Positions 1 through 64,000 of a DNA stretch of 64,000 nt are shown here, piece after piece. This DNA comes from a virus. A program made the translations under genes and the position numbers. The stretch lies in the IMG/VR virus record IMGVR_UViG_3300047319_001547, positions 1 through 64,000 of that record; one strand, 5' to 3'. The stretch's first letter is position 1. Each line of letters begins with the position of its first letter. Below the pieces are notes generated by a model. That model saw only the letters and a list, made by a program, of their open reading frames with translations. It ran no database searches and had not been told where the DNA came from.

Positions 1-507
1 GTGCAGGCGGGCGCCACCTACATACGCACGATCCCCTGGGTGAGGTGGAGCTCCCCGCAGCTCTCGGGCGATCGTCCCCCCACCGGCTGCGAGGCGGTCG
101 TGATCGCGCACGGAAAGTCGAAGGGGCGCAAGCACTGGGGCGGGCCCGGCAACCTGACGCACTTCAGCCAGAAGTGCCTGCGGGGCGAGACGAAGCACCG
201 CGCCGAGAAGCCGCTCGACCTGATGCTGTCGCTGGTCGAGTACTTCTCGGACGCGGGCGAGCTCGTCGTCGACCCGTTCGCGGGCGCCGGCACCACCGGG
301 CTGGCGTGCCGCATCCTGGGGCGCCGGTTCGTCGGCGCGGAGCTCGACTCCGAGTGGGCCGAGAGGGCGCGACTGAGGATCAGAGCGCCGCACTTTTCGG
401 CCCGAGATGTTGAGCGTTTCAATCGCTGGGAGGGAGGCGCCGACCTTGGAACTCGAGTTCCAACCGCCCGTCCGCTCCCGGGACACGGAGTGGAGGCGAC
501 ACCGTGA
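1..507 (+). CDS. DNA methyltransferase, C-terminal part (truncated by window edge)
   Basis: The visible 168 residues are the C-terminal part of an N4-cytosine/N6-adenine type DNA methyltransferase. DPFAGAGTTGLA at residues 91-102 is the S-adenosylmethionine-binding FxGxG motif, preceded by the HRAEKP segment usual just before it and followed by a GAELDSEWAERA helix. The catalytic DPPY-type motif is expected upstream, outside the window, so the GTG at base 1 is probably not the true start. The last 40 residues are not conserved-looking and contain the 16-bp palindrome, read as GTRVP. The stop overlaps the next start as GTGA. A role in protecting phage DNA from host restriction is inferred from the family. 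Confidence 0.8.
   Translation: MQAGATYIRTIPWVRWSSPQLSGDRPPTGCEAVVIAHGKSKGRKHWGGPGNLTHFSQKCLRGETKHRAEKPLDLMLSLVEYFSDAGELVVDPFAGAGTTGLACRILGRRFVGAELDSEWAERARLRIRAPHFSARDVERFNRWEGGADLGTRVPTARPLPGHGVEATP
446..463. repeat. 16-bp palindrome, copy 1
   Basis: TTGGAACTCGAGTTCCAA, an 18-bp perfect inverted repeat around the 16-bp core. It lies in the 3' end of the methyltransferase gene, about 40 bp upstream of the GTG at 504. Confidence 0.95.
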
Positions 508-908
508 ATGACGATCCGATGTTCGAGCCGGTCGTGACGAAACCCTACGGCGAGATCCGCTCCGACATGGCGGCCGCCGAGGCGAAGGAGCGCGGCTGCG
601 TGGTGGTGCTGCCGAAGGAAAACGAGCTCTTCATCGACATCGACTCTGAGGAGCAGGACGGCGCGTTCGAGCGAGCGATCGCGATCTACCGCCGTCACCG
701 CTCGGCTGTGGCGGTCAAGACGCCTTCGCCGAGTGGCGAGCCGGATCACTTTCACGTGGTGGTGCGTCTGACCAAGACGGTCGACGCGCGCGAGCGCATC
801 ATGCTGCAAGCCTGCATGGGATCCGACCCGGTGCGCGAGATGCTGAGCCTCCTGAGGCTGGAGCGTGGAGACCCGAACCCGACTCTCTTCTTCGAGAAGA
901 AGCCGTGA
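504..908 (+). CDS. Hypothetical protein with a primase-like acidic/His pattern
   Basis: A 134-residue soluble protein starting at a GTG that overlaps the methyltransferase stop, behind a GGAGG ribosome site. It has LFIDIDSEE (hydrophobic strand then DxD) and, about 50 residues later, DHFHVVVRL (x-His followed by a hydrophobic strand). That order resembles the first two motifs of archaeo-eukaryotic primase-fold proteins. The third acidic motif is not obvious and the protein is very short for that superfamily, so the likeness is only a lead. It ends in a GTGA overlap with the next gene, so the two are probably translated together. Function unknown. Confidence 0.6.
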   Translation: MNDDPMFEPVVTKPYGEIRSDMAAAEAKERGCVVVLPKENELFIDIDSEEQDGAFERAIAIYRRHRSAVAVKTPSPSGEPDHFHVVVRLTKTVDARERIMLQACMGSDPVREMLSLLRLERGDPNPTLFFEKKP

Positions 909-1264
909 CGACGCCCGAGGAGGTGTTTCAGATGCTGGCGCTCTCGATGGGGCGCGCCCTGATGCACCGGCACCGCGTCGTGCCGGTCGTCACGACCCTT
1001 CTGGAGCACAACGATCAGGTGAGGGTCGCGCGGTGCGGCCTGGACCGCGTGATCGTTGGTCAGGTGCCGACCGCGGAGGCGCTCGAGAACGCCCGGCTGG
1101 TCGACATCGAGTGGCGGCAGCTGGTGGGAGACCGGGAGCCTCAGGACTGCTGCGTGGTGCTGGACCGGCGGGTCGGCCAGGTGAGGCTCGAGGAGCTGAC
1201 GCCCGAGTGGCGCGCCCAGCTGGACGACTGGGAGCGGTCGGCGCGCGCGAAGTCCGCCAACTGA
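905..1264 (+). CDS. Hypothetical protein
   Basis: A 119-residue protein starting at GTG in a 4-bp overlap with the preceding gene. It is predicted soluble, with an Arg-rich N-terminal half and a C-terminal segment LTPEWRAQLDDWE. I recognise no domain. The overlap on its left puts it in the same translational unit as the methyltransferase. Confidence 0.6.
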   Translation: MTTPEEVFQMLALSMGRALMHRHRVVPVVTTLLEHNDQVRVARCGLDRVIVGQVPTAEALENARLVDIEWRQLVGDREPQDCCVVLDRRVGQVRLEELTPEWRAQLDDWERSARAKSAN

Positions 1265-1282
1265 AGCGGCAAGAGATCTCGC

Positions 1283-1651
1283 ATGAGAGAAGCGCTCGAG
1301 AAGGTCCGCGCCCTGGTGGCGAATCCCAACACGTGGACGCGAGGCCAGTTCGCCCGAACTGCCGATGATCAGAGCTTTCGTCTGCCGCTCGACCCCGAAG
1401 CCGCCAGGTGGTGCCTGCGGGGCGCAGTTGCGCGGGCCTGCAACGACAGCGGGTTGGTCACCCCCGAGAGTTCAGAGGCCATCGCGGTGAGAGACGCGCT
1501 CATCAGAGCGGTCGCTTCGCTGGGGATCGACGTGCCGCCGGGAAAACACCAGCTGACCCACGTGAACGACGAGCTGGGGCGCGAGAAGACGCTGGAAGTG
1601 GTCGAGCGCGCGATCGCGGATTCGCCCGAAGAGGAGAAACTGCCATGGTGA
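1283..1651 (+). CDS. DUF6197-like hypothetical protein
   Basis: A 122-residue protein with ATG start. The order of features matches the DUF6197 family as I know it from actinobacteria and phages: an N-terminal helix ending in a WTRGQFAR segment, a central WCLRGAVARA helix carrying the Trp-Cys pair, and a C-terminal VNDELGREKTLEVVERAI segment equivalent to the usual WND...EV motif. Here VND replaces WND. No biochemical role is established for the family. The stop overlaps the following ATG. Confidence 0.6.
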   Translation: MREALEKVRALVANPNTWTRGQFARTADDQSFRLPLDPEAARWCLRGAVARACNDSGLVTPESSEAIAVRDALIRAVASLGIDVPPGKHQLTHVNDELGREKTLEVVERAIADSPEEEKLPW

Positions 1652-2271
1652 ACATCTGCAAGTGCGGGATCGCCGCCGTCGACTGCGACTACCACCGGCC
1701 GACCGACAAGTTCACCGAGCGCGCCAAGAAGGTCGGCATGCTGCCGGAGGGCGTGCCGATCATCGTCGACACGACGTCGGGCAAACCGAAGGTGATCGAT
1801 CCGGCGTCAGTCGACGTGTGGAATCCCGTCACGGGACTGATGGAGCCGGCACGCGCGATCGACGTCGGTCCGCTCAACTGGCCGCGTCCGATGACGATCG
1901 ACGATCTCATCAAGGCCGAGCAGCATCTGAGGGCGGCGAAGATCCCGGAGTTCATTCCCGCCCCGTCGGAGTTGCTGATTCACCGCCACGACTTCGACCG
2001 CGCGAGCTTCGATTTCAGCCAGCCGCATCTCGATCTGTCGCCCGAGGATGTCGCGCACCGGGCGTTCCTGATGACGCCCTGCAGGTCGGTGCAGATCCAC
2101 GACAACAAGCTGCTCGGCGCCGCGACGGTCGAGCTCTTCTTCAATGCGATGCTGTGGAAGCACGCCGCCTGCACGATCGGCTTGCCGGGAGTCGACGAGT
2201 TCCGCAAGTGGATCGAAGAGAACCGCCTCGTCGGCACGTCGATCGACGTTCTCCCGTGCAGCTTCGTGTGA
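1645..2271 (+). CDS. Hypothetical protein
   Basis: A 208-residue protein beginning ATGGTGAACATC, overlapping the previous gene by 7 bp. The N-terminus has a CKCGIAAVDCDYH cluster that could bind a metal. The remainder is mixed with no transmembrane segment. I recognise no family. Confidence 0.6.
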   Translation: MVNICKCGIAAVDCDYHRPTDKFTERAKKVGMLPEGVPIIVDTTSGKPKVIDPASVDVWNPVTGLMEPARAIDVGPLNWPRPMTIDDLIKAEQHLRAAKIPEFIPAPSELLIHRHDFDRASFDFSQPHLDLSPEDVAHRAFLMTPCRSVQIHDNKLLGAATVELFFNAMLWKHAACTIGLPGVDEFRKWIEENRLVGTSIDVLPCSFV

Positions 2272-2378
2272 AGCTGAGGCGCGAGCTCGCGGTGGCGGGC
2301 CTGACGCTCCTTCTGATCCCCGTCTGGCTGACGCTCGGCATCCTGACGATCCTCGCCGGCGGCATCAAGCGGTCATGA
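2268..2378 (+). CDS. Small single-pass membrane protein
   Basis: A 36-residue frame beginning GTGAAGCTG, where GTGA overlaps the upstream stop. A basic N-terminus (KLRRE) precedes a hydrophobic stretch of about 25 residues ending GIKRS. It ends in an ATGA overlap with the next gene. Overlaps on both sides and a clean membrane profile support a real gene despite its size. Function unknown; small membrane proteins in phages include holins, but nothing here identifies one. Confidence 0.55.
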   Translation: MKLRRELAVAGLTLLLIPVWLTLGILTILAGGIKRS

Positions 2379-2980
2379 GCGACCCGACCGTCTTCGACAA
2401 GCTGCAGGACCTGCGCGACCACTTCGTGCTGATGACTCAGGATTGCGACTACCAGCGGCGCAGAGCGAGCGACGCCGAAGCGCACGCGGTCCGCCTCCAG
2501 CAAGACACGCAGGCGCTCACCCTCGCCCTGAAGGTGCAGAACGAGAAGGTGGCGGCGCTCGAGAAGCAGCACAACGCCGCGTGCAAACTGCACGACGAGG
2601 TCGCGAGGGCCGAGAAGACGCGCGCCGACAAGGCGGAGAGCGAGCTGGCTGACTGGCGGTGCGAGAACTCGAGAGAGGTCAGCCGCGCGAGACTCATCGC
2701 CCGATACCAGCGATGCGCGCTTCGCATCTGGATGATGTTCGACTCTCGCATCGTCGACGGCCCGAACACTCACACGGATCCGTTCCCGGCTCTCGAGATG
2801 CTCGAGTCTTACCTGGATCGAAATCTCATCGGGCTCATCCCGGTCCCCGAATGCGCCGGCGGATGTTCGTTCACGTTCAAATGCGGCGTCTGGATCGGAC
2901 CGTGCGCGGACGGGAAGAATCATCACGTCGACTGCCCGATGGGCGTCGCGGCGAGCAAGAAGGCCGGCATCCAGCGTTGA
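2375..2980 (+). CDS. Coiled-coil hypothetical protein with Cys/His-rich C-terminus
   Basis: A 201-residue protein starting in an ATGA overlap. Residues about 25-100 are a charged Ala/Glu/Lys/Arg-rich heptad region, a probable long coiled coil. The C-terminal 50 residues hold a Cys/His cluster (ECAGGCSF, KCGVW, GPCADGKNHHVDC) that may bind zinc. No family recognised. Confidence 0.6.
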   Translation: MSDPTVFDKLQDLRDHFVLMTQDCDYQRRRASDAEAHAVRLQQDTQALTLALKVQNEKVAALEKQHNAACKLHDEVARAEKTRADKAESELADWRCENSREVSRARLIARYQRCALRIWMMFDSRIVDGPNTHTDPFPALEMLESYLDRNLIGLIPVPECAGGCSFTFKCGVWIGPCADGKNHHVDCPMGVAASKKAGIQR

Positions 2981-3026
2981 GCGGCACCCATCCCGCCTTT
3001 ACGATGAGGCGCTGGAGGCGCTCAAA

Positions 3027-3677
3027 TTGAAGCGAAAGAAGAAGCCGACGCCAGGGCGGAAGCGAGATCCCGCCAACCTGATCAAGCCGGGCGAGCAGCG
3101 GCCTGTCGGTCACGTCGAGCCGCACGACCCCGACGGCAGATCGCCCGAGGATCGGATGGAGGACGAGCAGACCGGATTCGTGCTGCGGCTGCTCTCCAAC
3201 TCGCTGACGGTGCGCGAGATCGAGGCGGCGTGCCGCCAGCAGTACGGGATCGGCCACTCGCGCGTCACGAGGCTGCGTGCGCGCGCTCTCGAGGAGCTGC
3301 GGGTGGCGGCGGAGGCGAACCGTCCGTACGCGAAGGGCGAGGCGATAGCGCGCCTGCGCGGCGACCTCAGGACGCTCGCGGGGGCGATCGCGAGCGAGAC
3401 CGCGAAGCCGAAGGGTGCGGACCCGCGCGTGCTGGCGTCGCTCATCTCGGCCAAGCAGACGACCGAGATGAGGCTGGCTGACGTCGAGGGGACGCGCGCG
3501 CCCGACGAGGTGAGGGTGCATCACAACGTCACGGGGGCGCTCCTGACGGTGGCGGCGAACCTGACGCCCGAGCAGCTTCAGGCGGCGTTCGACCGCGGGA
3601 TGGAGCGCAGGCGGAAGGCGGCGATGTTCGACGCCGAGCAGAAGCTCTTGGTCGAGGCGGCAAAGGAACCGACGTGA
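3027..3677 (+). CDS. Probable small terminase subunit (HTH protein)
   Basis: A 216-residue basic protein, TTG start preceded by GGAGG at good spacing. Lys/Arg-rich N-terminus, then a helix-turn-helix candidate at about residues 58-92 (SLTVREIEAACRQQYGIGHS followed by a recognition-like helix). A helical middle and C-terminus end with a repeated NLTPEQLQAAFDRG helix. An HTH plus helical oligomerisation region a few genes before the large terminase is the usual arrangement for terminase small subunits, which bind the packaging site. I cannot exclude another DNA-binding regulator. Confidence 0.5.
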   Translation: MKRKKKPTPGRKRDPANLIKPGEQRPVGHVEPHDPDGRSPEDRMEDEQTGFVLRLLSNSLTVREIEAACRQQYGIGHSRVTRLRARALEELRVAAEANRPYAKGEAIARLRGDLRTLAGAIASETAKPKGADPRVLASLISAKQTTEMRLADVEGTRAPDEVRVHHNVTGALLTVAANLTPEQLQAAFDRGMERRRKAAMFDAEQKLLVEAAKEPT

Positions 3678-4051
3678 AGGTCACCAACACGATCGTCGGC
3701 GTCTTCGTGGTCGTTTTCTTCTCGACGGTGATCGGAGCACTCTCGATTCATCTGGCGGCCCAACCTGGAACTCGAGTTCCAGCAGACGAGCAGCGATGCG
3801 AGGACCGCGGCCGCGCGTGGGTGTGCTGGGTCGAGACGGCGCGCCTCACGACGGGCGACGGGCAGGATGAGAAGCCACCCACCGCAGTGAGTCCTCCCGC
3901 GGAGCCCGATGTGCCGCGATGCTGCTTGTGCGACGCGGTGCTGCGCGGAGACGACCGTCACGACCAGCAAGCAGCGTGCTGGCCCTGCCGGTCACGTCTC
4001 TCTGACGCCGAGCCGTTCTGGCTTCGCTTTCTCCGGTGGCTGGTGCGCTGA
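3674..4051 (+). CDS. Membrane-anchored zinc-ribbon-like protein
   Basis: A 125-residue protein with GTG start overlapping the previous stop. Residues 5-27 form one hydrophobic segment. A four-cysteine pattern CCLC...CWPC near residues 82-105 could hold zinc. Between them lies copy 2 of the palindrome, read in frame as GTRVP directly after the membrane segment, at a domain junction. Function unknown. Confidence 0.55.
   Translation: MKVTNTIVGVFVVVFFSTVIGALSIHLAAQPGTRVPADEQRCEDRGRAWVCWVETARLTTGDGQDEKPPTAVSPPAEPDVPRCCLCDAVLRGDDRHDQQAACWPCRSRLSDAEPFWLRFLRWLVR
3765..3782. repeat. 16-bp palindrome, copy 2
   Basis: CTGGAACTCGAGTTCCAG, 18-bp perfect inverted repeat, inside the gene at 3674-4051. Confidence 0.95.
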
Positions 4052-4070
4052 GGGCGGCATCTCTGCTGGC

Positions 4071-4724
4071 ATGAGCGAACTCGAATACTTGGTGACGGAC
4101 GAAGACGCGAAGCTGATCGCGGACATGGTGGCTCGTCGCGCGACGATGTCGAGGGGCGATCTCGCGCACAACATCGGGTGTCTGATGCTGCGCGATGGCT
4201 ATCGACGCGGCGCAAGCGCGTCCCACAACGGCGCGATCGACGCGGAGGTGTCGAAGGGGCTGCGCGCCGAGAACGATGCTCTCAGGGCGTCGCTGAATCA
4301 CGCGAACGTCAGGCTCGAGTCCGCGATGGAGGCGATGAAGCGTGTTGGTGACCTTCACGACGACCGCGACGAGAACGGCTATTCGACGCATCCGCTCGTC
4401 CGAGAGCTGGAAGGGCAGATCGACAAGCGCGAGAAGGCCACCGCGTCAGCACTCGAGCAGGCGCGCGTCCTCGGCGAGGAGAACGCGAAGCTGATGAAGG
4501 ACCACGCCGACTTGCTGAACGATGGGATCAAGCGCGGTCGCGCCCAGGTGGTCGGCTGGCTGACCCCTGTTGCCGAGCTTCTGACCGAGAGAGGGGCGCT
4601 GAACGTCGCCGCCCTGGTGCGCGAGCTTCAGTCGTCCATCGTTCGAGCGGTGCTGGACGTGTCGATCCCGTTCGCCACGGCGCTCATCCGCTGCACCGAC
4701 ATGCCGTCCGACGACGTGGAGTGA
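4071..4724 (+). CDS. Hypothetical coiled-coil protein
   Basis: A 217-residue protein with ATG start. An N-terminal part with a MSRGDLAHNIGCLMLRDGYRR segment is followed by a long heptad-rich helix (residues about 60-140) and a C-terminal helical region with alternating hydrophobic stretches. The stop TGA overlaps the next ATG. No family recognised. Confidence 0.6.
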   Translation: MSELEYLVTDEDAKLIADMVARRATMSRGDLAHNIGCLMLRDGYRRGASASHNGAIDAEVSKGLRAENDALRASLNHANVRLESAMEAMKRVGDLHDDRDENGYSTHPLVRELEGQIDKREKATASALEQARVLGEENAKLMKDHADLLNDGIKRGRAQVVGWLTPVAELLTERGALNVAALVRELQSSIVRAVLDVSIPFATALIRCTDMPSDDVE

Positions 4725-4954
4725 TGAAGTTCCTCCTAGTCTTCTTCGCGACCTTCGTGGCGGACGCCGTCTGGGCTCTCTACATCCAGAACGTCGCGGC
4801 CCGTCACGCCTACGCGGCGTCCGTCTACGCGTCCGTCCTGCTGATAGCCAGCACGAGCGCGACGATCGCCTGCGTGGGGGATCACGATCTCCTGTGGCCC
4901 GCGGCATGCGGAGCGTTCGCGGGCACGTGGCTCGCAGTGAGGTTCGGACGATGA
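4724..4954 (+). CDS. Small integral membrane protein
   Basis: 76 residues, started at the ATG that overlaps the upstream stop (TGATG). Three hydrophobic stretches (about residues 3-22, 32-50 and 56-72) with ARHAYAAS and CVGDHDLL between them suggest a two- to three-helix membrane protein. Similar small proteins occur widely in phages of high-GC hosts; no function is known to me. Confidence 0.55.
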   Translation: MKFLLVFFATFVADAVWALYIQNVAARHAYAASVYASVLLIASTSATIACVGDHDLLWPAACGAFAGTWLAVRFGR

Positions 4955-5313
4955 TTCATCTCCTGCACGCAGCCGCAGGTCTCGTAAAGCTCGTCGGACG
5001 ATTCGTCGTCGGCAAGATCCAACGCACGCCGTTCACCGTCAGGCAGACGTTCCGAGAGCATCTGACGCGCCAGGAATCGCCGAGCACCCGCGCAGTTCGC
5101 GTGATGGGTGAGATCATCGAGCGCACCGAGGAGCAGCGCGGCGAGATGACGATCCAGCAGCAGCGCGCTCAGGCGCTCAGCTTCGCCTACGGGAACCTGG
5201 CGGCGTCCGCGCATCACAAGCCGAACGTCTTCGCCTTCTGGCAGGTCGCGCAGAACGACGGCTGGGGGAAGGACGACTTCGAGGCGTGGGCGTCAGAGCG
5301 CGAGTGGGAGTGA
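4951..5313 (+). CDS. Hypothetical protein
   Basis: 120 residues, ATG in a 4-bp ATGA overlap. Amphipathic N-terminus, then a charged region rich in Glu, Gln and Arg, and a C-terminal FAFWQVAQNDGWGKDDFEAWASE motif. No recognised domain. Confidence 0.55.
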   Translation: MIHLLHAAAGLVKLVGRFVVGKIQRTPFTVRQTFREHLTRQESPSTRAVRVMGEIIERTEEQRGEMTIQQQRAQALSFAYGNLAASAHHKPNVFAFWQVAQNDGWGKDDFEAWASEREWE

Positions 5314-5432
5314 TGGCGCCCATCCCGCCCGGCATCGCGCTCCTGTTCCTCCTGGCCACGCTGGGGCTCGCGATGGCGATCGTCTACGGACTCGGCGGCC
5401 CCCCGTCTGGCCCGCCGCCCGCCCCACGCTGA
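5313..5432 (+). CDS. Tiny membrane protein
   Basis: 39 residues from an ATG overlapping the upstream TGA (TGATG). One hydrophobic segment of about 20 residues precedes a Gly/Pro-rich tail. Position and overlap support it; the function is unknown. The 99 bp that follow to the next gene hold no gene, only short inverted repeats built from the sequence CGTCCGG. Confidence 0.45.
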   Translation: MAPIPPGIALLFLLATLGLAMAIVYGLGGPPSGPPPAPR

Positions 5433-5531
5433 CCGGAGACGCGTCCGGACCCTCCGGGACGTCCTTTCCCCCGTCCGGGACGCAGAGACGCGTCTGAAGC
5501 GATTCTCGGCGGAAGTCGGCATCATCCAGGG

Positions 5532-6032
5532 ATGGCGGACTTCGACCCGAGGAAGATGACGGACGAAGAGCGGGTGGCGATGAAGGAGCTGGAGCAGGCG
5601 GTCGTCCAGACCGCCTTCCCGGTGGTGAAGCTGTTCCTCAAGGCGGCCCACGACACCGGCAACCCGCTGGCCGGGTCGGTCGGCGACTTCTGCGCGATGG
5701 TGACGCTGCTGTCGATGTTCCTCCGCGACGCGGCTGAGCGTCAGGGGGTCGACACTGGAACTCGAGTTCCAACCCAGGACCCGCAGCAGAGCGAGTTCGC
5801 CAAGAACGCCGCGTGGCTGAAGGCGAACCGCGGGCAGGCGCGCTGGGACGGCAAGTGGGTGGCTCTTCAGGCAGGTCAGCCGCTGGTCGGCCCGTACGAC
5901 GCGCGCGACACCGTCGAGAAGGTGGCGACGTCGGCCGGGTGGGATCTGACGAAGATGACGATCGTCCGCGTGGGCGCGCCCGACTACGCGTCGATGCTGG
6001 AAGATCCGCCGGGCGGCATCAAGCCCGCATGA
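5532..6032 (+). CDS. Hypothetical two-part protein with palindrome at the junction
   Basis: 166 residues, ATG start. Residues 1-73 form a helical unit. Copy 3 of the palindrome follows, read as GTRVP at about residues 76-80, and residues 85-166 form a second unit with RWDGKWVALQAGQPLVGPYDARD, which looks like a small beta-rich domain. The junction position suggests that the site sits in a flexible linker, or that two genes were once separate. No function assigned. Confidence 0.55.
   Translation: MADFDPRKMTDEERVAMKELEQAVVQTAFPVVKLFLKAAHDTGNPLAGSVGDFCAMVTLLSMFLRDAAERQGVDTGTRVPTQDPQQSEFAKNAAWLKANRGQARWDGKWVALQAGQPLVGPYDARDTVEKVATSAGWDLTKMTIVRVGAPDYASMLEDPPGGIKPA
5756..5771. repeat. 16-bp palindrome, copy 3
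   Basis: TGGAACTCGAGTTCCA, in frame within the gene at 5532-6032. Confidence 0.95.
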
Positions 6033-6406
6033 ACCTGAAAAGCGCGAAGCTTCTGCGCGGGTGCTGCGAGCAAGTCCCCGACTTCAAACTCAGAACATTC
6101 GTCGAGGCCAAAGGGTCTCTGGTCGTCGAGTACAGGTTCACGTTCGACGGGAAGACATACGGAAAGTCTCACATGACGAGCTTTCTGTCGATGGAAGCGA
6201 TGGGTCACGAACCCGACGACGTGAACAACACACGGATCGAACACGACCTGCTGAAGGACGCGCTTCGTCTCATCGAAGATCTCCAGAAGACCCCCGAGCA
6301 GCGCAAGTTCGACGAACTCGAGGCGCGGGTCGGCAGGCTCGAAGAGATCGAACGTTCGCGTGGCATCTCGGCGTTCGGCCCCAAGCCTTTTCGCGGCACG
6401 TATTGA
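6029..6406 (+). CDS. Hypothetical protein
   Basis: 125 residues starting in an ATGA overlap. A beta-rich N-terminal half with a VEYRFTFDGKTYGKSH strand-turn pattern is followed by a charged helical C-terminal half. No family recognised. Confidence 0.55.
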   Translation: MNLKSAKLLRGCCEQVPDFKLRTFVEAKGSLVVEYRFTFDGKTYGKSHMTSFLSMEAMGHEPDDVNNTRIEHDLLKDALRLIEDLQKTPEQRKFDELEARVGRLEEIERSRGISAFGPKPFRGTY

Positions 6407-6441
6407 CCGAAGCGACGCCCCCCTGAGATGCTCCACCCTGC

Positions 6442-8094
6442 GTGGAGGCGATCGCTGACAGTCCGGAGATGCTCGAGGTCGCGCTCGAGGATCTGATGAT
6501 CCGCGCCCAGGAGGCGCGCGAGGACCCCACCAAGTTCCTGGCGTTCGTGATGCGCGCCGAGGACACGGGCGAGCCGATCGAGCCGGCCGACCACCAAATA
6601 GTCATGCTGGACTTCCTGGTCCAGCACCGCGCCGCCTGCGTCCTCACCGCGGTCGACCACGCCAAGACATTCACTAGCGCCGCCCTGGTGCTCTGGCTGC
6701 TGGGCCACAACCCGCGGCTCCGCATCGCGCTCCTGGGGGACGCCGAGGAGCAGCCCAAGAAGGTGCTGAAGGTCATCCGAACGATGATCGAGCAGTCGGC
6801 GGAGCTCCGGCTCGTCTTCCCGAGCCTGCGCAAGACGACGCGAGACGGCGAGCCCTGGACGGACTCCGACATCACGGTCGAGCGCGGCCCCGGCATCAAG
6901 GACTCTTCGGTATGCGCGCGCGGGCTCGAGTCGTCCCTCATCCCAGGCTCTCGCTGGGACGTGGCGATCCTCGACGACTTCGTGAACGACGAGAACGTCC
7001 GCACACCGGAGCGCCGCGACTGGCAGCACTCGCTGGTCCAGAAGCGCTGCGTGCCGCGCGTCGACAAGAATCACGGCCGCATCTACCTGCTGTCGAACGC
7101 CTGGCACGAGGACGACAGCTTCCAGCGACACGCGAAGGTCTGGCCCTGCCTGACGATGAGGGTCGACGGCACGATCCTGATCAAGAACGCCCCGACGTGG
7201 GACAGCCCGCTGATACGGCCCGCGGACGACCGGCCCGCCGAAGACCCGAACGCCGAGTACCGGCTGATCGCGCACGACCCGGATCCGACCAACGAGCAGA
7301 CCCTCTGGCCCGAGCGCTTCAGCCGCGAAACGATCGCGAAGATCCGCGAGCAGATGCTGCCGGAGGCGTTCGCCCAGACCTACATGTGCATCTGCCGCGA
7401 CTACAGCCAGTCGCTCTGCCGTCCCGAGTACATCGCGAAGGCGCAGCAGATCGGTCGCGAGCTTCAGATCCATCCCGACGTCTACAAGGCATACGGCGGC
7501 TTTCATCGACGCAAGGAGGACGTCCGGATCCCGTGCGGCCAGGGGTTGGTCTTCATCGGGGTCGACATGGCGTTCAGCAAGCAGTCGAGCGCCGACGAGA
7601 GCGCGATCTTCACCTTCATGGTGCTGCCGGGCGCCATCAGGCTGCCGCTCTGGATCGAGCACGGCCGCTGGGGGGCGGAGGAGCTGGAGCAGCGCGTGCT
7701 GGACCACCACGAGCGCTACCAGCCGTCAGCCTTTGCGGTCGAGAACGTCGCGGCCCAGGAGCACGTCCGGCAGTTCCTCCAGCGGGTCGACAAGACGATG
7801 CCGATCAAGCCCTACACAACCGACGCCAAGAAGCACAACGTGTTCTTCGGCGTCCCCTCCATCTTCGCCGAGTTCGCCGCGGGCGCGTGGGCGTTTCCCA
7901 ATCAGGAGGGACGGATGCGGCCGGAGCTCCAGAAGTTCGCCGACCAGTGCCTCGGCTATGCGCCCTCCGATCACACGGGCGACCTCCTGATGGCCGCCTA
8001 CTTTGCGTCCGAGATGGCGAAGAAGTTCGGCGCCCTCGCGCGCAACCTCGGGCCGAAGAACAAGCGGATCGCGGCAAACCTCATGGCGAGGTGA
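6442..8094 (+). CDS. terL: Terminase large subunit
   Basis: 550 residues, GTG start. The DNA-packaging motor ATPase-nuclease. The ATPase domain shows a degenerate Walker A, TAVDHAKT (about 69-76), a Walker B WDVAILDD (172-179) and a coupling-type segment YLLSNAWHEDDS (215-226). The C-terminal nuclease domain begins with FIGVDMAFSK (Asp375), followed by FAVEN (Glu435) and a late DHTGD. Length and order match the phage terminase large-subunit family. The Walker A lacks the usual glycines, as in other viral terminases with HGKS-like P-loops. It lies 2.8 kb after the probable small subunit. Confidence 0.9.
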   Translation: MEAIADSPEMLEVALEDLMIRAQEAREDPTKFLAFVMRAEDTGEPIEPADHQIVMLDFLVQHRAACVLTAVDHAKTFTSAALVLWLLGHNPRLRIALLGDAEEQPKKVLKVIRTMIEQSAELRLVFPSLRKTTRDGEPWTDSDITVERGPGIKDSSVCARGLESSLIPGSRWDVAILDDFVNDENVRTPERRDWQHSLVQKRCVPRVDKNHGRIYLLSNAWHEDDSFQRHAKVWPCLTMRVDGTILIKNAPTWDSPLIRPADDRPAEDPNAEYRLIAHDPDPTNEQTLWPERFSRETIAKIREQMLPEAFAQTYMCICRDYSQSLCRPEYIAKAQQIGRELQIHPDVYKAYGGFHRRKEDVRIPCGQGLVFIGVDMAFSKQSSADESAIFTFMVLPGAIRLPLWIEHGRWGAEELEQRVLDHHERYQPSAFAVENVAAQEHVRQFLQRVDKTMPIKPYTTDAKKHNVFFGVPSIFAEFAAGAWAFPNQEGRMRPELQKFADQCLGYAPSDHTGDLLMAAYFASEMAKKFGALARNLGPKNKRIAANLMAR

Positions 8095-8345
8095 TGATGG
8101 GCGGAGCTCGGATGCGGTCGGACGGCACTCGCCAGAACGCGGTCTTCATCGACGCGCTGCGGGCGGTCCTGAGGCTCGACCCACTCTACGAGAGCGTGAG
8201 CCAGCGCAACGCACGCATGCCCGCGGAGCTCCGCCACGTGGTCGGCATCTGGCCGGATTTCGCCGACAACGACGGCCATCTGGCTGCGATGAACTTCCAC
8301 CCTGGAACTCGAGTTCCAACCCCGGGACGCCGCGCGTGCCGGTAG
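8094..8345 (+). CDS. Hypothetical protein
   Basis: 83 residues, ATG overlapping the terminase stop (TGATG). Residues 20-60 carry ALRAVLRLDPLYES, a helical pattern. The C-terminus contains palindrome copy 4 read as GTRVP and then diverges into basic residues. The next gene starts inside its last codons. Confidence 0.55.
   Translation: MMGGARMRSDGTRQNAVFIDALRAVLRLDPLYESVSQRNARMPAELRHVVGIWPDFADNDGHLAAMNFHPGTRVPTPGRRACR
8303..8318. repeat. 16-bp palindrome, copy 4
   Basis: TGGAACTCGAGTTCCA near the 3' end of the gene at 8094-8345 and 17 bp upstream of the GTG at 8336. Confidence 0.95.
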
Positions 8346-8527
8346 CGATCAAGAAGTGCGGCTGCGGACGCACCTACGACCTCGCTGCGTGGAATCGTCT
8401 GCAGTATGTGGGCATCCAGGAAGGCGAGCTCACCTACGACCTGGAGCTCCGGAACTGCTTCTGCGGGTCGACGATCTCCCTGCGCAAATCAGTGCGGTTG
8501 ACCCGTCGGTCAGGAGCCTCAGACTAG
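8336..8527 (+). CDS. Small zinc-ribbon protein
   Basis: 63 residues, GTG start. Two cysteine knuckles, CGCGRTYD near the N-terminus and NCFCGSTI near residue 40, make a treble-clef or zinc-ribbon-like fold likely. Such small Cys4 proteins are common in phage accessory regions; the partner is unknown. Confidence 0.6.
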   Translation: MPVAIKKCGCGRTYDLAAWNRLQYVGIQEGELTYDLELRNCFCGSTISLRKSVRLTRRSGASD

Positions 8528-8534
8528 ACAGGAG

Positions 8535-8882
8535 ATGGCGGACCGGGCGGCAAGGATCGGAAGGATGCTCCCGCCGCAGATGGACGTCGTGCAGAGAAGC
8601 GAGTGGAATCACTTCACTCATCTGCTGCTGACCGACGGGCAGCTGCTGGATCTGCTGAGGAAGCGCTGGCCGGACTTCAAGGTCGAGCGCACCAACTCCG
8701 AGGGGATGGACGCCTGGACGGCCGCCCCCACGCCCGCGCGCCCCTGCTGGCTGGTGAGGTTTCACGACGGGACGAACAAGCACCAGATCGCCATCACGAT
8801 CGAGGACGGGCACGAGTGGCTTTGCTATCGCTTCGCCCTCTACACCGCCTACGTGTTTCACCTTTCTGGGAGCGGATCATGA
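8535..8882 (+). CDS. Hypothetical protein
   Basis: 115 residues, ATG start. Predicted soluble, with WLVRFHDGTNKHQIAITIEDG as a strand-rich core. The stop overlaps the next ATG. No family recognised. Confidence 0.55.
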   Translation: MADRAARIGRMLPPQMDVVQRSEWNHFTHLLLTDGQLLDLLRKRWPDFKVERTNSEGMDAWTAAPTPARPCWLVRFHDGTNKHQIAITIEDGHEWLCYRFALYTAYVFHLSGSGS

Positions 8883-9055
8883 CGCCTGAGGTTCGAGAGA
8901 TCTACGACGCCCTGATTGCCAAGCCGGCCATCTTCGGTGACGCGCGCGCCCGCTACGAGAAGCTTCGGGCGCGGATCATCGAGGAGGTCGGCTACAACGC
9001 CTTCTGGGACCGGCAGCACGAAGCGTTCGTGGAGCTGGGGCGCAACAGACCGTGA
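8879..9055 (+). CDS. Small hypothetical protein
   Basis: 58 residues, ATGA overlap start. All-helical, charged. The stop overlaps the next GTG. No family recognised. Confidence 0.5.
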   Translation: MTPEVREIYDALIAKPAIFGDARARYEKLRARIIEEVGYNAFWDRQHEAFVELGRNRP

Positions 9056-9324
9056 GCATGCGAGAGATCCTCGAAGGCGTCCCGGAGGGCGAGCCGTCCG
9101 AGCTGGTGGCACGAATGGGTCGCCGCGTCACCGACGTCTACTACGTCTCGCTGGAGGCCATCAGCGACGAGGAGCGGAACGCCTTCCTGAAGTGGCTGGT
9201 GGATCTCGTCGAGCACCGAGACTGGCGGTCGCTGCTGATCGAGGTCGAGAAGGGCCGGCCGATCGCCAACGGGATGACGACCGACGGGGAGGTTCACTCC
9301 TTCGGCTGGCCGGTCTGGTCGTAG
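9052..9324 (+). CDS. Hypothetical protein
   Basis: 90 residues from a GTG in a 4-bp overlap; an ATG two codons later is an alternative. Helical, with ISDEERNAFLKWLVDLVE in the middle. No family recognised. Confidence 0.5.
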   Translation: MSMREILEGVPEGEPSELVARMGRRVTDVYYVSLEAISDEERNAFLKWLVDLVEHRDWRSLLIEVEKGRPIANGMTTDGEVHSFGWPVWS

Positions 9325-9344
9325 GGGCGCGGCAAGAAGCGCAC

Positions 9345-9788
9345 GTGACCGAAGAAGCGAAGATTCCAGAGCTCGGAACGTCGGACGAGATGACGCTCAC
9401 GATCGCCGAGGAGGCGCTTGGGTTCGCGCGCGCCCGCATGACGCAGCTCATCTCCCAGCTTCTGGTCGAGACCGACACGCAGTGGGCGAAGGATCTGCTG
9501 CGCGAATTCGCCTGCGTTCTCCCGCACTACCACCGCGCCCTCAAGCTGCTGGTGGCGCTCCGTCTGCGCTCACCCTGGTGGCAGCCGGTCAAGTTCACGA
9601 TCGGGCCGAACGGCGAACCGGACTTCGGTAAGACTGAGATCCCCGACCACGAAGACCGCACCACCTGCTTCCGGGCTCAGCACTTCGCCCGGAGGACGAT
9701 CGGCGATCGAACGGTCTTCACGTTCCGAGACTTCAACGGGCTGTCGATCGACGTCTCGATGCCCTCAGACACCGGGCTCCCGTTGTGA
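9345..9788 (+). CDS. Hypothetical protein
   Basis: 147 residues, GTG start. The N-terminal 70 residues are helical; the C-terminal half contains PDHEDRTTCFRAQHFARR and a FTFRDFNGLSIDV strand. The stop overlaps the next GTG. No family recognised. Confidence 0.55.
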   Translation: MTEEAKIPELGTSDEMTLTIAEEALGFARARMTQLISQLLVETDTQWAKDLLREFACVLPHYHRALKLLVALRLRSPWWQPVKFTIGPNGEPDFGKTEIPDHEDRTTCFRAQHFARRTIGDRTVFTFRDFNGLSIDVSMPSDTGLPL

Positions 9789-10033
9789 GTCGCAGCGCAG
9801 CAAGGTCGACGCCGAGAGACGGACAGGTGCGCTGCACCATCCACCAGTTCCCGAAGCGCTTCGGGCTCGCCAAGCCTCTCTGGGTGGCGGTCATCTGGCA
9901 GGACGGGCTGGTGCACGATGCGTTCGAGTCGACCGTCAGCGAGCAACAGGTATGGTGCGACGTCCTGAAGAAGTGGCCGAACGCCGTGCTGGTCCCGGAG
10001 GGCTGGCGCCCGTGGCGGTCCGAGGTCGCGTGA
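9785..10033 (+). CDS. Hypothetical protein
   Basis: 82 residues, GTG in a 4-bp overlap. Short beta-rich protein with LWVAVIWQDGLVHDAF and WPNAVLVPEGWRPW. No family recognised. Confidence 0.5.
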   Translation: MSRSAARSTPRDGQVRCTIHQFPKRFGLAKPLWVAVIWQDGLVHDAFESTVSEQQVWCDVLKKWPNAVLVPEGWRPWRSEVA

Positions 10034-10128
10034 GGGGCTTCATCTGGGGCGGCCCGAACCGCCTGCGTCTCCCCTTCTGGGGGACCGTTTGGGCGATCAT
10101 CCGCGAGGTCTGTAGGATCGGGCGATGA
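10030..10128 (+). CDS. Possible 32-residue membrane peptide
   Basis: A frame from GTG (GTGA overlap with the upstream stop) to a TGA that overlaps the ATG at 10125. The peptide is basic and aromatic-rich (GFIWGG, PFWGTVWAII). It is supported only by overlaps on both sides. A TAGGAT promoter-like hexamer lies within its last codons, so the stretch may be purely regulatory. Confidence 0.35.
   Translation: MRGFIWGGPNRLRLPFWGTVWAIIREVCRIGR
10113..10124 (+). promoter_or_regulatory. Candidate leaderless promoter (-10 TAGGAT)
   Basis: TAGGAT at 10113-10118 is followed by 6 nt and then ATG at 10125, the same geometry as the stronger promoters in this window. The -35 region is weak (TTGGGC at 18 bp). 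Confidence 0.4.
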
Positions 10129-10412
10129 TCGTTCTCATCTGGGTGTTCTGGGCACTCGTCAGCGTCGCGTCGATCGCGTGCATCTGGAAGCTCGGCCGGT
10201 GGATCTCGAGATGGTGGTCGGACGTCCCGAAGGCGGCCGCCTATCCGAGTCGAACATTCCGCCCCGAGGCGGAGCCGGATCCGTTTCCGATGCGCCCCCT
10301 CGCGAAGGCATACCCGAAGGCGCCGGACCGTCCCGTCAGTCGGACGATGAAGACCCACAAGGCACGGGTGGCGGCCAAGACGAAGGCGAAGCGCGGCAAG
10401 AAGAAACCGTGA
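10125..10412 (+). CDS. Membrane-anchored basic protein
   Basis: 95 residues. Residues 2-22 are a hydrophobic membrane segment (IVLIWVFWALVSVASIACIW), then a Pro-rich linker and a very basic C-terminus (KTKAKRGKKK). One-pass anchors with a basic tail are common among phage holin-like and accessory proteins; no function is assigned. The stop overlaps the next GTG. Confidence 0.55.
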   Translation: MIVLIWVFWALVSVASIACIWKLGRWISRWWSDVPKAAAYPSRTFRPEAEPDPFPMRPLAKAYPKAPDRPVSRTMKTHKARVAAKTKAKRGKKKP

Positions 10413-10843
10413 GCCAAGACGGAAAGATCGAGCTGGAACTCGAGTTCCAAGACCAGCTTTCCACCATCGCCCAGCGGCTCGACGAGATCGGGCTGGCGCA
10501 GAATGCCGACCTGACGCTCATCCAGCCGATCGAGGGCGCGTACGGACGGTTCGCGGTCCTGAGGGTGGTGGGGGCGGACGAGATGTCGCGCCTCCAGCCG
10601 ATGAGACCGCGCTCCCAGGAGCCGACGGAGGACCGCCGGCGAGCGCTCGGAGCGCGCATCAAGCTGCTGGTCCAGGTCAAGTACGGCGCGCAGTTCACGC
10701 GCGAGTCCGCCCTGTCGTGGCTCCGAAATGAGCGCAAGCTGCTGCCGCAGGAGTCTATTGAGCAGCTCGACCTGCTGCTGAATCGCGGCGCCCTGATGGT
10801 CGATCCCGACGGCTTCCTGAAGTTCCCGCCCGAGACGGTCTGA
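10409..10843 (+). CDS. Hypothetical protein with palindrome in its first codons
   Basis: 144 residues from the GTG in a 4-bp overlap. Palindrome copy 5 encodes ELEFQ at about residues 10-14. The rest is helical and strongly charged, with GARIKLLVQVKYGAQFTRESALSWLRNE and a C-terminal DPDGFLKFP. No family recognised. Confidence 0.55.
   Translation: MSQDGKIELELEFQDQLSTIAQRLDEIGLAQNADLTLIQPIEGAYGRFAVLRVVGADEMSRLQPMRPRSQEPTEDRRRALGARIKLLVQVKYGAQFTRESALSWLRNERKLLPQESIEQLDLLLNRGALMVDPDGFLKFPPETV
10434..10449. repeat. 16-bp palindrome, copy 5
   Basis: TGGAACTCGAGTTCCA, 22 bp after the stop of the gene at 10125 and inside the start of the gene at 10409. Confidence 0.95.
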
Positions 10844-10882
10844 TTTTTCTCCTGCCCGGCGGGGGCTGATACGCAAGGGGGG

Positions 10883-11884
10883 ATGGCCACTTTCGTCCTC
10901 GCGAACGACATCAACGTCAGCGGCACGCGGATGCGCGCGGGGAAACTGATCTCCGACACGGTGTACGTGATCGCCACCCTCCAGCTGGCGGGTGCCATCC
11001 TGGTGCCGGTCACCACCCAGGTGACGGCGCGCTCGAAGGTGCTTCAGAGCAAGTCGAAGAGCGGGCAGGACCCGACGTTCGAGAACGCGACGCGGTTCGA
11101 CACGATCGATCCGTTCGTCCCGGCCGCCGGCGGCACGCTCGCGGGTGACGTCACGGGCCCGGTCGCGACGAACACGGTCGTCAATCTGACGGGCGCCGCG
11201 GGCGTCGTGACTGTCTCGGCCGCCACTTCGATGGCGTTCGGCACCAACCCGGCGGCGTCGGGACTCATCCGCCTGCCGAACAACACCACGATTTCAGCAA
11301 GGAATCCGGGCAACACTGCCGACCGAACGCTGATCACTCTGAGCGCTTCTGACGGCGTCGTGATCGGAGACGCCGCCTCGACAGGACCGACAAATCTCCT
11401 CGCCGGGTCGACGATCGGAATCAATTCGTCGTCGAATGCGAACGCGGGAATCAACCTTCAGTCAGGCTCGTCTGGAGCGATAGTTCTCACGGCCGGCGGC
11501 GCCAGCCTCAGGGTCGATTCGACCAACACGCTCACGCTCACGCCCAACGGTCACGGCGTCATCATTTTGAACGGGGCGCAGCGGGTCAACACCGTCTCGA
11601 AGGGCGCCGCCTACACGGCCGACTCGACGCTGTCCGACTACGCGATTCTCCTCACCGGCACCGCCAACGCGCAGACGCTCCCGCCCGCCACCGCGGGCCG
11701 CGTCGTCGTCTACAAGGATTCGGCCGGCAACGCGGCGGCTCAGAACAAGACCCTGACGCCCGCCGCCGGGACGATCGACGGCGCCGCCACCTACGTGCTG
11801 AACGTCAACAACGGGGCGATCGTCCTGCTGTCGGACGGCGCCAACTGGTTCGTCATCGGCTCGTACAACGGCACCGTCATCTGA
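10883..11884 (+). CDS. Tail fibre-like virion protein
   Basis: 333 residues, ATG start behind a GGGGGG-type ribosome site. Residues 1-75 (MATFVLANDINVSG... AGKLI.D... ILVPV) form an N-terminal module shared with the protein at 12316 and, more weakly, those at 41089 and 46569. The middle is a Ser/Thr/Asn/Gly-rich beta repeat region. The last 85 residues (LPPATAGRVVVYKDSAGNAA ... GTIDGA ... LLSDGANWFVIGSY) match the tip domain of many phage fibres. Inferred role: a fibre or decoration attached to the virion by the shared module. Confidence 0.7.
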   Translation: MATFVLANDINVSGTRMRAGKLISDTVYVIATLQLAGAILVPVTTQVTARSKVLQSKSKSGQDPTFENATRFDTIDPFVPAAGGTLAGDVTGPVATNTVVNLTGAAGVVTVSAATSMAFGTNPAASGLIRLPNNTTISARNPGNTADRTLITLSASDGVVIGDAASTGPTNLLAGSTIGINSSSNANAGINLQSGSSGAIVLTAGGASLRVDSTNTLTLTPNGHGVIILNGAQRVNTVSKGAAYTADSTLSDYAILLTGTANAQTLPPATAGRVVVYKDSAGNAAAQNKTLTPAAGTIDGAATYVLNVNNGAIVLLSDGANWFVIGSYNGTVI

Positions 11885-11938
11885 TCGCCCTTTACGGGCG
11901 CGCGGTCCGTCTGTAGCCTCCTCACTGGAGGCGCGAAG

Positions 11939-12262
11939 ATGGCGGACAGGACGTTCAAGAAGCCCGATTCGTTTCAGGTCAAGGTGCGGATGCCGGACGG
12001 CACGGAGACGACCGCGCCCTACGGGTTCGACGACTTTCTGGTCGAGTACGTCTGGCCGCACGCGAAGTGGAACGAGGACGCGTGGGAGGAAGCGCAGATC
12101 CGCATCGGCGACGCTCTGGAGGGCGTCGAGGACGGTGGCGACGTCGGCCTGAAGCTCGAGGATTGGGAGAAGCTCCGCGAGGCCGTCAAGGCGGCGCAGA
12201 TCGGCGGCCGCTACGCGCCGAAGGTCCGCCGCATGACGCGCGCGGTGAACACCGCCTGCTGA
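11939..12262 (+). CDS. Hypothetical protein of the fibre block
   Basis: 107 residues, ATG behind a GGAGG site, with a TAGCCT -10-like hexamer at 11914. Acidic, with KVRMPDGTETTAPYGFDDFLVEYVWP and a helical, Glu-rich second half. No family recognised; placement between two paralogous fibre-type genes suggests an associated role. Confidence 0.55.
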   Translation: MADRTFKKPDSFQVKVRMPDGTETTAPYGFDDFLVEYVWPHAKWNEDAWEEAQIRIGDALEGVEDGGDVGLKLEDWEKLREAVKAAQIGGRYAPKVRRMTRAVNTAC

Positions 12263-12263
12263 C

Positions 12264-12293
12264 GCGGTTCGGAAAAGTCTCTTCCGGGACCGC
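12264..12293 (+). other. Inverted repeat (possible terminator or leader hairpin)
   Basis: GCGGTTC and GGAA at 12264-12274 pair with TTCC and GGACCGC at 12282-12293. A second hairpin, CCCGCC/GGCGGG, immediately precedes the ATG at 12316 and would overlap its ribosome site. There is no T-run. Confidence 0.4.
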
Positions 12294-12315
12294 CCGCCAG
12301 TAAGCTCGGCGGGAG

Positions 12316-12939
12316 ATGGCGCAGTACGTCCTGGCGAACGACATCATGCTGACGGACCGCGGGCTCGTCCGGCGCCTTCCGGCCGGCAAGATCATCGACG
12401 ACCGGCAGTTCAACATCGCGCTCCTCCAGACGCTCGGCGCCCTGCTGGTGCCGGTGTCGGGCGCCGCTCTGGCGCGCTCTGCTCAGCTCCTCAAGCAGCA
12501 GCGCAGGGGGCTGACGCCGAACTTCGACATCGCGACCCGGACCGATTCGGTCGACCCGTTCCTGACCCCCACGGTCGGCTCTTCCCCCACGACGCGCGCC
12601 TACGCGAACGAGAGCAACTCGCCCTATCTGGTGCTGGCGACCGATGACCTGATCTTCGTCGACAACAGCGTGGCGGGCGCCCAGGTGACGGTGCTGTTCG
12701 AGGCGGCGCCGGCCGCCGGCGCGGTCCATCAGGTCATCTGGTGGAAATCGATGTCGCCGCCCGGCCGGCCTCCGATCGTCAGCGGAAACGGAGCGCAGAT
12801 CGCCGACTGGAACAGCGCGTCGGGCTTCACGTCGATCGGTCCGACGACTTCGATCACCGCGCTGGGGTCGTCTGGCAAGTGGGAGTTCGTCGCGGCTGTG
12901 AACGGAAACCCGGTGAATGCATGGATCCTCGTCGTCTGA
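12316..12939 (+). CDS. Fibre-type virion protein sharing the N-terminal module
   Basis: 207 residues, ATG start. Residues 1-80 (MAQYVLANDIMLTDRGL ... AGKIIDDRQFNIALLQ ... LLVPV) align by eye with the start of the protein at 10883, including the trailing FD.ATR.DS.DPF. The C-terminal 120 residues form a different beta-rich domain. Reads as the same anchoring module carrying another head domain. The next gene starts within its last codons. Confidence 0.6.
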   Translation: MAQYVLANDIMLTDRGLVRRLPAGKIIDDRQFNIALLQTLGALLVPVSGAALARSAQLLKQQRRGLTPNFDIATRTDSVDPFLTPTVGSSPTTRAYANESNSPYLVLATDDLIFVDNSVAGAQVTVLFEAAPAAGAVHQVIWWKSMSPPGRPPIVSGNGAQIADWNSASGFTSIGPTTSITALGSSGKWEFVAAVNGNPVNAWILVV

Positions 12940-14525
12940 TCGCCCTCCTGGTCGTTCTTCTCGGGCTCGCGTCGTCTGGCGGGTGCATCTCGCACTCGCA
13001 CGTCTCGCAGGGAGTTCCGGTCGCCAGCACGGGACTCATTCTCTGCAGGGCGAACTACGCGGAGCCGAAAGACGGGCGCGCGACGTTCAACTGCAGGGTC
13101 TTCAGCGAGCAGGAGTTCGCGCACGCTCCGACGGAGCGCCAGCTGTACGCCGTCGGGGCGCAGCCGCCGATCATCAATCCTCTCTGGAATCAGCCGACCT
13201 GGTGCGTCGACGGCGGAAATATTTCTGGCTGCGCATCCGACAAGCTGAACGATGGAGCGGTCTGCGCGTGCGGCGCGTCGGGGCACGGCCCGCTGGTGAC
13301 CGTTCGGGAGTTGACGGATCACCGATGGGGGTGTGCGGGAGCGACCGAATGTCCGCGAGTGACGTCCGCCAGCATGACGATCACGTTGGCGTCGTCGCAG
13401 GTGGGGGGAGACGTCTTCACGTTTCAGCCCACGTTCGAGGGAGGCGGGCCGATCGTCCTGCAGGGGGCGCTCGGCGCCGCGCAGACGATCGGGACCGGAA
13501 CTCTGGCGGGTGTGACGTTGTCGACCCGAACTAACAACGCGCCGCCCGCCAAAGCGACGCTGACTCCGTCTGGAGGATCCGTCGCGCTTCATCAGCTCAT
13601 CTTCGACTCGACCGCGAACGCGTACTTCTGGGTCACCAAGAGCGACGGCGCGAACGTCTGGGAGCTCTCCAACCCGATCGCGGCGTTCAATCTGTCGACC
13701 CCGAACGTTCTGCAGCCCGCGGTCACGATATCGAACGGCGACGCGTACACGATCTATCGTCCCGTCACCTCCACGCCGCTGCTCGTGAAGCCCAGGTGCG
13801 GGAACACCGCTACGAACCTGAATCTTTATCATCTGACGTTGTGGAACGATCAGACGACCATGACGACGGGCCCCAACGTCAACGTGATCGAGAGTGCCGT
13901 GAATGCGTACTGGAAGGCGGTCGATCCGATCACGAATCTGGTCCCGATGGTGTTCAACTCTGACACCGGGTTCTTCGTGCAGTCCGCCGCCGACAAGCAG
14001 GCGGCCACCGGCTACGCGTTCATCGGAGGTCAGAACATCGGGGGAAATTACATGATCGGCGACATCGTCATCGATGGAGATTTCGTGATCGCCAATGGTG
14101 GTGTGATCGGCATGCTGAGCGGCACGGTCGGCACCGCATTCGTCGGCCCCGGATCGACGATCAGCATCGACGGCTTGGTGCTCGCGGTCGCGAACGACAT
14201 CAGCGGGTCGGTGTACAACGGCGGGATCCCTGTCTGGTATGGGCCCGGTCAGGCGTTCGTTCATGGGGGAGGACACCTCTACTACCCGGGGGGAGCCAAC
14301 AAGGCGGCGACGACGTTTCCGTTGGCGGGAGGACTCCGACAGACCGGACCCAAATCCGCCTTCGACACGAGCGTCGATCCAGCAATTCTGCATCCGCGAG
14401 CCGACGACGGGCACGCGTTCGTGCTCGACCTCGACCTGCCGATCAGTTCGGGTGGGTACGGAATGGGCGCATCGAGCAATTGTTCGGTCGCCCCCGACAC
14501 GTCGATCTGCAATCAGGGCCCCTGA
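12921..14525 (+). CDS. Secreted or lipid-anchored fibre-like protein
   Basis: 534 residues from the ATG at 12921, chosen because a typical signal peptide follows (DPRR then LIALLVVLLGLASSGGC). The Cys could be a lipobox cysteine, although Ser-Gly-Gly-Cys is not ideal. A Cys-rich N-terminal part follows, then a module with GALGAAQTIGTGTL ... LIFDS ... ANVWELS ... ISNGDAYTIYRPVT that is repeated in the neighbouring fibre at 14563. A Gly-rich beta-helix-like C-terminus ends the protein. A signal peptide on a fibre-type protein is odd for a virion component and suggests export to the host surface. Confidence 0.6.
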   Translation: MDPRRLIALLVVLLGLASSGGCISHSHVSQGVPVASTGLILCRANYAEPKDGRATFNCRVFSEQEFAHAPTERQLYAVGAQPPIINPLWNQPTWCVDGGNISGCASDKLNDGAVCACGASGHGPLVTVRELTDHRWGCAGATECPRVTSASMTITLASSQVGGDVFTFQPTFEGGGPIVLQGALGAAQTIGTGTLAGVTLSTRTNNAPPAKATLTPSGGSVALHQLIFDSTANAYFWVTKSDGANVWELSNPIAAFNLSTPNVLQPAVTISNGDAYTIYRPVTSTPLLVKPRCGNTATNLNLYHLTLWNDQTTMTTGPNVNVIESAVNAYWKAVDPITNLVPMVFNSDTGFFVQSAADKQAATGYAFIGGQNIGGNYMIGDIVIDGDFVIANGGVIGMLSGTVGTAFVGPGSTISIDGLVLAVANDISGSVYNGGIPVWYGPGQAFVHGGGHLYYPGGANKAATTFPLAGGLRQTGPKSAFDTSVDPAILHPRADDGHAFVLDLDLPISSGGYGMGASSNCSVAPDTSICNQGP

Positions 14526-14530
14526 ATGTG

Positions 14531-14562
14531 TTGACGTCCCAGCGCGATTGTAGGATCGCGCG
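14531..14562 (+). promoter_or_regulatory. Candidate leaderless promoter of the long fibre gene
   Basis: TTGACG at 14531 and TAGGAT at 14551-14556 with 6 nt before ATG 14563. The -35/-10 spacing is only 14 bp, so another -35 or an activator may be used. No Shine-Dalgarno sequence is present. Confidence 0.5.
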
Positions 14563-17500
14563 ATGGGGACCGCGCTGCTCAAGTTCTCTCAGGGGATCAC
14601 GATCGGGACCCCCGGCCAGGCCCTCATGGTGGTCGACGGGACGCCCGTCGTCGCCGGCAACAACGACGACTCACACATCGTCAAGTGGACCTTCACGTGG
14701 CTCGACACGCCTCCCGGGAGCGCGATCCCGCGCGGACTCGCCCAGACGGGTGCGACCCCGACCCTGACCTTCACGCCGGACGTCCCGGACAGCTACCTGC
14801 TGCAGCTGGACACGCTCGACGACACCGGCCACACCGCGACGGACATCCGGGCCGTGGCGGTCCTGCGCCCCACCGGCCGCTTCATCCCGCCGTTCGAGGG
14901 GTCTTCCACCAGCATAAACTTCGGCGGCCAGACGCGCGGCTGGGCGCCCGACATGGAGACGTGGCTGAACTACCTCGACAGCCTGACGTTCTCGAGCGGC
15001 GCGAAGTCGACGTTCGTCTTCCGACCCGCGGGGGTGGCGACCGGGAACGTCTACACGTCGTGGTCGCTGCTCGTGACGGCCCTGCTGGCGTGCCCCGGGC
15101 CGAAGTGGGTCGAGGTCGACGGGTCGCTCGCCGCCGCGCACGTTCCGACCGGCACGTGGAATCTCAACGGCTTCGTGACGTTCGTGACCTCTCAGGCGGT
15201 CGGCTCGGCGGCCGCGAAGCTGACGTTCGACGACGGCGCGGTCTTCACCTACACGCAGCTGACCCTCAGCGGCCCGGTCGTGTTCGCGTGCGACTCCACG
15301 TCGCCGGTTGCGACGCAGGGCGCCGGGTCTCTCCTGCTGCTGCGGGACGGCGCTCAGATCCTGTCGAACCCCGGCAAGGCGGTCTGGCTGCGCGTCTCGG
15401 CGTCGACCCCCCAGGTGGTGCTGCTGAACGGAAGCACGCTCGGCGGCGGAGCGACCGCGGCCGTGACGGTTGCGGCGGCGACCATCATGTCGCTGACGGT
15501 GTTCTCCAACTCCGTCGTCTCCGCGAGCGCGATCTCGGGCGCGGGCACCGTCAACGCCGTCCAGGACGACAGCGGGCTGGTGAATGCTCAGACGGTCGCG
15601 ACCCTCAACCTGACGCTGGCAGCGCTCTCTCAGCAGGTCGCCTACACGCCCGCCGTTCCGGCGGATTGGATCACGCCCAATCCGACTCAGGTCAAGCAGG
15701 CACTCGACGACCTGGCGGCGCTGGTGCCGCACACACGAAACTGGGCCGTCACAACCGTCTGGTGGGATCCGGCCAACAGCACAGCGCTCGCCTCCGACGA
15801 CATGACCAACCCGCTGCGAGGTCTCGACGCAGCGCACCCGCTCCTCACGTGGAACGCCGGCGTGGTGGGTGCCTTCTGGGGCACCTACAGCCCCAATTTC
15901 CCCGCGACCGTCACGGTCAATCAGATGAGCAGTCAGCCGGGGACGACCGACCCGGTGCAGCTCTCGCCTTACGGGGCGGTCGTTGTGATCGTAGGAGCTC
16001 TCGGTGCCGCGCAGACGATCGGGACCGGAACACTAGGAAGCGTCATCTCGAAGAACTCTTCAACTCGGCAACTGCTCACCGCAACGCTGACTCCCGGCAC
16101 CGGAGCGGTCGCGATCGGTCAGCTCATCTTCAATTCGTCAAAAGGATCTTATGCGCACATCAACTTCAATGTTTCGGGGAACGTCTGGAACATCTCGCAG
16201 CCTTACACAACGGGGCTGGCCGAAGACGATACTTGGGCCAACGGGGACAGCTACACGCTCTTCACTCCGGTCTCGACCGCAATCGGCGGCACTTATGCGT
16301 TGAATTCGTTCATCACGTTCGAATTCGTGTCTCAAATTACGGTGAACGCTGAAATAATCAAAACGAACTTTTTCTTCTGCAACATCCTAGGTCTGCTCAT
16401 AAACGGTGACACAAGCTCGATTGTGGCGTGCGACATCTCGAGTTCCGTTTGGCGAGCGATTGGGGTCGCGACGACGAACATCATCGGCGGCCAATATCGA
16501 GGCAACGCGATCGGCATTGCGGGACAGTTCGCCATTTCGGGCGACTTCATTTTCCGTGGACTCCAACTTCTTCAGGCAGCGGGGTCGATACAAAACTGCT
16601 GGACGATGAGCACCGGCGTTTCCCAAAACTTTTGGAACATCGTCGGCGGCGTGCAGGTGACCGGCTACCTGACGGGCGATTGGAAGATCAACGTATCCGT
16701 ATCCTCGTTCGGCTCTGGCGGTGCGCTCCAGCTCTCGAGTGGAACGTTCACGAGCAGGTTCCTCAACTCGGGAGGATTGCTGATCGACGGCGTCGCGTTC
16801 GCGGACGCATTCGATCGGACCGTCACGCCGGGGCAGTGGTATCCCAAGCGCGCGCTGACGGCGGCCGCGCTCGACGCGGCGATAGGGGGCCCCGGAGGAA
16901 CTGGGTTCAATGGGATCGCGTACGGCGCAGACGGTGCGGTGGCGATCTTCAGTTTGAGCGCGATCACCGACGTGTCCGCCACCACACCGTTCGTCCTGGA
17001 CGTCGCGCACGGCGGCACCGGGCTGGCTGCCCCGGGCGCCAACGGGAACGTGCTGACCAGCAACGGGAGCGTGTGGATCTCCGCCCCGCTGCCGGCCGAC
17101 GTCGACTTCTACCAGACGTTCGAGGCGAACGGCGTGGCGGGGGTTCCTCAGCGGGCGGCGGTCAACTTCGTCGCCGGCACCGGCATCTCGGTCGCAATCT
17201 CGGACGTCGCGGGAGTGACGACTCTCACGATCGTCAACACGTCGCCCGCGTCGGCAGACACGGACTTCTACCAGCAGGTCGAGGCGAACGCCGGCGGTTC
17301 GGTCGTCCAGCGGCCGATCTTGAACTTCATCAACGGGTCGAACATCAGCGTCACGGCGGTCGACAACCCGGGAAACAACCGGACGGACGTCACGGTGACC
17401 TCCACGGCCCCGGAGGGACCGGACTTCTACCAGACAGTCGTCGACGAATCGAACAACCCCGTCACGCAGCGTCCCACCATCAAGTTCGGCGGCAACGGCG

Positions 17501-18117
17501 CGACGATCTCGACGTTCGACGACGGGGCGAACAACCGCACGGTCGTGTTCCTCACCGCGTACTCTCAGGTGCAGGCGAACGGCGCGGGCGAGCCGAAGCG
17601 GACCGTCCTCAACTTCCTGCCGGGCTTCATCGTCGCAGACAACCCGGGCAACGGGTCGACCGACGTCGGGCCGGCCGCCGGGTCTGCGTTCGGACGGATC
17701 TTCTCGTCCGGCGGGACCATCCAGGCCATCTCGACGGCCGGCACCACCTACCAGCTGGCCCTCTGGGACACCAACCGCCCGTCGCACGTCGACACCGCCG
17801 ACGAGGCGAACGGCCGGATCATCATCGGCCACACCGGCACCTACAAGATCGAGCTGTCGATCCAGTGCAGCATCGACATCATCGACCAGCTTGCGTTCAC
17901 GATCCGCCGCAACGGCACGCCGTTCGAAGGCGGCGTCATCACCATCATCGGGAGCGCGCAGGGAACCTCGAATGAGCTCTTCATGCAGGTGCACATCGAC
18001 GGCGGATTCGTCGCGTGCGCGGGCGGAGACTTCATCACGGCGGCGGTGACGCCCATCTTCAACAACGGGGCGCAGATCAGCTACCGGGGCAGCCTGTCGA
18101 CTCAGCAGATCGCGTGA
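14563..18117 (+). CDS. Giant tail fibre protein
   Basis: 1184 residues. The N-terminal 110 residues look like an Ig/PKD-type beta sandwich (VKWTFTWLDTP ... DSYLLQLDTLDDTG). A long Ser/Thr/Gly/Val-rich beta-helix-like body follows. At about 480-580 lies the GALGAAQTIGTGTL module also found in the gene upstream. Four repeats of about 53 residues begin near 848, 901, 954 and 1000 (pattern DFYQ.VEANG..VQRP.LNF..G). The last 140 residues look like a C1q/TNF-type jelly-roll tip (GTYKIELSIQCSID, AFTIRRNGTPFEGG). Probably the main receptor-binding fibre. Bases about 16050-16640 are visibly less GC-rich than the flanks. Confidence 0.75.
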   Translation: MGTALLKFSQGITIGTPGQALMVVDGTPVVAGNNDDSHIVKWTFTWLDTPPGSAIPRGLAQTGATPTLTFTPDVPDSYLLQLDTLDDTGHTATDIRAVAVLRPTGRFIPPFEGSSTSINFGGQTRGWAPDMETWLNYLDSLTFSSGAKSTFVFRPAGVATGNVYTSWSLLVTALLACPGPKWVEVDGSLAAAHVPTGTWNLNGFVTFVTSQAVGSAAAKLTFDDGAVFTYTQLTLSGPVVFACDSTSPVATQGAGSLLLLRDGAQILSNPGKAVWLRVSASTPQVVLLNGSTLGGGATAAVTVAAATIMSLTVFSNSVVSASAISGAGTVNAVQDDSGLVNAQTVATLNLTLAALSQQVAYTPAVPADWITPNPTQVKQALDDLAALVPHTRNWAVTTVWWDPANSTALASDDMTNPLRGLDAAHPLLTWNAGVVGAFWGTYSPNFPATVTVNQMSSQPGTTDPVQLSPYGAVVVIVGALGAAQTIGTGTLGSVISKNSSTRQLLTATLTPGTGAVAIGQLIFNSSKGSYAHINFNVSGNVWNISQPYTTGLAEDDTWANGDSYTLFTPVSTAIGGTYALNSFITFEFVSQITVNAEIIKTNFFFCNILGLLINGDTSSIVACDISSSVWRAIGVATTNIIGGQYRGNAIGIAGQFAISGDFIFRGLQLLQAAGSIQNCWTMSTGVSQNFWNIVGGVQVTGYLTGDWKINVSVSSFGSGGALQLSSGTFTSRFLNSGGLLIDGVAFADAFDRTVTPGQWYPKRALTAAALDAAIGGPGGTGFNGIAYGADGAVAIFSLSAITDVSATTPFVLDVAHGGTGLAAPGANGNVLTSNGSVWISAPLPADVDFYQTFEANGVAGVPQRAAVNFVAGTGISVAISDVAGVTTLTIVNTSPASADTDFYQQVEANAGGSVVQRPILNFINGSNISVTAVDNPGNNRTDVTVTSTAPEGPDFYQTVVDESNNPVTQRPTIKFGGNGATISTFDDGANNRTVVFLTAYSQVQANGAGEPKRTVLNFLPGFIVADNPGNGSTDVGPAAGSAFGRIFSSGGTIQAISTAGTTYQLALWDTNRPSHVDTADEANGRIIIGHTGTYKIELSIQCSIDIIDQLAFTIRRNGTPFEGGVITIIGSAQGTSNELFMQVHIDGGFVACAGGDFITAAVTPIFNNGAQISYRGSLSTQQIA

Positions 18118-18224
18118 TCGACTTCGTCTGGCGGCATCAAGACGGTCTGATGACGGTCGGCCTGCTGATCGAGATGACGATCCTGACCGCCTGGGTGGTG
18201 CTGAGCGACTGGGGGAGCGAGTGA
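18114..18224 (+). CDS. Tiny membrane protein
   Basis: 36 residues from GTG in a GTGA overlap with the fibre stop; an ATG 12 codons in is an alternative. One hydrophobic helix (LMTVGLLIEMTILTAWVVL). The stop overlaps the next GTG. Confidence 0.45.
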   Translation: MIDFVWRHQDGLMTVGLLIEMTILTAWVVLSDWGSE

Positions 18225-18403
18225 GTCGGTTGCAGCCCCGTCGGGACGTTAGCGAATCCCAAACGCCCGTGCCTGGAACTCGAGTTCCAACCCCTCAGAG
18301 CATCGCGGTCTGCCGCGCGTGCCGCTGCCGCTATCTCGCGAAGTTCACGCAGTGCGTGAAGTGCGGCGCGGCAAACCCCGGTGCATGTGGATCATCTTCC
18401 TGA
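18221..18403 (+). CDS. Small zinc-ribbon protein with palindrome near the start
   Basis: 60 residues, GTG overlap start. Palindrome copy 6 is read as GTRVP at residues 19-23, and a Cys4 pattern (CRACRC ... CVKC) occupies residues 31-47. The part before the palindrome is polar and looks unstructured. Confidence 0.5.
   Translation: MSRLQPRRDVSESQTPVPGTRVPTPQSIAVCRACRCRYLAKFTQCVKCGAANPGACGSSS
18274..18289. repeat. 16-bp palindrome, copy 6
   Basis: TGGAACTCGAGTTCCA, in frame 53 bp after the start of the gene at 18221. Confidence 0.95.
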
Positions 18404-18906
18404 AGTGGGTCCAGCGGCTTCTCGGACCGATCCGCGTCATCTGGGATCGACCCGGAACCGCCCCCTACATCTCGCGCTCCTACTTCTGGGCGCGCCCTAA
18501 GCGCCCCGACGGCGCGTGGCCGTTCGACGCGACCGGGCAACCGCTGCCCGGCATCAAGCTGCGCGACTTCCCGGTGACGGCGCACCTGCACCAGATCCAC
18601 CAGTCAGACTCAGAGCCGGAGCTCCACTCGCATCCCTGGCGGTGGGCGGTGTCGCTGATTCTCTCAGGCGGCTACGTCGAGGAGCGGCGGTGTCGTGGCT
18701 CGACGGTGCGCGTGCGTCGCGTCCGTCCAGGACAGATCGTTTTCTTCCGGCACGACACGTTTCATCGCCTGGATCTGATCGGCGGCCGGGAGTGCTGGTC
18801 GCTCTTCATCGCGGGCCCAAGACTCGAGGAGCCGTGGAAGTTCTGGAACCGAGAGACCGGAGAAACGGTCAAATGGTACGAGTTCATCGCACGAAAGCGC
18901 GCCTGA
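18385..18906 (+). CDS. Cupin-fold protein
   Basis: 173 residues, ATG start overlapping the previous gene by 19 bp. The core has the cupin layout: strands around LHQIHQSDSEPELHSHPWRW (His81 and His83), a turn GGYVEERR, and a second motif RPGQIVFFRHDTFHRL (His127), then CWSLFIAGP. Metal binding is likely from the His pattern; the substrate is unknown. Related cupin-like proteins occur in other phages of high-GC bacteria. Confidence 0.6.
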   Translation: MWIIFLKWVQRLLGPIRVIWDRPGTAPYISRSYFWARPKRPDGAWPFDATGQPLPGIKLRDFPVTAHLHQIHQSDSEPELHSHPWRWAVSLILSGGYVEERRCRGSTVRVRRVRPGQIVFFRHDTFHRLDLIGGRECWSLFIAGPRLEEPWKFWNRETGETVKWYEFIARKRA

Positions 18907-18907
18907 T

Positions 18908-19195
18908 ATGTTCCCCGGGATGTGGGGATGCCCGTCGACTCCGCTCTGGCCGCCTCCGATGGAGAAGAAGCCGCCCGGAGATCCTAGCAAGCCGGTCGCG
19001 TGCGTCCTCAAGCACAAGGGCGACTACGTCGACACGTCGTGGTGCGGACTCGGGATCGAGATGGGCGCCTACCTGTTTCCGGATCCGAAGTACGCCGAGC
19101 GGTATTACGCGGACGTGAAGGGCAAGGGACTGCGGGCGTGCCCGGACTGCGTGAGGGCGATCCGGGAAGCGCTCGCCAAAGGAGATCTGAAATGA
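18908..19195 (+). CDS. Hypothetical Cys-containing protein
   Basis: 95 residues, ATG start. Pro-rich N-terminus, then VACVLKHKGDYVDTSWCG and a C-terminal RACPDCVRAIREAL. Four cysteines could form a zinc site. The stop overlaps the next ATG. Confidence 0.5.
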   Translation: MFPGMWGCPSTPLWPPPMEKKPPGDPSKPVACVLKHKGDYVDTSWCGLGIEMGAYLFPDPKYAERYYADVKGKGLRACPDCVRAIREALAKGDLK

Positions 19196-19665
19196 CCGAC
19201 ATGAGGCTGAGCGGGGATGCGATTCTGGTGACGCTGATCGAGCTCGAGGCGACTGCCGATCGAGGCACGCCCGTCGAGGAGGCGGAGCGCGTGCTCGATC
19301 GATTCGAAGCGATTCAGCGCGAGGCGACGATCCGTTCGATGCGCGCCGAGGTGCGGGTCGCCGAGGACGTCGCGAAGCAGATTCACGACAGCTGCGACAA
19401 GCGCGAGTGGAAGGTGGCGAGCACGATCGCGGCCGCCTACGGGAGCAACATGGGCAAGACGCAGCACCCGTGCTGCTGGCCGTTCGCGCTCCGGTTCGCC
19501 CTGATGGCGCAGGGGATGGCGCCCGGCGCGATCGACGAGAAGCAGGGGGCGGAGTTCGTCCGCGTGCTGCTCGAGATGAGGGACGCGCTGCTGCGCCAGA
19601 TCGACGTCGATGTCGAGCTGAAGAACGCGCAGATGAATCCGACGCCGGCGTCCGGAGCGGTCTGA
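19192..19665 (+). CDS. Hypothetical helical protein
   Basis: 157 residues, start in an ATGA overlap. Almost entirely helical and charged, with one HPCCWPFALRF segment near residue 92. The stop overlaps the next ATG. No family recognised. Confidence 0.5.
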   Translation: MTDMRLSGDAILVTLIELEATADRGTPVEEAERVLDRFEAIQREATIRSMRAEVRVAEDVAKQIHDSCDKREWKVASTIAAAYGSNMGKTQHPCCWPFALRFALMAQGMAPGAIDEKQGAEFVRVLLEMRDALLRQIDVDVELKNAQMNPTPASGAV

Positions 19666-19970
19666 TGGCGGCTCTTCAGGAAGCGATCGACGCGCTGGCG
19701 AAGCGCGCGAATCAGATCGCCCGGTTCGTCGGCCTCTGGCGGGCGAACCGCACGCAGGCCGGCAAGGCGGCCCATCAGACCTACGGGCACGGCAAGGTGC
19801 CGCGCGATCTTCACTACGCGCTCCACCCCGCCGACGAGCAGCACCCGCGCGGCTACCAGCGGGTCCGGCTGGCGCAAGGAATTTATGCGAACGTCCGGGC
19901 AGGCTACGGTGAGGGAGCGCGGGCAGCCCGCGCGCGCCGGGGAGGACGTGGACCTTTCGGAGGGGCTTGA
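19665..19970 (+). CDS. Basic hypothetical protein
   Basis: 101 residues, ATG overlapping the upstream stop. Basic throughout, with HYALHPADEQHPRGYQRVRLAQ and an Arg/Gly-rich C-terminus that could bind nucleic acid. No family recognised. Confidence 0.45.
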   Translation: MAALQEAIDALAKRANQIARFVGLWRANRTQAGKAAHQTYGHGKVPRDLHYALHPADEQHPRGYQRVRLAQGIYANVRAGYGEGARAARARRGGRGPFGGA

Positions 19971-19971
19971 G

Positions 19972-20139
19972 ATGTCGGGCGACAAGGACGGATTCGACGA
20001 GGCGGACTCGGTGGTGACGTCGGTCGAGACCCCGACCGCGCTGAAGTCGGAGCGTCCGAAGAAGACCCGATCGGGCGAGCACGAGTTCGTGCTTCCGAAG
20101 CAGCACAAGAAGATCAGCTGGAACTCGAGTTCCAAGTGA
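19972..20139 (+). CDS. Small hypothetical protein ending in the palindrome
   Basis: 55 residues from ATG. Acidic then basic, probably disordered. Palindrome copy 7 supplies the last codons, read as WNSSSK, the third possible frame of the site. The stop overlaps the next GTG. Confidence 0.45.
   Translation: MSGDKDGFDEADSVVTSVETPTALKSERPKKTRSGEHEFVLPKQHKKISWNSSSK
20119..20134. repeat. 16-bp palindrome, copy 7
   Basis: TGGAACTCGAGTTCCA, ending one base before the GTG start at 20136. Confidence 0.95.
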
Positions 20140-20324
20140 GATCCGGCGAGAACATCCGCGACGATCTTCGCGAGGTCATCACCCGTCTGTTCGTGCGCGG
20201 CGTCTTTTTCTGTTTGGAAGAGGACAACGACTTTTACGCGACCCTGCAGTTCGAGGAAGCCAGGGATTGGGCGGTGCTCGCAACGATAACGATGCCGAAC
20301 CGGGGTCCCTGGGCGAGAGCGTGA
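20136..20324 (+). CDS. Small hypothetical protein
   Basis: 62 residues, GTG overlap start directly after the palindrome. Beta-rich pattern with FFCLEEDNDFYATLQFEEA. No family recognised. Confidence 0.45.
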   Translation: MRSGENIRDDLREVITRLFVRGVFFCLEEDNDFYATLQFEEARDWAVLATITMPNRGPWARA

Positions 20325-20355
20325 TAACCGCGCCTCCGGGCGCTACGCTCCGCCC
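20321..20355 (+). promoter_or_regulatory. Candidate leaderless promoter of the lysozyme gene
   Basis: GTGATA at 20321, 17 bp, TACGCT at 20344-20349, 6 nt, ATG at 20356. No Shine-Dalgarno sequence. Confidence 0.5.
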
Positions 20356-21147
20356 ATGCTGAAGGGCGTCGACGTCTCGGTCGTGCAGGGCCACGTCGAC
20401 TGGCATCAGGTCGCGGACGCGGGGGTGCGGTTCGCCTTCCTGAAGTGCGGCGAGGGCAACAAGGGGACGGACCCGCAGCTGGGGCGGCCCGGCTGGGAGG
20501 TCGACCACCGCCGCGCGGCCGGTCAGAGCGGGCAGGATCCGCTCTTCGACTGGAACGTCGGGCACGCGAAGGCGGCCGGCATCCTGGTGGCCCCCTACAG
20601 CTTCGCGTATCCGCTACCCCATCAGGACGGCAATCCCGTCAGGGACCCGGAGATCCAGGCGAAGTTTCACTTCGACCTCTCGCTCGGACTCGGCAGCATC
20701 AGAGGCGACCTGACGCCGATGCTCGACTTCGAGTGGCCCGCCCCGGTCGACTGGGCGAAGTGGGGATGCAGCAGCAATCAGATGGTGGACTGGCTGGAGC
20801 TCTATCTGGGCGCCGCCGACGCTTACTGGGGGACGAAGCTCGGCTGCTACACCTACCCGGACTTCTGGCACCACCTGACGGTCGGGCTCGACGCCTTGCA
20901 CGCCGCGAAGCTGGTCGTGATCTGCACCGGCCGCGTCTTCTGGCCGGCCGACTACCCGAACCCCGGCCGCTGGCCGTCCGACATCGAGCGGCCGCGCGCG
21001 TTCGCGCCGTTCGGCAACCCGACCTTCTGGCAGTTCAGCGGCGGCCAGATGGCGATGCCGGGCGGCGGCCCTCCAACAGACCTGGACGTGTTCCTGGGCG
21101 ACGAGAATGCCCTCAGGGGGCTCGCAGGACTGGACCCCCTACCGTGA
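20356..21147 (+). CDS. Glycoside hydrolase family 25-type endolysin (lysozyme)
   Basis: 263 residues, no signal peptide. KGVDVSVVQG (Asp6) at the N-terminus and PMLDFEW (Asp124, Glu126) in the middle match the paired acidic motifs of GH25 muramidases, which cut the peptidoglycan glycan chain. VRFAFLKCGEG and GILVAPYSFAY fall at the expected barrel strands, and the C-terminal FWQFSGG closes the barrel. No separate cell-wall-binding domain is seen. Probably the lysis enzyme; a structural lysin is less likely given its separation from the tail genes. Confidence 0.85.
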   Translation: MLKGVDVSVVQGHVDWHQVADAGVRFAFLKCGEGNKGTDPQLGRPGWEVDHRRAAGQSGQDPLFDWNVGHAKAAGILVAPYSFAYPLPHQDGNPVRDPEIQAKFHFDLSLGLGSIRGDLTPMLDFEWPAPVDWAKWGCSSNQMVDWLELYLGAADAYWGTKLGCYTYPDFWHHLTVGLDALHAAKLVVICTGRVFWPADYPNPGRWPSDIERPRAFAPFGNPTFWQFSGGQMAMPGGGPPTDLDVFLGDENALRGLAGLDPLP

Positions 21148-21299
21148 GAGGGGTCGCTTGGAACGTGCGCGTGGATGCCTCTCCTGAGCCCGTGACGCAG
21201 GTCGTGGCGGTTGGGTGGCACGAAGCCCGCGCCGACGCTGCCGCGAAGTTGAACGTCGCGAAGGAACGGATCCACGTTTCACAGGTGAGGTCGCCGTGA
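21144..21299 (+). CDS. Small hypothetical protein
   Basis: 51 residues, GTG overlap start. It has VVAVGWHEARADAAAKLNV. The stop overlaps the next GTG. No family recognised. Confidence 0.45.
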   Translation: MRGVAWNVRVDASPEPVTQVVAVGWHEARADAAAKLNVAKERIHVSQVRSP

Positions 21300-21742
21300 G
21301 GCTCGGCAGCTGGGCGGACTCGAACCTGAGGGCAGCCAGGAGCACCGAGCAGGCGATCTCGCTGCTCCGCGCCATCCCGGGCGGGCCGAAGATCTCCAAC
21401 CCGATCCGGTACGCCGGGCCGTCGCCCATCCAGCAGCAATTCTCGAACGAGGATCTGAATTCGCGAATCGCGAACGCGCCGATCCGCAAGGTCGCGATCT
21501 CGAGCCTCGTGACGGGCCAGCAGCACACCGTCGTGCGCGGGCGCGTCGAGTCGTACATCAAGAAGCCCCACCTCATCCCGGAGGGCGCGCACCACAAGCA
21601 CCACGGCGGCCCGATCGACCTCCCGATCGTCATGCTGTTCGACGGGAAGCGCTGGCTCTGGGACGGTCACCACCGCGTGATGGCGGAGACCCTCCTGGGG
21701 GCTCGGATGATCCGGGCACGCGTGGTCGACCTGGAGAAGTGA
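21296..21742 (+). CDS. ParB/sulfiredoxin-fold protein
   Basis: 148 residues, GTG overlap start. The C-terminal 80 residues match the ParB N-terminal/Srx fold: a strand leading into SLVTGQQHTVVRGRVESYI, then PIDLPIVMLFDGKRWLWDGHHRVMAETLLG, where DGHHR (residues 123-127) is the G-H-R nucleotide-binding motif, and a closing RARVVDL strand. There is no HTH domain, so it is not a complete partition protein. It is likely a phage ParB-like nuclease or CTPase-type protein; its target is unknown. Confidence 0.65.
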   Translation: MRLGSWADSNLRAARSTEQAISLLRAIPGGPKISNPIRYAGPSPIQQQFSNEDLNSRIANAPIRKVAISSLVTGQQHTVVRGRVESYIKKPHLIPEGAHHKHHGGPIDLPIVMLFDGKRWLWDGHHRVMAETLLGARMIRARVVDLEK

Positions 21743-21771
21743 GCCAAACCCTTCCGGTTTTCAGATACCCT

Positions 21772-21806
21772 TAGACAACCTTGTCTAACGGCCGTAGGAT
21801 TTAGGC
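21772..21806 (+). promoter_or_regulatory. Leaderless promoter with class B palindrome
   Basis: TAGACA (-35), exact 17-bp spacer, TAGGAT (-10), 6 nt, ATG at 21807. TAGACAACCTTGTCTA at 21772-21787 is a near-perfect 16-bp inverted repeat covering the -35, as expected of an operator. Same layout as at 27004 and 27970. Confidence 0.75.
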
Positions 21807-22352
21807 ATGACCAGCCGCCACTACTGCTTCGCAGCCTTCGCGCTCCTCGTCCTGGTGTTCTTCGGGTGCGCGGCTCCGCACCGCCCGCTGGCGACCCACT
21901 ACCGGATCGAGATCGACCCGTCGTTCCCCGACTACGCGGTGCCGGCGATCGTCGACGCCGCCGAGTCCTGGAAGGTCGCCGCCCCGGGGCTGACGCTCGA
22001 CGTCGTGATCTCGCAGTGCAGCCTGGAGCCGGAGGCGATCTGCGTCGCGCCCGTCGTCGCCATGACGGCTCATCCCGGCAAGGTCGGCTGGACGGATGAA
22101 TATCCGGCGGCCGACGACGCCACCATCACGGTGCTGCCGACGCACGCGAACGTCGAGATGACGAAGATCGTCGCGCACGAGTTCGGCCACGCGATGGGGC
22201 TGAGCCACGACGTCCCGGGAACCGTCATGTGCGAGGACGTCAACTGCGCGGCCAACAAGGTGACGTGCGGCGACGTCGCGCAGTTCTGGAGGGTCCGGGG
22301 CGGCCCGGCGGCGTTCGCTCACGCGTGCGGCGTGGCGCCGACGAATCCGTGA
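21807..22352 (+). CDS. Metzincin-type zinc protease, putative lipoprotein
   Basis: 181 residues from a leaderless ATG. Signal peptide with lipobox-like VFFGC (Cys21). The catalytic motif HEFGHAMGLSH at 124-134 is the metzincin HExxHxxGxxH signature, and GTVM (Met141) is a plausible Met-turn. Upstream, a matrixin-like strand pattern is visible (YRIEIDPSF, ITVLPTH). Family knowledge implies a secreted zinc endopeptidase; as a lipoprotein it would act at the host envelope. A second metzincin follows at 22574. Confidence 0.75.
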   Translation: MTSRHYCFAAFALLVLVFFGCAAPHRPLATHYRIEIDPSFPDYAVPAIVDAAESWKVAAPGLTLDVVISQCSLEPEAICVAPVVAMTAHPGKVGWTDEYPAADDATITVLPTHANVEMTKIVAHEFGHAMGLSHDVPGTVMCEDVNCAANKVTCGDVAQFWRVRGGPAAFAHACGVAPTNP

Positions 22353-22354
22353 GG

Positions 22355-22367
22355 TAGGCTTCACGAC
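22355..22367 (+). promoter_or_regulatory. Candidate leaderless promoter (-10 TAGGCT)
   Basis: TAGGCT at 22355-22360, 7 nt, ATG 22368. It lies immediately after the upstream stop. Confidence 0.4.
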
Positions 22368-22577
22368 ATGAGGGCCCGCGCAGCACTGGTGTTCGTCGTC
22401 GCTCTGGCGGCATGCCGTTCGGCGGACGTTCCGCAAGCGCGCGGGCGCGCTTGCGGTGGAGACGTCGACTGCGCCCTCGACGGCAGTCAGGTCTGCCGGT
22501 TCCCGGCCGCCAACACGCGCGCGGTGTGCGTTCCCGCCAACGGGCGGGCGCCCGACTGGATGCCGGACCCTCTGTGA
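22368..22577 (+). CDS. Small Cys-rich putative lipoprotein
   Basis: 69 residues. Signal peptide with good lipobox ALAAC (Cys16), then a mature part with four more cysteines (CGGDVDC, VCRF, AVCV) likely disulfide-bonded after export. The stop overlaps the next gene's GTG. It sits between the two metzincins and may be an accessory or inhibitor; that is inference. Confidence 0.6.
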   Translation: MRARAALVFVVALAACRSADVPQARGRACGGDVDCALDGSQVCRFPAANTRAVCVPANGRAPDWMPDPL

Positions 22578-23167
22578 ACGCGGGGTGGCTGGCGCTCCTG
22601 CTGGTCTCCTGCGCGGCCCTGCCGCACTCCGCCACTCCGCTCCCCCAAGCCACCGAACCGACGCTCGACGTCGCGGTCTGGCTGGACTCGCGATTCAATC
22701 CCGCCGAGAACGCGGCCGCCCGCGCTGCGCTCGAGGAGTGGAACGACGCGCTGGGCGGCTACGCGCACTTCTTCGTCGAGAGCGACAAGCTGGACCACCC
22801 GTCGGCCGACCCGATCGTCATCTCGTCTGCCATCATCCGACTCGGCCCGACCGTCACGATCGACCGGGAGCCGGACGACTGCGCGGTCTGCTCCTGGCAC
22901 GTGAAGTATCTGGCGTGGATGCCCCACGTGTTCGACCGCGACATCCACATCATCTCGTCCCGCATCGAGCGCGACCACGACGACTTCCGCGGGATCGTCG
23001 AGCACGAGATCGGGCACTTCCTGGGGCTGAAGCACGTCGAGACGCCCGCCCAGCTGATGTCGGACCACATCGAGATCCAGTGCATGTGCGTCGACGAGGA
23101 CACGCTGAGGCGCGTCGCGAAGCTCCATCGCTGGAACTTCGACCACATGCGGCCGGGCTGCCGATGA
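22574..23167 (+). CDS. Second metzincin-type zinc protease, putative lipoprotein
   Basis: 197 residues from GTG in a 4-bp overlap. Signal peptide with lipobox-like LLVSC (Cys13). HEIGHFLGLKH at 144-154 is the metzincin signature; QLMSDH supplies a candidate Met-turn (Met162). Two Cys pairs (CAVC, CMC) may stabilise it outside the cell. Sequence outside the active site differs clearly from the protein at 21807, so these are not a recent duplication. Confidence 0.75.
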   Translation: MNAGWLALLLVSCAALPHSATPLPQATEPTLDVAVWLDSRFNPAENAAARAALEEWNDALGGYAHFFVESDKLDHPSADPIVISSAIIRLGPTVTIDREPDDCAVCSWHVKYLAWMPHVFDRDIHIISSRIERDHDDFRGIVEHEIGHFLGLKHVETPAQLMSDHIEIQCMCVDEDTLRRVAKLHRWNFDHMRPGCR

Positions 23168-23170
23168 GTG

Positions 23171-23190
23171 GCTGGAACTCGAGTTCCAGC
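23171..23190. repeat. 16-bp palindrome, copy 8
   Basis: Core at 23173-23188, extended to a 20-bp perfect inverted repeat. Intergenic: 3 bp after the metzincin stop and touching the -10 hexamer at 23191. Confidence 0.95.
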
Positions 23191-23203
23191 TAGGGTCTTG
23201 AGG
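23191..23203 (+). promoter_or_regulatory. Leaderless promoter abutting the palindrome
   Basis: TAGGGT at 23191-23196, 7 nt, ATG 23204. The palindrome occupies the spacer and -35 region, so a bound protein would block or replace -35 contact. Confidence 0.6.
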
Positions 23204-23707
23204 ATGTTCCCTCTCGCCACCGCCACGCCCGCGTCGAACGCCGCGAACTCGAAGAACGCCAAGCAGGCCAGCACGGCGGCGGAGAAGATGAGCGGCGCGA
23301 CCTCGGAGGACGACCACGAGTCGCACGACCGCGCCGCGTCCGCCCACTACGACGCCGCGAGCGCGAACCGGCAGGCGGGCAATCAGACGGCGGCGGACCG
23401 CCACATGGCGCAGGCGAAGGTGCACGGCGAGAAGGCGCAGTTCGGCCGTCAGGCCAAGAGCTTCGCGGACGACATGTCGCGATCGGCCGAGCAGCTGAGC
23501 GCCAAGGCGGAGAAGTCGCAGTTCGGCAAGGACGACGAGGATCCGCGCTCCGAGAAGGAGCTCCACGCCGACGCCGCTCAGGCGCACGACCGGGCCGCGA
23601 AGGCACACGAGCTCGCGGCACCGGGCGGCAGAGAAGCCGCATACCACGCCGCGAAGGCGGAGAAGCACGGATCGATCGGGAAGAACGGGCCGCCCCCGAC
23701 CGCGTGA
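23204..23707 (+). CDS. Ala/Lys/His-rich helical protein
   Basis: 167 residues; ATG 23204 chosen because it follows the leaderless promoter. Composition is dominated by Ala, Lys, Glu, Asp and His with repeated units such as SHDRAASAHYDAA, AHDRAAKAHELAA and AAYHAAKAEKHG, about 25-30 residues apart. Likely a long helix or coiled coil. Function unknown; a virion-associated or DNA-condensing role is possible. Confidence 0.55.
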   Translation: MFPLATATPASNAANSKNAKQASTAAEKMSGATSEDDHESHDRAASAHYDAASANRQAGNQTAADRHMAQAKVHGEKAQFGRQAKSFADDMSRSAEQLSAKAEKSQFGKDDEDPRSEKELHADAAQAHDRAAKAHELAAPGGREAAYHAAKAEKHGSIGKNGPPPTA

Positions 23708-23723
23708 GCGGCATCCCACGGTC

Positions 23724-24302
23724 GTGAGACGAGACGGCGAGGTCGCGGAGAAGCGCGCGAACTACCGCCGCGGGTTCTGCATCTGGTGCGGCGAGAAGGT
23801 TGCGCCGCCGCGCCGCACGTACTGCTCGAAGGAGTGCGTCCACGAGTGGTACCTGCGGACCAGCCAGTCGTACGTCCGCACGCTGGTGAAGCGCCGCGAC
23901 GGGGGGATCTGCGCCGACTGCGGGCGAGACTGCGTGGCGCTCCACCGCGACCTCGAGATGGTGGCGGCTCGGAGCGCGGGGGAGTTCGTCGACCGCTGCG
24001 TCAGCTTGAAGATCGAGAAGCGCGTGCCTCAGTGGCACTTGTGGATCGCGCTGGCGCGCTGCGAGTCGCTGGACCAGGAGCACGGGAGGGAAGCAGATCG
24101 ATCGAAGAACTCTCTGAGGCTCGACCTGTCGGGGCGCGGCTCGACGTTCGTCAGAAGCCTCTGGGATGCCGACCACACGACCAGCCTGGAGGAGGGCGGG
24201 TCACATCAGATCGTGAATCTCCAGACGCTCTGCTGGGCTTGTCACAAGGCCAAGACGGCGCTGCATGCTGCCCGGCGTGCGGCGCGCAGGAGGGCGAAGT
24301 GA
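23724..24302 (+). CDS. HNH endonuclease with N-terminal zinc knuckles
   Basis: 192 residues, GTG start. The N-terminal part has CIWCGE and YCSKECVHEW, a treble-clef-like Cys pattern, followed by RDGGICADCGRD. The HNH core is LWDADHTTSLEEGGSHQIVNLQTLCWACHKAKT: His151 of the DH pair, Asn165 and His174, with CxxC zinc ligands. This layout matches stand-alone HNH nucleases common in phages, often tied to packaging or homing. No intron or intein context is visible here. Confidence 0.75.
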   Translation: MRRDGEVAEKRANYRRGFCIWCGEKVAPPRRTYCSKECVHEWYLRTSQSYVRTLVKRRDGGICADCGRDCVALHRDLEMVAARSAGEFVDRCVSLKIEKRVPQWHLWIALARCESLDQEHGREADRSKNSLRLDLSGRGSTFVRSLWDADHTTSLEEGGSHQIVNLQTLCWACHKAKTALHAARRAARRRAK

Positions 24303-24565
24303 CGCCGCGGAAGATCACGCGCTGCCGTCACTGCGGGTATTTCCGCGACGTCGTGTCGGTCGCGAAGGTACTGCCGGAACTCTGCCAAGGGTGCGCGCAG
24401 ACGCTGAGGAGGATCAGAGAGCGAACAACCGCCAAGGAATTAGCCGACGCAATGGCGCGCGTGGTTTTCACCGACCAAGCGGCAAAGGTGCTCGAGGAGC
24501 TGTTCCACGATCGGTACGTTCCCAATCTGAGCCGGAGGACACCTGATGAGACTCGTCTACCTTGA
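24299..24565 (+). CDS. Small zinc-finger protein
   Basis: 88 residues, GTG overlap start. Cys4 motif CRHCG ... CQGCAQTLRRI in the first 38 residues, then a helical tail. It overlaps the next gene by 20 bp. No specific family recognised. Confidence 0.5.
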   Translation: MTPRKITRCRHCGYFRDVVSVAKVLPELCQGCAQTLRRIRERTTAKELADAMARVVFTDQAAKVLEELFHDRYVPNLSRRTPDETRLP

Positions 24566-24902
24566 GTCGCCGCTGGCCGGCGACGTGCCGCGAAACGTCG
24601 CGTACGCGCGCGCCTGCATGCTCGACTGCCTGAAGCGCGGCGAAGCTCCGTTCGTCAGCCACCTGCTGTACACGCAGTGCTTGGACGACCTGAAGCCCGA
24701 GGAGCGGAGTCTCGGCATGGAGGCTGGGTTCTGCTGGAGCGAGAAGGCGGAGTTGTCGGTCTTCTACATCGACTTCGGAATGAGCGGCGGGATGCGGGTG
24801 GGGATGGAGCGCGCCCAGAAGGCGTGCCGCCCGATCTCGCTGCGAGTCCTTCCGCGAGACGATCCCTTCTGGGATTCATCCGCGTCCTGGTCGGTGACGT
24901 GA
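24546..24902 (+). CDS. DUF7768-like (nucleoside deoxyribosyltransferase-like) protein
   Basis: 118 residues, ATG start. VYLESPLAGDVPRNVAYARACMLDCLKRG, PFVSHLLYTQ, then GFCWSEKAELSVFYIDFGMSGGMRVGMERA reproduces the Rossmann-like pattern of DUF7768/DUF4406-type proteins, relatives of nucleoside 2-deoxyribosyltransferases. Phages often carry one; the substrate is not established. The stop overlaps the next ATG. Confidence 0.65.
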   Translation: MRLVYLESPLAGDVPRNVAYARACMLDCLKRGEAPFVSHLLYTQCLDDLKPEERSLGMEAGFCWSEKAELSVFYIDFGMSGGMRVGMERAQKACRPISLRVLPRDDPFWDSSASWSVT

Positions 24903-25123
24903 TGAGCGCGCTGGATGTTCTTTCCTGGTCGGCGTGCTTCCTGCTTCTCGTGGGACTCGAGCTCATCGGGCGGAAGAAAATATCGGGGTTCTTCGTCGCC
25001 TTCATCGCAGAGATCCTGTGGATCTGGTGGGCAGCGCGGACGGGCGCTCACGCGATGGTCGTCATGTCGGGTGTCATCTGCGTGATGTATCTGCGGGCAA
25101 TCTGGAACTGGCGAAAGTCGTGA
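24902..25123 (+). CDS. Small two- or three-helix membrane protein
   Basis: 73 residues, ATG overlapping the upstream stop. Hydrophobic stretches at about 7-21, 29-45 and 50-66 with a basic GRKK loop. The Trp-rich second helix (FIAEILWIWWAARTG) recalls short PnuC-like phage membrane proteins, but the match is weak. A holin-like role is also possible. Confidence 0.5.
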   Translation: MSALDVLSWSACFLLLVGLELIGRKKISGFFVAFIAEILWIWWAARTGAHAMVVMSGVICVMYLRAIWNWRKS

Positions 25124-25695
25124 GCGCCGAGGGTCTGCTGGTCGGCGGGCTGCTGCGCGCCATACAGGACGCGACCGACAAGCGGTTCGACGCGCAGGCG
25201 TGCATGGATCTCGCCAAGGCGTCCGCGCACGCGCGCGATGCGCTCCGACGGATCTCGATCTCACGGCTGGAGGGCGCCGAGCCTCCCGATCCGCCGCCCT
25301 TCATCTCGCCGCATCTGACGGCAGCCGAGCGGGTCTTCGTCGATGGGGTGAGTGCGGGTTTGGTGCGAAAGGGCGTGCGGCTTGTGAACGTCCAGTGCGC
25401 CTACGGGGAGCTGTTTCTAACGGGACTTCAGCCGGACGGCACCCTGCGGGTCTCGCGCCTGCGTCTGATCGACGCTCATTGGGCGTCGCAGGACGGGATC
25501 GTCCAGTCGCGCTCCGACATCGTCCGGAAGCTCTCGCGGATGAGACGTGCCCCATTGACGCCGGCGATTCCTCCGGGAGAGCATCTCGGGAATGCGAAGC
25601 CTGACGCTCTCCCAGAGGATGCCGATTGCCGAGACGGACGAGGGGGACGGCCCCGCCCCAAGCATCGAACGACCACGAACCCGCGCCGACTGTAA
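25120..25695 (+). CDS. Hypothetical protein
   Basis: 191 residues, GTG overlap start. Helical N-terminus, a middle region of strands (VRLVNVQCAYGELFLTGLQPDG) and a basic disordered C-terminal 45 residues that overlap the next gene by about 100 bp in another frame. No family recognised. Confidence 0.45.
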   Translation: MSAEGLLVGGLLRAIQDATDKRFDAQACMDLAKASAHARDALRRISISRLEGAEPPDPPPFISPHLTAAERVFVDGVSAGLVRKGVRLVNVQCAYGELFLTGLQPDGTLRVSRLRLIDAHWASQDGIVQSRSDIVRKLSRMRRAPLTPAIPPGEHLGNAKPDALPEDADCRDGRGGRPRPKHRTTTNPRRL

Positions 25696-26047
25696 AGACG
25701 GACCGCGCCCCTGCCCGTGGGTGGGGTGCCGGCATCACCTCTACCTCGACATCAGCGGGCGCGGCTCGCTCAAGCTGAACTTTCCCGAGAAGGACTTCGA
25801 CGAGATCGCCGAGACGTGCAGCATCGACGTGGCGGACCGGGGCGAGCACACGCTGGAGCAGATCGGCGACCTGATGAACGTCACGCGCGAGCGCGCCCGC
25901 CAGCTTGAGGCTCGCGGCCTGGTGTCGATGAGGAGCGCCGCCGCGCTCGACTACGTGCCGGACTCGGATCGGGCGGCCGCCGAGGAGTTCGTCGAGATGA
26001 TGTCGAGCGAGATCGACTTCTTCGGCGAGGGACCGTCGACGCCGTAG
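25592..26047 (+). CDS. Sigma-70 region 4-like small regulator
   Basis: 151 residues from ATG with GGAGAG upstream. Conserved-looking features in order: [16 protein letters not shown] (39-54), [44 protein letters not shown] (74-110). The last segment is a sigma-70 region 4-like helix-turn-helix. From memory, similar small proteins are frequent in Deltaproteobacteria/Myxococcota genomes and their phages. It is the best candidate in this window for a sequence-specific regulator of phage promoters; that role is inference. Confidence 0.65.
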
Positions 26048-26056
26048 CATCCGGAG
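26045..26056 (+). promoter_or_regulatory. Candidate leaderless promoter (-10 TAGCAT)
   Basis: TAGCAT at 26045-26050, 6 nt, ATG 26057; -35 not clear. It overlaps the stop region of the regulator gene. Confidence 0.45.
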
Positions 26057-26326
26057 ATGCTCGCGCAGGTCACCGCCACGCCCGTCGACGAGATCGTCCA
26101 TCAGCTCGAGGTCGCGCTGACGGCGGCGCGCGCGGGAGTTATCCGAAGCCTCGTGATGGTGTTCGAACACCGCGACCCCTGCGAGACCGACTACTCGGTG
26201 GCGTGGGAGGACGGCGCGCCGCTTCAGATGCTGCTGGGCGAGCTCGAACGCGTGAAGCTCGTCCTGCTGCTGAAGATGATCGAGCAGTCGGGCGCGAAGG
26301 AAGGCGAGCCGGGCAGCACGGGCTGA
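26057..26326 (+). CDS. Conserved-looking phage hypothetical protein
   Basis: 89 residues. The pattern GVIRSLVMVFEHRDPCETDYSVAWEDGAPLQMLLGELERVKLVLLLKMI resembles a small protein found in many phages of high-GC hosts, with a strand pair followed by a long helix. No function known to me. Confidence 0.55.
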   Translation: MLAQVTATPVDEIVHQLEVALTAARAGVIRSLVMVFEHRDPCETDYSVAWEDGAPLQMLLGELERVKLVLLLKMIEQSGAKEGEPGSTG

Positions 26327-26344
26327 CGCGGCATCCGGTTCGTC

Positions 26345-26689
26345 ATGGGCCGAAAAGCAAAGCCGCCGGAAGCCGTCAACGAAGCACCGACCCGACCTGG
26401 AACTCGAGTTCCAGGAACGATTCCCTGCTGGGCGCGGGGCATCGAAGACGCGCGCCCGCTGGCGCCCGGGATGGAGCTCCTCTATCCCGAGACACAGTCG
26501 AGCCGACCCGTCGAGATCCATCTGCTGGCGCCGCCGGCGGAAGATGGCGTCTATCGCTATCTCTGCGGGACGGTGGAGAGGCACGACGAGCTTCAAGTCG
26601 TCGCTCCGCTGGATCATCCTGCCATGTGCGGACCCTGCGCGGCGAAGCGGACCGGACCGACGAAATCATTCTTGGTGGTGAGCCGATGA
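26345..26689 (+). CDS. Hypothetical protein with palindrome near the start
   Basis: 114 residues, ATG start. A basic leader of 17 residues precedes palindrome copy 9, read as GTRVP; the body has EIHLLAPPAEDGVYRYLCGTVERHDELQVV and a C-terminal CGPC pair. The stop overlaps the next ATG. Confidence 0.5.
   Translation: MGRKAKPPEAVNEAPTRPGTRVPGTIPCWARGIEDARPLAPGMELLYPETQSSRPVEIHLLAPPAEDGVYRYLCGTVERHDELQVVAPLDHPAMCGPCAAKRTGPTKSFLVVSR
26396..26415. repeat. 16-bp palindrome, copy 9
   Basis: Core at 26398-26413, extended to CCTGG...CCAGG, a 20-bp perfect inverted repeat, in frame inside the gene at 26345. Confidence 0.95.
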
Positions 26690-27000
26690 ACTTCTTCGCC
26701 CGCGTCTGGGCGGCCCTGATGGGACGGCAGACCCCCGAGGAGCTCCGCGCGCTGGAGATCGCCGACCTGCACAAGAAGGCGCAGCGCCGGACCCGCGACG
26801 CCGCAGACCGCCTGCTGGGGGCGGTCGTGGTGCGGGCCGACTGGCGGCCGGGCGAGTACGCGTGGAGCCGCAAGGGCGTGTCGGTCGCGCTCCCGGTCGA
26901 GGAGTGGCTGGCGTTCGCGCGCGACGTTCTGGGCGAGGACCACCCCGTCACGGAGCGGATCCGGCTGAAAGCCGCCCTGGTCGAGCCCCTCGTCCAATAG
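26686..27000 (+). CDS. Hypothetical protein
   Basis: 104 residues, ATGA overlap start. Helical N-terminal half with AQRRTRDAADRLLGAVVVRADW, then VALPVEEWLAFARDVLG. No family recognised. Confidence 0.5.
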   Translation: MNFFARVWAALMGRQTPEELRALEIADLHKKAQRRTRDAADRLLGAVVVRADWRPGEYAWSRKGVSVALPVEEWLAFARDVLGEDHPVTERIRLKAALVEPLVQ

Positions 27001-27003
27001 TCC

Positions 27004-27038
27004 TGGACAAGCTTGTCCACGTCCGCTAGGCTTTAGTC
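27004..27038 (+). promoter_or_regulatory. Leaderless promoter with class B palindrome
   Basis: TGGACA (-35), 17 bp, TAGGCT (-10), 6 nt, ATG 27039. TGGACAAGCTTGTCCA at 27004-27019 is a perfect 16-bp palindrome covering the -35. Its outer TGGA/TCCA match the ends of the 16-copy palindrome. Confidence 0.8.
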
Positions 27039-27320
27039 ATGAAGAAGACGGCAGCGACAGTCGGGCTCGCGAACATCGTCCGCGGCGACTTGCCCGGGCA
27101 CGCGCTCATCCAGTTCCCGTCGGGACGCTGGGGATTCGCTGGCAAGGTCGATTCTCGGCTCGCGCATGTGATGAAGGACGGGACCGAAGTGACGCCCGCG
27201 GCAGCCAAGATCGCCCGCGAGTTCGGCCCTGCTCTTGCCGGGGTCAAGACGCGCACCTGGGACACCTCAGACGCTGCGATCGAAGCGGCCGCCAGCATCG
27301 GGATTGCGGTGTCGACGTGA
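27039..27320 (+). CDS. Hypothetical protein under a class B promoter
   Basis: 93 residues from a leaderless ATG. An SH3-like strand pattern is suggested by IVRGDLPGHALIQFPSGRWGFAGKV; the C-terminus is helical. The stop overlaps the next GTG. Function unknown. Confidence 0.55.
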   Translation: MKKTAATVGLANIVRGDLPGHALIQFPSGRWGFAGKVDSRLAHVMKDGTEVTPAAAKIAREFGPALAGVKTRTWDTSDAAIEAAASIGIAVST

Positions 27321-27487
27321 GCCACCGCCAGATCCTCCCGCCCCCTTCGAACCCCCCGATCCGCCCGCGCGTCTCGCGCCACCGCGCCTTCATCGTCGAG
27401 GAGACGGTGTCGATCAGCCGGCAGGACCCCCGGGTCGACCCGGTGGAGGAGAAGCCCGCGACCGTCCGCCCGGGTCGGCGGCCGTGA
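27317..27487 (+). CDS. Small Pro/Arg-rich protein
   Basis: 56 residues, GTG in a 4-bp overlap and stop overlapping the next ATG. Rich in Pro and Arg, probably disordered. Supported by its overlaps; no homology recognised. Confidence 0.4.
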   Translation: MSHRQILPPPSNPPIRPRVSRHRAFIVEETVSISRQDPRVDPVEEKPATVRPGRRP

Positions 27488-27927
27488 TGAACCGCTGCAG
27501 CTCCGAGAATTCGCGGGGCGAGCTCGCAGCCGGGTTTCTCTGGTCCGAGGGGAGACGCATCTGCCCGATGTGTCGCCACCACGCCGAGGCGTGCATCCGC
27601 GAATATGCGGAGAAGCTCGGAGAGACCTGCTGGGAGTTCGTCGCGGAACCCGATTCCGGCTCCGCAGGGGGGCCGGCGACGTGTCGGGAGGGCAGACCCG
27701 CGGCTCCCGGGCCGGCCGATCGTCCGGACGCGTCTCTGCCCGTCCAGGGGCCGTCCGGACGCCTCCTCGCCCAGGTCGCCTGGGTGTTCCTCCGGGAGGC
27801 CGACCAGCAGGCGCCCGGCCCCGAGAACAACCGCCTGCATGCGATCGCCCAGCGTCTCTTCTACCGGGCGGCCGAACTGGGCCAGACCGCGACCGGACTC
27901 GACTACGTGTTCGGCGACGACGTGTAG
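27487..27927 (+). CDS. Hypothetical protein with Cys/His N-terminus
   Basis: 146 residues, ATG overlapping the upstream stop. ICPMCRHHAEACIREYAEKLG could bind zinc. A Pro-rich linker leads to a helical C-terminus (LLAQVAWVFLREA ... RLHAIAQRLFYRAAELG). No family recognised. Confidence 0.5.
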   Translation: MNRCSSENSRGELAAGFLWSEGRRICPMCRHHAEACIREYAEKLGETCWEFVAEPDSGSAGGPATCREGRPAAPGPADRPDASLPVQGPSGRLLAQVAWVFLREADQQAPGPENNRLHAIAQRLFYRAAELGQTATGLDYVFGDDV

Positions 27928-27969
27928 GCAAACCGGATACAAATCTAAAGTCTGGGTTTACTTTCGTGC

Positions 27970-28004
27970 TAGACAAGCTTGTCTAACGGCCGTACCTTCT
28001 AGTC
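27970..28004 (+). promoter_or_regulatory. Leaderless promoter with class B palindrome
   Basis: TAGACA (-35), 17 bp, TACCTT (-10), 6 nt, ATG 28005. TAGACAAGCTTGTCTA at 27970-27985 is a perfect 16-bp palindrome. The stretch after it, TAACGGCCGTA, matches the promoter at 21772. Confidence 0.8.
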
Positions 28005-28211
28005 ATGAGCAAAACAGATTGGAACTCCCCGATGTTCTCCGGCCGCGATTCGGCAACTCGCGCGCGGATCCGCGCCGACCGGGCTTCCGCGTCGGAAGTC
28101 ACTGCGCTGATGGACGCGATTCTCCCTCCCGAGTCGGATCTCGACCGGAAGATCTCGGCGTTGATCGGACGCGTCGCGACGGGCGACTGCACGCCTTCGC
28201 GCCGCCGCTAG
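28005..28211 (+). CDS. Small protein under a class B promoter
   Basis: 68 residues from a leaderless ATG. Polar and Arg/Ser-rich, with one helical EVTALMDAIL segment. No family recognised. A strong hairpin begins at its stop codon. Confidence 0.5.
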   Translation: MSKTDWNSPMFSGRDSATRARIRADRASASEVTALMDAILPPESDLDRKISALIGRVATGDCTPSRRR

Positions 28212-28261
28212 TTCGCTCCTCGCGTTCCGGATCTCCCCGCGGGGTCCGGTGCGCGGCGAAC
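28211..28261 (+). terminator. Long nested hairpin after the stop (terminator or leader)
   Basis: Four stacked stems with small bulges: GTTCGC/GCGAAC, CGCG/CGCG, CCGGA/TCCGG and CCCC/GGGG around a 2-nt turn. It lies between the stop at 28211 and the DUF932 gene at 28284. There is no U-tract, so it may be an attenuator or RNA-stability element instead. Confidence 0.55.
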
Positions 28262-28283
28262 GAGCCGCAGAAAGCAGCCAGCC

Positions 28284-29399
28284 ATGAACGCCACCACGAT
28301 GCATGAGCCGACCTCCAGCGAGGCGTCTCGCTACCGCACGATTCTCGACCGGAAAATCTCCGAGGGTGCGAAGCGCGCCGCCTCCGTGATCGAGACCATC
28401 CACCAGAACGCCCCGACGGACGCGATCGTCCCGACGTCGCGCGTCCGCTTCTCCTTCCAGGCGTCGCCGCAAAGCGCGGTCGGCAACGGCCTGCTGGTGG
28501 GCTGGGACGGACTCGAAACCTTCAGGACGTCCGACCACGCGCTCGCGCAGGTCGCGGAGCGGGCAGGCGCGCCCACCGCGTACATCCGCCAGCTCGCCTC
28601 CGGGATCGCGGAGCACGAGAACCCCTTCTGGTCGCGCGCGCTCGCGGCCGACATCCTCAACACCAGCTACGCGAACCTCCCCCGCGAGCGCGTCCTGGCG
28701 CGCCGGGTGGGGGGCCAGCTGCGCGGCTGGCTGTCGGACCGCTACCGCCGCCTGGACTCGCGGCCGCTCGTCGACGCGCTCGCGCAGGCATCCCAGGAGC
28801 TCGGCGCCATCCCGGTCGACGGAAGTGCGACCGAGACGCGCGTCGCCCTGAAGGTCATGATGCCGGAGATCATCGAGCCGGTGCCGGGCGAGTATCTGGT
28901 GCTCGGACTCGAGTGGAGCAACTCGGACTACGGGAACGGCACGCACGGCGTCCGGGAGTTCGTGCTGCGGGTCGCCTGCCTGAACGGGATGACGCGCGAG
29001 AATCTGCTGCGCCAGATCCACCTCGGCGGCCGCCTGGGTGACTCGATCGAGTACAGCGACCGCACGCTCCGCCTCGACACCGCGGCGTCCGTCTCGGCGC
29101 TGCGCGACACCGTCCGGGGCGCTCTCGGGCCCGCGGCGCGCTCGAAGCTGGCGGACCGCATCCGCGCCGCCAGCGACCAGGAGGCGAGCAGCGCGATGGT
29201 GCGGGGCGCCCTGAAGGGGTTCCCGAAGGAGACGGCGAAGCTCGCCGCCGACGCGTTCGACAGCGAGGACGTGCTGAACCTGCCGGCCGGCAAGACGGCC
29301 TGGCGGGCGTCGAACGCGATCAGCTGGATCGCGAAGAACTGCGAGGACGCCGAGCGGCGCCTCGACCTCGAGCGCGCGGCCGGTTCGGTCGTCTCCTGA
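28284..29399 (+). CDS. DUF932 family protein
   Basis: 371 residues, ATG start. The central region RGWLSDRYRRLDSRPLVDAL ... TETRVALKVMMPEIIE ... EWSNSDYGNGTHGVREFVLRVACLNGMTRENLLRQIHLGGRL carries the hallmarks of DUF932, a family of phage and plasmid proteins with unresolved, possibly anti-defence or replication-linked, roles. Length is typical. The gene is followed at once by the longest palindrome copy. Confidence 0.75.
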   Translation: MNATTMHEPTSSEASRYRTILDRKISEGAKRAASVIETIHQNAPTDAIVPTSRVRFSFQASPQSAVGNGLLVGWDGLETFRTSDHALAQVAERAGAPTAYIRQLASGIAEHENPFWSRALAADILNTSYANLPRERVLARRVGGQLRGWLSDRYRRLDSRPLVDALAQASQELGAIPVDGSATETRVALKVMMPEIIEPVPGEYLVLGLEWSNSDYGNGTHGVREFVLRVACLNGMTRENLLRQIHLGGRLGDSIEYSDRTLRLDTAASVSALRDTVRGALGPAARSKLADRIRAASDQEASSAMVRGALKGFPKETAKLAADAFDSEDVLNLPAGKTAWRASNAISWIAKNCEDAERRLDLERAAGSVVS

Positions 29400-29408
29400 G
29401 GCTCCCCG

Positions 29409-29436
29409 GGGGCTTGGAACTCGAGTTCCAAGCCCC
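29409..29436. repeat. 16-bp palindrome, copy 10 (28-bp perfect palindrome)
   Basis: Core at 29415-29430 extended by GGGGCT and AGCCCC to 28 bp with perfect symmetry, 9 bp after the DUF932 stop. It could fold as a hairpin in RNA but has no T-run. Confidence 0.95.
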
Positions 29437-29438
29437 GT

Positions 29439-29524
29439 CGGAGTCCGCCCATCTCTCCTGGCCAACGTTGTCCGCGCCGCATCTGGCTGGCGTGGCGCGG
29501 ACGTGGGGAGGCGGGCGGACTCCG
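29439..29524 (+). ncRNA. Structured leader element (two nested stems)
   Basis: Outer stem CGGAGTCCGCCC (29439-29450) pairs perfectly over 12 bp with GGGCGGACTCCG (29513-29524). Inner stem GTCCGCGCC (29470-29478) pairs over 9 bp with GGCGCGGAC (29494-29502) around a 15-nt loop. It lies between the 28-bp palindrome and a gene with a strong AAGGAG site. Candidate regulatory RNA leader; no known riboswitch class is recognised. Confidence 0.55.
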
Positions 29525-29551
29525 GCGACACCGCCGGGAAGGAGACGACCG

Positions 29552-29722
29552 ATGAACCCCACACTGCAGACCACCATGGTCGCGTTCGCCGCCGGGACGC
29601 CCATCCACACGCGACTCGCGGCGATCGCCGCCCGTCATCAGATACGCGACTGGGAGCTGCTGACGTTCTGCGAGTTCGCCGCCGCGGTCGCGAGCCGCAC
29701 GCCGAGCGTCCCTTGTACGTAG
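29552..29722 (+). CDS. Small hypothetical protein
   Basis: 56 residues, ATG 8 nt after AAGGAG, downstream of the structured leader. Ala/Thr-rich and helical with QIRDWELLTFCEFAAAVA. No family recognised. Confidence 0.5.
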   Translation: MNPTLQTTMVAFAAGTPIHTRLAAIAARHQIRDWELLTFCEFAAAVASRTPSVPCT

Positions 29723-29838
29723 TCCACGGCGCGAAGGGGACGCAGCGGATCCGCCTGCCGCGTGCGTGGCCGACCGTCTTCAACACCGTCTGGAAGCTCC
29801 GCCAGCTGGGCTGGCGGGTGGTGGTGCGGCGCGCCTAG
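29713..29838 (+). CDS. Very small basic protein
   Basis: 41 residues from TTG, overlapping the previous gene by 10 bp. The pattern YVVHGAKGTQRIRLPRAWPTVFNTVWKLRQLGWRVVVRR reads as a compact strand-helix-strand. Its TAG stop interlocks with the stop of the convergent gene (CTAG). Confidence 0.4.
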   Translation: MYVVHGAKGTQRIRLPRAWPTVFNTVWKLRQLGWRVVVRRA

Positions 29839-31214
29839 CCGATGGCGGCGCGCACGCGCTCGATCCCGACGACCGACACGGAGTCGAGCCCGTACTCGCG
29901 GTGATACGCGACCGCCTTCAGGGCGCGTCCCGACCGATAGCCGGAGTGGTGATGCCAGGCGTCCCGTCCGGCGAGTGTGCGGTGCGTGTCGACCACGCAG
30001 CCGCGCAGCTCCTTCTGGGTCCAGTGGTGGATGTGGCCGGTGTTCCAGTAGCGGAACCGCGCCGCCCCCCACATCCGGGGCTCGTCGGTCGCCATTATTT
30101 CGCCGAGGTCGTCGAGCTTCGCGCCGTCTCCGTGCGCCCAGCCGAGCAGCACGCGTCCGAACGTGTCGTACTGGTAGGGGTTGAAACCGTCCTCCACCGT
30201 CACGCGCGGCTCGTTCGCGTACGCGGCCCTGATGTACTCGGGCAGCCAGAAGGACGAGTGTGGATCGTGATTGCCCGGGATGGAGCGGACCCTCACACGC
30301 GCGTGCTTCGACAGCGCGGTGTCGACGAGCGTCCGGAACAGGTTCAGGCCGACGCGCCCCACCTTGCCGGCCCGGCCGTCGACGTCCAGCTTGTTCCCAC
30401 TCTTGGGCGTCCGCTGGTCGTCGTCCTGGGCGTGCCAGAAGTCCCCGAGGTTCACGACGATCGCCTCCGCGGCGGCGGGTGAGCGCGCGACGAGCTGCCG
30501 CATGCACTCGCAGAGCTCGCGCTCCGCTATCCGCAGGTCGAAGTGCTCTCCCACCTCGTTCGCCCACGCCAGCATGCCGATGTGCGGGTCGCCCAGCGGA
30601 TATGCGACCAGCAGATCCTCATCCGCGTGCGCGGGCGCGTCGACGGGCGGCGCGGGACGGACGTACTCGGCGACGTGCTGCGAGACGGCGGTCTTGACGT
30701 CCTCCCACTGAGCAACGGTGTCGCGCTTGTAGGAACTCCACTGCACGGACGTCGTGCCGTCGCCGCGCCGCATCACGGACGTGCGGTCGAGCAGGAACGA
30801 ATCGGGAACCGGATCGGACGGTTCGTCGGCGCCCGCGACGCGCGTCTTGCTCCACTCGGCAGAAGTCGCGCCGCTGTCGTCGGTGAGGCGCGAGACGCCC
30901 GCGAGCTCGTGGCCGTCGGGGATGTAGTGCGGGCGCTCCGTCGGGCCGCGGTCCGGTCTCGGCACGTATCCGGTCGGGGGCGGATCGGTGTCGTGAATGG
31001 GCGGCGGTGCCGGGATGGTGCCACCGACACGCTTCGCCCGGCGCTTCTGGATCTCCGCTTCGATGCTGGCCAGCCCCAGACGCTGCAGACGCTTCTGGAT
31101 CGCATTCGCGCTCCGCCCGACGTAGCTCACGACTTGCTCGATCGTCGCGTATTCGCTCAGCGCTTCCTGGAGGTTCAGGTCGTCTTCGGGCGTCCAGCGA
31201 TACGAGTCGGTCAT
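29835..31214 (-). CDS. Calcineurin-like metallophosphoesterase with N-terminal HTH
   Basis: 459 residues, minus strand. Residues 1-50 are a Myb/HTH-like DNA-binding unit (WTPEDDLNLQEAL ... YVGRSANAIQKRLQRLG). A linker of about 150 residues leads to the phosphoesterase core with all metal motifs: GDPHIG (208-213), NLGDFWH (255-261), GNHD (314-317), HGDG (361-364) and GHIHH (393-397). Such fused HTH-phosphoesterases are frequent in phages; substrate unknown. Its start overlaps the end of the preceding minus-strand gene, so the two form an operon against the surrounding direction. Confidence 0.8.
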   Translation of the reverse strand: MTDSYRWTPEDDLNLQEALSEYATIEQVVSYVGRSANAIQKRLQRLGLASIEAEIQKRRAKRVGGTIPAPPPIHDTDPPPTGYVPRPDRGPTERPHYIPDGHELAGVSRLTDDSGATSAEWSKTRVAGADEPSDPVPDSFLLDRTSVMRRGDGTTSVQWSSYKRDTVAQWEDVKTAVSQHVAEYVRPAPPVDAPAHADEDLLVAYPLGDPHIGMLAWANEVGEHFDLRIAERELCECMRQLVARSPAAAEAIVVNLGDFWHAQDDDQRTPKSGNKLDVDGRAGKVGRVGLNLFRTLVDTALSKHARVRVRSIPGNHDPHSSFWLPEYIRAAYANEPRVTVEDGFNPYQYDTFGRVLLGWAHGDGAKLDDLGEIMATDEPRMWGAARFRYWNTGHIHHWTQKELRGCVVDTHRTLAGRDAWHHHSGYRSGRALKAVAYHREYGLDSVSVVGIERVRAAIG

Positions 31215-31591
31215 TCGAACCTCGGGGGCTTAGGGAACTTCAGCCAGCCGTTCCGCACCAGGACGTCGAACAGCGGGCCTTCGATCAGGCAGATGATGTG
31301 CTCTTCGCGGTCGGACAGAACCGCCTCGTCTTTCGCGCCGAACACCTTCAGCCGCAGGTCGACGCCGATCGTCTCGAGGCATCGGTGGAACGTCTCGTGA
31401 AACAGCCGCTGCTTCTGGATCGACTCCTCGGCGACGCCGATGTCGATCTCGTTCTTCTTGCGGTCGAACGACGCGTCGCACTCGTTCCCGTCGTCGTCGG
31501 TGGGAGTGGGGTGGACGAAGACGGGCGTCACGCCGCCGTGCGTCTCCATCTTGGTCCAGAGCCGCCGCCTGCGTCGCCGGGGGTTTGCCAC
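31211..31591 (-). CDS. Zincin-like protein (HETFH motif)
   Basis: 126 residues from the GTG at 31591; a GTG at 31627 is an alternative. KQRLFHETFHRCLETIG carries an HExxH zinc-protease motif within a helix, as in ImmA/IrrE-type and related small zincins, and the acidic IICLIEGPLFDVL helix downstream could supply the third ligand. No signal peptide, so presumably intracellular. The chosen start is 6 nt after CATACT, a leaderless-type -10. It is cotranscribed with the phosphoesterase. Confidence 0.6.
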   Translation of the reverse strand: MANPRRRRRRLWTKMETHGGVTPVFVHPTPTDDDGNECDASFDRKKNEIDIGVAEESIQKQRLFHETFHRCLETIGVDLRLKVFGAKDEAVLSDREEHIICLIEGPLFDVLVRNGWLKFPKPPRFE

Positions 31592-31680
31592 GCCCGGAGT
31601 ATGCCGCCCGACGCGTGAATGCTGCACGTCTCGGGGGGTAATTGTGGGCGATCCCGGCGGCGAGTAGCCTCAGCGGGGCG

Positions 31681-32376
31681 ATGAGTAAATCAGACGGCCT
31701 CGAGAACTCCTGGCTGCTGCTTTATTTCACCGCAACGGCGATCGCGAACATCGCCGACAACGCAGCGAGCGTGCCCGCGACGAACATCTTCATCTCGCTC
31801 CACACGGCAGATCCCGGCGAGGGCGGCAATCAGACGTCGAACGAGTGCGCCTACACGGGTTATGCCCGCATCGCGGTCGTGCGAACGAGCGGAGGCTGGA
31901 CGGTCTCCGGGACGAACCCGACGCAGGCCGTCAATGCGGCGCTCGTTCAATTCGCGAAGTCGACCGGGGTCGCCGACAACACCAACGCCATCTACTTCGG
32001 CGTGGGCCGTTCGTCGTCGGGGGCGGGAACTCTCGACTATTCGGGCGTCCTCGGAACGGCGCTCGGCCCCGGAACAGCCGAGACGGACGACAACACCGTC
32101 ACGATTCCCGGCCTGGCGGGCGTCGCGGTCGGCGACAAGATCATCTTCGTTCACTCGCCCAACGGTCTGACGCCGGGCGGGATCGTCGAAGGGACGACCT
32201 ACTTCGCCAAGACGGTCGCGGGCGACGTGCTGACGCTCTCCGCCACGTCGGGAGGCGCGACGCTGACCGTCACGTCGGACGGTTCGGGATTCTGGTATCG
32301 GAGCTCGCCGCTTCAGATCACGCTCAACGTTCAGCCGCAGTTCGCGGCCGGCACGCTCGTCGTCACCGAGGACTGA
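31681..32376 (+). CDS. Phage tail fibre-associated virion protein
   Basis: 231 residues, ATG start, with TAGCCT at 31665. The N-terminal pattern LLLYFTATAIANIADNA ... IFISLHTADPGEGGNQTSNECAYTGYARIAVVR is that of a widespread phage virion protein annotated as a tail fibre or tail protein. Here a Thr/Gly-rich domain (GVAVGDKIIFVHSPNGLTPG) is inserted before the final beta segment. First gene of the second fibre block. Confidence 0.65.
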   Translation: MSKSDGLENSWLLLYFTATAIANIADNAASVPATNIFISLHTADPGEGGNQTSNECAYTGYARIAVVRTSGGWTVSGTNPTQAVNAALVQFAKSTGVADNTNAIYFGVGRSSSGAGTLDYSGVLGTALGPGTAETDDNTVTIPGLAGVAVGDKIIFVHSPNGLTPGGIVEGTTYFAKTVAGDVLTLSATSGGATLTVTSDGSGFWYRSSPLQITLNVQPQFAAGTLVVTED

Positions 32377-32732
32377 TGGCCGCGACAGACGGCACGCAGC
32401 TCAACTTGGGTCTCGCCGGAGATCTAGTCAGCGACGAGGACATGACGGGACTGCCGCGAGGCGTCGCTGACGTTCCGCAGCTGGGATCGGGCAACGCAAA
32501 CTACAAGGTCGAGCGGACGAAGGTCGCCGTGGGCCGCTACGGACACGACGACGGAGACGCCGAACCGGACAGCCCGCTGTGGGTTGGAATGCGCCGGGAG
32601 CGTCTGGTGCTCGAAACAGAAATGCTCGCACGATTGGACGCAAACGCGATGAGCATGCAGCGCAGATGCTACGAACGCGTCGGCCTGAGCGATCGGCGCG
32701 GACGAACAGCGGAGAGAGGAAACGTCAGATGA
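32376..32732 (+). CDS. Hypothetical protein of the second fibre block
   Basis: 118 residues, ATG overlapping the upstream stop. Polar N-terminus, then a basic helical C-terminal half rich in Arg and Met (MRRERLVLETEMLARLDANAMSM). No family recognised. Its last codons overlap the next ATG. Confidence 0.5.
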   Translation: MAATDGTQLNLGLAGDLVSDEDMTGLPRGVADVPQLGSGNANYKVERTKVAVGRYGHDDGDAEPDSPLWVGMRRERLVLETEMLARLDANAMSMQRRCYERVGLSDRRGRTAERGNVR

Positions 32733-33385
32733 TTCTCGAAGGCATCTATCGTCGATTCCAGGCACTTCGTGCAGGGAAGGGCCCGATCGATCTGAGGCTC
32801 ACGCACGCCGAGAGTCTGGCGATCTGTCAGGTGGAGCCGATCGGCTTCGAGATGGCGCGCGCAGGACGGCGATTCGCCCTCGGCTACTCGGCTGCCGTCA
32901 CCGGGATCGCTCCCGTCCAGGCGCTTCCGACCACCGCCGCCCAGTGGGTGTGGTGGAACAACGATGCGACGAAGTCGCACATCGTTCAGACGCTGGGAGC
33001 TCAGGTTTTGAGCGGGACCCCGGGAGTCGCCGGTCAGCTTTTCGCTGCTCTGATTCAGGCACCCGCCACGGTTGGAACCGTCAGCAAGGCGGGACTGACC
33101 GTGGCGTCGAAGTCCAACGGAGGACTCACAAGCAAGGCAGTCTTCACGTCGGGCGTGACGGTGACGGCGCCAGCCGCACCGGCGTGGTTTTCTGTCGCGG
33201 AGAACCTGTCGCCCAACGTCGGGGCGTTCCCGGGATCGGGAATCATGGTCAACCGGATACTCGATGGACGGATCGTGATTCCGCCCGGTCAGGGTCTCGC
33301 GCTCGCCGTCGTCGCACTCGCCGGCACGACGCCGCTGTTTGGTCCGATCGCTGAGTGGGTCGAGTTGGAAACCGATCTCGAATAA
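32729..33385 (+). CDS. Probable virion protein
   Basis: 218 residues, ATGA overlap start. A helical N-terminus precedes a long beta-rich region (VQALPTTAAQWVWWNNDATKS ... SGVTVTAPAAPAWFSVAE ... GRIVIPPGQGLALAVVALAG) that reads as a jelly-roll-like structural protein. Location among fibre genes supports a virion role. Confidence 0.55.
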   Translation: MILEGIYRRFQALRAGKGPIDLRLTHAESLAICQVEPIGFEMARAGRRFALGYSAAVTGIAPVQALPTTAAQWVWWNNDATKSHIVQTLGAQVLSGTPGVAGQLFAALIQAPATVGTVSKAGLTVASKSNGGLTSKAVFTSGVTVTAPAAPAWFSVAENLSPNVGAFPGSGIMVNRILDGRIVIPPGQGLALAVVALAGTTPLFGPIAEWVELETDLE

Positions 33386-33394
33386 AACGGGGTC

Positions 33395-34618
33395 ATGCGT
33401 CTCGCGAAGATCGCGAACAACCTCAACCCGCAGCTGGCTTTCATTGCGGGCGTGAGCGCGTCTCTCGCTGCGGGGAGTGGGGCGCCGTCAGCGCAGGGCG
33501 CCGTCGTCGGCAGTTCGGACGGCGCCGCGACGTGCCTCTCGTCCGTGACGGGAGTCGGAGTGGAGTCAGGAGTCTCGGCGGCGGATTCTACCGCTCAATC
33601 GAGCGTCGTCGGCGTGGGTGGCGCGCCCGCGATCGCCGTCGGGAGCTCCCTGGATTCGGCGTCACCGCCGACCGGGCAGGGATCGGTGGTCGGATCGTCG
33701 GCGGGTGCTGCGGCAGGATCTGGAGTTGCTGCGGGTCTGGGCGGCGTCGCGGGATCTAGCGCGGGGGGAGATGCGCCGCGGGGTGACGTCACCGGCGTGT
33801 TCGCCGCCGGCGGCACGACGTCGGGGGATTCTGCTGCAGCGGGCGTTGTGATCGGCGTGGGAGGAGTCGCGGGCAAACCCGTGGGTGGATCAACTGCGTC
33901 GGCTTCCCTGGCGGGCCCAGCTGGGATGGCGGCGCGCGCGGATGCGAGTTCTACGGCGTCTTCGGCGGCTGCGGGAATCGGAAGCGTCGGTGGATATTCG
34001 TCGGGAATCGCGGCCCCGACCTCTTCCGTCGTGGGGGCGGGCGTGGAGAGCGGTTCGAGCGCAGGCGATGCTGCAGCGTCGGGTTCGGTCGCCGGGTTCG
34101 GCGCAGCAGCGGGCGTCTCCAACACGGTCGCGGCCGCCCGCGGCGTGATTGGGGGTCCCGCGTCTGCTCTCGCTGCGTCGTCGGGAGGAGCCGCAGCGCG
34201 CGCCAGTGCATCGGCAATCGGGGCGGTGGCGGGACGATCAGACGCCTTCGGCGCGGCGACTGCGCAGGTCATGTCTTCAGGGATTCTTTTCGGCGCCGGG
34301 GTGTCGGCCGGGATCTCCGTCGTGGCGGGGATCGTCGCCGGAACGGCATCCGGTTCCGGAATCTCGGGAGGTTCGTCGTCCGTCTTCAGTGCGCTGGTCG
34401 CGGCGGGCGTCGTCTCCGGCGCGTCGCGCAGTTCGTCTTCGGTGGGCGGCACCTTCAGCGCTGCGGGATACCTGGGGGGTGTCGTCGTCGGAGTCGCGGG
34501 CGGTTGCGGCATCATCGACCCCCCTCCGCTCGCCACACTTCTCGGCGCGGCCGCCGTCATCACGACGACGCGAACGGTCGTCGTCCGCTACGGAATTGCT
34601 CGACTGCGACGCCGATGA
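33395..34618 (+). CDS. Gly/Ala/Ser/Val-rich repetitive protein
   Basis: 407 residues, ATG start. After about 20 ordinary residues the protein is almost wholly Gly, Ala, Ser and Val, in degenerate units of about 22-24 residues around G.VAG.SAG..A..G.V.GVG. Only a final 25 residues (VITTTRTVVVRYGIARLRRR end) depart from this. No signal peptide or cysteine framework. Position implies a fibre-block virion protein, perhaps an elastic or beta-solenoid shaft; this is inference from composition. Confidence 0.55.
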   Translation: MRLAKIANNLNPQLAFIAGVSASLAAGSGAPSAQGAVVGSSDGAATCLSSVTGVGVESGVSAADSTAQSSVVGVGGAPAIAVGSSLDSASPPTGQGSVVGSSAGAAAGSGVAAGLGGVAGSSAGGDAPRGDVTGVFAAGGTTSGDSAAAGVVIGVGGVAGKPVGGSTASASLAGPAGMAARADASSTASSAAAGIGSVGGYSSGIAAPTSSVVGAGVESGSSAGDAAASGSVAGFGAAAGVSNTVAAARGVIGGPASALAASSGGAAARASASAIGAVAGRSDAFGAATAQVMSSGILFGAGVSAGISVVAGIVAGTASGSGISGGSSSVFSALVAAGVVSGASRSSSSVGGTFSAAGYLGGVVVGVAGGCGIIDPPPLATLLGAAAVITTTRTVVVRYGIARLRRR

Positions 34619-34631
34619 GATCCTCGACGTC

Positions 34632-34787
34632 ATGTCGAACCCGCGCGACAACGTGTCGTTCTCGCTGACTCGAGCGACCGTCAACGCGGTCTCGACGAAC
34701 CCGGATGCGGAAGTCGATCCCGCCGCGTCGACGAACCGCGACCGAGAAGTCGTGGTGAGGGTCTCGATCAAAAGTCTGAACCGATGA
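34632..34787 (+). CDS. Small hypothetical protein
   Basis: 51 residues from ATG 34632; a TTG at 34596 would add 12 acidic residues and overlap the previous gene. Polar beta-type sequence (NVSFSLTRATVNAVST ... EVVVRVSI). The stop overlaps the next ATG. Confidence 0.4.
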   Translation: MSNPRDNVSFSLTRATVNAVSTNPDAEVDPAASTNRDREVVVRVSIKSLNR

Positions 34788-35263
34788 GCTCCTCGTTTCC
34801 GCCCGGCCCGTCGTCCGATCGCCCGTCGGATCGTCCGCTCTACACGGACGAAGAGCTGGTGCTCCAGCCCCACTATCAGCGCCGGACGATGTACGGAGGC
34901 GACACCTTCATCTTCGACATCCAGATCCAACGGCCGCCCGCCGGCAGTCCCCCCGGCACGCCTCCGCAGCCCGTGAATCTGACTGGATATTTCATCTGGT
35001 TTTCGGCGAAATACCACGCGGTCGATCCGGACAATCAGGCGGTGTCGTTTCTGACGACCGCATTGTCGGGCGGGATCGTCGTGACGGACGCGCTGAACGG
35101 CAAGGTGGAGATCACGATGCCTGCGATCGCCACGCGCAGCTTCCCGAGCGGCGTCACGCCTCTCATCACGACCGTCAAGGTCAAAGACACGTCGGGCAAC
35201 GTCTTCACCGCAGAAGTGGCAGTGCTCGAGGTCTGGCCGTCCGGGGTCGCCGCCATCTCCTGA
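34784..35263 (+). CDS. BppU-like baseplate/fibre protein
   Basis: 159 residues, ATGA overlap start. GGDTFIFDIQIQRP ... PVNLTGYFIWFSAKYHA ... GIVVTDALNGKVEITMPA follows the N-terminal beta-sandwich pattern of BppU-type upper baseplate proteins, which join receptor-binding proteins to the baseplate. The length equals roughly one such domain. Confidence 0.55.
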   Translation: MSSSFPPGPSSDRPSDRPLYTDEELVLQPHYQRRTMYGGDTFIFDIQIQRPPAGSPPGTPPQPVNLTGYFIWFSAKYHAVDPDNQAVSFLTTALSGGIVVTDALNGKVEITMPAIATRSFPSGVTPLITTVKVKDTSGNVFTAEVAVLEVWPSGVAAIS

Positions 35264-35266
35264 AGG

Positions 35267-35301
35267 TTGGAACTCGAGTTCCAGCCCGGTAGGGTTTCGG
35301 C
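35267..35301 (+). promoter_or_regulatory. Leaderless promoter built on palindrome copy 11
   Basis: TTGGAA (-35, the left end of the palindrome), exact 17-bp spacer, TAGGGT (-10), 6 nt, ATG 35302. The operator and the -35 hexamer are physically the same bases. This is the clearest sign that the palindrome is a promoter-operator element. Confidence 0.75.
35268..35283. repeat. 16-bp palindrome, copy 11
   Basis: TGGAACTCGAGTTCCA, intergenic, 4 bp after the upstream stop. Confidence 0.95.
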
Positions 35302-36123
35302 ATGGCGAACCTCACGCCCCTCCTCCAGCGAGGGATGGGGCACATTCCTGGCCCGTTCCCCGAGGGGACGCTGTCGACCAAGCACCTGTTCGGCGCACGC
35401 CGCGTCGGGCTGTCGGGCAACGTCGACCTGTCAGATTACGTCGACATGATTCGCGACCAGGGGCAGACGAGCCGCTGCGTCGGCGCCGCGAACGCGCGCA
35501 CGCTGCACGTCGCGGCGCAGCGCCAGAAGTTCGGCGGTCCGAACCCGACTCAGATGCCGTATCCGAGCGAGCGCGGTCTCTACTCGCTGGCGCGCGCGGA
35601 GGAGAGCGTCACGGGCGACGAGGAGCTGATCGACGAGGGATCGGTGCCGGGTCTGCTGGTGACGGCGGTGCAGCGCGACATCGGGGTGCCGCTCGAGCGC
35701 GACTTCCCGGAGGACGACGCCAACATCAACGAGCGCGTGCCGGCCGAAGTGATCGCCGCCGCGCTGTCGATCAAGGTCAAGGCGATCCACCTGATCGACT
35801 CCGACGGGTTGAACCGCGTCGACGACGCCGTCCAGACGCTGCTCGAGGGGTTCGCCTTCACGATGGCGATTCCGGTCGGCCCTGAGTACGAGGGCTGCAA
35901 CTCCGAGACGCCCGTCGAGGCGTGCGGCGCCCAGGTGTTCGGCGGCCACGACGTCGCGATCCTTGGCGTCAAGACCGTGAACGGACGGCGGTTCTTCAAG
36001 AACGCCGGATCGTGGGGCACCCGCTTCGGCTTCAACGGCTGGGTGTGGCTGGCCGAGTCGGTCCTGACGGACCCGCGCGCGCGAGACTTCATCGTCCCAA
36101 CCGTCGTCACGGACTGGAGCTGA
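35302..36123 (+). CDS. Papain-like (C1 family) cysteine protease
   Basis: 273 residues, no signal peptide. DQGQTSRCVGAA holds the oxyanion-hole Gln53 and Cys59; GGHDVAILG supplies His216; FKNAGSWGTRFGFNGW supplies Asn234 with the following Ser-Trp-Gly of papain enzymes. The bulk between fits a two-lobed papain fold, and no propeptide is obvious. Family knowledge: thiol endopeptidase. It is placed among fibre genes under its own palindrome promoter, so it may be a virion-associated or late-acting protease. Confidence 0.75.
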   Translation: MANLTPLLQRGMGHIPGPFPEGTLSTKHLFGARRVGLSGNVDLSDYVDMIRDQGQTSRCVGAANARTLHVAAQRQKFGGPNPTQMPYPSERGLYSLARAEESVTGDEELIDEGSVPGLLVTAVQRDIGVPLERDFPEDDANINERVPAEVIAAALSIKVKAIHLIDSDGLNRVDDAVQTLLEGFAFTMAIPVGPEYEGCNSETPVEACGAQVFGGHDVAILGVKTVNGRRFFKNAGSWGTRFGFNGWVWLAESVLTDPRARDFIVPTVVTDWS

Positions 36124-36127
36124 TCCG

Positions 36128-36445
36128 ATGCTGCGTCATTTCGTGTTCGCCGTCGTGCTGACCGCCCTCTCGTGCTGCGTTCCGCAGCCGGGCCCGGCCC
36201 CCATGCCACCGGACGCCACGGACGCGTCTCCGCCCGTCCTGGACGCCGCACCGCCCGACGACGACTCGTCCGATCCCGCCTCCCAGGCGTGCGCGCACCT
36301 GCGGGATCTCGGCTGCCCGCTCGGGTCAGCCGCGACGTGCGTCGCGGTCTTCTCGCTCGACCCAAAGTGGGGCATCACTCCCGCGTGCGTCCTGAGGGCT
36401 CGCGGTCCGGCAGAACTCGAAACCTGCCACGTCATCTGCAGGTGA
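36128..36445 (+). CDS. Putative lipoprotein
   Basis: 105 residues, ATG start. Signal peptide with lipobox-like ALSCC (Cys16/17), an Asp/Pro-rich linker, and a Cys-rich globular end (QACAHLRDLGCPLGSAATC ... CVLRARG ... CHVICR) with six cysteines. Envelope-located; possibly a superinfection or surface-modification protein. No family name known to me. Confidence 0.65.
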   Translation: MLRHFVFAVVLTALSCCVPQPGPAPMPPDATDASPPVLDAAPPDDDSSDPASQACAHLRDLGCPLGSAATCVAVFSLDPKWGITPACVLRARGPAELETCHVICR

Positions 36446-36449
36446 TCGG

Positions 36450-36734
36450 GTGCCGGGCCTGACGGGACTCGGTTCCTGGGTGGCAGACTCCAAGAGGCGA
36501 AAGTTCAGCCTTCCGATCGCGCACAAGCCCTACATGGTGCTGCCGCGCGGTGGAACCGGGCCGTTTTCGTGCGCCAATTGTGCATTCATCTTCAAGAAGG
36601 GTGATGAGCATCACTGCTCGAACCGTGATTATCAATCGTTCGCCGGCACGACTCTGCTGGTGGCGGAAGACGGGAAGACTCCGTTGGACGATCCGTCGCG
36701 CGCCTGCAGCGACTTCTTCCGGCCCGCGCGTTGA
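36450..36734 (+). CDS. Cys-rich hypothetical protein
   Basis: 94 residues, GTG start. FSCANCAFIFKKGDEHHCSN ... DDPSRACSDFFRP contains four cysteines spaced much as in small HiPIP-like or zinc-binding phage proteins. Cofactor uncertain. Confidence 0.55.
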   Translation: MPGLTGLGSWVADSKRRKFSLPIAHKPYMVLPRGGTGPFSCANCAFIFKKGDEHHCSNRDYQSFAGTTLLVAEDGKTPLDDPSRACSDFFRPAR

Positions 36735-36778
36735 CGACCGCGCGCCCGCGGGGTCTTCTGGACCGCGGAGGCGCTGAC

Positions 36779-37360
36779 ATGATGGGAGAGAAGACGGACC
36801 ACGTCATCGTGTGGGATCCGAGCGGTGACTTCTGGCCGGGCGGGATCGTCACGTCGGAGGTCGCCGACTCGCTGCTGTCGGCCGGGGTCGTGATGCTGCC
36901 GGTCGAGCGCAACCTCATCGAGCAGTGCGCGATCGGCGGCTACTTCTTCCGGTCGTGGGGGGCGGGGGTTCCGCTTCCGCTGGGGGTTCCGCGGATGATC
37001 TGCCCGCTGGCGCTGTACGTGTCGCGAATCAACAACTCCAAGCCGGACGCGCCGACGCGTCTCAGCTGGGTGGCGCGGCTCGTCCAGGTGAATCCCTACG
37101 GGCAGCTGGTGAAGCCGAAGGGAACGATCCGGCTGGCGCCCGACACCGGGCAGACCGGGATGTTCGGCGGCGGCGTGTCGGCGAACGACAAGACGGCCGT
37201 CGATCTCGGGCTGCTTCAGGCCCCCGACGAGCACGGTGGCTGGACGGTGAGGGGCGAGGCGGGCGTGAACGTCGCGATCGACGCCATGCTGGGGCTCGGC
37301 CTTTATTGTTCGGGTGAGGGCGCGCGGATAGCCTGGGCGGCAGTCAGCCAGTCTCGCTGA
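36779..37360 (+). CDS. Hypothetical protein, likely virion-associated
   Basis: 193 residues; ATG 36779 chosen because GGAGG lies 9 nt upstream (a TTG at 36731 would add 16 residues). Contains HVIVWDPSGDFWPGGIVTSEVADSLL and long Gly-rich beta stretches. No family recognised. Confidence 0.5.
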   Translation: MMGEKTDHVIVWDPSGDFWPGGIVTSEVADSLLSAGVVMLPVERNLIEQCAIGGYFFRSWGAGVPLPLGVPRMICPLALYVSRINNSKPDAPTRLSWVARLVQVNPYGQLVKPKGTIRLAPDTGQTGMFGGGVSANDKTAVDLGLLQAPDEHGGWTVRGEAGVNVAIDAMLGLGLYCSGEGARIAWAAVSQSR

Positions 37361-37376
37361 CGCGGAGGCTCTTCCG

Positions 37377-38123
37377 ATGCGGTTTCCCCTGACGTTTCAG
37401 CGCCGAAAGGGCGGATCCGGATCGGTGCCGGTGATCGGCGGATCTCAGGACGCAGCTCCGGTTTCGACGCCGCCGAGCGCCAAGGCGGACAACATCCTGT
37501 TCTGCGGGCTGCGGGACGTGAACGGCTGGCCGATCCAGCGCATCGCGATCTGCTGGACGCTCGAGACCAACTCCTACACGCTCGCGGCGGCCGGGACCGC
37601 ACCTCCCGCCGTCACCCTCTCGGGCACGACTTCCGGCAGGCCGGCGGTCACGATCGAGATCGACATCACGCTGACGGGCATCCGCGGAGTCGCGACGTTT
37701 CAGTGGCTGCTCAATGGCGTCGTCCAGCAGACCGGCCAGCTGACGGCCGCGACGTTCGCGCTCGGAACGACTGGCCTGACTGCCAACTTCCCGGCCGGCA
37801 CCTACACGAACGACAACGTCTACACGTCGTCGCCGACGGTTCCGACTGCGTTCAACGTCGACGCGTACTTCTGGGAGGCCGCGACCGGCCGCTGGTACAA
37901 GATCAACGACACGGCGCTGTCGGTGAAGCCGAATCAGCTCTTCTTCTTCGACACCGTGACGATCGCCGCGCCGGCGCCGTCGAACTCCACCATCAATCAA
38001 CCGGGGTCGCCCGCGCAGCCCGGTGGGATGGAGATCTTCATCGTCGTCACGGACCCGGGTGCCCAGGTGAACGGCACGTACTCGTTCGCGGTGGGCGGCG
38101 ACCTGACGACTGTCGGGACGTGA
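37377..38123 (+). CDS. Probable virion protein
   Basis: 248 residues, ATG 9 nt after GGAGG. Gly/Thr-rich beta-structure including GIRGVATFQWLLNGVVQQTG, an Ig-like strand pair, and FFFDTVTIAAPAPS. Precedes the portal gene; probably a fibre or decoration protein. Confidence 0.55.
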   Translation: MRFPLTFQRRKGGSGSVPVIGGSQDAAPVSTPPSAKADNILFCGLRDVNGWPIQRIAICWTLETNSYTLAAAGTAPPAVTLSGTTSGRPAVTIEIDITLTGIRGVATFQWLLNGVVQQTGQLTAATFALGTTGLTANFPAGTYTNDNVYTSSPTVPTAFNVDAYFWEAATGRWYKINDTALSVKPNQLFFFDTVTIAAPAPSNSTINQPGSPAQPGGMEIFIVVTDPGAQVNGTYSFAVGGDLTTVGT

Positions 38124-38130
38124 GCCCCGC

Positions 38131-39996
38131 ATGCCGTCCCCCAGCCAGTCTGGAGTGATCGACACGAACAGCATGGGCTCGGGTGGCTCGCTGATCGCGC
38201 CGTCGGCGTTCCGCGGCACCAGCTTCCTGTCGAGCCCGCGCTTCAAGGAGCTCGACCGCCGGCAGTCCTACTACGACTGCCAGCAGCACGACGGGAAGAA
38301 GTACGACTTCGACGGGCGCATCATCGACCTTCAGGGGCCGGGCGCCATGTCGACCCAGCGGCTGCTGAACTCCGACGTCGCCCCCTACTACGTGCCGCTC
38401 CGCGCGCGCCGCCCCAGCGCGCCCGCGCGGCTGGCGCGCGTCATCACGAACGCCTTCACCAACATGGTGTTCGGCGCCCAGCGGTTTCCCGAGCTGAAGG
38501 TCGAGGGGGATCCGGACACGCAGGACTTCGACGCCGCGATCGCGAAGGCCACCAGCCTGTCGACGAAGATGATCCGCGCCCGGACGATCGGCGGGTCGGT
38601 CGGCACGGTCGGGATGTCGTGGTGCTTCGATCGCAAGGGGCGGCCCCGCATCGAGACCCACAACGGCAAATACCTGTTCGTCCACGACTGGGAGGACCGC
38701 GAGGAGCTGGTCCCGAAGTGGGTGACGGAAGTCTACCTGACGGCGCGCCCCGAGTGGGACGGCAGCCGGAAGAAGTTCGTCATCAACTGGTACTGGCACC
38801 GGCGCGACTGGGACGCCCGCAACGACATCCTCTTCAAGGAGTGCCTCTACAAGGCAGGCGAGGAGCCGATCTGGATGCCGGATCCGCTCAACTCCGTCAC
38901 GCACGACGACGGGTTCTGCCACATGACGTGGATCCAGAACCTGCCGACCGAAGACCTCGACGGGCTGCCGGACTTCGACGGGCTGTTCGACCTGTTCGAC
39001 TCCATCGACATCCTGAACAGCGTCGTCGTCAAGGGGGCGATCCTCAATCTCGACCCGACGCTGGTGCTGAAGATCGACCGCGACATCGCGGGCTCGATGG
39101 GGGTCAAGACCGGCAGCGACGACGCGCTCATAGTGGGCGAGGAGGGCGGGGCCGAATACCTGGAGCTGACCGGCACGTCGCTCGAGTCGGGCATCAAGCT
39201 GCTGAACGAGCAGCGCCGCAACGCGCTCGAGACCGCGCAGTGCATCGTGCCGGATCCGGCCGACATCGCCGCCCAGGGGATCTCGAGCGTCGCCCTGAAG
39301 GGCATCTTCGGCCCGATGATCGGCAAGTGCGAGACGCTGCGCGACCAGTACGGCAAGGGGATGAAGCGCGTGCTGGACCAGATGACGGACGTCGCGCGAG
39401 CGAAGCTCGGCCAGAAGACGATCATCTACGTCAAGAACGACGCGGGCGAGCCGGAGGCTCAGGAGGTCGAGTTCTTCATCGACCTGCCGGCGAAGGTGGT
39501 GGAGACGCCGCAGCAGAGTCCCGACGGTCAGCCGGTCGTCGAGGAGGACACCGGCAAGCCGGTGGTCGACACCCAGAAGGTCGAGCTCAAGCCCGGCGAC
39601 GGCGGCGAGCTGGAGCTCGTGTGGCCCGAGTACTTCCCGGCGACTCCCGCCGATCAGGCGGCAGTCGTGACGACGCTCGGCACTGCCGCGGGCGGCAAGC
39701 CGATCATCAGCCAGCAGACCGCGGTCGAGAAGACGGCGGCCGTCTACGGGGTCGAGCCCGCCGAGGAGTGGGCGCGCGTCCAGAAGGGCAACGCCGAAGA
39801 CAAGGCGGCCGCTGCCGAGAACGCGAAGGCGATGGGGACAGACGGAGACTTCGCGGGCGGGAAACCTGGGGCGGACGGCATGCCGGAAGGCGCCAAGCCG
39901 AAGCCGCTCGCCGCGCCGAAGTTCGGCGGCTCCAAGGCACCGTTCGGCGGCAAGCAGGACGACGACGCGGGCGGAGACGACGACGGGGGGAAGTGA
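38131..39996 (+). CDS. Portal protein
   Basis: 621 residues, ATG start. The portal ring forms the head vertex through which DNA is packaged and to which the tail attaches. Signs: the N-terminal YYDCQQHDGKKYDFDG, the GGSVGTVGMSWCFD core, a stem region ILNSVVVKGAILNLDPTLVLKI, the helix-rich crown LLNEQRRNALETAQCIV, and a disordered acidic tail ending GGDDDGGK. Length and placement before a Mu F-like gene fit an SPP1-type portal. Confidence 0.8.
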   Translation: MPSPSQSGVIDTNSMGSGGSLIAPSAFRGTSFLSSPRFKELDRRQSYYDCQQHDGKKYDFDGRIIDLQGPGAMSTQRLLNSDVAPYYVPLRARRPSAPARLARVITNAFTNMVFGAQRFPELKVEGDPDTQDFDAAIAKATSLSTKMIRARTIGGSVGTVGMSWCFDRKGRPRIETHNGKYLFVHDWEDREELVPKWVTEVYLTARPEWDGSRKKFVINWYWHRRDWDARNDILFKECLYKAGEEPIWMPDPLNSVTHDDGFCHMTWIQNLPTEDLDGLPDFDGLFDLFDSIDILNSVVVKGAILNLDPTLVLKIDRDIAGSMGVKTGSDDALIVGEEGGAEYLELTGTSLESGIKLLNEQRRNALETAQCIVPDPADIAAQGISSVALKGIFGPMIGKCETLRDQYGKGMKRVLDQMTDVARAKLGQKTIIYVKNDAGEPEAQEVEFFIDLPAKVVETPQQSPDGQPVVEEDTGKPVVDTQKVELKPGDGGELELVWPEYFPATPADQAAVVTTLGTAAGGKPIISQQTAVEKTAAVYGVEPAEEWARVQKGNAEDKAAAAENAKAMGTDGDFAGGKPGADGMPEGAKPKPLAAPKFGGSKAPFGGKQDDDAGGDDDGGK

Positions 39997-39999
39997 CGC

Positions 40000-41022
40000 G
40001 TGGCCGCGACACCGCGCGACGTTCTGGCGTCTGACCACCGCGACTCGCTCGAGATGCTCAAGCAGCTCGGCGCCGTCAGGACGCGGAAGATCCTGGCGCG
40101 CGCGCAGCGCGACCTGGAGCGGCGACTCGACCAGGCGGTGAGGGCACCCGGCGCCCAGTCCTACACGGCGGCGAACCTCAGGACGGCCCTCACGCAAGTC
40201 AGGGAGGCGACGCGCATCGTCCAGAAGGGGATGAGGGGTGTGCTGCTGGACGGGGCCGGCTACGCGGCCGAGCGGTCGGTCGAGAACCTGTCGCGCTACC
40301 TGCACGCGGCGAATCAGCAGTTCAGCGGGGTGTCGCGTCCTCTCGCGCTCGACACCGCCGCGATGGTGGACGAGGCAAGCTCGGGCGCGCGCGCGACGGT
40401 GCTGCGTCGCCTGGCGTCATCCGGCACGCAGGTTCCGGGCGCGGAGCCGGATCCCCACCCCGCGCGCGCCGGCATCATGGAGCGCTACGGGCTGGCGACG
40501 ATCGGACACTTCGAGCAGATACTTCAGCGCGGGCTGATCGCGCGCGCGCCGTGGGAGGACGTAAAGGACGAGATGACGGGTGCGAGCTCCTTCCTCCAGG
40601 GAGCACCCCGCTTCTGGAGCGAGCGGATCGTCAGGACCGAGACGGCCGGCATCTACAACCGCGCCGGCTGGGAGGCGATCCGCACCGCCGACGACGAGCT
40701 GGGCGACATGCTGAAGATCCTGTCGGCGACGTTCGACGATCGGACCGCCAGCGACTCGTATGCGGTCCACGGGCAGATCCGCAAGCCCGAGCAGGCGTTC
40801 GAGTCGTGGTACGGGCTGTACCAACATCCGCCCAACCGACCCAACGACCGCGAGGTGGTGGTGCCGCACAGGATGTCGTGGCCGATCCCTCCCTACCTGA
40901 AGTGGATGACCGCCGAGCAGATCGCCGCGCGGTGGCGCCACGAGGGACGCAAGGGGAAGGTGCCGCCCCGCCCGATGATGACGACCGTCCCGCTGGACCA
41001 GATCGGCAGGGGGAAGAAGTGA
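40000..41022 (+). CDS. Mu F/SPP1 gp7-like minor head protein
   Basis: 340 residues, GTG start 4 bp after the portal stop. Helical N-terminal two thirds, then the diagnostic RIVRTETAGIYNRAGWEAI and ILSATFDDRTASDSYAVHGQI, with HPPNRPNDREVVVPHRMSW at the end. Proteins of this family sit inside the head near the portal and assist morphogenesis or DNA ejection. Confidence 0.8.
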   Translation: MAATPRDVLASDHRDSLEMLKQLGAVRTRKILARAQRDLERRLDQAVRAPGAQSYTAANLRTALTQVREATRIVQKGMRGVLLDGAGYAAERSVENLSRYLHAANQQFSGVSRPLALDTAAMVDEASSGARATVLRRLASSGTQVPGAEPDPHPARAGIMERYGLATIGHFEQILQRGLIARAPWEDVKDEMTGASSFLQGAPRFWSERIVRTETAGIYNRAGWEAIRTADDELGDMLKILSATFDDRTASDSYAVHGQIRKPEQAFESWYGLYQHPPNRPNDREVVVPHRMSWPIPPYLKWMTAEQIAARWRHEGRKGKVPPRPMMTTVPLDQIGRGKK

Positions 41023-41026
41023 GGGT

Positions 41027-41042
41027 TGGAACTCGAGTTCCA
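41027..41042. repeat. 16-bp palindrome, copy 12
   Basis: TGGAACTCGAGTTCCA, symmetric over 18 bp with its T and A flanks, intergenic, 4 bp after the Mu F-like stop and 33 bp upstream of the -10 at 41076. Confidence 0.95.
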
Positions 41043-41075
41043 ACTTGATTCTTTGCGGGCCCCGCCCACCGCCGC

Positions 41076-41088
41076 TAGGGTTTTGCTC
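41076..41088 (+). promoter_or_regulatory. Candidate leaderless promoter (-10 TAGGGT)
   Basis: TAGGGT at 41076-41081, 7 nt, ATG 41089, no Shine-Dalgarno; -35 unclear. Confidence 0.45.
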
Positions 41089-41352
41089 ATGGCAACGTTC
41101 ATCCTCATGAACACGGTGCGGCTGAAGGGGGCGAGCGGACCGATCGTTCTGACTGCCGGACGCACGATCGACGACGCGAAGACCCCCACCGCCCCCATCA
41201 CGGCGGCCGGCGGAGTTCTCGCCGCGACGGCCGACACGTCGGTCGCTGCAGCCGCGGTTCTCGCCGTCAAGATGAAGAAGGGCGGCCGCGACTACTGGGA
41301 GATGAACGACGTCATGCTGGCGGCGGGGCTGAAGCAGCTCGGCCTGACCTGA
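41089..41352 (+). CDS. Small protein with part of the shared N-terminal module
   Basis: 87 residues from a leaderless ATG. MATFILMNTVRLKGASGPIVLTAGRTIDD echoes the start of the fibre proteins at 10883 and 12316 (MATFVLANDI ... AGKLISD). The C-terminus KKGGRDYWEMNDVMLAAGLKQLGLT is different. Possibly a stand-alone version of a virion-docking module. Confidence 0.5.
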   Translation: MATFILMNTVRLKGASGPIVLTAGRTIDDAKTPTAPITAAGGVLAATADTSVAAAAVLAVKMKKGGRDYWEMNDVMLAAGLKQLGLT

Positions 41353-41362
41353 GAGGCTCCCC

Positions 41363-41665
41363 GTGAGCACTCCGTTCAAGAACATGAAGGGCGGCAGCGC
41401 CCCGGCGGGATTCGAAGGCGGCGCCAAGCAGGCACCGCGACCCCGCCACAACGCCGCCGAGACGGCGAAGCACGCGCAGGACGAGGGCGAGACCCTGGTC
41501 GAGGCGGCCGCCGAGGAGATGGTGCCGGACTACGAGGTGTCGAGTGCGACGCCGCACGAGGCCGGGCAGTCTCACGGCGAGGGTCACGCTCAGCGTCCGA
41601 CGTACGAGCGATCAAACCCGTGGCCGGACGCGAAGCCGGTCGCGCACAAGCCCTTCAAGGTCTGA
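41363..41665 (+). CDS. Polar head-block protein
   Basis: 100 residues, GTG start. Low-complexity, acidic and Gly/Ala/His-rich, probably disordered, ending KPVAHKPFKV. The next gene's protein contains the similar MKHKPFKLGG, hinting at a common binding peptide. Confidence 0.5.
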   Translation: MSTPFKNMKGGSAPAGFEGGAKQAPRPRHNAAETAKHAQDEGETLVEAAAEEMVPDYEVSSATPHEAGQSHGEGHAQRPTYERSNPWPDAKPVAHKPFKV

Positions 41666-41730
41666 GGCTCTGCTTCTTTGCCGGGCCGCGCGCGGCGCGC
41701 TACGGATTTCTGGAGAGCAAGGAGACGACC

Positions 41731-42099
41731 ATGGGTGACGGCAAGAGCAATCCCTTCGGCAGCGGCAAGAGCGGAGCCGACGGCAACAAGTCGGGCGGAA
41801 GCTCGGCCGGCATGTCGGGTCACCGCGGTCCCGAGCGCTCGCAGAAGATGGGCGAGAGCACCACCGGGCAGTTCGACGGCGACCGTCCCCCGACGGGCGA
41901 CAAGTACCTGAAGGTCGACCCCCCGACGGACCGCAAGGGTCTGGTGGGGCAGAAGGCGGACGACAAGGGCGGGATGAAGCACAAGCCCTTCAAGCTCGGT
42001 GGAAAAGGTCCGTCGATGGGCGGCGAGAACTCCGACTCTGATCTCGAAGGCGGAGTCGGCGATCTCCGCGACGAGCCGACGCCCGACGAAGGGTTCTGA
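41731..42099 (+). CDS. Gly/Ser/Lys-rich polar head-block protein
   Basis: 122 residues, ATG after AAGGAG. Rich in Gly, Ser, Asp and Lys and probably disordered; shares the HKPFK peptide with its neighbour. The context between portal and capsid suggests a decoration, internal or assembly protein. Confidence 0.5.
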   Translation: MGDGKSNPFGSGKSGADGNKSGGSSAGMSGHRGPERSQKMGESTTGQFDGDRPPTGDKYLKVDPPTDRKGLVGQKADDKGGMKHKPFKLGGKGPSMGGENSDSDLEGGVGDLRDEPTPDEGF

Positions 42100-42104
42100 C
42101 CGCC

Positions 42105-42530
42105 GTGCCGGGGCTGACGCTCGAAGCGAACCTGACGGAGACGCCCCCGAGCAGCTCCGACAGTCCCTTTCCGTCCGCCACGACGACGATCCCGTTCGGC
42201 CTCAGCACGGCGCCGCAGCCCAAGCAGGTTCAGGCATCGACGGGGCGGACGCTCCGCACCCTCAACTCGCCGTCTGCGTTCGTCACGCTCGACAACATCG
42301 GCACGGGACTCGACGTCACGCAGGCGTCGACGTTCTACATGCGGGTCCGCAGCGGCGGCTTTCAGGTGCGGCTCACGTACGCGAATCCGCTGGGCGGATC
42401 GATCATCGCCATCACGCCGCTGGCGGGCGTGATGCTGATCGAGCCCGACGCCGGCGGTGGGTTCTTCATCACGAAGGTCGAACTTCAGGGATCCGGCCAG
42501 TACGAGCTGTATGCGTCCGGGTCGCTGTGA
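42105..42530 (+). CDS. Probable virion protein
   Basis: 141 residues, GTG start. Disordered Ser/Pro-rich first 40 residues then a compact beta domain (FVTLDNIGTGLDV ... FYMRVRSGGFQVRLTY ... GGGFFITKVELQGSGQYELYASG). Suggests a small jelly-roll decoration protein. Confidence 0.5.
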   Translation: MPGLTLEANLTETPPSSSDSPFPSATTTIPFGLSTAPQPKQVQASTGRTLRTLNSPSAFVTLDNIGTGLDVTQASTFYMRVRSGGFQVRLTYANPLGGSIIAITPLAGVMLIEPDAGGGFFITKVELQGSGQYELYASGSL

Positions 42531-42542
42531 CGTCGCAGTAAA

Positions 42543-42571
42543 TTGGCACCGCGCGGGCGCGACCCTAGCAT
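42543..42571 (+). promoter_or_regulatory. Promoter of the 254-residue structural gene
   Basis: TTGGCA (-35, 5 of 6 matches to consensus), exact 17-bp spacer, TAGCAT (-10). Unlike the leaderless promoters it leaves a short leader with an AAGGAG site before ATG 42600. With its own terminator this forms a single-gene transcription unit. Confidence 0.65.
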
Positions 42572-42599
42572 CCGCTGAAGACACTCCAAGGAGATACCG

Positions 42600-43364
42600 A
42601 TGGCCCTGAATCCGCTCCCGACCGCAAACACGCTCAAGCAGCGACTCGACGCCGCTGACCTGAACACGCTCGCGGACGCGATGCGGGTTCTGGGATTCGG
42701 CACGGTTCTGCGTCAGATGGTCGGCGTCCTCAGGCGTCAGAACCCGTTCGCGCAGCCCGCGAGCCCGTACGATCTCGCGACCCTCAAGGTCATCCAGCTT
42801 CCGGACGACGCGAAGGCGATGAGCATCGACCCCGGTGCGGCCGCACCCGCGTACGTTCGCACCCAGGACGCTTCGGCGTCGACCGGAGCAGCGGGCGTCT
42901 ACACCTACAAGACGCCGGCCGGAACGACTGCGACGACCGGCACGGTCGGCATCACGCCCGCCGGCAACATCGCGTTCCTCGCGACCGACGCCCCGAACGA
43001 CGTCGACCTCGAGTACAACGTCTTCGTCGGCGACATGGTGGAGCTCACCCTCAACGCGGTCGCCGGCACTGGCGTCTGCGCGCTTCCGGCCAGCGTGGTC
43101 GGGGCAGGCCCCGGCAAGGGCGCGGGACCCGGCGTGCTGTTCATGTCGGAAGCTGAGATTCTGGTCGGCACGGCGGTCGGCAAGAAGATCGTTCTCGTTC
43201 CCGCGGCGGGCGCACCCGCGGCAGGAAACGCACGGCTCGACGTCGCGAAGCTCAACGTCCAGTTCGCAGTGGCGGACGGCGCGACAAGCGTGCGGGTGAA
43301 GCTGATGACCTGCAGCAAGATCGACGTGAACGCGCTGCTCGAGGCTGCGTCGCCCGTCCTCTGA
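42600..43364 (+). CDS. Probable major decoration or structural protein
   Basis: 254 residues, ATG 7 nt after AAGGAG. Helical first 60 residues, then a beta-rich, Ala/Val/Gly/Thr-rich body. Strong promoter, strong ribosome site and dedicated terminator imply high expression, as for head decoration or other abundant virion proteins. No sequence family recognised. Confidence 0.55.
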   Translation: MALNPLPTANTLKQRLDAADLNTLADAMRVLGFGTVLRQMVGVLRRQNPFAQPASPYDLATLKVIQLPDDAKAMSIDPGAAAPAYVRTQDASASTGAAGVYTYKTPAGTTATTGTVGITPAGNIAFLATDAPNDVDLEYNVFVGDMVELTLNAVAGTGVCALPASVVGAGPGKGAGPGVLFMSEAEILVGTAVGKKIVLVPAAGAPAAGNARLDVAKLNVQFAVADGATSVRVKLMTCSKIDVNALLEAASPVL

Positions 43365-43383
43365 TTCTGTCGACTCTGACCCC

Positions 43384-43417
43384 GCGGCGCCTCGCAGAAA
43401 TGCCAGGCGCCGCTTTT
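43384..43417 (+). terminator. Rho-independent terminator
   Basis: Nine-bp stem GCGGCGCCT/AGGCGCCGC with a 12-nt loop followed by TTTT, 20 bp after the stop of the gene at 42600. Confidence 0.8.
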
Positions 43418-43466
43418 CATTTGGGGTGCCTCCGTGAGACATTCGCGGTTCGAGGAGGCCACCAAC

Positions 43467-44354
43467 ATGACGACTGCTGCTGCCGCGACTGAAGGCAAAC
43501 CGGGCGAAGTCCCGGCCGCCGAACCCCCCAAGCCCGCCGCCGAACCCCCCAAGCCGCCCGCAGTGGTGGCCCCGGTGGTGCCGGCCGCCGAACCCCCCAA
43601 ACCCGCCGCGCAGGAAGCGCCCGTGGAGCTCGCCGACGACGCCGAGCCGAAGCCCGGCCAGCGCATCTCGATGACGAGCGAGGCGATGCGCAAGCGCATC
43701 GAGCGCGGCACGAAGGCGAGCCTGAAGGAGGAGTTCGGGACCGACGATCCGAAGGTGCTGAAGGACAAGCTCGCGCGGCTCGACAAATTCGAAGCCGACG
43801 CCGAGGCGTCCCGTCAGGCGCAGCTCACCAAGGAGCAGAAGCTCGAAGAGAAGGCGACGGCCGCCGAGCAGCGCGCCACCGCGGCCGAGCAGCGCGCCCT
43901 CGAGGTCGAAGAGCAGCACGAGGTCAGCCAGGCCGACACGGCGCTGCGCGACAGCCTGAAGGACACCATCAAGCCGAAGTACTGGCGCCACGTGCGCGAG
44001 GACCTGGCGACCTGGCTGTCGGAGAATCACGACCCCGAGAAGCTCGACGCCATGAACGACTCGGATCGCGAGAAGATCGTGACCGACTGGGCGGCTGCGT
44101 ACGCGAAGGAGAACCCCGAGTTCGCCGTCACGGCCGCGATTCCCGTGCCAGAACCGAAGCCCGCGGTGGCTGCGAAGGTGCCGCTGACGAACGGCGTGAC
44201 GAACCCCCAGGGGCGCGGCGCGAATGCCAAGCCGACGCCCGTCGCGATCGCCACCGGGAAGTTCGCCGGCAAGACGGCGGCTCCCGGGCATCCGAACTCG
44301 ATGAGTCCTGCCGAATTCGCCGAGTGGAAGCGCGCCACCGGCAACAACTTCTGA
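43467..44354 (+). CDS. Scaffolding protein
   Basis: 295 residues from ATG 43467, which follows GAGGAGG. Pro-rich N-terminus with AAEPPKP repeats, a long charged coiled coil (LDKFEADAEASRQAQLTKEQ ... AAEQRATAAEQRALEVEEQ), and a C-terminal segment ending MSPAEFAEWKRATGNNF that resembles capsid-binding tails of scaffolds. Position directly before the major capsid gene supports the assignment. Confidence 0.75.
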   Translation: MTTAAAATEGKPGEVPAAEPPKPAAEPPKPPAVVAPVVPAAEPPKPAAQEAPVELADDAEPKPGQRISMTSEAMRKRIERGTKASLKEEFGTDDPKVLKDKLARLDKFEADAEASRQAQLTKEQKLEEKATAAEQRATAAEQRALEVEEQHEVSQADTALRDSLKDTIKPKYWRHVREDLATWLSENHDPEKLDAMNDSDREKIVTDWAAAYAKENPEFAVTAAIPVPEPKPAVAAKVPLTNGVTNPQGRGANAKPTPVAIATGKFAGKTAAPGHPNSMSPAEFAEWKRATGNNF

Positions 44355-44377
44355 CGGCCACACCTCGCCGTCAGCAG

Positions 44378-44412
44378 GGGCGCACCGGAGAGATCTGGTG
44401 CGCCCTTTTTAT
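44378..44412 (+). terminator. Rho-independent terminator
   Basis: Stem GGGCGCACC/GGTGCGCCC (9 bp), loop of 10 nt, then TTTTTATTTT. Confidence 0.85.
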
Positions 44413-44623
44413 TTTCGTCGATCAGGATCTTTGCGCGCCCTCTGACGCTCTCTGATTCTGGGCGGGACGAGACACCCACAAGGCCAGTGAGCCGAAAGCC
44501 CAGCACCTCGAACACGCGCACGCCGGCGGTCAACAGGCGGATCCTTCGGGGGGTCGGGCAGCAAGCACCAGCAGGCAGGCGTCTCCAAGCGAAGTTTTCG
44601 ACGAAACCCCGGAGGATCGACCG
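44413..44623 (+). promoter_or_regulatory. Long leader region of the capsid gene
   Basis: A 211-bp gap between a terminator and the major capsid gene, with no open frame that looks real. Since transcription should restart here, a promoter is expected; TTGCGC-17-GATTCT near 44432 is the best match but weak. GGAGG precedes the ATG. Confidence 0.4.
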
Positions 44624-46015
44624 ATGTCCGTTCTGCTGCTCGTGCCGCCCGCGATTCAGGAGCTGAATCAGCAAGGAGCGATCGAACGCGCCTTCCACGA
44701 CGCGCTGTTCCCCAACCTGGCGTTCCGCGCCGAAGCGATGGCCGAAGAGTGGCCCGCCAACACCGGCCAAGAGATCTTCCAGAGCCGCCCCGGGCTGATC
44801 CCCCCGAAGACGACCCCGCTCGTCCCCGGACAGGATCCGGTCCCGAGCGTCGTCCCCTACGAGCAGTGGAAGGCCGTGCTGGCCCAGTTCGGCGACGCAG
44901 TCGACACCCACATGCCGACCGCCATCACGAGCAACGCGAACTTGTTCCTCAGGAACATCCAGCAGCTCGGACTCGGCGCCGGCCAGTCGATCAACCGCGT
45001 GGCCCGCAATCAGCTTTTCCAGAGCTATCTCTCGGGCAACACCCTGACGAACGCCGCCGTGTCGGCTGCCGCGACCGCGATCCACGTCGCGAGCGTGAAC
45101 GGCTTCACGGACGTGATCGTCCCTGGTGTGAACGTCGCCCCGAAGCCCGTCAGCCCCTCGACGCCGCTTGCTGCCGTCATCGGCATCTCGCCGACGTTCG
45201 AGACGGTTCAGATCGTCGGCTTCGTGCTCGACAACCCGGCCGACCCGGTCGGTCCCGGCACGCTGCTTCTCGCCGCCGGTCTTGTGAACGGCTACGCGAC
45301 CCGCAGCTCGGTCAAGAGCGTCAACGCCCCCCGCATCGTCCGCTCGGGCGGCGGCGCGACGGTCGACGCCATCGGGCCGTCCGACACGCTCCTGCTCCAG
45401 GACTGCATCAACGCGGTCGCGCTCCTGCGGCGCGCCAACATCCTGCCGCACGAGGATGGCTACTACCACGCGCACATCAGCCCGCTCGCGAACGCTCAGG
45501 TGTTCGCCGACCCGGTCTTCCAGCGCCTCAACACCGCGCTGCCCGAGGGGGTCATGTACTCCCAGGGATTCATCGGCCACATCTCGGGCGTGATGTTCTT
45601 CATGAACACCGAGGCGCCGGACCCCACCAACACCGGGACGCGCGTCCTCACGGGCACCAACGCGTTCTACAGCCCCGACATCGGGGCCGAGACGACCAAC
45701 GACAGCGGCGTCGACATCGGGCGCGTGATCGTGACCGGCAAGGGAGCTCTCTACGAGCGCTACCTCGACGAGTCGCAGTACGTGACGGAGGCCGGCACTG
45801 TCGGAAAGATCGGCGAGTTCGACGTCGTGAACAACGGCATCACGATCCTGACGGAGCGCATCCGCCTCGTCATCCGCGCGCCGCTTGACCGCCTGCAGCA
45901 AGTCGTGAGCTCCGCCTGGAGCATCTCGACGTCGTTCCCGGTTCCGTCCGACATCACGGCGACGACCGGGCCGGAGCGCTTCAAGCGCAGCATCGTTCTC
46001 GAGCACGCGCTCTGA
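44624..46015 (+). CDS. Major capsid protein
   Basis: 463 residues, ATG 9 nt after GGAGG. The order scaffold, terminator, long leader, capsid, terminator is typical. Sequence: helical N-arm (AIERAFHDALFPNLAFRAEAM), central ANLFLRNIQQLGLGAGQSINRVARNQLF helix, an A-domain-like stretch DTLLLQDCINAVALLRRANILP ... YYHAHISPLANAQVF, and a beta-rich end YLDESQYVTEAG ... ERIRLVIRAPLDRL. Consistent with an HK97-fold capsid protein of myoviruses; fold inferred. Confidence 0.75.
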   Translation: MSVLLLVPPAIQELNQQGAIERAFHDALFPNLAFRAEAMAEEWPANTGQEIFQSRPGLIPPKTTPLVPGQDPVPSVVPYEQWKAVLAQFGDAVDTHMPTAITSNANLFLRNIQQLGLGAGQSINRVARNQLFQSYLSGNTLTNAAVSAAATAIHVASVNGFTDVIVPGVNVAPKPVSPSTPLAAVIGISPTFETVQIVGFVLDNPADPVGPGTLLLAAGLVNGYATRSSVKSVNAPRIVRSGGGATVDAIGPSDTLLLQDCINAVALLRRANILPHEDGYYHAHISPLANAQVFADPVFQRLNTALPEGVMYSQGFIGHISGVMFFMNTEAPDPTNTGTRVLTGTNAFYSPDIGAETTNDSGVDIGRVIVTGKGALYERYLDESQYVTEAGTVGKIGEFDVVNNGITILTERIRLVIRAPLDRLQQVVSSAWSISTSFPVPSDITATTGPERFKRSIVLEHAL

Positions 46016-46046
46016 GATACCCGCGCCTGACGGCGCGAATCAGGAG

Positions 46047-46078
46047 GGCCCGCCCGGCGAAAGCTCGGCGGGCCTTTC
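46047..46078 (+). terminator. Rho-independent terminator after the capsid gene
   Basis: Stem GGCCCGCC/GGCGGGCC around CGGCGAAAGCTC, then TTTCGTCATTT. It sits between convergent transcription units. Confidence 0.8.
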
Positions 46079-46084
46079 GTCATT

Positions 46085-46306
46085 TCAGCCGAGATGAACG
46101 CGAAGCGTGAAGAGCTCTTGCTCGAGTTCTGCGATTCGTTCATCGCGGGCGATGAGGGTGGCCAGCAGTTTCGGAACGATTCTCGGCGCCGCAAAGTGCC
46201 AGTCGACCGCCGCCGCATGGGACAACCCCAAGTTCTGGAGTTCCGAGGCGTTCAGTGGACCGAATTCGCGCGCATCCAGCGCCATCGATTGAGATCGTCT
46301 GGGCAC
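46085..46306 (-). CDS. Small helical protein of the minus-strand pair
   Basis: 73 residues from GTG 46306, or 66 from the ATG at 46285. The C-terminal half IVPKLLATLIARDERIAELEQELFTLRVHLG is a heptad-patterned helix. It follows a lipoprotein gene on the same strand with a 19-bp gap, so the two likely form an operon opposed to the capsid genes. Confidence 0.5.
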   Translation of the reverse strand: MPRRSQSMALDAREFGPLNASELQNLGLSHAAAVDWHFAAPRIVPKLLATLIARDERIAELEQELFTLRVHLG

Positions 46307-46325
46307 GTCTGCTGGATGCCGCCGT

Positions 46326-46493
46326 CTAGTCGGCGGAGTCGGCGCCCGCGTCGCAGTCGCGCACCATCGCGGTGCTGCCCGGCAGCTCGACGATCACGCA
46401 TTTGATCTCGATCTTCGGCTCCGGCACGTCGACCTTCTCGACTCGGAGCGTGCAGGCGGAGAGGAGGATCATGAGCGCAGCGATTGACCGCAT
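46326..46493 (-). CDS. Tiny putative lipoprotein on the minus strand
   Basis: 55 residues from ATG 46493, with AGAGGA 8 nt upstream on that strand. The signal peptide MRSIAALMILLSAC has a good lipobox LSAC (Cys14); the mature part is 42 residues with two further cysteines and an acidic C-terminus. Strong lipobox plus ribosome site support a real gene. A moron-type surface lipoprotein or Rz1-like spanin subunit are possibilities, not established. Confidence 0.6.
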   Translation of the reverse strand: MRSIAALMILLSACTLRVEKVDVPEPKIEIKCVIVELPGSTAMVRDCDAGADSAD

Positions 46494-46568
46494 GCGTCCA
46501 ATCCTCTCATTGCAGCTTTGGCGGGGCTCGTGACCCGTGAGACGCTCGGCTCACGAGGAGGCACGAAG

Positions 46569-47114
46569 ATGAGAAACGCGACTAAGGCAGGAGGGCCGCA
46601 GATGCCCGGGGGGGCGTCTGGCGCGCCGCAGGTGGCGGCAGCCGGGATGCAGCAGGCGGGGGTCGGGATGGTGAAGCCGCAGGCGTCTGCCGGTCACGGG
46701 CCGCCTCCGCGCGAGCCAGTGAGGTACCGGGTGATGAACGGCGGGACGATCGTCTGGCACGGCTGCCGGACGCCCCTGAGGGCCGGCAAAGAGATCTCCG
46801 ACGCTCAGTACGACATCACGCTGCTGAAGCGCCAGGGGATCCGGCTCGCCCGCATCGACCAGGACGGCGAAGAGGAGTACGTGGAGCGCGGGGGCGAGAT
46901 CACGCGCGACACCCACGGGGTGAGGCGCTCCGAGGTGCTGGTGCCGGGATCTCCCGAGGCGATCTCCCAGGGGAATCAGTGGGAGAAAGAGCGCAAGTCC
47001 GCGGAGGCTTGGGAGGCCGAGAAGAAGAAGGCGAAGGCGGAGGGACGCGAGCCCGATCAGAAGCTCTCCGCCCCGACGCTGTCGGATCCGAAACCCCAGT
47101 TCGCGAAGGCTTGA
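46569..47114 (+). CDS. Head-block protein with weak shared module
   Basis: 181 residues; ATG 46569 follows GAGGAGG. Gly/Ala/Gln-rich disordered N-terminus, then YRVMNGGTIVWHGCRTPLRAGKEISDAQYDITLLKRQGIRL, which parallels the AGKxIxD..xDI.LL..G pattern of the fibre proteins at 10883 and 12316. Charged helical C-terminus. Possibly a connector or fibre-docking protein. Confidence 0.5.
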   Translation: MRNATKAGGPQMPGGASGAPQVAAAGMQQAGVGMVKPQASAGHGPPPREPVRYRVMNGGTIVWHGCRTPLRAGKEISDAQYDITLLKRQGIRLARIDQDGEEEYVERGGEITRDTHGVRRSEVLVPGSPEAISQGNQWEKERKSAEAWEAEKKKAKAEGREPDQKLSAPTLSDPKPQFAKA

Positions 47115-47119
47115 CCTAG

Positions 47120-47518
47120 ATGCCTGGACCGTCCGGCGAAGAGCGCGTGAAGATCAGGATGCACCTGGGGTACCTCAACGTGCAGATGGCCTTCACGTTC
47201 GTCTTGGGGGTGCCGGCCGCGGTCCAGACGCAGTTCACCGTCGAAGGCGCGATGGACCGACTGCTGCTCGACGCCGAGCCGGAGATGCGCCGCCACCTGA
47301 GGATCCTCGACAAGATCCAGGACCAGATGGTGGACGACCTCGAGCTGCTGGCGGTAGAGGGGATCGACGAGATCAAGATCCGCAAGGACGAGCAGGCGGC
47401 CCTCTGGGATCAGTACGAGCAGTGGCGCCGGGGACTTGCGAACCTGTTCGGAATCGCGCCCAATCCGTTCGACCAGCGGCTGAAGTCGAAGGGCGTCAAC
47501 GTCGCGCGGACACACTGA
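47120..47518 (+). CDS. Conserved-looking head-tail connector region protein
   Basis: 132 residues, ATG start. RMHLGYLNVQMAFTFVLGVPAAVQTQFTVEGAMDRL followed by long helices (EMRRHLRILDKIQDQMVDDLELLAVEGIDEIKIR) and NPFDQRLKSKG. The helical layout and position between capsid and sheath match small connector proteins in myoviruses. Confidence 0.55.
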   Translation: MPGPSGEERVKIRMHLGYLNVQMAFTFVLGVPAAVQTQFTVEGAMDRLLLDAEPEMRRHLRILDKIQDQMVDDLELLAVEGIDEIKIRKDEQAALWDQYEQWRRGLANLFGIAPNPFDQRLKSKGVNVARTH

Positions 47519-47521
47519 TGC

Positions 47522-47537
47522 TGGAACTCGAGTTCCA
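47522..47537. repeat. 16-bp palindrome, copy 13
   Basis: TGGAACTCGAGTTCCA, intergenic, 3 bp after the connector gene stop. Confidence 0.95.
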
Positions 47538-47555
47538 GGCCCCCTCGAAAGGCGA

Positions 47556-47568
47556 TAAGGTGACCGAC
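47556..47568 (+). promoter_or_regulatory. Candidate leaderless promoter downstream of the palindrome
   Basis: TAAGGT at 47556-47561, 7 nt, ATG 47569; palindrome 18 bp upstream. Confidence 0.5.
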
Positions 47569-47835
47569 ATGATGACCGGCGTGAAAATGCTGTTTCTGGG
47601 TTCTCTAGCGGCGCTCTGCGCCGGATGCCTCAACACGCCCGCCAAGGTGGTGGAGACGACCGTCCTGACGGCCGAGATGACGACCTGCATCCTGGAGCAC
47701 GTCACGGACCAGCTCCCCGCCATCCTGGTCGAGTGCAACATCCCGAAGGCGCTCGCCGACGAGGTGAAGGTGCTCGACACGGCGAACAAGAAGATGGCGG
47801 CCAAGAAGGCTGCCGCCTGCGCGGGCGCGAAGTAA
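47569..47835 (+). CDS. Putative lipoprotein
   Basis: 88 residues from ATG 47569, placed 7 nt after the -10. Signal peptide with clear lipobox LCAGC (Cys20). The mature part is helical with three cysteines (TTCILEHV, VECNIPKAL, AAACAG). In a gene cluster with two tiny membrane proteins, a lysis cassette role (spanin lipoprotein) is conceivable but unproven. Confidence 0.6.
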   Translation: MMTGVKMLFLGSLAALCAGCLNTPAKVVETTVLTAEMTTCILEHVTDQLPAILVECNIPKALADEVKVLDTANKKMAAKKAAACAGAK

Positions 47836-47845
47836 CGTCTGGGGC

Positions 47846-47962
47846 GTGTGGTCGATCTCTGAACTCACCGCCGCGAAGCTGAAGTACTTCGCCGCCGGGC
47901 TGACGCTGGCGGGCGCCATCTGGTGCTTCGCGCACGCGTGGTCGGTCGGGTGGGCGCAGTGA
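47846..47962 (+). CDS. Tiny membrane protein
   Basis: 38 residues from GTG. One hydrophobic helix LKYFAAGLTLAGAIWCFAHAW. The stop overlaps the next GTG. Holin-like size, but no direct evidence. Confidence 0.45.
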   Translation: MWSISELTAAKLKYFAAGLTLAGAIWCFAHAWSVGWAQ

Positions 47963-48054
47963 TCCCGGTCGTGCGATTCGTCATCGGCGCGGTGCTGCTT
48001 GCCGGCGCCCTTCTGTTCGTCGTCCGGGCGAACTTTCAGAACCGGAGGCGCTGA
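47959..48054 (+). CDS. Tiny membrane protein
   Basis: 31 residues from GTG in a 4-bp overlap: one hydrophobic helix (FVIGAVLLAGALLFVV) followed by a basic tail. Supported by overlap and profile. Confidence 0.4.
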   Translation: MIPVVRFVIGAVLLAGALLFVVRANFQNRRR

Positions 48055-48055
48055 G

Positions 48056-48682
48056 GTGCCGCGCCCCAGACCGCTGAGCGACGGCGAGGCGCGCCGGACT
48101 CTCGCCCACCGACTGGGGGGAAGGGTCGACCGCCTCCGGCAGTTCGCCACCCGGCTCGGCATCCGGCCGTATCGCTGCTGGCTTCACTGGACGAAGTGGA
48201 CCGGGGCGGAGCGCGGCCAGGGGCGCGAGGTCGAGATCCCGGGCGGTCTGATGGAGATCCTGCCGACCCCGAAGATCAAGAACCTCGACCAGGGCAGCTA
48301 CCAGTTCTTCTCGGGCGGCGTGCTGCCGGTCGGGAGCGTGAGGGTTCAGCAGATCAGCGTGAACTACACGGCCGACCAGCTGACCGGGCTGGCGGTGCCG
48401 ACGGCCGACTTCACGGAGGACAACAACCCGCCGCGCCGGCGGAGCGCGCGCGAGCTGCCAGCCAAGCCGTCCAACATCGACCTGCCGCACCCGTTCGACT
48501 TCTGCTGGGAGATCGCCGAGGACGAGCGTGGGGACGACCCGGCGGCGCGCCACAAGTTCCGCCTGCTGTCGTGGCCGTGGCGCGACGCGGGGGGCGTCCA
48601 GTGGAGCGTGCTGCTCGAACGCGTCTCGAACGACGAGAACCGCGACGGAACGCTCGACAGCGGGTTCGATCAGGATCGCTGA
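48056..48682 (+). CDS. Probable neck/connector protein
   Basis: 208 residues, GTG start. Arg-rich N-terminus, then a mixed alpha/beta body with DFCWEIAEDERGDDP and RHKFRLLSWPWRDAGGVQWSVLLERV. The stop overlaps the next ATG. Assigned to the connector only by position. Confidence 0.5.
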   Translation: MPRPRPLSDGEARRTLAHRLGGRVDRLRQFATRLGIRPYRCWLHWTKWTGAERGQGREVEIPGGLMEILPTPKIKNLDQGSYQFFSGGVLPVGSVRVQQISVNYTADQLTGLAVPTADFTEDNNPPRRRSARELPAKPSNIDLPHPFDFCWEIAEDERGDDPAARHKFRLLSWPWRDAGGVQWSVLLERVSNDENRDGTLDSGFDQDR

Positions 48683-49386
48683 TGGGACTCTTCAACACGC
48701 TGCGCCGGATGATCGTCGGCACCCTCTGGGGGGACGTCGTGCCGGAGAAGTCCGAGCCGCCCAAGCAGCCGCTCGACGCGCGCCAGTGGGCAATTTCGGC
48801 GCTGCTCGACTACATCGCGACGATCCGCTTTCAGATCGACAACTCGCCCGCGCCCCCGAAGGCGTTCCAGATCGCGCGCGAGAACCTGCTGGACGAGTGG
48901 CCGGACAACATGGACACGCTGGTGTTCCCGTCGATCGCGGTGCTGCCGGGCGAGCCGATCATCACGCCGCGCGGGATGTCGAACTCGATCGACGAGTCGA
49001 CGCTGGACGTGTTCGGGATCGGGACCGCCGTGCTGCCGATCCACGAGCACCAGGAGCGGATCGTCCTGGAGGTCTGGGCGACAACGCGCTTCATGCGGGC
49101 CGCCATCGTGGCGGGACTGCAGTCGGCGTTCGACGCCTCCGAGGAGATGAGCGGGATCCGCATTCCGCTCCCCCACTACTTCGGCCAGGTGGCGCGCTTC
49201 ACCCTCGAGGGGGACGCGCGGGTCGACGACGAGAACAGCGCGCGCCGCCGGCGGCGGCAGCGCATGACGGTCCGGATGGAGGTCGACGTCGTTCGACTGG
49301 TCAACACCGTGCCGATCCTGCCCGAGACCGAAGTGGTGGTGGTGGGGCCGCTCGACTCGCTCGACGGCTCGCCCCCCACCCCCTGA
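48682..49386 (+). CDS. Probable tail terminator/neck protein
   Basis: 234 residues, ATG overlapping the upstream stop. QFQIDNSPAPPKAF-type helix, VFPSIAVLPGEPIITPRG, strand-rich middle (ERIVLEVWATTRFMRAAIVAGLQSAF) and a C-terminal MTVRMEVDVVRLVNTVPILPE strand. The alpha/beta layout and location just before the sheath suit a tail completion or terminator protein. Confidence 0.5.
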   Translation: MGLFNTLRRMIVGTLWGDVVPEKSEPPKQPLDARQWAISALLDYIATIRFQIDNSPAPPKAFQIARENLLDEWPDNMDTLVFPSIAVLPGEPIITPRGMSNSIDESTLDVFGIGTAVLPIHEHQERIVLEVWATTRFMRAAIVAGLQSAFDASEEMSGIRIPLPHYFGQVARFTLEGDARVDDENSARRRRRQRMTVRMEVDVVRLVNTVPILPETEVVVVGPLDSLDGSPPTP

Positions 49387-49422
49387 AACGTGCAAGCCAG
49401 AAATCCGAGCCCTAGCCTGGGC

Positions 49423-49438
49423 TGGAACTCGAGTTCCA
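49423..49438. repeat. 16-bp palindrome, copy 14
   Basis: TGGAACTCGAGTTCCA, intergenic, 23 bp before the sheath ATG and just downstream of a TAGCCT hexamer at 49412. Here the site would lie in the 5' leader, a roadblock position. Confidence 0.95.
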
Positions 49439-49461
49439 GGCGGACAGGGGAAAGCTGAGCC

Positions 49462-52053
49462 ATGTCGATCTTCACGCGCAGATTCCTGAGCGATCCGGGC
49501 GAGCAGGTTCTGCTCAACATCGAGTCGGTCAACATCATCGACCTCCAGCCTCCGAGCGACATCACGGGGGTAGGCAGCGGCACGGTCTGCATCGTCGGCG
49601 AGTTCGAGAACGGGCCATTCAACACCCCCACCGAGGTCTTCAGCGGCAACGGGTTCGTCGCCTCGTTCGGGTCGCTCGGCTACACGTACGGCGGCATCCA
49701 GGCGCAGAATCCCTGCGCGCGCGCCCGCAAGTCGGACGGCGCGCTCGTGCCGGAGTACTGGAACGGCAACGGGTTCGTCCAGCTCAACGCCAAACGGTTC
49801 TCTCGCCTCGTCGTGGCGCGCGTCGACACGAGCGTGGGAGCGGTCAGCGTCCAGCGGCTCGCGTTCCTGACGGGCGCCGCGTCGTTCCGCTACCAGCTCG
49901 CGAACGCTCAGGTGCTGCAGCTCGACGTCGGGGCGGGCCCGCTGAGCGCGACCTTCAACGCCACGGCGGCGACCGTCACGGCGGCCGGCGGCGTCTACCC
50001 CACCACCTTCGCGGGCGGCAACACGCTGACGCTCGGCTACGACTCGACGCCGAACTTCGTCGTCACCTTCCTGGCGGCCGATCAGACGCTCGCCCAGGTG
50101 GTGGCGCGCATCAATCAGTACGCCGGGTTCGCGTTCGCGGACTCGACGGGCGGGCAGCTGCGCCTGACGGGACTCCAGCAGGGGTCGGGCGCCCAGGTGC
50201 GGGTCGTGTCGGGTTCGGCCGGCGTGCTGACGCAGCTCGGCCTGACGTCCGCCACCACGTTCGGGACCGGCAACGTCGCGAACGTCGCGGCCGTCACCGC
50301 CCAGGAGATCACACTTGTGGTCCAGGCGGCGGTCGCCAACACGAAGGTCGAAGTCGACCAGAACGGGGCGCTGCGGATCTCCAACACGGTCGCGCCGGGC
50401 TTCATCCTGGTGGGCGCCGCCACGACGGCGGTCAACCTCGGCTTCCTGGTGGGCGCTGAGGCGACCGACAACGGCCAGCCCGTTCTGGTCAGCGGAGCCG
50501 GCACCTACAATCTCGGGACGACCGGGACCATCACACTTCAACTCGACGCGGCGCTGCCGAGCGTCGTGACGACCGTGACGGCGGGCGACAGCCTGGCGAC
50601 GACCGTCACGAACCTCAACGCAGCCTTCACGGCGGCCGGTCAGGGCGCGCCCGTGGTGGCTGACGGCGCGGTGCGGTTCGCCGTGACGGGCCCGAACCCG
50701 GGCGGAACCGTCTCGGTCGTAGCGGCAAGTTTGCCGGCCGTCCTGACGGAGCTCGGCCTGGTGGTGGGTGGCACGAAGGGACTTCTGCCGCCGTTCGGTC
50801 TGCTGCCGGCCGGCACGCAGGTGGGGGTGTCGGGCGGCGTCCAGTTCGTGACGATGCAGGACATCGACTTCGAGCTGGCGGGCGTCAGCATCTCGGGCGT
50901 CCTTCAGGTGAAGGCCGCCAGCTACTCGGTGAAGATCCGGCACGCACTCGACGACGGGACGGGGCTCGGAACGGGCGCCGGGACCGTGACGGTGATCGCG
51001 AGCTCGCCGGCGATCGGCGCCTTCTCGGTCATCAACCCCCAGATCGTCTCTGCTGCCCTCACGGAGGCGGCGATCGACTCTCAGTACACGACCGCCCTTC
51101 AGTCGACGACCAACATCACGAACGTCGGGCAGCAGATCAACGTCCAGTGGTCGGCCCGGCAGTCGAACACGATCCGGAGCGCGCTGAAGAACACCGCTCT
51201 GAACGCCAGCGCGGCCGGATGTCTCGGCCGGATGGCGATCGTCCGGACGCCGATGAACACGCTCGAGGCGACCGCGCTCTCCACGACTGCCCAGCCGGGC
51301 GTCGGCGCGACGCGCGATCAGCGGGTCGTCTTCTGCTACCCGCAGGCCAACACGTTCGTGCCCATCATCGCCCTCCTGGGGATCAGCGGCGGCACGGGCT
51401 TCACGGCGACCGGCAACGTCGACGTCGGGGCGGACGGCTTCCTGGCGTCGATCCTCAGCCTTCTGAACCCCGAGGAGGACCCCGGGCAGGCGACGAGCTT
51501 CACGGGCGGCGTCAACAGCCTGGAGAGCGGCGCGAACATCCAGCAGGCCAACGGCGGGCTGGGCTTCCAGATGAGCGACTACCAAGCCTTCAAGGCGGCG
51601 GGCATCTGCGCGCTCCGGATCGACACCGGCGTTGCGATCTTCCAGAGCGGCGTGACGAGCGTCGACCCGCTGGTGTTCCCGAATCTGGTGGACATCAATC
51701 GCCGGCGGATCGCCGACTTCATCCAGGACAGCATCGCGATCTCGATGAAGCAGTACGGAAAGAAGCTCTCGACCGTCAAGCGGCGCGCCGCGATCGTGAC
51801 GCAGATCCGAAACTTCATGACGGGACTCGCCGGCGGCGGGCCGGGGGCGGCGGACGGCAACCCGAACAACCCCGACGCTCAGAGGATCGCGGGCTTCTCG
51901 CTCGACCCGAAGACGGCCAACACGGTGACGTCCCTCGGCAAGGGTCTGTTCCGCCTGATCCTGCGCACCCGCACGCTCTCGAGCCTGAAGGCCATCGTGA
52001 TTCAGACCGAGATCGGACCGACCGTCGTCACCGTCAGCGAGCTGACGGGCTGA
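49462..52053 (+). CDS. Tail sheath protein with large inserted beta domain
   Basis: 863 residues, ATG start after AGGGGAAAG. The contractile sheath subunit: the N-terminal region (GTVCIVGEFENGPFNTPTEV ... ASFGSLGYTYGG) and the C-terminal region (DFIQDSIAISMKQYGKK ... KGLFRLILRTRTLSSLKAIVIQTEIGPTVV) match sheath ends. It is nearly twice a usual sheath because residues about 140-440 are an insertion. That insertion holds repeated units (FVVTFLAADQTLAQVVARIN ... GGQLRLTGLQQGSGAQVRVV ... LTQLGL) strongly reminiscent of flagellin/hook IN motifs. Probably surface-exposed on the tail. Confidence 0.85.
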   Translation: MSIFTRRFLSDPGEQVLLNIESVNIIDLQPPSDITGVGSGTVCIVGEFENGPFNTPTEVFSGNGFVASFGSLGYTYGGIQAQNPCARARKSDGALVPEYWNGNGFVQLNAKRFSRLVVARVDTSVGAVSVQRLAFLTGAASFRYQLANAQVLQLDVGAGPLSATFNATAATVTAAGGVYPTTFAGGNTLTLGYDSTPNFVVTFLAADQTLAQVVARINQYAGFAFADSTGGQLRLTGLQQGSGAQVRVVSGSAGVLTQLGLTSATTFGTGNVANVAAVTAQEITLVVQAAVANTKVEVDQNGALRISNTVAPGFILVGAATTAVNLGFLVGAEATDNGQPVLVSGAGTYNLGTTGTITLQLDAALPSVVTTVTAGDSLATTVTNLNAAFTAAGQGAPVVADGAVRFAVTGPNPGGTVSVVAASLPAVLTELGLVVGGTKGLLPPFGLLPAGTQVGVSGGVQFVTMQDIDFELAGVSISGVLQVKAASYSVKIRHALDDGTGLGTGAGTVTVIASSPAIGAFSVINPQIVSAALTEAAIDSQYTTALQSTTNITNVGQQINVQWSARQSNTIRSALKNTALNASAAGCLGRMAIVRTPMNTLEATALSTTAQPGVGATRDQRVVFCYPQANTFVPIIALLGISGGTGFTATGNVDVGADGFLASILSLLNPEEDPGQATSFTGGVNSLESGANIQQANGGLGFQMSDYQAFKAAGICALRIDTGVAIFQSGVTSVDPLVFPNLVDINRRRIADFIQDSIAISMKQYGKKLSTVKRRAAIVTQIRNFMTGLAGGGPGAADGNPNNPDAQRIAGFSLDPKTANTVTSLGKGLFRLILRTRTLSSLKAIVIQTEIGPTVVTVSELTG

Positions 52054-52065
52054 CAGGAGAACTCG

Positions 52066-52503
52066 ATGCCCTCACTGCGAATCAGGGGTCAGGAGACCCA
52101 AATCGTCCTCACGCGCGGCGGCGTCCTCGAGACGACGTTCGACAACATCCACTCGCTCAACATCGAACTCGAGAGCGAGATCCTGGAGGCGTCCTACCTG
52201 GGGATGAAGACGAAGCTCCACGACGACATCTTCCACGGCGTGAAGGGCGACTTCGAGTGGCACTCGCACTCTCAGGACTGGCTGCGGTGGGCGCTCGCCC
52301 TGATGGACCGGCAGAAGCGCAACACGCCGGCGCTCGTGTTCAACATCACGACCGTGCTGTTCTACCCGAACTTCGACAACCCCCAGATCTTCATCCCGGA
52401 CGTGAAGTTCGGGCCGCTCGGCGTCGGAATCCCGAACCGGGAAGCGTACGTGAACAAGAAGATCACCTACGCGGCTGACGACTTTGATGTGCAGTTGTCG
52501 TGA
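52066..52503 (+). CDS. Tail tube protein
   Basis: 145 residues, ATG start 13 bp after the sheath. Beta-rich with TTFDNIHSLNIELESEILEASYLGMKTKLHDDIFHGVKGDFEWHSHSQDW, the long beta-hairpin and following alpha-helix of tube proteins. Adjacent to the sheath, as usual in myoviruses. Confidence 0.75.
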   Translation: MPSLRIRGQETQIVLTRGGVLETTFDNIHSLNIELESEILEASYLGMKTKLHDDIFHGVKGDFEWHSHSQDWLRWALALMDRQKRNTPALVFNITTVLFYPNFDNPQIFIPDVKFGPLGVGIPNREAYVNKKITYAADDFDVQLS

Positions 52504-52506
52504 GGT

Positions 52507-52541
52507 TGTACATCATCTAAGTTAGCTACTAAGCTAACGGG
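52507..52541 (+). promoter_or_regulatory. Leaderless promoter with its own inverted repeat
   Basis: TGTACA (-35), 17 bp, TAAGCT (-10), 6 nt, ATG 52542. GTTAGCT and AGCTAAC (52521-52538, 4-nt gap) form an inverted repeat over the -10, a different operator from the phage-wide ones. It is the most AT-rich promoter here. Confidence 0.7.
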
Positions 52542-53222
52542 ATGACAACAAGACGGCGGGTGTTTCGCGGGCCAGATCTGACGGGGCGGACGTTCGAACG
52601 ACTTTTCGTAATCGAACGAACGACGTTCGACGGGCGCAAATGGAAATGGCGGTGCCGTTGCGCGTGCGGCTCTGAGGTCGACGTCATCGGCCAGAACCTC
52701 GTACGGGGGAATACGCGTTCGTGCGGGTGCTTTCACAGCCAGCGCGTCAAAGAGACCTTCACGACGCACGGGTTTTGCGCCGAAGGTCCGCCAAAGACGG
52801 AGTACCGGATCTGGAACTGCATCCAGCAGCGATGCCAGAACCCGAAGAACCCCAACTGGCCGAACTACGGGGGGCGAGGGATTCGTCTGTGTGCCCAGTG
52901 GCAGACGTTCGAGGGGTTCTTCGCAGACGTCGGTCCGCGACCGTCTCCCGATCTCACGCTCGACCGGAAGGACAACAACGGCGACTACGAGCCCGGGAAC
53001 GTTCGGTGGGCCACGCAGGCAGAGCAGATCCGCAATCGGCGCAGCAGCGTCATTGTGGAGCACGCTGGCGAAAAACTGTCAGTGACGGAGTGGGGGCGAC
53101 GTTTTGGGATCGAACCGAAGACTCTCAAGAACCGACTCTTCCACCAGAAGTTGTCGTTCGAGGAGGCGACATCGCGACCAGGACGGAAAGCGTGCGTAGG
53201 GGGCTCGCCTCCCCCAGCCTGA
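52542..53222 (+). CDS. HNH (AP2-like) homing-type endonuclease
   Basis: 226 residues, leaderless ATG. N-terminal module GPDLTGRTFERLFVIERT ... WRCRCACGSEVDV ... CGCF with four to six Cys, then GGRGIRLCAQWQTFEGFFADVGPRP, and the HNH-type core LTLDRKDNNGDYEPGNVRWATQAEQIRNRR. The C-terminal 50 residues hold an HTH-like unit (LSVTEWGRRFGIEPKTLKNRLF). This matches free-standing homing endonucleases that invade phage genomes. Lower GC and a private promoter support recent arrival between the tail tube and the rest of the tail operon. Confidence 0.8.
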   Translation: MTTRRRVFRGPDLTGRTFERLFVIERTTFDGRKWKWRCRCACGSEVDVIGQNLVRGNTRSCGCFHSQRVKETFTTHGFCAEGPPKTEYRIWNCIQQRCQNPKNPNWPNYGGRGIRLCAQWQTFEGFFADVGPRPSPDLTLDRKDNNGDYEPGNVRWATQAEQIRNRRSSVIVEHAGEKLSVTEWGRRFGIEPKTLKNRLFHQKLSFEEATSRPGRKACVGGSPPPA

Positions 53223-53376
53223 CGGTGGGCTGACCGGGAGGCATCTACCTCGCGGGGGCCCGCCGGTCTCATGCAGCCGCGCCGCGCCTCCTCGCTGCGT
53301 CCTGCGCCTCCCGGAGGCCGGCGGGCACCCACCATCCCGCGGACGCGTCTGCGGGGCGCCCAGGAGCGGGACGGGG
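53223..53376. other. Convergent intergenic region with long inverted repeat
   Basis: 154 bp between the HNH gene and the minus-strand cassette. GCCCGCCGG (53258-53266) and CCGGCGGGC (53318-53326) form a 9-bp stem enclosing a smaller GCCTCC/GGAGGC hairpin. Plausible bidirectional transcription barrier; no gene seen. Confidence 0.5.
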
Positions 53377-53673
53377 CTATCCGGTGACCTTCCCGCAGTC
53401 CATCTCCGTTTCGTTCAGAGCGGCTTCGAGCGCCCTGATGGGGTTAGGATCGCCCGCCGGAAGCTCGACCGCAGCCAGCAGCTCCTTCTGAAGCTGGTCG
53501 ATCGTCCCGGCGTGCCCCTTCACGAAGTCGCCCAGCAGGCAGCAGAGACCCTCGACGGCCTCCGCACGCGTCTCGCCGTGGGCCGCCGCCCCGACGCCTT
53601 CGATGCTGGCCTCCCAGTGGCCGCCCTCTTGACGCTCCGTCTTCAGCACGCTCTTGACCTCTAGATCGCTCAT
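53377..53673 (-). CDS. HicB-like hypothetical protein
   Basis: 98 residues from ATG 53673 on the minus strand, overlapping the RNA ligase-like gene by 4 bp. GGHWEASIEGVGAAAHGETRAEAVEGLCCLLGDFV has the strand-loop-helix pattern of HicB-type domains. There is no HTH and no HicA partner visible, so an antitoxin function is not supported. Confidence 0.5.
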   Translation of the reverse strand: MSDLEVKSVLKTERQEGGHWEASIEGVGAAAHGETRAEAVEGLCCLLGDFVKGHAGTIDQLQKELLAAVELPAGDPNPIRALEAALNETEMDCGKVTG

Positions 53674-54251
53674 GGGGCGGGAGATGCCGCGCGCGACTTC
53701 GGCTCGTCGTCCTTCTCGATCGTCTGCTTGTAGAGGTTCCCCGACGGTGCGTGGAAGATGACGATGCCCTCCGGGCGCATGAAGCCGGGGGCTGCAACGC
53801 TTCCTTTTTCTTTCAGATCGTTCATGCACATGCGGATCCCGTCGGTGTCGAACGTGTCGAACAGTCCGAGAATTGGAACGACGTCGCAGCAGGGCGGCCG
53901 AATCTGGCGAGCTTCACCGTGAGGCTCTTCCGCGAGCCAGCGTCCGACGTTGAAGAGTGAGAAACGCTTCTCCTTCAAGTCGTAGCGGCGCTGGATCCCT
54001 TGACCCCACCACTCGCCGAAGTGCCGACCGGGCCCGAGTCCTCGCAGCTCTTCGCGGTGTTCCGACACCCAGAAGGCGAAGCCGAAGTTGTCCGCATCGG
54101 GAGAGATCCAGCGTGTGCGGGATCCCGCCGTCACGGTTCCGTCTTCGGCCACATGCACGCAGGCGTTCGTGCCGTCGATCTTCTCCGTCACGATGATGCG
54201 GCGCTGGAGGCGGAAGATCTTCGGGAACTCGACGAAGTCGTTGTCGCTCAT
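53670..54251 (-). CDS. RNA ligase-like nucleotidyltransferase
   Basis: 193 residues, minus strand. Nucleotidyltransferase motifs in order: I EKIDGTNA with Lys24 as the adenylated lysine, a following SRTRW (Ia-like), III HFGEWWG (78-83), IV EGIVIF (161-166) and V YKQTIEKD. This is the single-domain adenylyltransferase core of T4 Rnl2/DRB0094-type RNA ligases without an extra C-terminal domain. Known role of such enzymes: sealing broken RNA, for example tRNA cut by host defence nucleases. It lies in a minus-strand cassette inside the tail operon. Confidence 0.75.
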   Translation of the reverse strand: MSDNDFVEFPKIFRLQRRIIVTEKIDGTNACVHVAEDGTVTAGSRTRWISPDADNFGFAFWVSEHREELRGLGPGRHFGEWWGQGIQRRYDLKEKRFSLFNVGRWLAEEPHGEARQIRPPCCDVVPILGLFDTFDTDGIRMCMNDLKEKGSVAAPGFMRPEGIVIFHAPSGNLYKQTIEKDDEPKSRAASPAP

Positions 54252-54484
54252 GCGTCAGGAGTTGCCGCGCGAATTATCGCGTCGACGGCATACGGGAGCC
54301 ACGGAGGAGGAGAAGGATACCCAGCACGGATCATCCAACCCCACGCCCATTGAGCAGCTTCGTGAGACCCCATCCCCATCCGCGCCGACAGCGAAGCGTA
54401 CGCCGCCACGTCGGGGGCAATTTCGCCGTTTACACCCCAGCGCGTATCACCAATCGCTAATCGGATCGCATCCTCGTGCGTCAC
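54248..54484 (-). CDS. Hypothetical protein of the minus-strand cassette
   Basis: 78 residues, minus strand, 4-bp overlaps at both ends. Trp-rich helical sequence (EAAQWAWGWMIRAGYPSPPPWLPYAVDAII). No family recognised; coupled translation with its neighbours is likely. Confidence 0.5.
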   Translation of the reverse strand: MTHEDAIRLAIGDTRWGVNGEIAPDVAAYASLSARMGMGSHEAAQWAWGWMIRAGYPSPPPWLPYAVDAIIRAATPDA

Positions 54485-54789
54485 GGTTCCGCCGATTCAT
54501 CGGGCGCCAGGACGGTCAGGCAGATGCGCGCGCCCGCATCGTCCCGGACGACGAACCGGATCGGCGCGCCGTCGGTCGCGCACCAGATCTCGTCGCCCGT
54601 CCCGGTCCGCCCCTGGGTGCGCTCGGCGGTCCGGCTGATGATCATGCACTCGACGCGCGCCCTCCCGGGGGACAGCTGGGGGCAGATGCGCTCGCGGAAC
54701 TGGTCGAACGCGTGCCCGGAGATGAAGAACGGGCCGTCGTGGCGGCGCTTCGGGCCCCCGTGAGCTGCTGACTTGTGAGACTTCCCCAC
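54481..54789 (-). CDS. Hypothetical protein, first of the minus-strand cassette
   Basis: 102 residues from the GTG at 54789, chosen to leave the palindrome upstream; an earlier GTG would place the palindrome in frame. Core FFISGHAFDQFRERICPQLSPG ... GDEIWCATDGAPIRFVVRDDAGARICLTVLAP has the compact helix-then-sheet look of small phage toxin-like or nuclease-like proteins, without a clear family match. Confidence 0.5.
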   Translation of the reverse strand: MGKSHKSAAHGGPKRRHDGPFFISGHAFDQFRERICPQLSPGRARVECMIISRTAERTQGRTGTGDEIWCATDGAPIRFVVRDDAGARICLTVLAPDESAEP

Positions 54790-54809
54790 GGCTTCTTCTT
54801 GCCGCTCGC

Positions 54810-54825
54810 TGGAACTCGAGTTCCA
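54810..54825. repeat. 16-bp palindrome, copy 15
   Basis: TGGAACTCGAGTTCCA in the short divergent region between the minus-strand cassette (start 54789) and the tail gene at 54842, able to control both directions. Confidence 0.95.
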
Positions 54826-54841
54826 AGCGACGATCCGGTGG

Positions 54842-55363
54842 GTGAGCAAGATCACGATCGACCAGGCGCCCGGGTGGGTGAAGAACCTGGAGGGGGAGCT
54901 GCACCGCGCCGCCCTGAAGGGCGTCAGGTCTGCCGGCCAGCGGCTCGTCTCTCACATCCAGACGGAGGTCATCCCGGCGGAGTCGCGCGTGCCGGTCGAC
55001 CGCGGGATCTACAAGGCGGCCTGGAGGTCGACGAACGAGCCGAACGGCTGCGACGTCCACAACGACAGCCCGCACGCGGGCTTCATCGATGACGGGGTGA
55101 GGGGGGCGAACGTGAAGATCGGCCGCAAGCTGATCGAGGCGCTGGTCGACTGGGTGCAGCGCAAGGGGTTGGTGCGGGACGTTTCGCGCAACTCCAAGAC
55201 GGCGGCCGCGCGTCAGATCGCCTGGGGGATCGCCAAGTCGATGCAGAAGAAAGGGATCTTCAACTCGGGTGCGGGCCTGAAGATCCTCGAGAAGGGGCGG
55301 CGCCAGGTGGCGCGCTTCATCGACGAGGAGGTCAGACGCGAGATTGAGAAGATCCGACGCTGA
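54842..55363 (+). CDS. HK97 gp10-like tail/neck protein
   Basis: 173 residues, GTG start. RVPVDRGIYKAAWRSTNEPNGCDVHNDSPHAGFIDDGVRG and a helical C-terminus ending EIEKIRR follow the gp10-like pattern (short helix, small beta-barrel with a conserved G-F-I/V strand). Such proteins lie at the head-tail joining region or baseplate. Confidence 0.6.
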   Translation: MSKITIDQAPGWVKNLEGELHRAALKGVRSAGQRLVSHIQTEVIPAESRVPVDRGIYKAAWRSTNEPNGCDVHNDSPHAGFIDDGVRGANVKIGRKLIEALVDWVQRKGLVRDVSRNSKTAAARQIAWGIAKSMQKKGIFNSGAGLKILEKGRRQVARFIDEEVRREIEKIRR

Positions 55364-55391
55364 GCGCACAATCGCCGCGGAGGCGCGTGAG

Positions 55392-55964
55392 ATGAGCGAG
55401 ATCGGCGAGAATCCGGAGCGCGAAGAGCGCAAGAAGAGCCTGACGGACGCCCTGCGGTCGGCCGCCGCGGACGGCGGAGCGATCCCCGGAGTGGTCGACC
55501 TCGACGACGAGGAAGACGTCGCGGAGGTGGCGCCCGGCGGCTCCGCGCCCGCTTGGGCGATCGTGCCGAGCGGCGGCGAAATCCCGTTCGTGATGCCGGA
55601 AGGCTGGGTGGTGTTCTTCATCCGGTTCCGCGCCAAGTGGACGAACCGGCCCGGCAGCGCGGACCGCCAGTGCATCCTCTGGAACCTCTCGGAGTCCGAC
55701 GAGAAGCGCGCCAGCGCCCGCGCGCGCGGCGACGGGATGAGGCTCGTCGAGGAGATGAGCAAGCAGATGATCCGCGCGATCGACGGCGAGCGCGCCGACT
55801 GGAGCGGCGCCCCGGGCCCGCAGAACGTCGGGCAGTTCTGGAGCGAGATCGGCGGAAAGTGCCGCTACATGCTCAAGTCTCACTACCTCAAGACTCACAC
55901 GATGAGCACGGAGGAGACCGTCGATTTTTTCGACAACTGCGTCGCGTCGAGGTCGGTCGGCTGA
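55392..55964 (+). CDS. Tail assembly chaperone (zero-frame product)
   Basis: 190 residues from ATG 55392; a TTG at 55344 is an alternative. Acidic N-terminus and a compact domain (FVMPEGWVVFFIRFRAKWTNRPG ... MSKQMIRAIDGE). Directly precedes the tape measure, the position of lambda G-type chaperones. Near its end, T TTT TTC at 55925-55931 is a canonical -1 slippery heptamer, allowing a longer fused product (see next entry). Confidence 0.7.
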   Translation: MSEIGENPEREERKKSLTDALRSAAADGGAIPGVVDLDDEEDVAEVAPGGSAPAWAIVPSGGEIPFVMPEGWVVFFIRFRAKWTNRPGSADRQCILWNLSESDEKRASARARGDGMRLVEEMSKQMIRAIDGERADWSGAPGPQNVGQFWSEIGGKCRYMLKSHYLKTHTMSTEETVDFFDNCVASRSVG

Positions 55965-56251
55965 CCGACCGCGGGCGGCCGTTCCCGGCCGACCCGGACG
56001 CCGTCGAAGACATCCTCGACCGGCTGGTGGTGTGCCGCAGCCTGGACGTCTCGCTGCTGGCTCGGTTCGACGCCGCCGCGCAGGCGCGAACCCGCCTGAG
56101 AATGAAGCTCTCGCTGGCCCGCCACGGCCGGATCCCGCCCTCCTACTGGGATGGGAAGGATGTCGCGGAGATCCGCGCCTACTACCATGAGCTGGTCGCG
56201 ATGATCACCGCCGAGCACGGTGCGCCCGACGTGGAGGACGCTGGTGGCTGA
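55925..56251 (+). CDS. Tail assembly chaperone extension reached by -1 frameshift
   Basis: A frame that has no usable start codon of its own but is entered by slipping one base back at TTTTTTC (55925-55931), after Phe179-Phe180 of the zero-frame protein. It adds about 107 residues (RQLRRVEVGRLTDRG ... RLVVCRSLDVSLLARFDAAAQARTRL ... YWDGKDVAEIRAYYHELVAM). The absence of an ATG, GTG or TTG near its beginning, the heptamer and the location before the tape measure together mirror the lambda G/GT arrangement. Confidence 0.75.
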   Translation, partial: FFRQLRRVEVGRLTDRGRPFPADPDAVEDILDRLVVCRSLDVSLLARFDAAAQARTRLRMKLSLARHGRIPPSYWDGKDVAEIRAYYHELVAMITAEHGAPDVEDAGG

Positions 56252-58214
56252 GCACACGGAAGTAAAAACGAAGCTGACGCTCGACGACGCGGCCAGCACC
56301 GCCCTGCACCACATCCGCGAGGGATTCGCGGACGTCGGCGAGAAGGTCAAGGAGGTCGGGCACGAGCTGGTCTCGATGGCCAAGCAGGCGGCCGCGGTGG
56401 CGATCGGCTTTCAGCTGAGCGGAATGATCGACAGCTTCAAGGAGCTGGGCCACGAGCTCGTCGAGGGGGCGACCCACCTCGAGAATCAGAAGAAGGAGCT
56501 CGCCGGCGTCATCTCGCTCGCCGAGAAGGGTGACATGTCGATGGAGGAGCTCGGCGAGCGTGCCGGGCAGCTCAATGAGAGGTTCGAGATGCTCGGCATC
56601 ACGGCGGGCGTCTCGAAGGACTCGCTGGTCGACATGTTCGAGATGATGGCGAGCCGCTCGACGCGCGGCAGCGCGGCGGCTGCCGACATGGCGGAGCAGA
56701 TGGCGATCGCCGCGCGCGTGCTCCCGGGCGGCGCTGACGCGATGGCGGCGGCGTGGCGCGACCTCGAGTCGGGGATCGTCCGGCCCAAGAACGCGCTCGT
56801 GATGCTGATGCGTCAGACCGGCGTGGCGGCCGGCACCAGCAAGCAGATCGCCAAGGGGCTGAGCGCCCTCTTCACGGCCGGCAAGCAGGAGAAGGCGATG
56901 CAGATGGCAGAGCAGGCCATCAGCCGCATGGCGGAGAAGATGCGCCACGTTCCGCCGACGTTCGAGCAGGTTCTGACGAGCCTGAAGGGCTTCCGCGAGA
57001 TGTTCATCGAGACGATGGGAACGCCGATCCTCCGGCAGATCGTCCCGCAGTTCGAGCGCCTCAAGCAGTACCTGATCGGCCACCGCGAGGAGATCGAGAA
57101 GCTTGCCCACACGATGGGGGAGAAGGTCGGCGAGTGGGTGTCGCGCGCGGCCGAGATGATCCGCGACGCCTTCATGTACCTGCAGTCTCATTCGCAGGAG
57201 ATCTTCGAAGCGCTCGAGGGCGGAGCGAAAGCCATCAAGGACGCAGTGTCTTTCATGGTGACGCACCGGCAGCTTCTGCTGGGGCTGGCGGCGGCGAACT
57301 TCGTGGGCGGCGCGGTCGGGGGCGAGGGCGGGAAGGCCGCCAAGCTGGCGGGGTCGCTGCCGCAGATCGGCACCGCGCTCGGCGAAGGACTCAAGAAGGC
57401 GCTGAATCAGAAGACGTTCGGGGTCCAGATGGGACTCGGCGGGATGGCGCTCGGCGCGGGCGCCGGCATCGCGGCCGTGGCGGCCTGGCGGGGCGCGTTC
57501 GAGCAGGCGGCAGTGCTCGAGAAGGAGAGCGGCCTGACGACCCTCCAGACGATGAAGCACCTGCTTCACATCGGGGGCGGACTGTCGACCGCCAGCAACC
57601 GCATCATGAACTTCGGCTCTGTGCTGGGGAGGTTCGCCGAGGACTCCGCCAACATCGACGCGTCGGGCGACGACCTCGAGCAGCTGGCGGACAAGATCGG
57701 GCGCCTGGGGCGCGCGGCCGTCGCGGCGGGCGACATGACCCAGGAGGCGCTCGACAAGACGATGCGCGCCACCAACGAGCGGCTCGAGACCGAGACGAAG
57801 CTGCGGGGGGCTCTCGACCAGATGAGGGACTCGAACGTCGAGGCGGCCAGCGGGCCGCTCGGCAGCATCGATCCGATGCACCACTACATGGAGGCGTTCG
57901 CGGCCGCGAACGAGGGGCACGCCAAGGAGGCGGTCCTTCAGGCGCACCGCATGAGCGACGCGATGCGGATCGCCATCGCGGGCCCGATGGGGACGATCGA
58001 CGACGCCATCAAGAAGCTTCAGGCATACGCGACGGGCAAAACTGATGGGGAATTCAAGCCGCCGCAGATCAACTTCGGCCCGACGACGATGAACATCAAG
58101 CAGGATTTCAGAGACCAGGATCCCGACAGGATCGCGATCGTCTTCCGGAAGGACATCGCGAAGAACGCAGCGAGCCGCGTGAGCGCCCGCACCGCGACTC
58201 CGTTCGGCTACTGA
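56244..58214 (+). CDS. Tape measure protein
   Basis: 656 residues from GTG 56244, overlapping the chaperone extension. Long helical protein with amphipathic and hydrophobic segments (VSMAKQAAAVAIGFQLSGMID; LLLGLAAANFVGGAVGGEGG; GAGAGIAAVAAWRGAF) and a MEELGERAGQLNERFEML motif region. It sets tail length and guides DNA ejection. Modest length suggests a tail on the short side, by the usual rough proportionality. Confidence 0.8.
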   Translation: MAEHTEVKTKLTLDDAASTALHHIREGFADVGEKVKEVGHELVSMAKQAAAVAIGFQLSGMIDSFKELGHELVEGATHLENQKKELAGVISLAEKGDMSMEELGERAGQLNERFEMLGITAGVSKDSLVDMFEMMASRSTRGSAAAADMAEQMAIAARVLPGGADAMAAAWRDLESGIVRPKNALVMLMRQTGVAAGTSKQIAKGLSALFTAGKQEKAMQMAEQAISRMAEKMRHVPPTFEQVLTSLKGFREMFIETMGTPILRQIVPQFERLKQYLIGHREEIEKLAHTMGEKVGEWVSRAAEMIRDAFMYLQSHSQEIFEALEGGAKAIKDAVSFMVTHRQLLLGLAAANFVGGAVGGEGGKAAKLAGSLPQIGTALGEGLKKALNQKTFGVQMGLGGMALGAGAGIAAVAAWRGAFEQAAVLEKESGLTTLQTMKHLLHIGGGLSTASNRIMNFGSVLGRFAEDSANIDASGDDLEQLADKIGRLGRAAVAAGDMTQEALDKTMRATNERLETETKLRGALDQMRDSNVEAASGPLGSIDPMHHYMEAFAAANEGHAKEAVLQAHRMSDAMRIAIAGPMGTIDDAIKKLQAYATGKTDGEFKPPQINFGPTTMNIKQDFRDQDPDRIAIVFRKDIAKNAASRVSARTATPFGY

Positions 58215-58253
58215 GTGTTCGCGCCCGCCCGGCGGCGCTGCTAGACAGGCTGA

Positions 58254-58478
58254 ATGACGACCGTCGACAACACGCAGCTGGCAGCCCTCGTTTCCGACTT
58301 CGAATCCAAGGAGCAGGCGCTCTCAGACGCGTCCGACTCCGACGGCGCTGCCCAGAAGGCGCTCGCCGACGCGACCGCGGCCGCAGCTGCGACGCTGGCG
58401 GCCAAGAGCGCGGCTCACGACGCCCTGGTGGCGTCCGGCAACGCTCTCGTCAGCTTCGTCCACACCGTCGCGTCCTGA
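58254..58478 (+). CDS. Small Ala-rich helical protein
   Basis: 74 residues, ATG preceded by a weak TAGACA at 6 nt. Ala, Asp and Ser-rich, one long helix (KALADATAAAAATLAAKSAAHDAL). It may be a small coiled coil of the tail. Palindrome copy 16 starts right after its stop. Confidence 0.5.
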   Translation: MTTVDNTQLAALVSDFESKEQALSDASDSDGAAQKALADATAAAAATLAAKSAAHDALVASGNALVSFVHTVAS

Positions 58479-58481
58479 CGC

Positions 58482-58497
58482 TGGAACTCGAGTTCCA
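58482..58497. repeat. 16-bp palindrome, copy 16
   Basis: TGGAACTCGAGTTCCA, intergenic, 3 bp after a stop and 60 bp before ATG 58558. Confidence 0.95.
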
Positions 58498-58557
58498 GGT
58501 CGTTTGCGGGGCTCGATCCCGCCTGTTACGACGGAAAGTGCGAAGGAGCTCCGGCAG

Positions 58558-58884
58558 ATGGCTTTTCCCAAGCTGAACAAGTTCGTCAAGGCGAAGAAGG
58601 GCGGAAAGCCGCCGCCCGCCAAGGCTCCTCCCTCCGGTTCCCCGTCGGGCTCGCCGTCGATGAGCGCCTCCAGCGCTTCCGCGGCTCCCCCCAGCGCGGC
58701 CCCGCCGTCTGCCTCACCCGCGTCCGGATCGGCGTCGACCATGAGCGCGTCTCCGGGGTCGTCCGGATCCGGATCGGCGTCGACCATGAGCGGATCGTCC
58801 GCGTCGACTGTCGGCGGGACGTCGAAGTCCAAGGCTCCGAACCCCCTCTCGGTTTGGGTGAACAAGAACAAGAAGGCGCGCTGA
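58558..58884 (+). CDS. Ser/Pro/Ala/Gly-rich low-complexity protein
   Basis: 108 residues, ATG 10 nt after AAGGAG. Basic N-terminus (LNKFVKAKKGGKPPPAKAPP), a repetitive centre in which SGSASTMS recurs, and a basic C-terminus. Probably disordered. Sits in the baseplate block; function unknown. Confidence 0.5.
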   Translation: MAFPKLNKFVKAKKGGKPPPAKAPPSGSPSGSPSMSASSASAAPPSAAPPSASPASGSASTMSASPGSSGSGSASTMSGSSASTVGGTSKSKAPNPLSVWVNKNKKAR

Positions 58885-58912
58885 CGGGGCGTTCCCCCCG
58901 GGGGAGGCTCCG

Positions 58913-60166
58913 TTGAGTTACTCAAGCGCCATCGTCATCGAGGAGCTCGACTCCAATCAGAAGCCCCTGAGGGTTCTGGAGCTCCGCGGACCCGGGCTGC
59001 CCAAGCAGGGGGCCAACTGGGGCGGCGAGAGCGTCGTGCCGACGACGTGGCTGCCCGGCAACCCGGACGACGCCACCCAGCAGGTGCTGGTCTCGAAGGA
59101 GATCCCGACCCGCTGGGAGGGGATGTGGCATCTCACGATGCTGAACCGGACCCCCTGCAGGCTCCGGGATCCGTCCGGCCTGGCGGGCATCAGCCCGCAG
59201 GAGGCGCAGGACGTCACGTCGCCGAAGCTCTTGGTCGACACCATCGAGGACATGCGCCGCAAGGGGCGGCTGATTCGCGTCACCTGGGCGGTGAACTCGA
59301 GCGACCTGGACGCGCAGTCGATCTCGCGGCTCGGCCGCATGACGCGCGCCGACTTCAAGTACAAGCGCCACGTCGACATCGACTGGGAGATCGAGTGGAC
59401 CTGGAAGTCGCGCGGCACGACGCAGACGCGCGTGACGTCGACCCGCGACGACAACGTGCCGAGCGCCGCGACGGCAGTTCAAGCAGCCATCGCTGCCGCC
59501 GTCACGGCAGCAAATTCTAAGATTCTGAGCGTGAATAGTGAAATCCGGGCGAGCGCATCCCAATTCACCCTGGGTCAGCTCGAAGTATTTGCCGATGCGC
59601 CGCGCGCTTTCGTGCAAATACTTCTCGGGAATCTGTCGCGGTTCGTGAATCGGTTCGACGAGGTCGGTCGTCTGCTTATTCAGGTGAAGTCGATTCCTCT
59701 GCAGATCGCAAACGAAGCGGTCCAATTTGCACGCAACACCGTCGATGTCGGGAATCAATTCGTCGACGACATCTCGGGAGTACCGGCCGAGCAGACGACG
59801 CTATCCAACAACACGACCGATCTTCTTCGTTCGTTCTGTTATTTCGCGCACATCGACGACGCGACTCAAACGGTCAACCGACGTGCGGCCGAGATGCAGA
59901 TGCAGCTGCGTCAGACGCTGTCGACCAACCCCGGACGCGGCGCGCCGTCGATTCGAGAGACGTCCGCCACGCAGGCGCGTGACATCATCACGATCCGCGT
60001 CGTCAAGAAGGGTGACACCCCGCAGTCGCTCTCGATGCTGTTCTACGGCACGCCCGACCGCGACGTCGACATCCTGCGGGCCAACCGACTGCCGCTCTAT
60101 CAGCCGTCGTTCGACGCCGGGTCGCTAGTCGTCATCCCGGTCGTCTCGACCTCTAAGAAGATCTGA
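58913..60166 (+). CDS. LysM-containing baseplate protein
   Basis: 417 residues, TTG start preceded by GGGGGAGG. The C-terminal 55 residues (VVKKGDTPQSLSMLFYGTPDRDVDILRANRL ... AGSLVVIPV) form a LysM-like module, as in baseplate wedge/hub proteins that ring the spike. Residues 1-190 are beta-rich. Bases about 59505-59870 are clearly less GC-rich and use rarer codons (AAT, ATT, TTT), suggesting an inserted or recently exchanged middle segment. Confidence 0.7.
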   Translation: MSYSSAIVIEELDSNQKPLRVLELRGPGLPKQGANWGGESVVPTTWLPGNPDDATQQVLVSKEIPTRWEGMWHLTMLNRTPCRLRDPSGLAGISPQEAQDVTSPKLLVDTIEDMRRKGRLIRVTWAVNSSDLDAQSISRLGRMTRADFKYKRHVDIDWEIEWTWKSRGTTQTRVTSTRDDNVPSAATAVQAAIAAAVTAANSKILSVNSEIRASASQFTLGQLEVFADAPRAFVQILLGNLSRFVNRFDEVGRLLIQVKSIPLQIANEAVQFARNTVDVGNQFVDDISGVPAEQTTLSNNTTDLLRSFCYFAHIDDATQTVNRRAAEMQMQLRQTLSTNPGRGAPSIRETSATQARDIITIRVVKKGDTPQSLSMLFYGTPDRDVDILRANRLPLYQPSFDAGSLVVIPVVSTSKKI

Positions 60167-61875
60167 TGCCCCAGCCGGAGCAGACCTATTGGCCCAGCGC
60201 GCTAGTGCGCCTGATCGTGCGGTTCGACGAGTTCGGATCAACCGCCGTCCAGCAGCAGTCCCCGAAGAAGCCGTCGACGGTGCTGAGGGGCATCAAGGAC
60301 AGCCGTCAGCCGCTCGTCGCGCAGCTCGACCACACCAACCCGGGGGTGACGCGCATCCTGCTGGTGCCGGCGGGCGGGACGGCGCCGCCGGGCGGCCCCC
60401 AGGGGCAGACGGGGTCGAGCGATCTCCTGACCTGGACGGTTGCGGGCATCATCCCGAAGCGCGCCAGCTGGTCTCAGAACGGCATCCGGGTCGCCGACAC
60501 CCTCTCGGCGACGCTGAAGTTCATCGACTGCCCGATCGATCCGCGGACCATCCGGTCGTGCGCGATCGAGTACTACAGCGGGACCGTGACGGGCGACCAG
60601 TACGCGCGCGGGGTCGCGGGCGAGACCCGGACCCCGAAGGGTCAGACGGCCGCCAAGCAGTCGCTGAACGTCATCCCGGAGACGTGGGTGGACGACTCCG
60701 GCCGGCAGCGCACGAATCAGCGCTTTCAGGGATTCGTCGACAAGTGGACGGTCGACTGGGACGAGAACGAGGAGCCGATCATTCAGCTCGAGTGCCGCGA
60801 CAACACGCAGCTGCTGATCGACACCGAGGCGCCGTCTGCGCTGACGATCTCGCCCAAGAAGACGATCGACCATGCGATCGCCGACTACCTGGCGAACTTC
60901 CCGACATTCAGCGGTCTGGCGGTCGAGTATCGTCCGACCGGCGCGACTCCTCCGACGCTCGGCGGCGCGCTGGCCGGCACCGCATTTCAGCCTCACCTGG
61001 GGCCCGCGCCCGCGAAGGGGGGCGGAGCGTCGGCGGGCGAGAAGCTGTCGGTGTGGGACTACCTGACGGACGTCTGCGGAGCTCTCGGGCACAACATCCG
61101 GGTCGAGGGGACGACGATCGTCATCGAGCAGGTCTCGACGCTGCTCTCCAACAAGGCGGCGCGCCGCGCTGACGATCCCTTCCAGGGCCGGACGGTCGAC
61201 GGCGTGCCGTTCACCTATCGGCGCTTCATCTGGGGCCGCAACCTCAAGAAGCTGCAGATCTCGCGCAATTACTCGAAGCACGCGCCGACCTGCATCGAGG
61301 TGAGGAGCTACAGCACGCGTCGCAAAAAGACGCTGGTGGTGCGGTTTCCCGACCCTCAGACGCAGCGCGCGCTCCTTCAGGCGCACGCGCTCCCGGGCAA
61401 CGGCGGGACCGACCAGAAGTGGCTGGTCCTGAAGGTCCGGGGCATCGAAGACAAGGCGACCCTGACGGTGATCGCGCAGAACGCCTACCAGTCGATCGGC
61501 CGCAACGAGTTCGGCATCCAGCTCGAGACGCCGAACCTCGCGAGCTTCGGCGGCGACAGCTTGGATCCGGACGTGCTCGACATGCTGGTGGGCGACACGT
61601 TCGAGGTGCTGGTGGCGCGCGACCAGGAGACGGACGCGATGAGCGGCACCGAGGACGACCTGCTGGCGCGCGGCACCGAGCTGATGAGATCTCTGGGGTT
61701 CGACGAGGGGTTCTCGGCCGCCTACTCGAACGCCTACACGTCGGCCGGGTTCCTGACGACGTTCCGGGTGCGCCAGATGACGCAGGAGTGGGACGCCGAG
61801 GAGGGACTCAACATCGCGATCCACGGCGTGAATTATCTGGAAGTCCGGGTCGATCAACCGTTCGCGGGGTCCTGA
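60166..61875 (+). CDS. Baseplate hub protein (gpD/gp27-like)
   Basis: 569 residues, ATG overlapping the upstream stop. Contains ADTLSATLKFIDCPIDPRTI, FQGFVDKWTVDWDENEEPIIQLECRDNTQLLIDTEAP, KLSVWDYLTDVCGALGHNIRVEGTTIVIE and RNLKKLQISRNYSKHAPTCIEVRSY, which is the order of subdomains in P2 gpD-like hub proteins. Followed at once by the spike gene. It forms the trimeric hub at the tail tip. Confidence 0.75.
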   Translation: MPQPEQTYWPSALVRLIVRFDEFGSTAVQQQSPKKPSTVLRGIKDSRQPLVAQLDHTNPGVTRILLVPAGGTAPPGGPQGQTGSSDLLTWTVAGIIPKRASWSQNGIRVADTLSATLKFIDCPIDPRTIRSCAIEYYSGTVTGDQYARGVAGETRTPKGQTAAKQSLNVIPETWVDDSGRQRTNQRFQGFVDKWTVDWDENEEPIIQLECRDNTQLLIDTEAPSALTISPKKTIDHAIADYLANFPTFSGLAVEYRPTGATPPTLGGALAGTAFQPHLGPAPAKGGGASAGEKLSVWDYLTDVCGALGHNIRVEGTTIVIEQVSTLLSNKAARRADDPFQGRTVDGVPFTYRRFIWGRNLKKLQISRNYSKHAPTCIEVRSYSTRRKKTLVVRFPDPQTQRALLQAHALPGNGGTDQKWLVLKVRGIEDKATLTVIAQNAYQSIGRNEFGIQLETPNLASFGGDSLDPDVLDMLVGDTFEVLVARDQETDAMSGTEDDLLARGTELMRSLGFDEGFSAAYSNAYTSAGFLTTFRVRQMTQEWDAEEGLNIAIHGVNYLEVRVDQPFAGS

Positions 61876-62825
61876 TGTTCAGCGCGTTCGATCACACGAC
61901 GGCAGGCTCCGCGTACGCGCGCCCCGGGATGGACACCCGCCAGTGGTGCAGCCACGGGACGGTCGCGCCCGAGACGGCCGACCAGAAGAGCGTGACCTTC
62001 ACCAAGGAGTACGGGCCGCTGGTGAACGTGACGCTTCATCCGAGCGGCACGCCGTGCGTCTGCCGGGTCGCCCACGAGGTCGCCGGAAATGGCGAGGGGG
62101 AGTGGTTTCCCTTCATAGCGGGCGACGAGGTGATCGTTCTGATTCCGGAGGGGGACGAGTCGGCGGGCTGCGTGATCGTCGGCCGCCTCAATCAGGAGAT
62201 CGACCAGTGGCCGCAGACGGTCGCCGGCCAGGACGCCACCAAGAACAACTTCGGGTTCCGGCGGCTGCGCGTCCCCTACATCATCGAGACCGCGTCCGGC
62301 TGGATGGTGCGGCACGCCACCACGGGGGCGTTCTTCGGCTTCTCGCCAGAAGGCGCGCTGACGTTCTCGAATTCTGACAAGGCGTTCTTCGCGATCCGGC
62401 CCGACTTCATCGGAATGCAGAACGGCGACGCCGACGTGCTGCTGCAGATCGACGTCTCGGCCAAGCAGATCGTCGCGGAGGCGGCCGGCACCAAGATGGT
62501 GCTGGACGCGCTGAAGTCGAGCATCTACACGCTCGGCACCATCGAGCTCGGCACCGCCGGCAATCAGGCGAGCGAACACGCCACCAGCATCGAGAGCGTC
62601 ATCCTGCTGATTCAGGCGCTGTTCGCCGCGATCGGTGTGGCGAGTCCGGGTCCGCTGACGGGAGCAGCGCTGGCGGCTCTCGTTCTGCCTCAGATGAACC
62701 TCGCGCTTCCCGCGTCCGCCATCCTCCCCATCGCGCCCTACACGGCGGCTCTCACGACCGCGCTGTCGATTCCCAAGGTGCCGGGCGTGACGCCGGGCGT
62801 CGCAGCACCGGGGTTGAAGATATGA
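61875..62825 (+). CDS. Baseplate spike protein (gpV/gp5-like)
   Basis: 316 residues, ATG overlapping the hub stop. The OB-fold region GPLVNVTLHPSGTPCVCRVAHEVAGNGEGEWFPFIAGDEVIVLIPEGDESAGCVIVGRLNQ is typical of gpV/gp5 spikes, followed by beta repeats ending in an Ala/Leu/Pro-rich helical tail. No lysozyme domain. The spike punctures the outer cell layer on contraction. Confidence 0.75.
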   Translation: MFSAFDHTTAGSAYARPGMDTRQWCSHGTVAPETADQKSVTFTKEYGPLVNVTLHPSGTPCVCRVAHEVAGNGEGEWFPFIAGDEVIVLIPEGDESAGCVIVGRLNQEIDQWPQTVAGQDATKNNFGFRRLRVPYIIETASGWMVRHATTGAFFGFSPEGALTFSNSDKAFFAIRPDFIGMQNGDADVLLQIDVSAKQIVAEAAGTKMVLDALKSSIYTLGTIELGTAGNQASEHATSIESVILLIQALFAAIGVASPGPLTGAALAALVLPQMNLALPASAILPIAPYTAALTTALSIPKVPGVTPGVAAPGLKI

Positions 62826-63256
62826 GCCTCCCGATCCCCGACGGACCGCCGCTGGCGGTGCAGCAGGCGCAGGCGGCAGCCGCGACGTTTCCGCAGGCTC
62901 CCGTCGATCCGACCGCGGTGCTGCTTCTGGCCGACCAGACGATCGATCTGAACGCCATACTCGATCAGGCGGGAGCGAGCGCGATTGCAGGCGGCGGGAC
63001 GTTCAACGTTGGCACCATCAGCACGCCGCATTTTCCCCCGTTCTGCGGCTTCAAGCTTCCGTTCCTGCTGTTCGGTTTCTCGTTCAATGTCCCCGAGTTT
63101 GATTTTCCGCCGAAGCTTCCGGTCTTCCGGCTGTCGATCGGCATCAACTGCCTGCTGTCGAACCCGGTCAACATCTCGGCCGGGGTGGCGTACGGGGGCG
63201 GGCGGGTATCGACGTCGGATCCGGATCCCGATCTCGCGCTCGACCAGGCATCCTGA
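62822..63256 (+). CDS. Baseplate-associated hypothetical protein
   Basis: 144 residues, ATGA overlap start. After an Ala/Pro-rich N-terminus it has an aromatic region FPPFCGFKLPFLLFGFSFNVPEFDFPPKLPVFRL rich in Phe and Pro, which could form the tip or cap of the spike. Position after the spike gene supports a baseplate role. Confidence 0.5.
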   Translation: MSLPIPDGPPLAVQQAQAAAATFPQAPVDPTAVLLLADQTIDLNAILDQAGASAIAGGGTFNVGTISTPHFPPFCGFKLPFLLFGFSFNVPEFDFPPKLPVFRLSIGINCLLSNPVNISAGVAYGGGRVSTSDPDPDLALDQAS

Positions 63257-63268
63257 GAGACTTCCATC

Positions 63269-64000
63269 ATGCCGTGCGGATGGGGCGCAGGAGAATGGGG
63301 AGGGAGCGCCTGGGGTGGTATCTGTCTACCTACCGTGGCCGGCATGACGATCACGTCGGCGCTGGCGATCTCCGAGAACGTCATCCGGGTCACCTTCAGC
63401 GAGCAGCCGTTCTTCTCGACTCTCCTCGAGCCCGACGATGCGTCGTCGGGGCGCCACTACATCGTGACGCCGATCGCCGGCACGGTGGGGCTGGACGGCA
63501 ACCCGGTCAGGAGCGTCACGGCCCTGTACGCCACGCAGGATCCGAGCGACCCGACGGGGTCGACGCTGGACGTAGTGCTGGACCGGCCGATGACGCCCGC
63601 TCCCGCGCAGTACCAGATCGAGATCGTCGGCACGACGGACTTCACGACCCGCTCGCCGTCCGTGCCGGATCCGACCTTTCTGACCTTCACGAGCGTCTTC
63701 AAGCAGGTGGCGCGCCCGCAGCTCGACGCGGCCGCGCCATCGCGCGACATCGGCAACCCGCAGACCGCGGGCGCGCTGCTGGACCCGCTGCCGGTGACCT
63801 CCAATCCGCTGGCGCTCGGAACCTTCAACGCAGACGACACGGGCGATTACTCGTTCGACCAGGGGCTGGTCAGCTACAAGAAGCGGGTGCTGCGGCGCGG
63901 CATCACGACCCCGAACGGGTTCGCCCACCTGCCCGGCTACGGGGTGGGGATCCCCGGCTACGGGAAGAAGCTCGCCAGCCCGGCGACGCGCGAGAAGATC
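63269..64000 (+). CDS. Baseplate protein, 5' part (cut by window edge)
   Basis: An open frame from ATG 63269 to the window end, 244 residues visible. Trp/Gly-rich start (CGWGAGEWGGSAWGG), then an Ig-like beta domain (TITSALAISENVIRVTFSEQP) and another strand-rich section ending GYGKKLASPATREKI. The last 50 residues (DYSFDQGLVSYKKRVLRRGITTPNGFAHLPGYG) recall gp25/gpW-like baseplate proteins. Assignment rests on position and this pattern. Confidence 0.55.
   Translation, partial: MPCGWGAGEWGGSAWGGICLPTVAGMTITSALAISENVIRVTFSEQPFFSTLLEPDDASSGRHYIVTPIAGTVGLDGNPVRSVTALYATQDPSDPTGSTLDVVLDRPMTPAPAQYQIEIVGTTDFTTRSPSVPDPTFLTFTSVFKQVARPQLDAAAPSRDIGNPQTAGALLDPLPVTSNPLALGTFNADDTGDYSFDQGLVSYKKRVLRRGITTPNGFAHLPGYGVGIPGYGKKLASPATREKI

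Follow-up and report, generated by a model that had tools for sequence, protein, structure and literature searches.

Two minimal matrixins and a small lipoprotein form an accessory gene cassette, possibly for envelope attack, in an uncultured soil-type phage

Three neighbouring genes of the + strand, P0001, P0002 and P0003, fill positions 21807-23167 of the window, the stretch of 64,000 nt analysed here out of the 95,060-bp IMG/VR record IMGVR_UViG_3300047319_001547 (whole record, G000). On all sequence criteria P0001 and P0003 are M10-type metzincins (matrixins), predicted to be catalytic, and the gene between them encodes a small Cys-rich lipoprotein. The cassette is accessory. Our preferred but tentative reading is that it forms an envelope-attack module, in which envelope-anchored proteases would ease lysis under the control of the partner lipoprotein. 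The features considered are collected in Table 1.

Table 1. Features of the cassette, its surroundings and two comparable gene pairs. Positions refer to the window, except for the L051 and L058 pairs, which are numbered in their own records.
Feature	Position	Strand	Remarks
GH25 muramidase, probable endolysin	20356..21147	+	PF01183 E 1e-17; PHROG lysis/endolysin 6.6e-14
g39, weakly ParB/VapB-like	21296..21742	+	Kept in 9 of 20 related phages
Operator-like dyad ("class B"), a perfect inverted repeat TTAGACAA-CC-TTGTCTAA	21771..21788	+	18 bp; 0 in shuffled genomes
Probable leaderless-promoter -10 box, TAGGAT	21795..21800	+	ATG of P0001 6 nt downstream; assigned from the pattern
P0001, minimal matrixin (metzincin)	21807..22352	+	181 aa; lipobox FFGC (Cys21); no pro-domain; PF00413 28.8 bits
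P0001 zinc site HEFGHAMGLSH	22176..22208	+	Met-turn Met141 at 22227-22229
P0002, small Cys-rich lipoprotein	22368..22577	+	69 aa; lipobox LAAC; stop overlaps P0003 start by 4 nt
P0003, second minimal matrixin	22574..23167	+	197 aa; GTG start; lipobox-like LVSC (Cys13, short n-region); PF00413 27.4 bits
P0003 zinc site HEIGHFLGLKH	23003..23035	+	Met-turn Met162 at 23057-23059
Palindrome CTGGAACTCGAGTTCCAG, then TAGGGT before g43	23172..23189	.	One of 24 identical sites; probable promoter of g43, closing the cassette
L051 lipoprotein/metzincin pair	9147-9344/9341-9862		4-nt overlap
L058 lipoprotein/metzincin pair	7813-7995/7992-8549		4-nt overlap

An earlier note on this DNA had described two metzincins, each with a full HExxHxxGxxH motif, and a Cys-rich lipoprotein between them, and this description was confirmed: both zinc motifs are intact, and both proteins scored above the Pfam Peptidase_M10 cut-off of 24 bits. 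When the six frames of the 95-kb record were searched for HExxHxxGxxH, only these two matches were obtained, against a mean of 0.0 in shuffled genomes. The Met-turn residues M141 and M162 are invariant across the phage alignments, and the two proteins share one profile family with their phage relatives (hhalign 99.5%, E 3.6e-22). The AlphaFold model of P0001 (pLDDT 73.9) has the strand and helix order of metzincins, and its best PDB matches were the catalytic domains of MMPs (E 6.6e-7). The model of P0003 was of low confidence (pLDDT 61); its top PDB matches were also metzincins (MMPs and karilysin, including the complex with PotA), with an E value of only 4.3e-3. The models point firmly to a metzincin fold for P0001 and more weakly for P0003. 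The zinc motif, the Met-turn, the strand and helix order and the PF00413 score are shared with the M10A matrixins (MMP catalytic domains), from which the phage proteins differ by the lack of a pro-domain, a cysteine switch and a hemopexin domain, by a lipoprotein-type export signal and by an identity to MMPs of about 20%.

The coding score was strong for P0001 and P0003 (0.37 and 0.39 nats/codon) and weak for P0002 (0.05 nats/codon), yet the P0002 frame was the best of that stretch. P0002 was taken as a real gene mainly because of its lipobox and because a like arrangement occurs in other phages. Its mature form would have 54 aa, with four cysteines beyond the lipobox Cys in the pattern C-x5-C-x7-C-x10-C, and no family match was found in Pfam, PHROG or NCBIfam.

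The export signals were compared with a PS51257-type (PROSITE) lipoprotein rule, i.e., a charged n-region, a hydrophobic stretch and a lipobox Cys at about position 15-35. P0001 and P0002 (Cys16) conform to it. P0003, read from the GTG at 22574, has no K or R and lacks both the charge and the cysteine position of the rule; to conform, it would have to start at another GTG further upstream (22526), which codon usage does not support. The n-regions of the phage metzincins of L081, L084 and L086 are likewise very short and free of basic residues, so P0003 may be lipidated all the same. At G000's own rate, about 0.02 runs of three successive lipobox genes would be expected, so chance is an unlikely source of such a run. 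Export via Sec and lipidation are the most likely prediction for P0001 and P0003 from these signals. The proposal of lipobox signals in all three proteins held for P0001 and P0002 and is least certain for P0003, and that of phage-encoded, exported zinc proteases with probable lipid anchoring is supported by the metzincin sites together with the export signals.

The cassette looks like a transcription unit of its own, because a dyad element lies upstream of it and a palindrome site follows P0003 directly. Two other sites of the dyad TTAGACAAnCTTGTCTAA, at 27004 with 2 mismatches and at 27970 with none, stand directly before the ATGs at 27039 and 28005, and a weaker one (3 mismatches) lies at 77952 of G000, upstream of a UvrD-like helicase gene. 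These sites possibly define a small regulon that includes the metzincin cassette. Of the class B leaderless promoter proposed earlier, the dyad and the TAGGAT box were verified and recur at two other gene starts; the promoter role and a leaderless mRNA are suggested by this pattern. The dyad class is distinct from that of the palindrome TGGAACTCGAGTTCCA, of which G000 holds 24 copies, all perfect, with zero variants of 1-2 mismatches. They lie in the window at 447, 3766, 5756, 8303, 10434, 18274, 20119, 23173, 26398, 29415, 35268, 41027, 47522, 49423, 54810 and 58482, followed by 8 more sites, the last at 92742 of G000, and at several of them a TAGGGT-like box and a start codon come after the palindrome. 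Related phages have repeated palindromes of altered sequence, GGGAACCCGGGTTCCC in G001 and GGAAACCCGGGTTTCC in G004.

The source is an uncultured, soil-type bacterial virus, a 95-kb, myovirus-like phage with a GC content of 67%. It encodes a terminase, a portal, a major capsid protein and a GH25 endolysin; the tail-sheath match was weak. Relatives of the capsid protein were found at 38 loci of viral contigs (47-71% identity), and isolate phages gave distant matches only (31-32%). A capsid search of 396 genomes from the phylum of one Vicinamibacteria match, carried out with regard to the host, was empty. A profile search detected a metzincin homologue in one of 20 capsid-relatives, G004 (E 9.6e-54; this protein was itself in the search profile and had first been detected by Pfam alone). 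There, the lipobox matrixin P0004 has neighbours like those of the cassette in the window, a g39 homologue and a g43-like gene, and no recognised endolysin lies beside it.

Another relative, G001, gave a PF00413 match that was rejected, since it falls on the C-terminal HEIGH domain of a head-morphogenesis protein. This MuF-like protein (L043:1354-3057) carries the metallopeptidase-like domain as an extra C-terminal part, absent from the window homologue at 40000-41022. Close to where the metzincin cassette would lie, G001 carries other small Cys-rich lipoprotein-like genes in its stead (L045:10882-11181 and 9917-10231, - strand), and its terminase large subunit (L045:13389-16067, - strand) is apparently split by an intein-like insertion (CHGRGTPILMADG ... 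VTHNTFS).

In G000 the GH25 gene lies 660 bp upstream of the cassette, with two called genes and the separate upstream element in between. It was considered as a conserved marker of the lineage and rejected, being absent from 33 capsid-relatives. A PnuC-like small membrane protein at 24902-25123 was weighed as a holin and dropped. Beyond the window, at 69676-70065 of G000, a 129-aa protein with several hydrophobic segments is encoded directly after a palindrome site and is a holin candidate far from the GH25 gene.

As single-protein queries, P0001 and P0003 gave nothing useful against viral contigs and isolate phages, and a scan of genome contigs returned generic matrixins of mixed phyla only. 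Profile scans detected small matrixins, many with a lipobox, in at least about ten further, unrelated phage lineages, with metzincin identities between lineages of 20-36%. The matrixins of L055, L057 and L088, which differ in architecture and have no lipobox, were not counted as lineages; L083 was kept, although the start of the long open frame that contains its protease is uncertain. An entry named "Acinetobacter phage MD-2021a Matrixin" (L070, CAKLQH020000026.1; also CAKLQF020000029.1) was discarded, as its two matrixins lie beside dnaK, grpE and purine genes, apparently on a host chromosome filed as phage.

Several of these metzincin genes lie in or next to lysis cassettes. In L062, baseplate and tail genes are followed by a probable holin (86 aa, with a coiled coil and a TM segment), the metzincin (7689-8219) and an M15 endolysin (8210-8947; PF13539 above cut-off, PHROG endolysin), the last two genes overlapping. 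The order in L050 is two small TM proteins, one of them a probable holin, a lipoprotein, a 67-aa protein, the metzincin (4938-5426) and a T4-lysozyme-like protein, the endolysin call resting on the E-x8-D-x5-T residue spacing of T4 lysozyme only, with no match in Pfam, PHROG, NCBIfam or the PDB. In L081, L084 and L086 the metzincin is found about 25 nt downstream of an endolysin with Amidase_2 and PG-binding domains. The metzincin is contiguous with the probable holin and the endolysin in L062, probably also in L050, and with the endolysin only in the other three. Among the matches listed, an endolysin was present within three genes in four of 11 lineages (G000 included), with four endolysin types. 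A rough binomial estimate for this adjacency gave P ~ 0.001-0.03, which is indicative only, as it draws on few lineages, and their number, the null and the contig truncation are all approximate. In L051, L053, L054, L058, L071, L072 and L082 the genes adjoining the metzincin included no recognisable lysis gene, and a search for three endolysin families elsewhere in the records checked among these loci found none.

Additionally, at least three lineages (G000, L051 and L058) have a small lipoprotein gene that shares 4 nt with a metzincin gene; the lipoproteins concerned have 60-65 aa in L051 and L058. Two metzincins each were found in L051 and L053. In the 472-kb virus record of L058, four lipobox genes stand in tandem (L058:7813-9305), coding for a small lipoprotein, a metzincin lipoprotein and two Cys-containing lipoproteins.

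Two described protease systems resemble the cassette in arrangement. Listeria Mtz/Tim consists of a secreted metzincin and a TIMP-like lipoprotein of phage origin, is often located downstream of holin-lysin genes and reportedly makes cells more sensitive to lysins (PMC8235301). As in our cassette, a phage-associated metzincin adjoins a lipoprotein gene. By contrast, Mtz is SPI-secreted in Gram-positive hosts and its gene directly precedes that of the lipoprotein (PMC8235301), whereas the cassette has two proteases with lipobox-like signals and the order is reversed, P0002 preceding P0003. As gene order and partner differ, P0001 and P0003 fall outside the defined Mtz/Tim system. In the Tannerella KLIKK proteases, the gene of a small lipoprotein (potempin), reported to inhibit the co-expressed protease, lies directly before each protease gene (PMC7296668), and this order was found for P0002/P0003 and also in L051 and L058. 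The KLIKK proteases are bacterial, T9SS-secreted zymogens with extra domains and the cassette proteins are bare catalytic domains of a phage; inhibition by P0002 would be an analogy, and family searches (Pfam, PHROG, NCBIfam) found no potempin homology. Rz/Rz1 spanins of Gram-negative phages are likewise envelope-anchored, include one small lipoprotein and are encoded near holin and endolysin genes. However, two of the three cassette proteins are predicted enzymes, catalytic-type metzincins, and none has the TM/coiled-coil build, which leaves at most a functional analogy.

The reading with lysis as the outcome and P0002 as partner is favoured because the Mtz/Tim (PMC8235301) and KLIKK (PMC7296668) precedents fit. 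P0001 and P0003 would pass through Sec, be lipidated and sit anchored in the host envelope, where their metzincin domains would cut envelope or wall-associated proteins, and the weakened envelope would let the cell burst more readily once the endolysin acts. Anchored metzincins without a pro-domain would act on folding, so a controller would be needed; P0002, whose gene overlaps that of P0003, would be the lipoprotein partner, likeliest an inhibitor or control subunit restraining the proteases until release. In this scheme we infer catalysis, lipidation, the envelope substrate, the inhibitor role and the lysis effect. Some findings count against it. With its own dyad element, the cassette may be expressed apart from the late genes; the other dyad sites precede genes of no known role and, weakly, a helicase gene; and with a homologue in one of 20 capsid-relatives, the relatives apparently lyse without the cassette. 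Since the upstream element is a separate one and close relatives rarely have the cassette, superinfection exclusion, early takeover and lysogenic conversion stay alive as explanations.

Superinfection exclusion, in which proteases expressed early or from a prophage would shave surface receptors and block the adsorption of later phages, is unlikely, though it deserves some weight. The dyad element, regulated apart from the 24-site class, and the accessory distribution of the cassette agree with it, and phage exclusion factors are often small lipoproteins, such as Llp of T5. On the other side, no exclusion lipoprotein is known to be a protease, the relatives adjoin lysis genes in at least three other lineages, and no repressor or integrase was encountered close to the cassette. 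An early role in takeover or counter-defence, with the proteases inactivating envelope stress sensors, secreted defence proteins or surface appendages, seems improbable: metzincins do occur among non-structural genes in L051, L054 and the jumbo-sized L071/L072, but this proposal names no specific target and would require a second explanation for the placement in lysis cassettes elsewhere.

Lysogenic conversion, by which secreted or surface matrixins would benefit the bacterial host in nutrition, predation or competition, appears quite improbable. Its favourable points are the best NCBIfam match of P0003, sub-threshold, to a Myxococcus metalloprotease family, and the cysteine pattern of P0002, which we take to recall Cys-rich lipoproteins of predatory myxobacteria. 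However, the lineage of this phage is without close relatives among isolates and gave no sign of temperance, and the proteins are minimal domains without adhesion or secretion modules. The earlier note had offered envelope lysis, exclusion or predation-type conversion as the function; lysis has gained ground from the relatives in or beside lysis cassettes of at least three other lineages, and the other two drew no positive evidence. Finally, we hold it very improbable that the genes are independent captures from hosts, with no common phage role and a coincidental lysis adjacency. Accessory genes accumulate near lysis modules, landing close to tail or lysis genes; moreover, the identities between lineages are low and, as the control searches indicated, matrixins are common in bacterial genomes. 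Nevertheless, the overlaps within two cassettes and the repeated lipoprotein overlap are more specific than random landing.

Once the wall has been digested, Gram-negative phages still have to breach the outer envelope, and spanins are the known solution. A bolder form of the lysis reading, rather unlikely in our judgement, is a new class of lysis proteins, lipid-anchored matrixins that would open the outer envelope and replace spanins in some Gram-negative phages, with a lipoprotein as timer or inhibitor; if so, the G000 cassette would be its two-protease form. The recurrence of putatively lipid-anchored proteases beside several unrelated endolysin types suggests that proteolysis may assist lysis, an idea open to direct testing with three small genes, and the recurrent overlap of lipoprotein and protease genes likewise makes a potempin- or Tim-like inhibitor role of P0002 testable.
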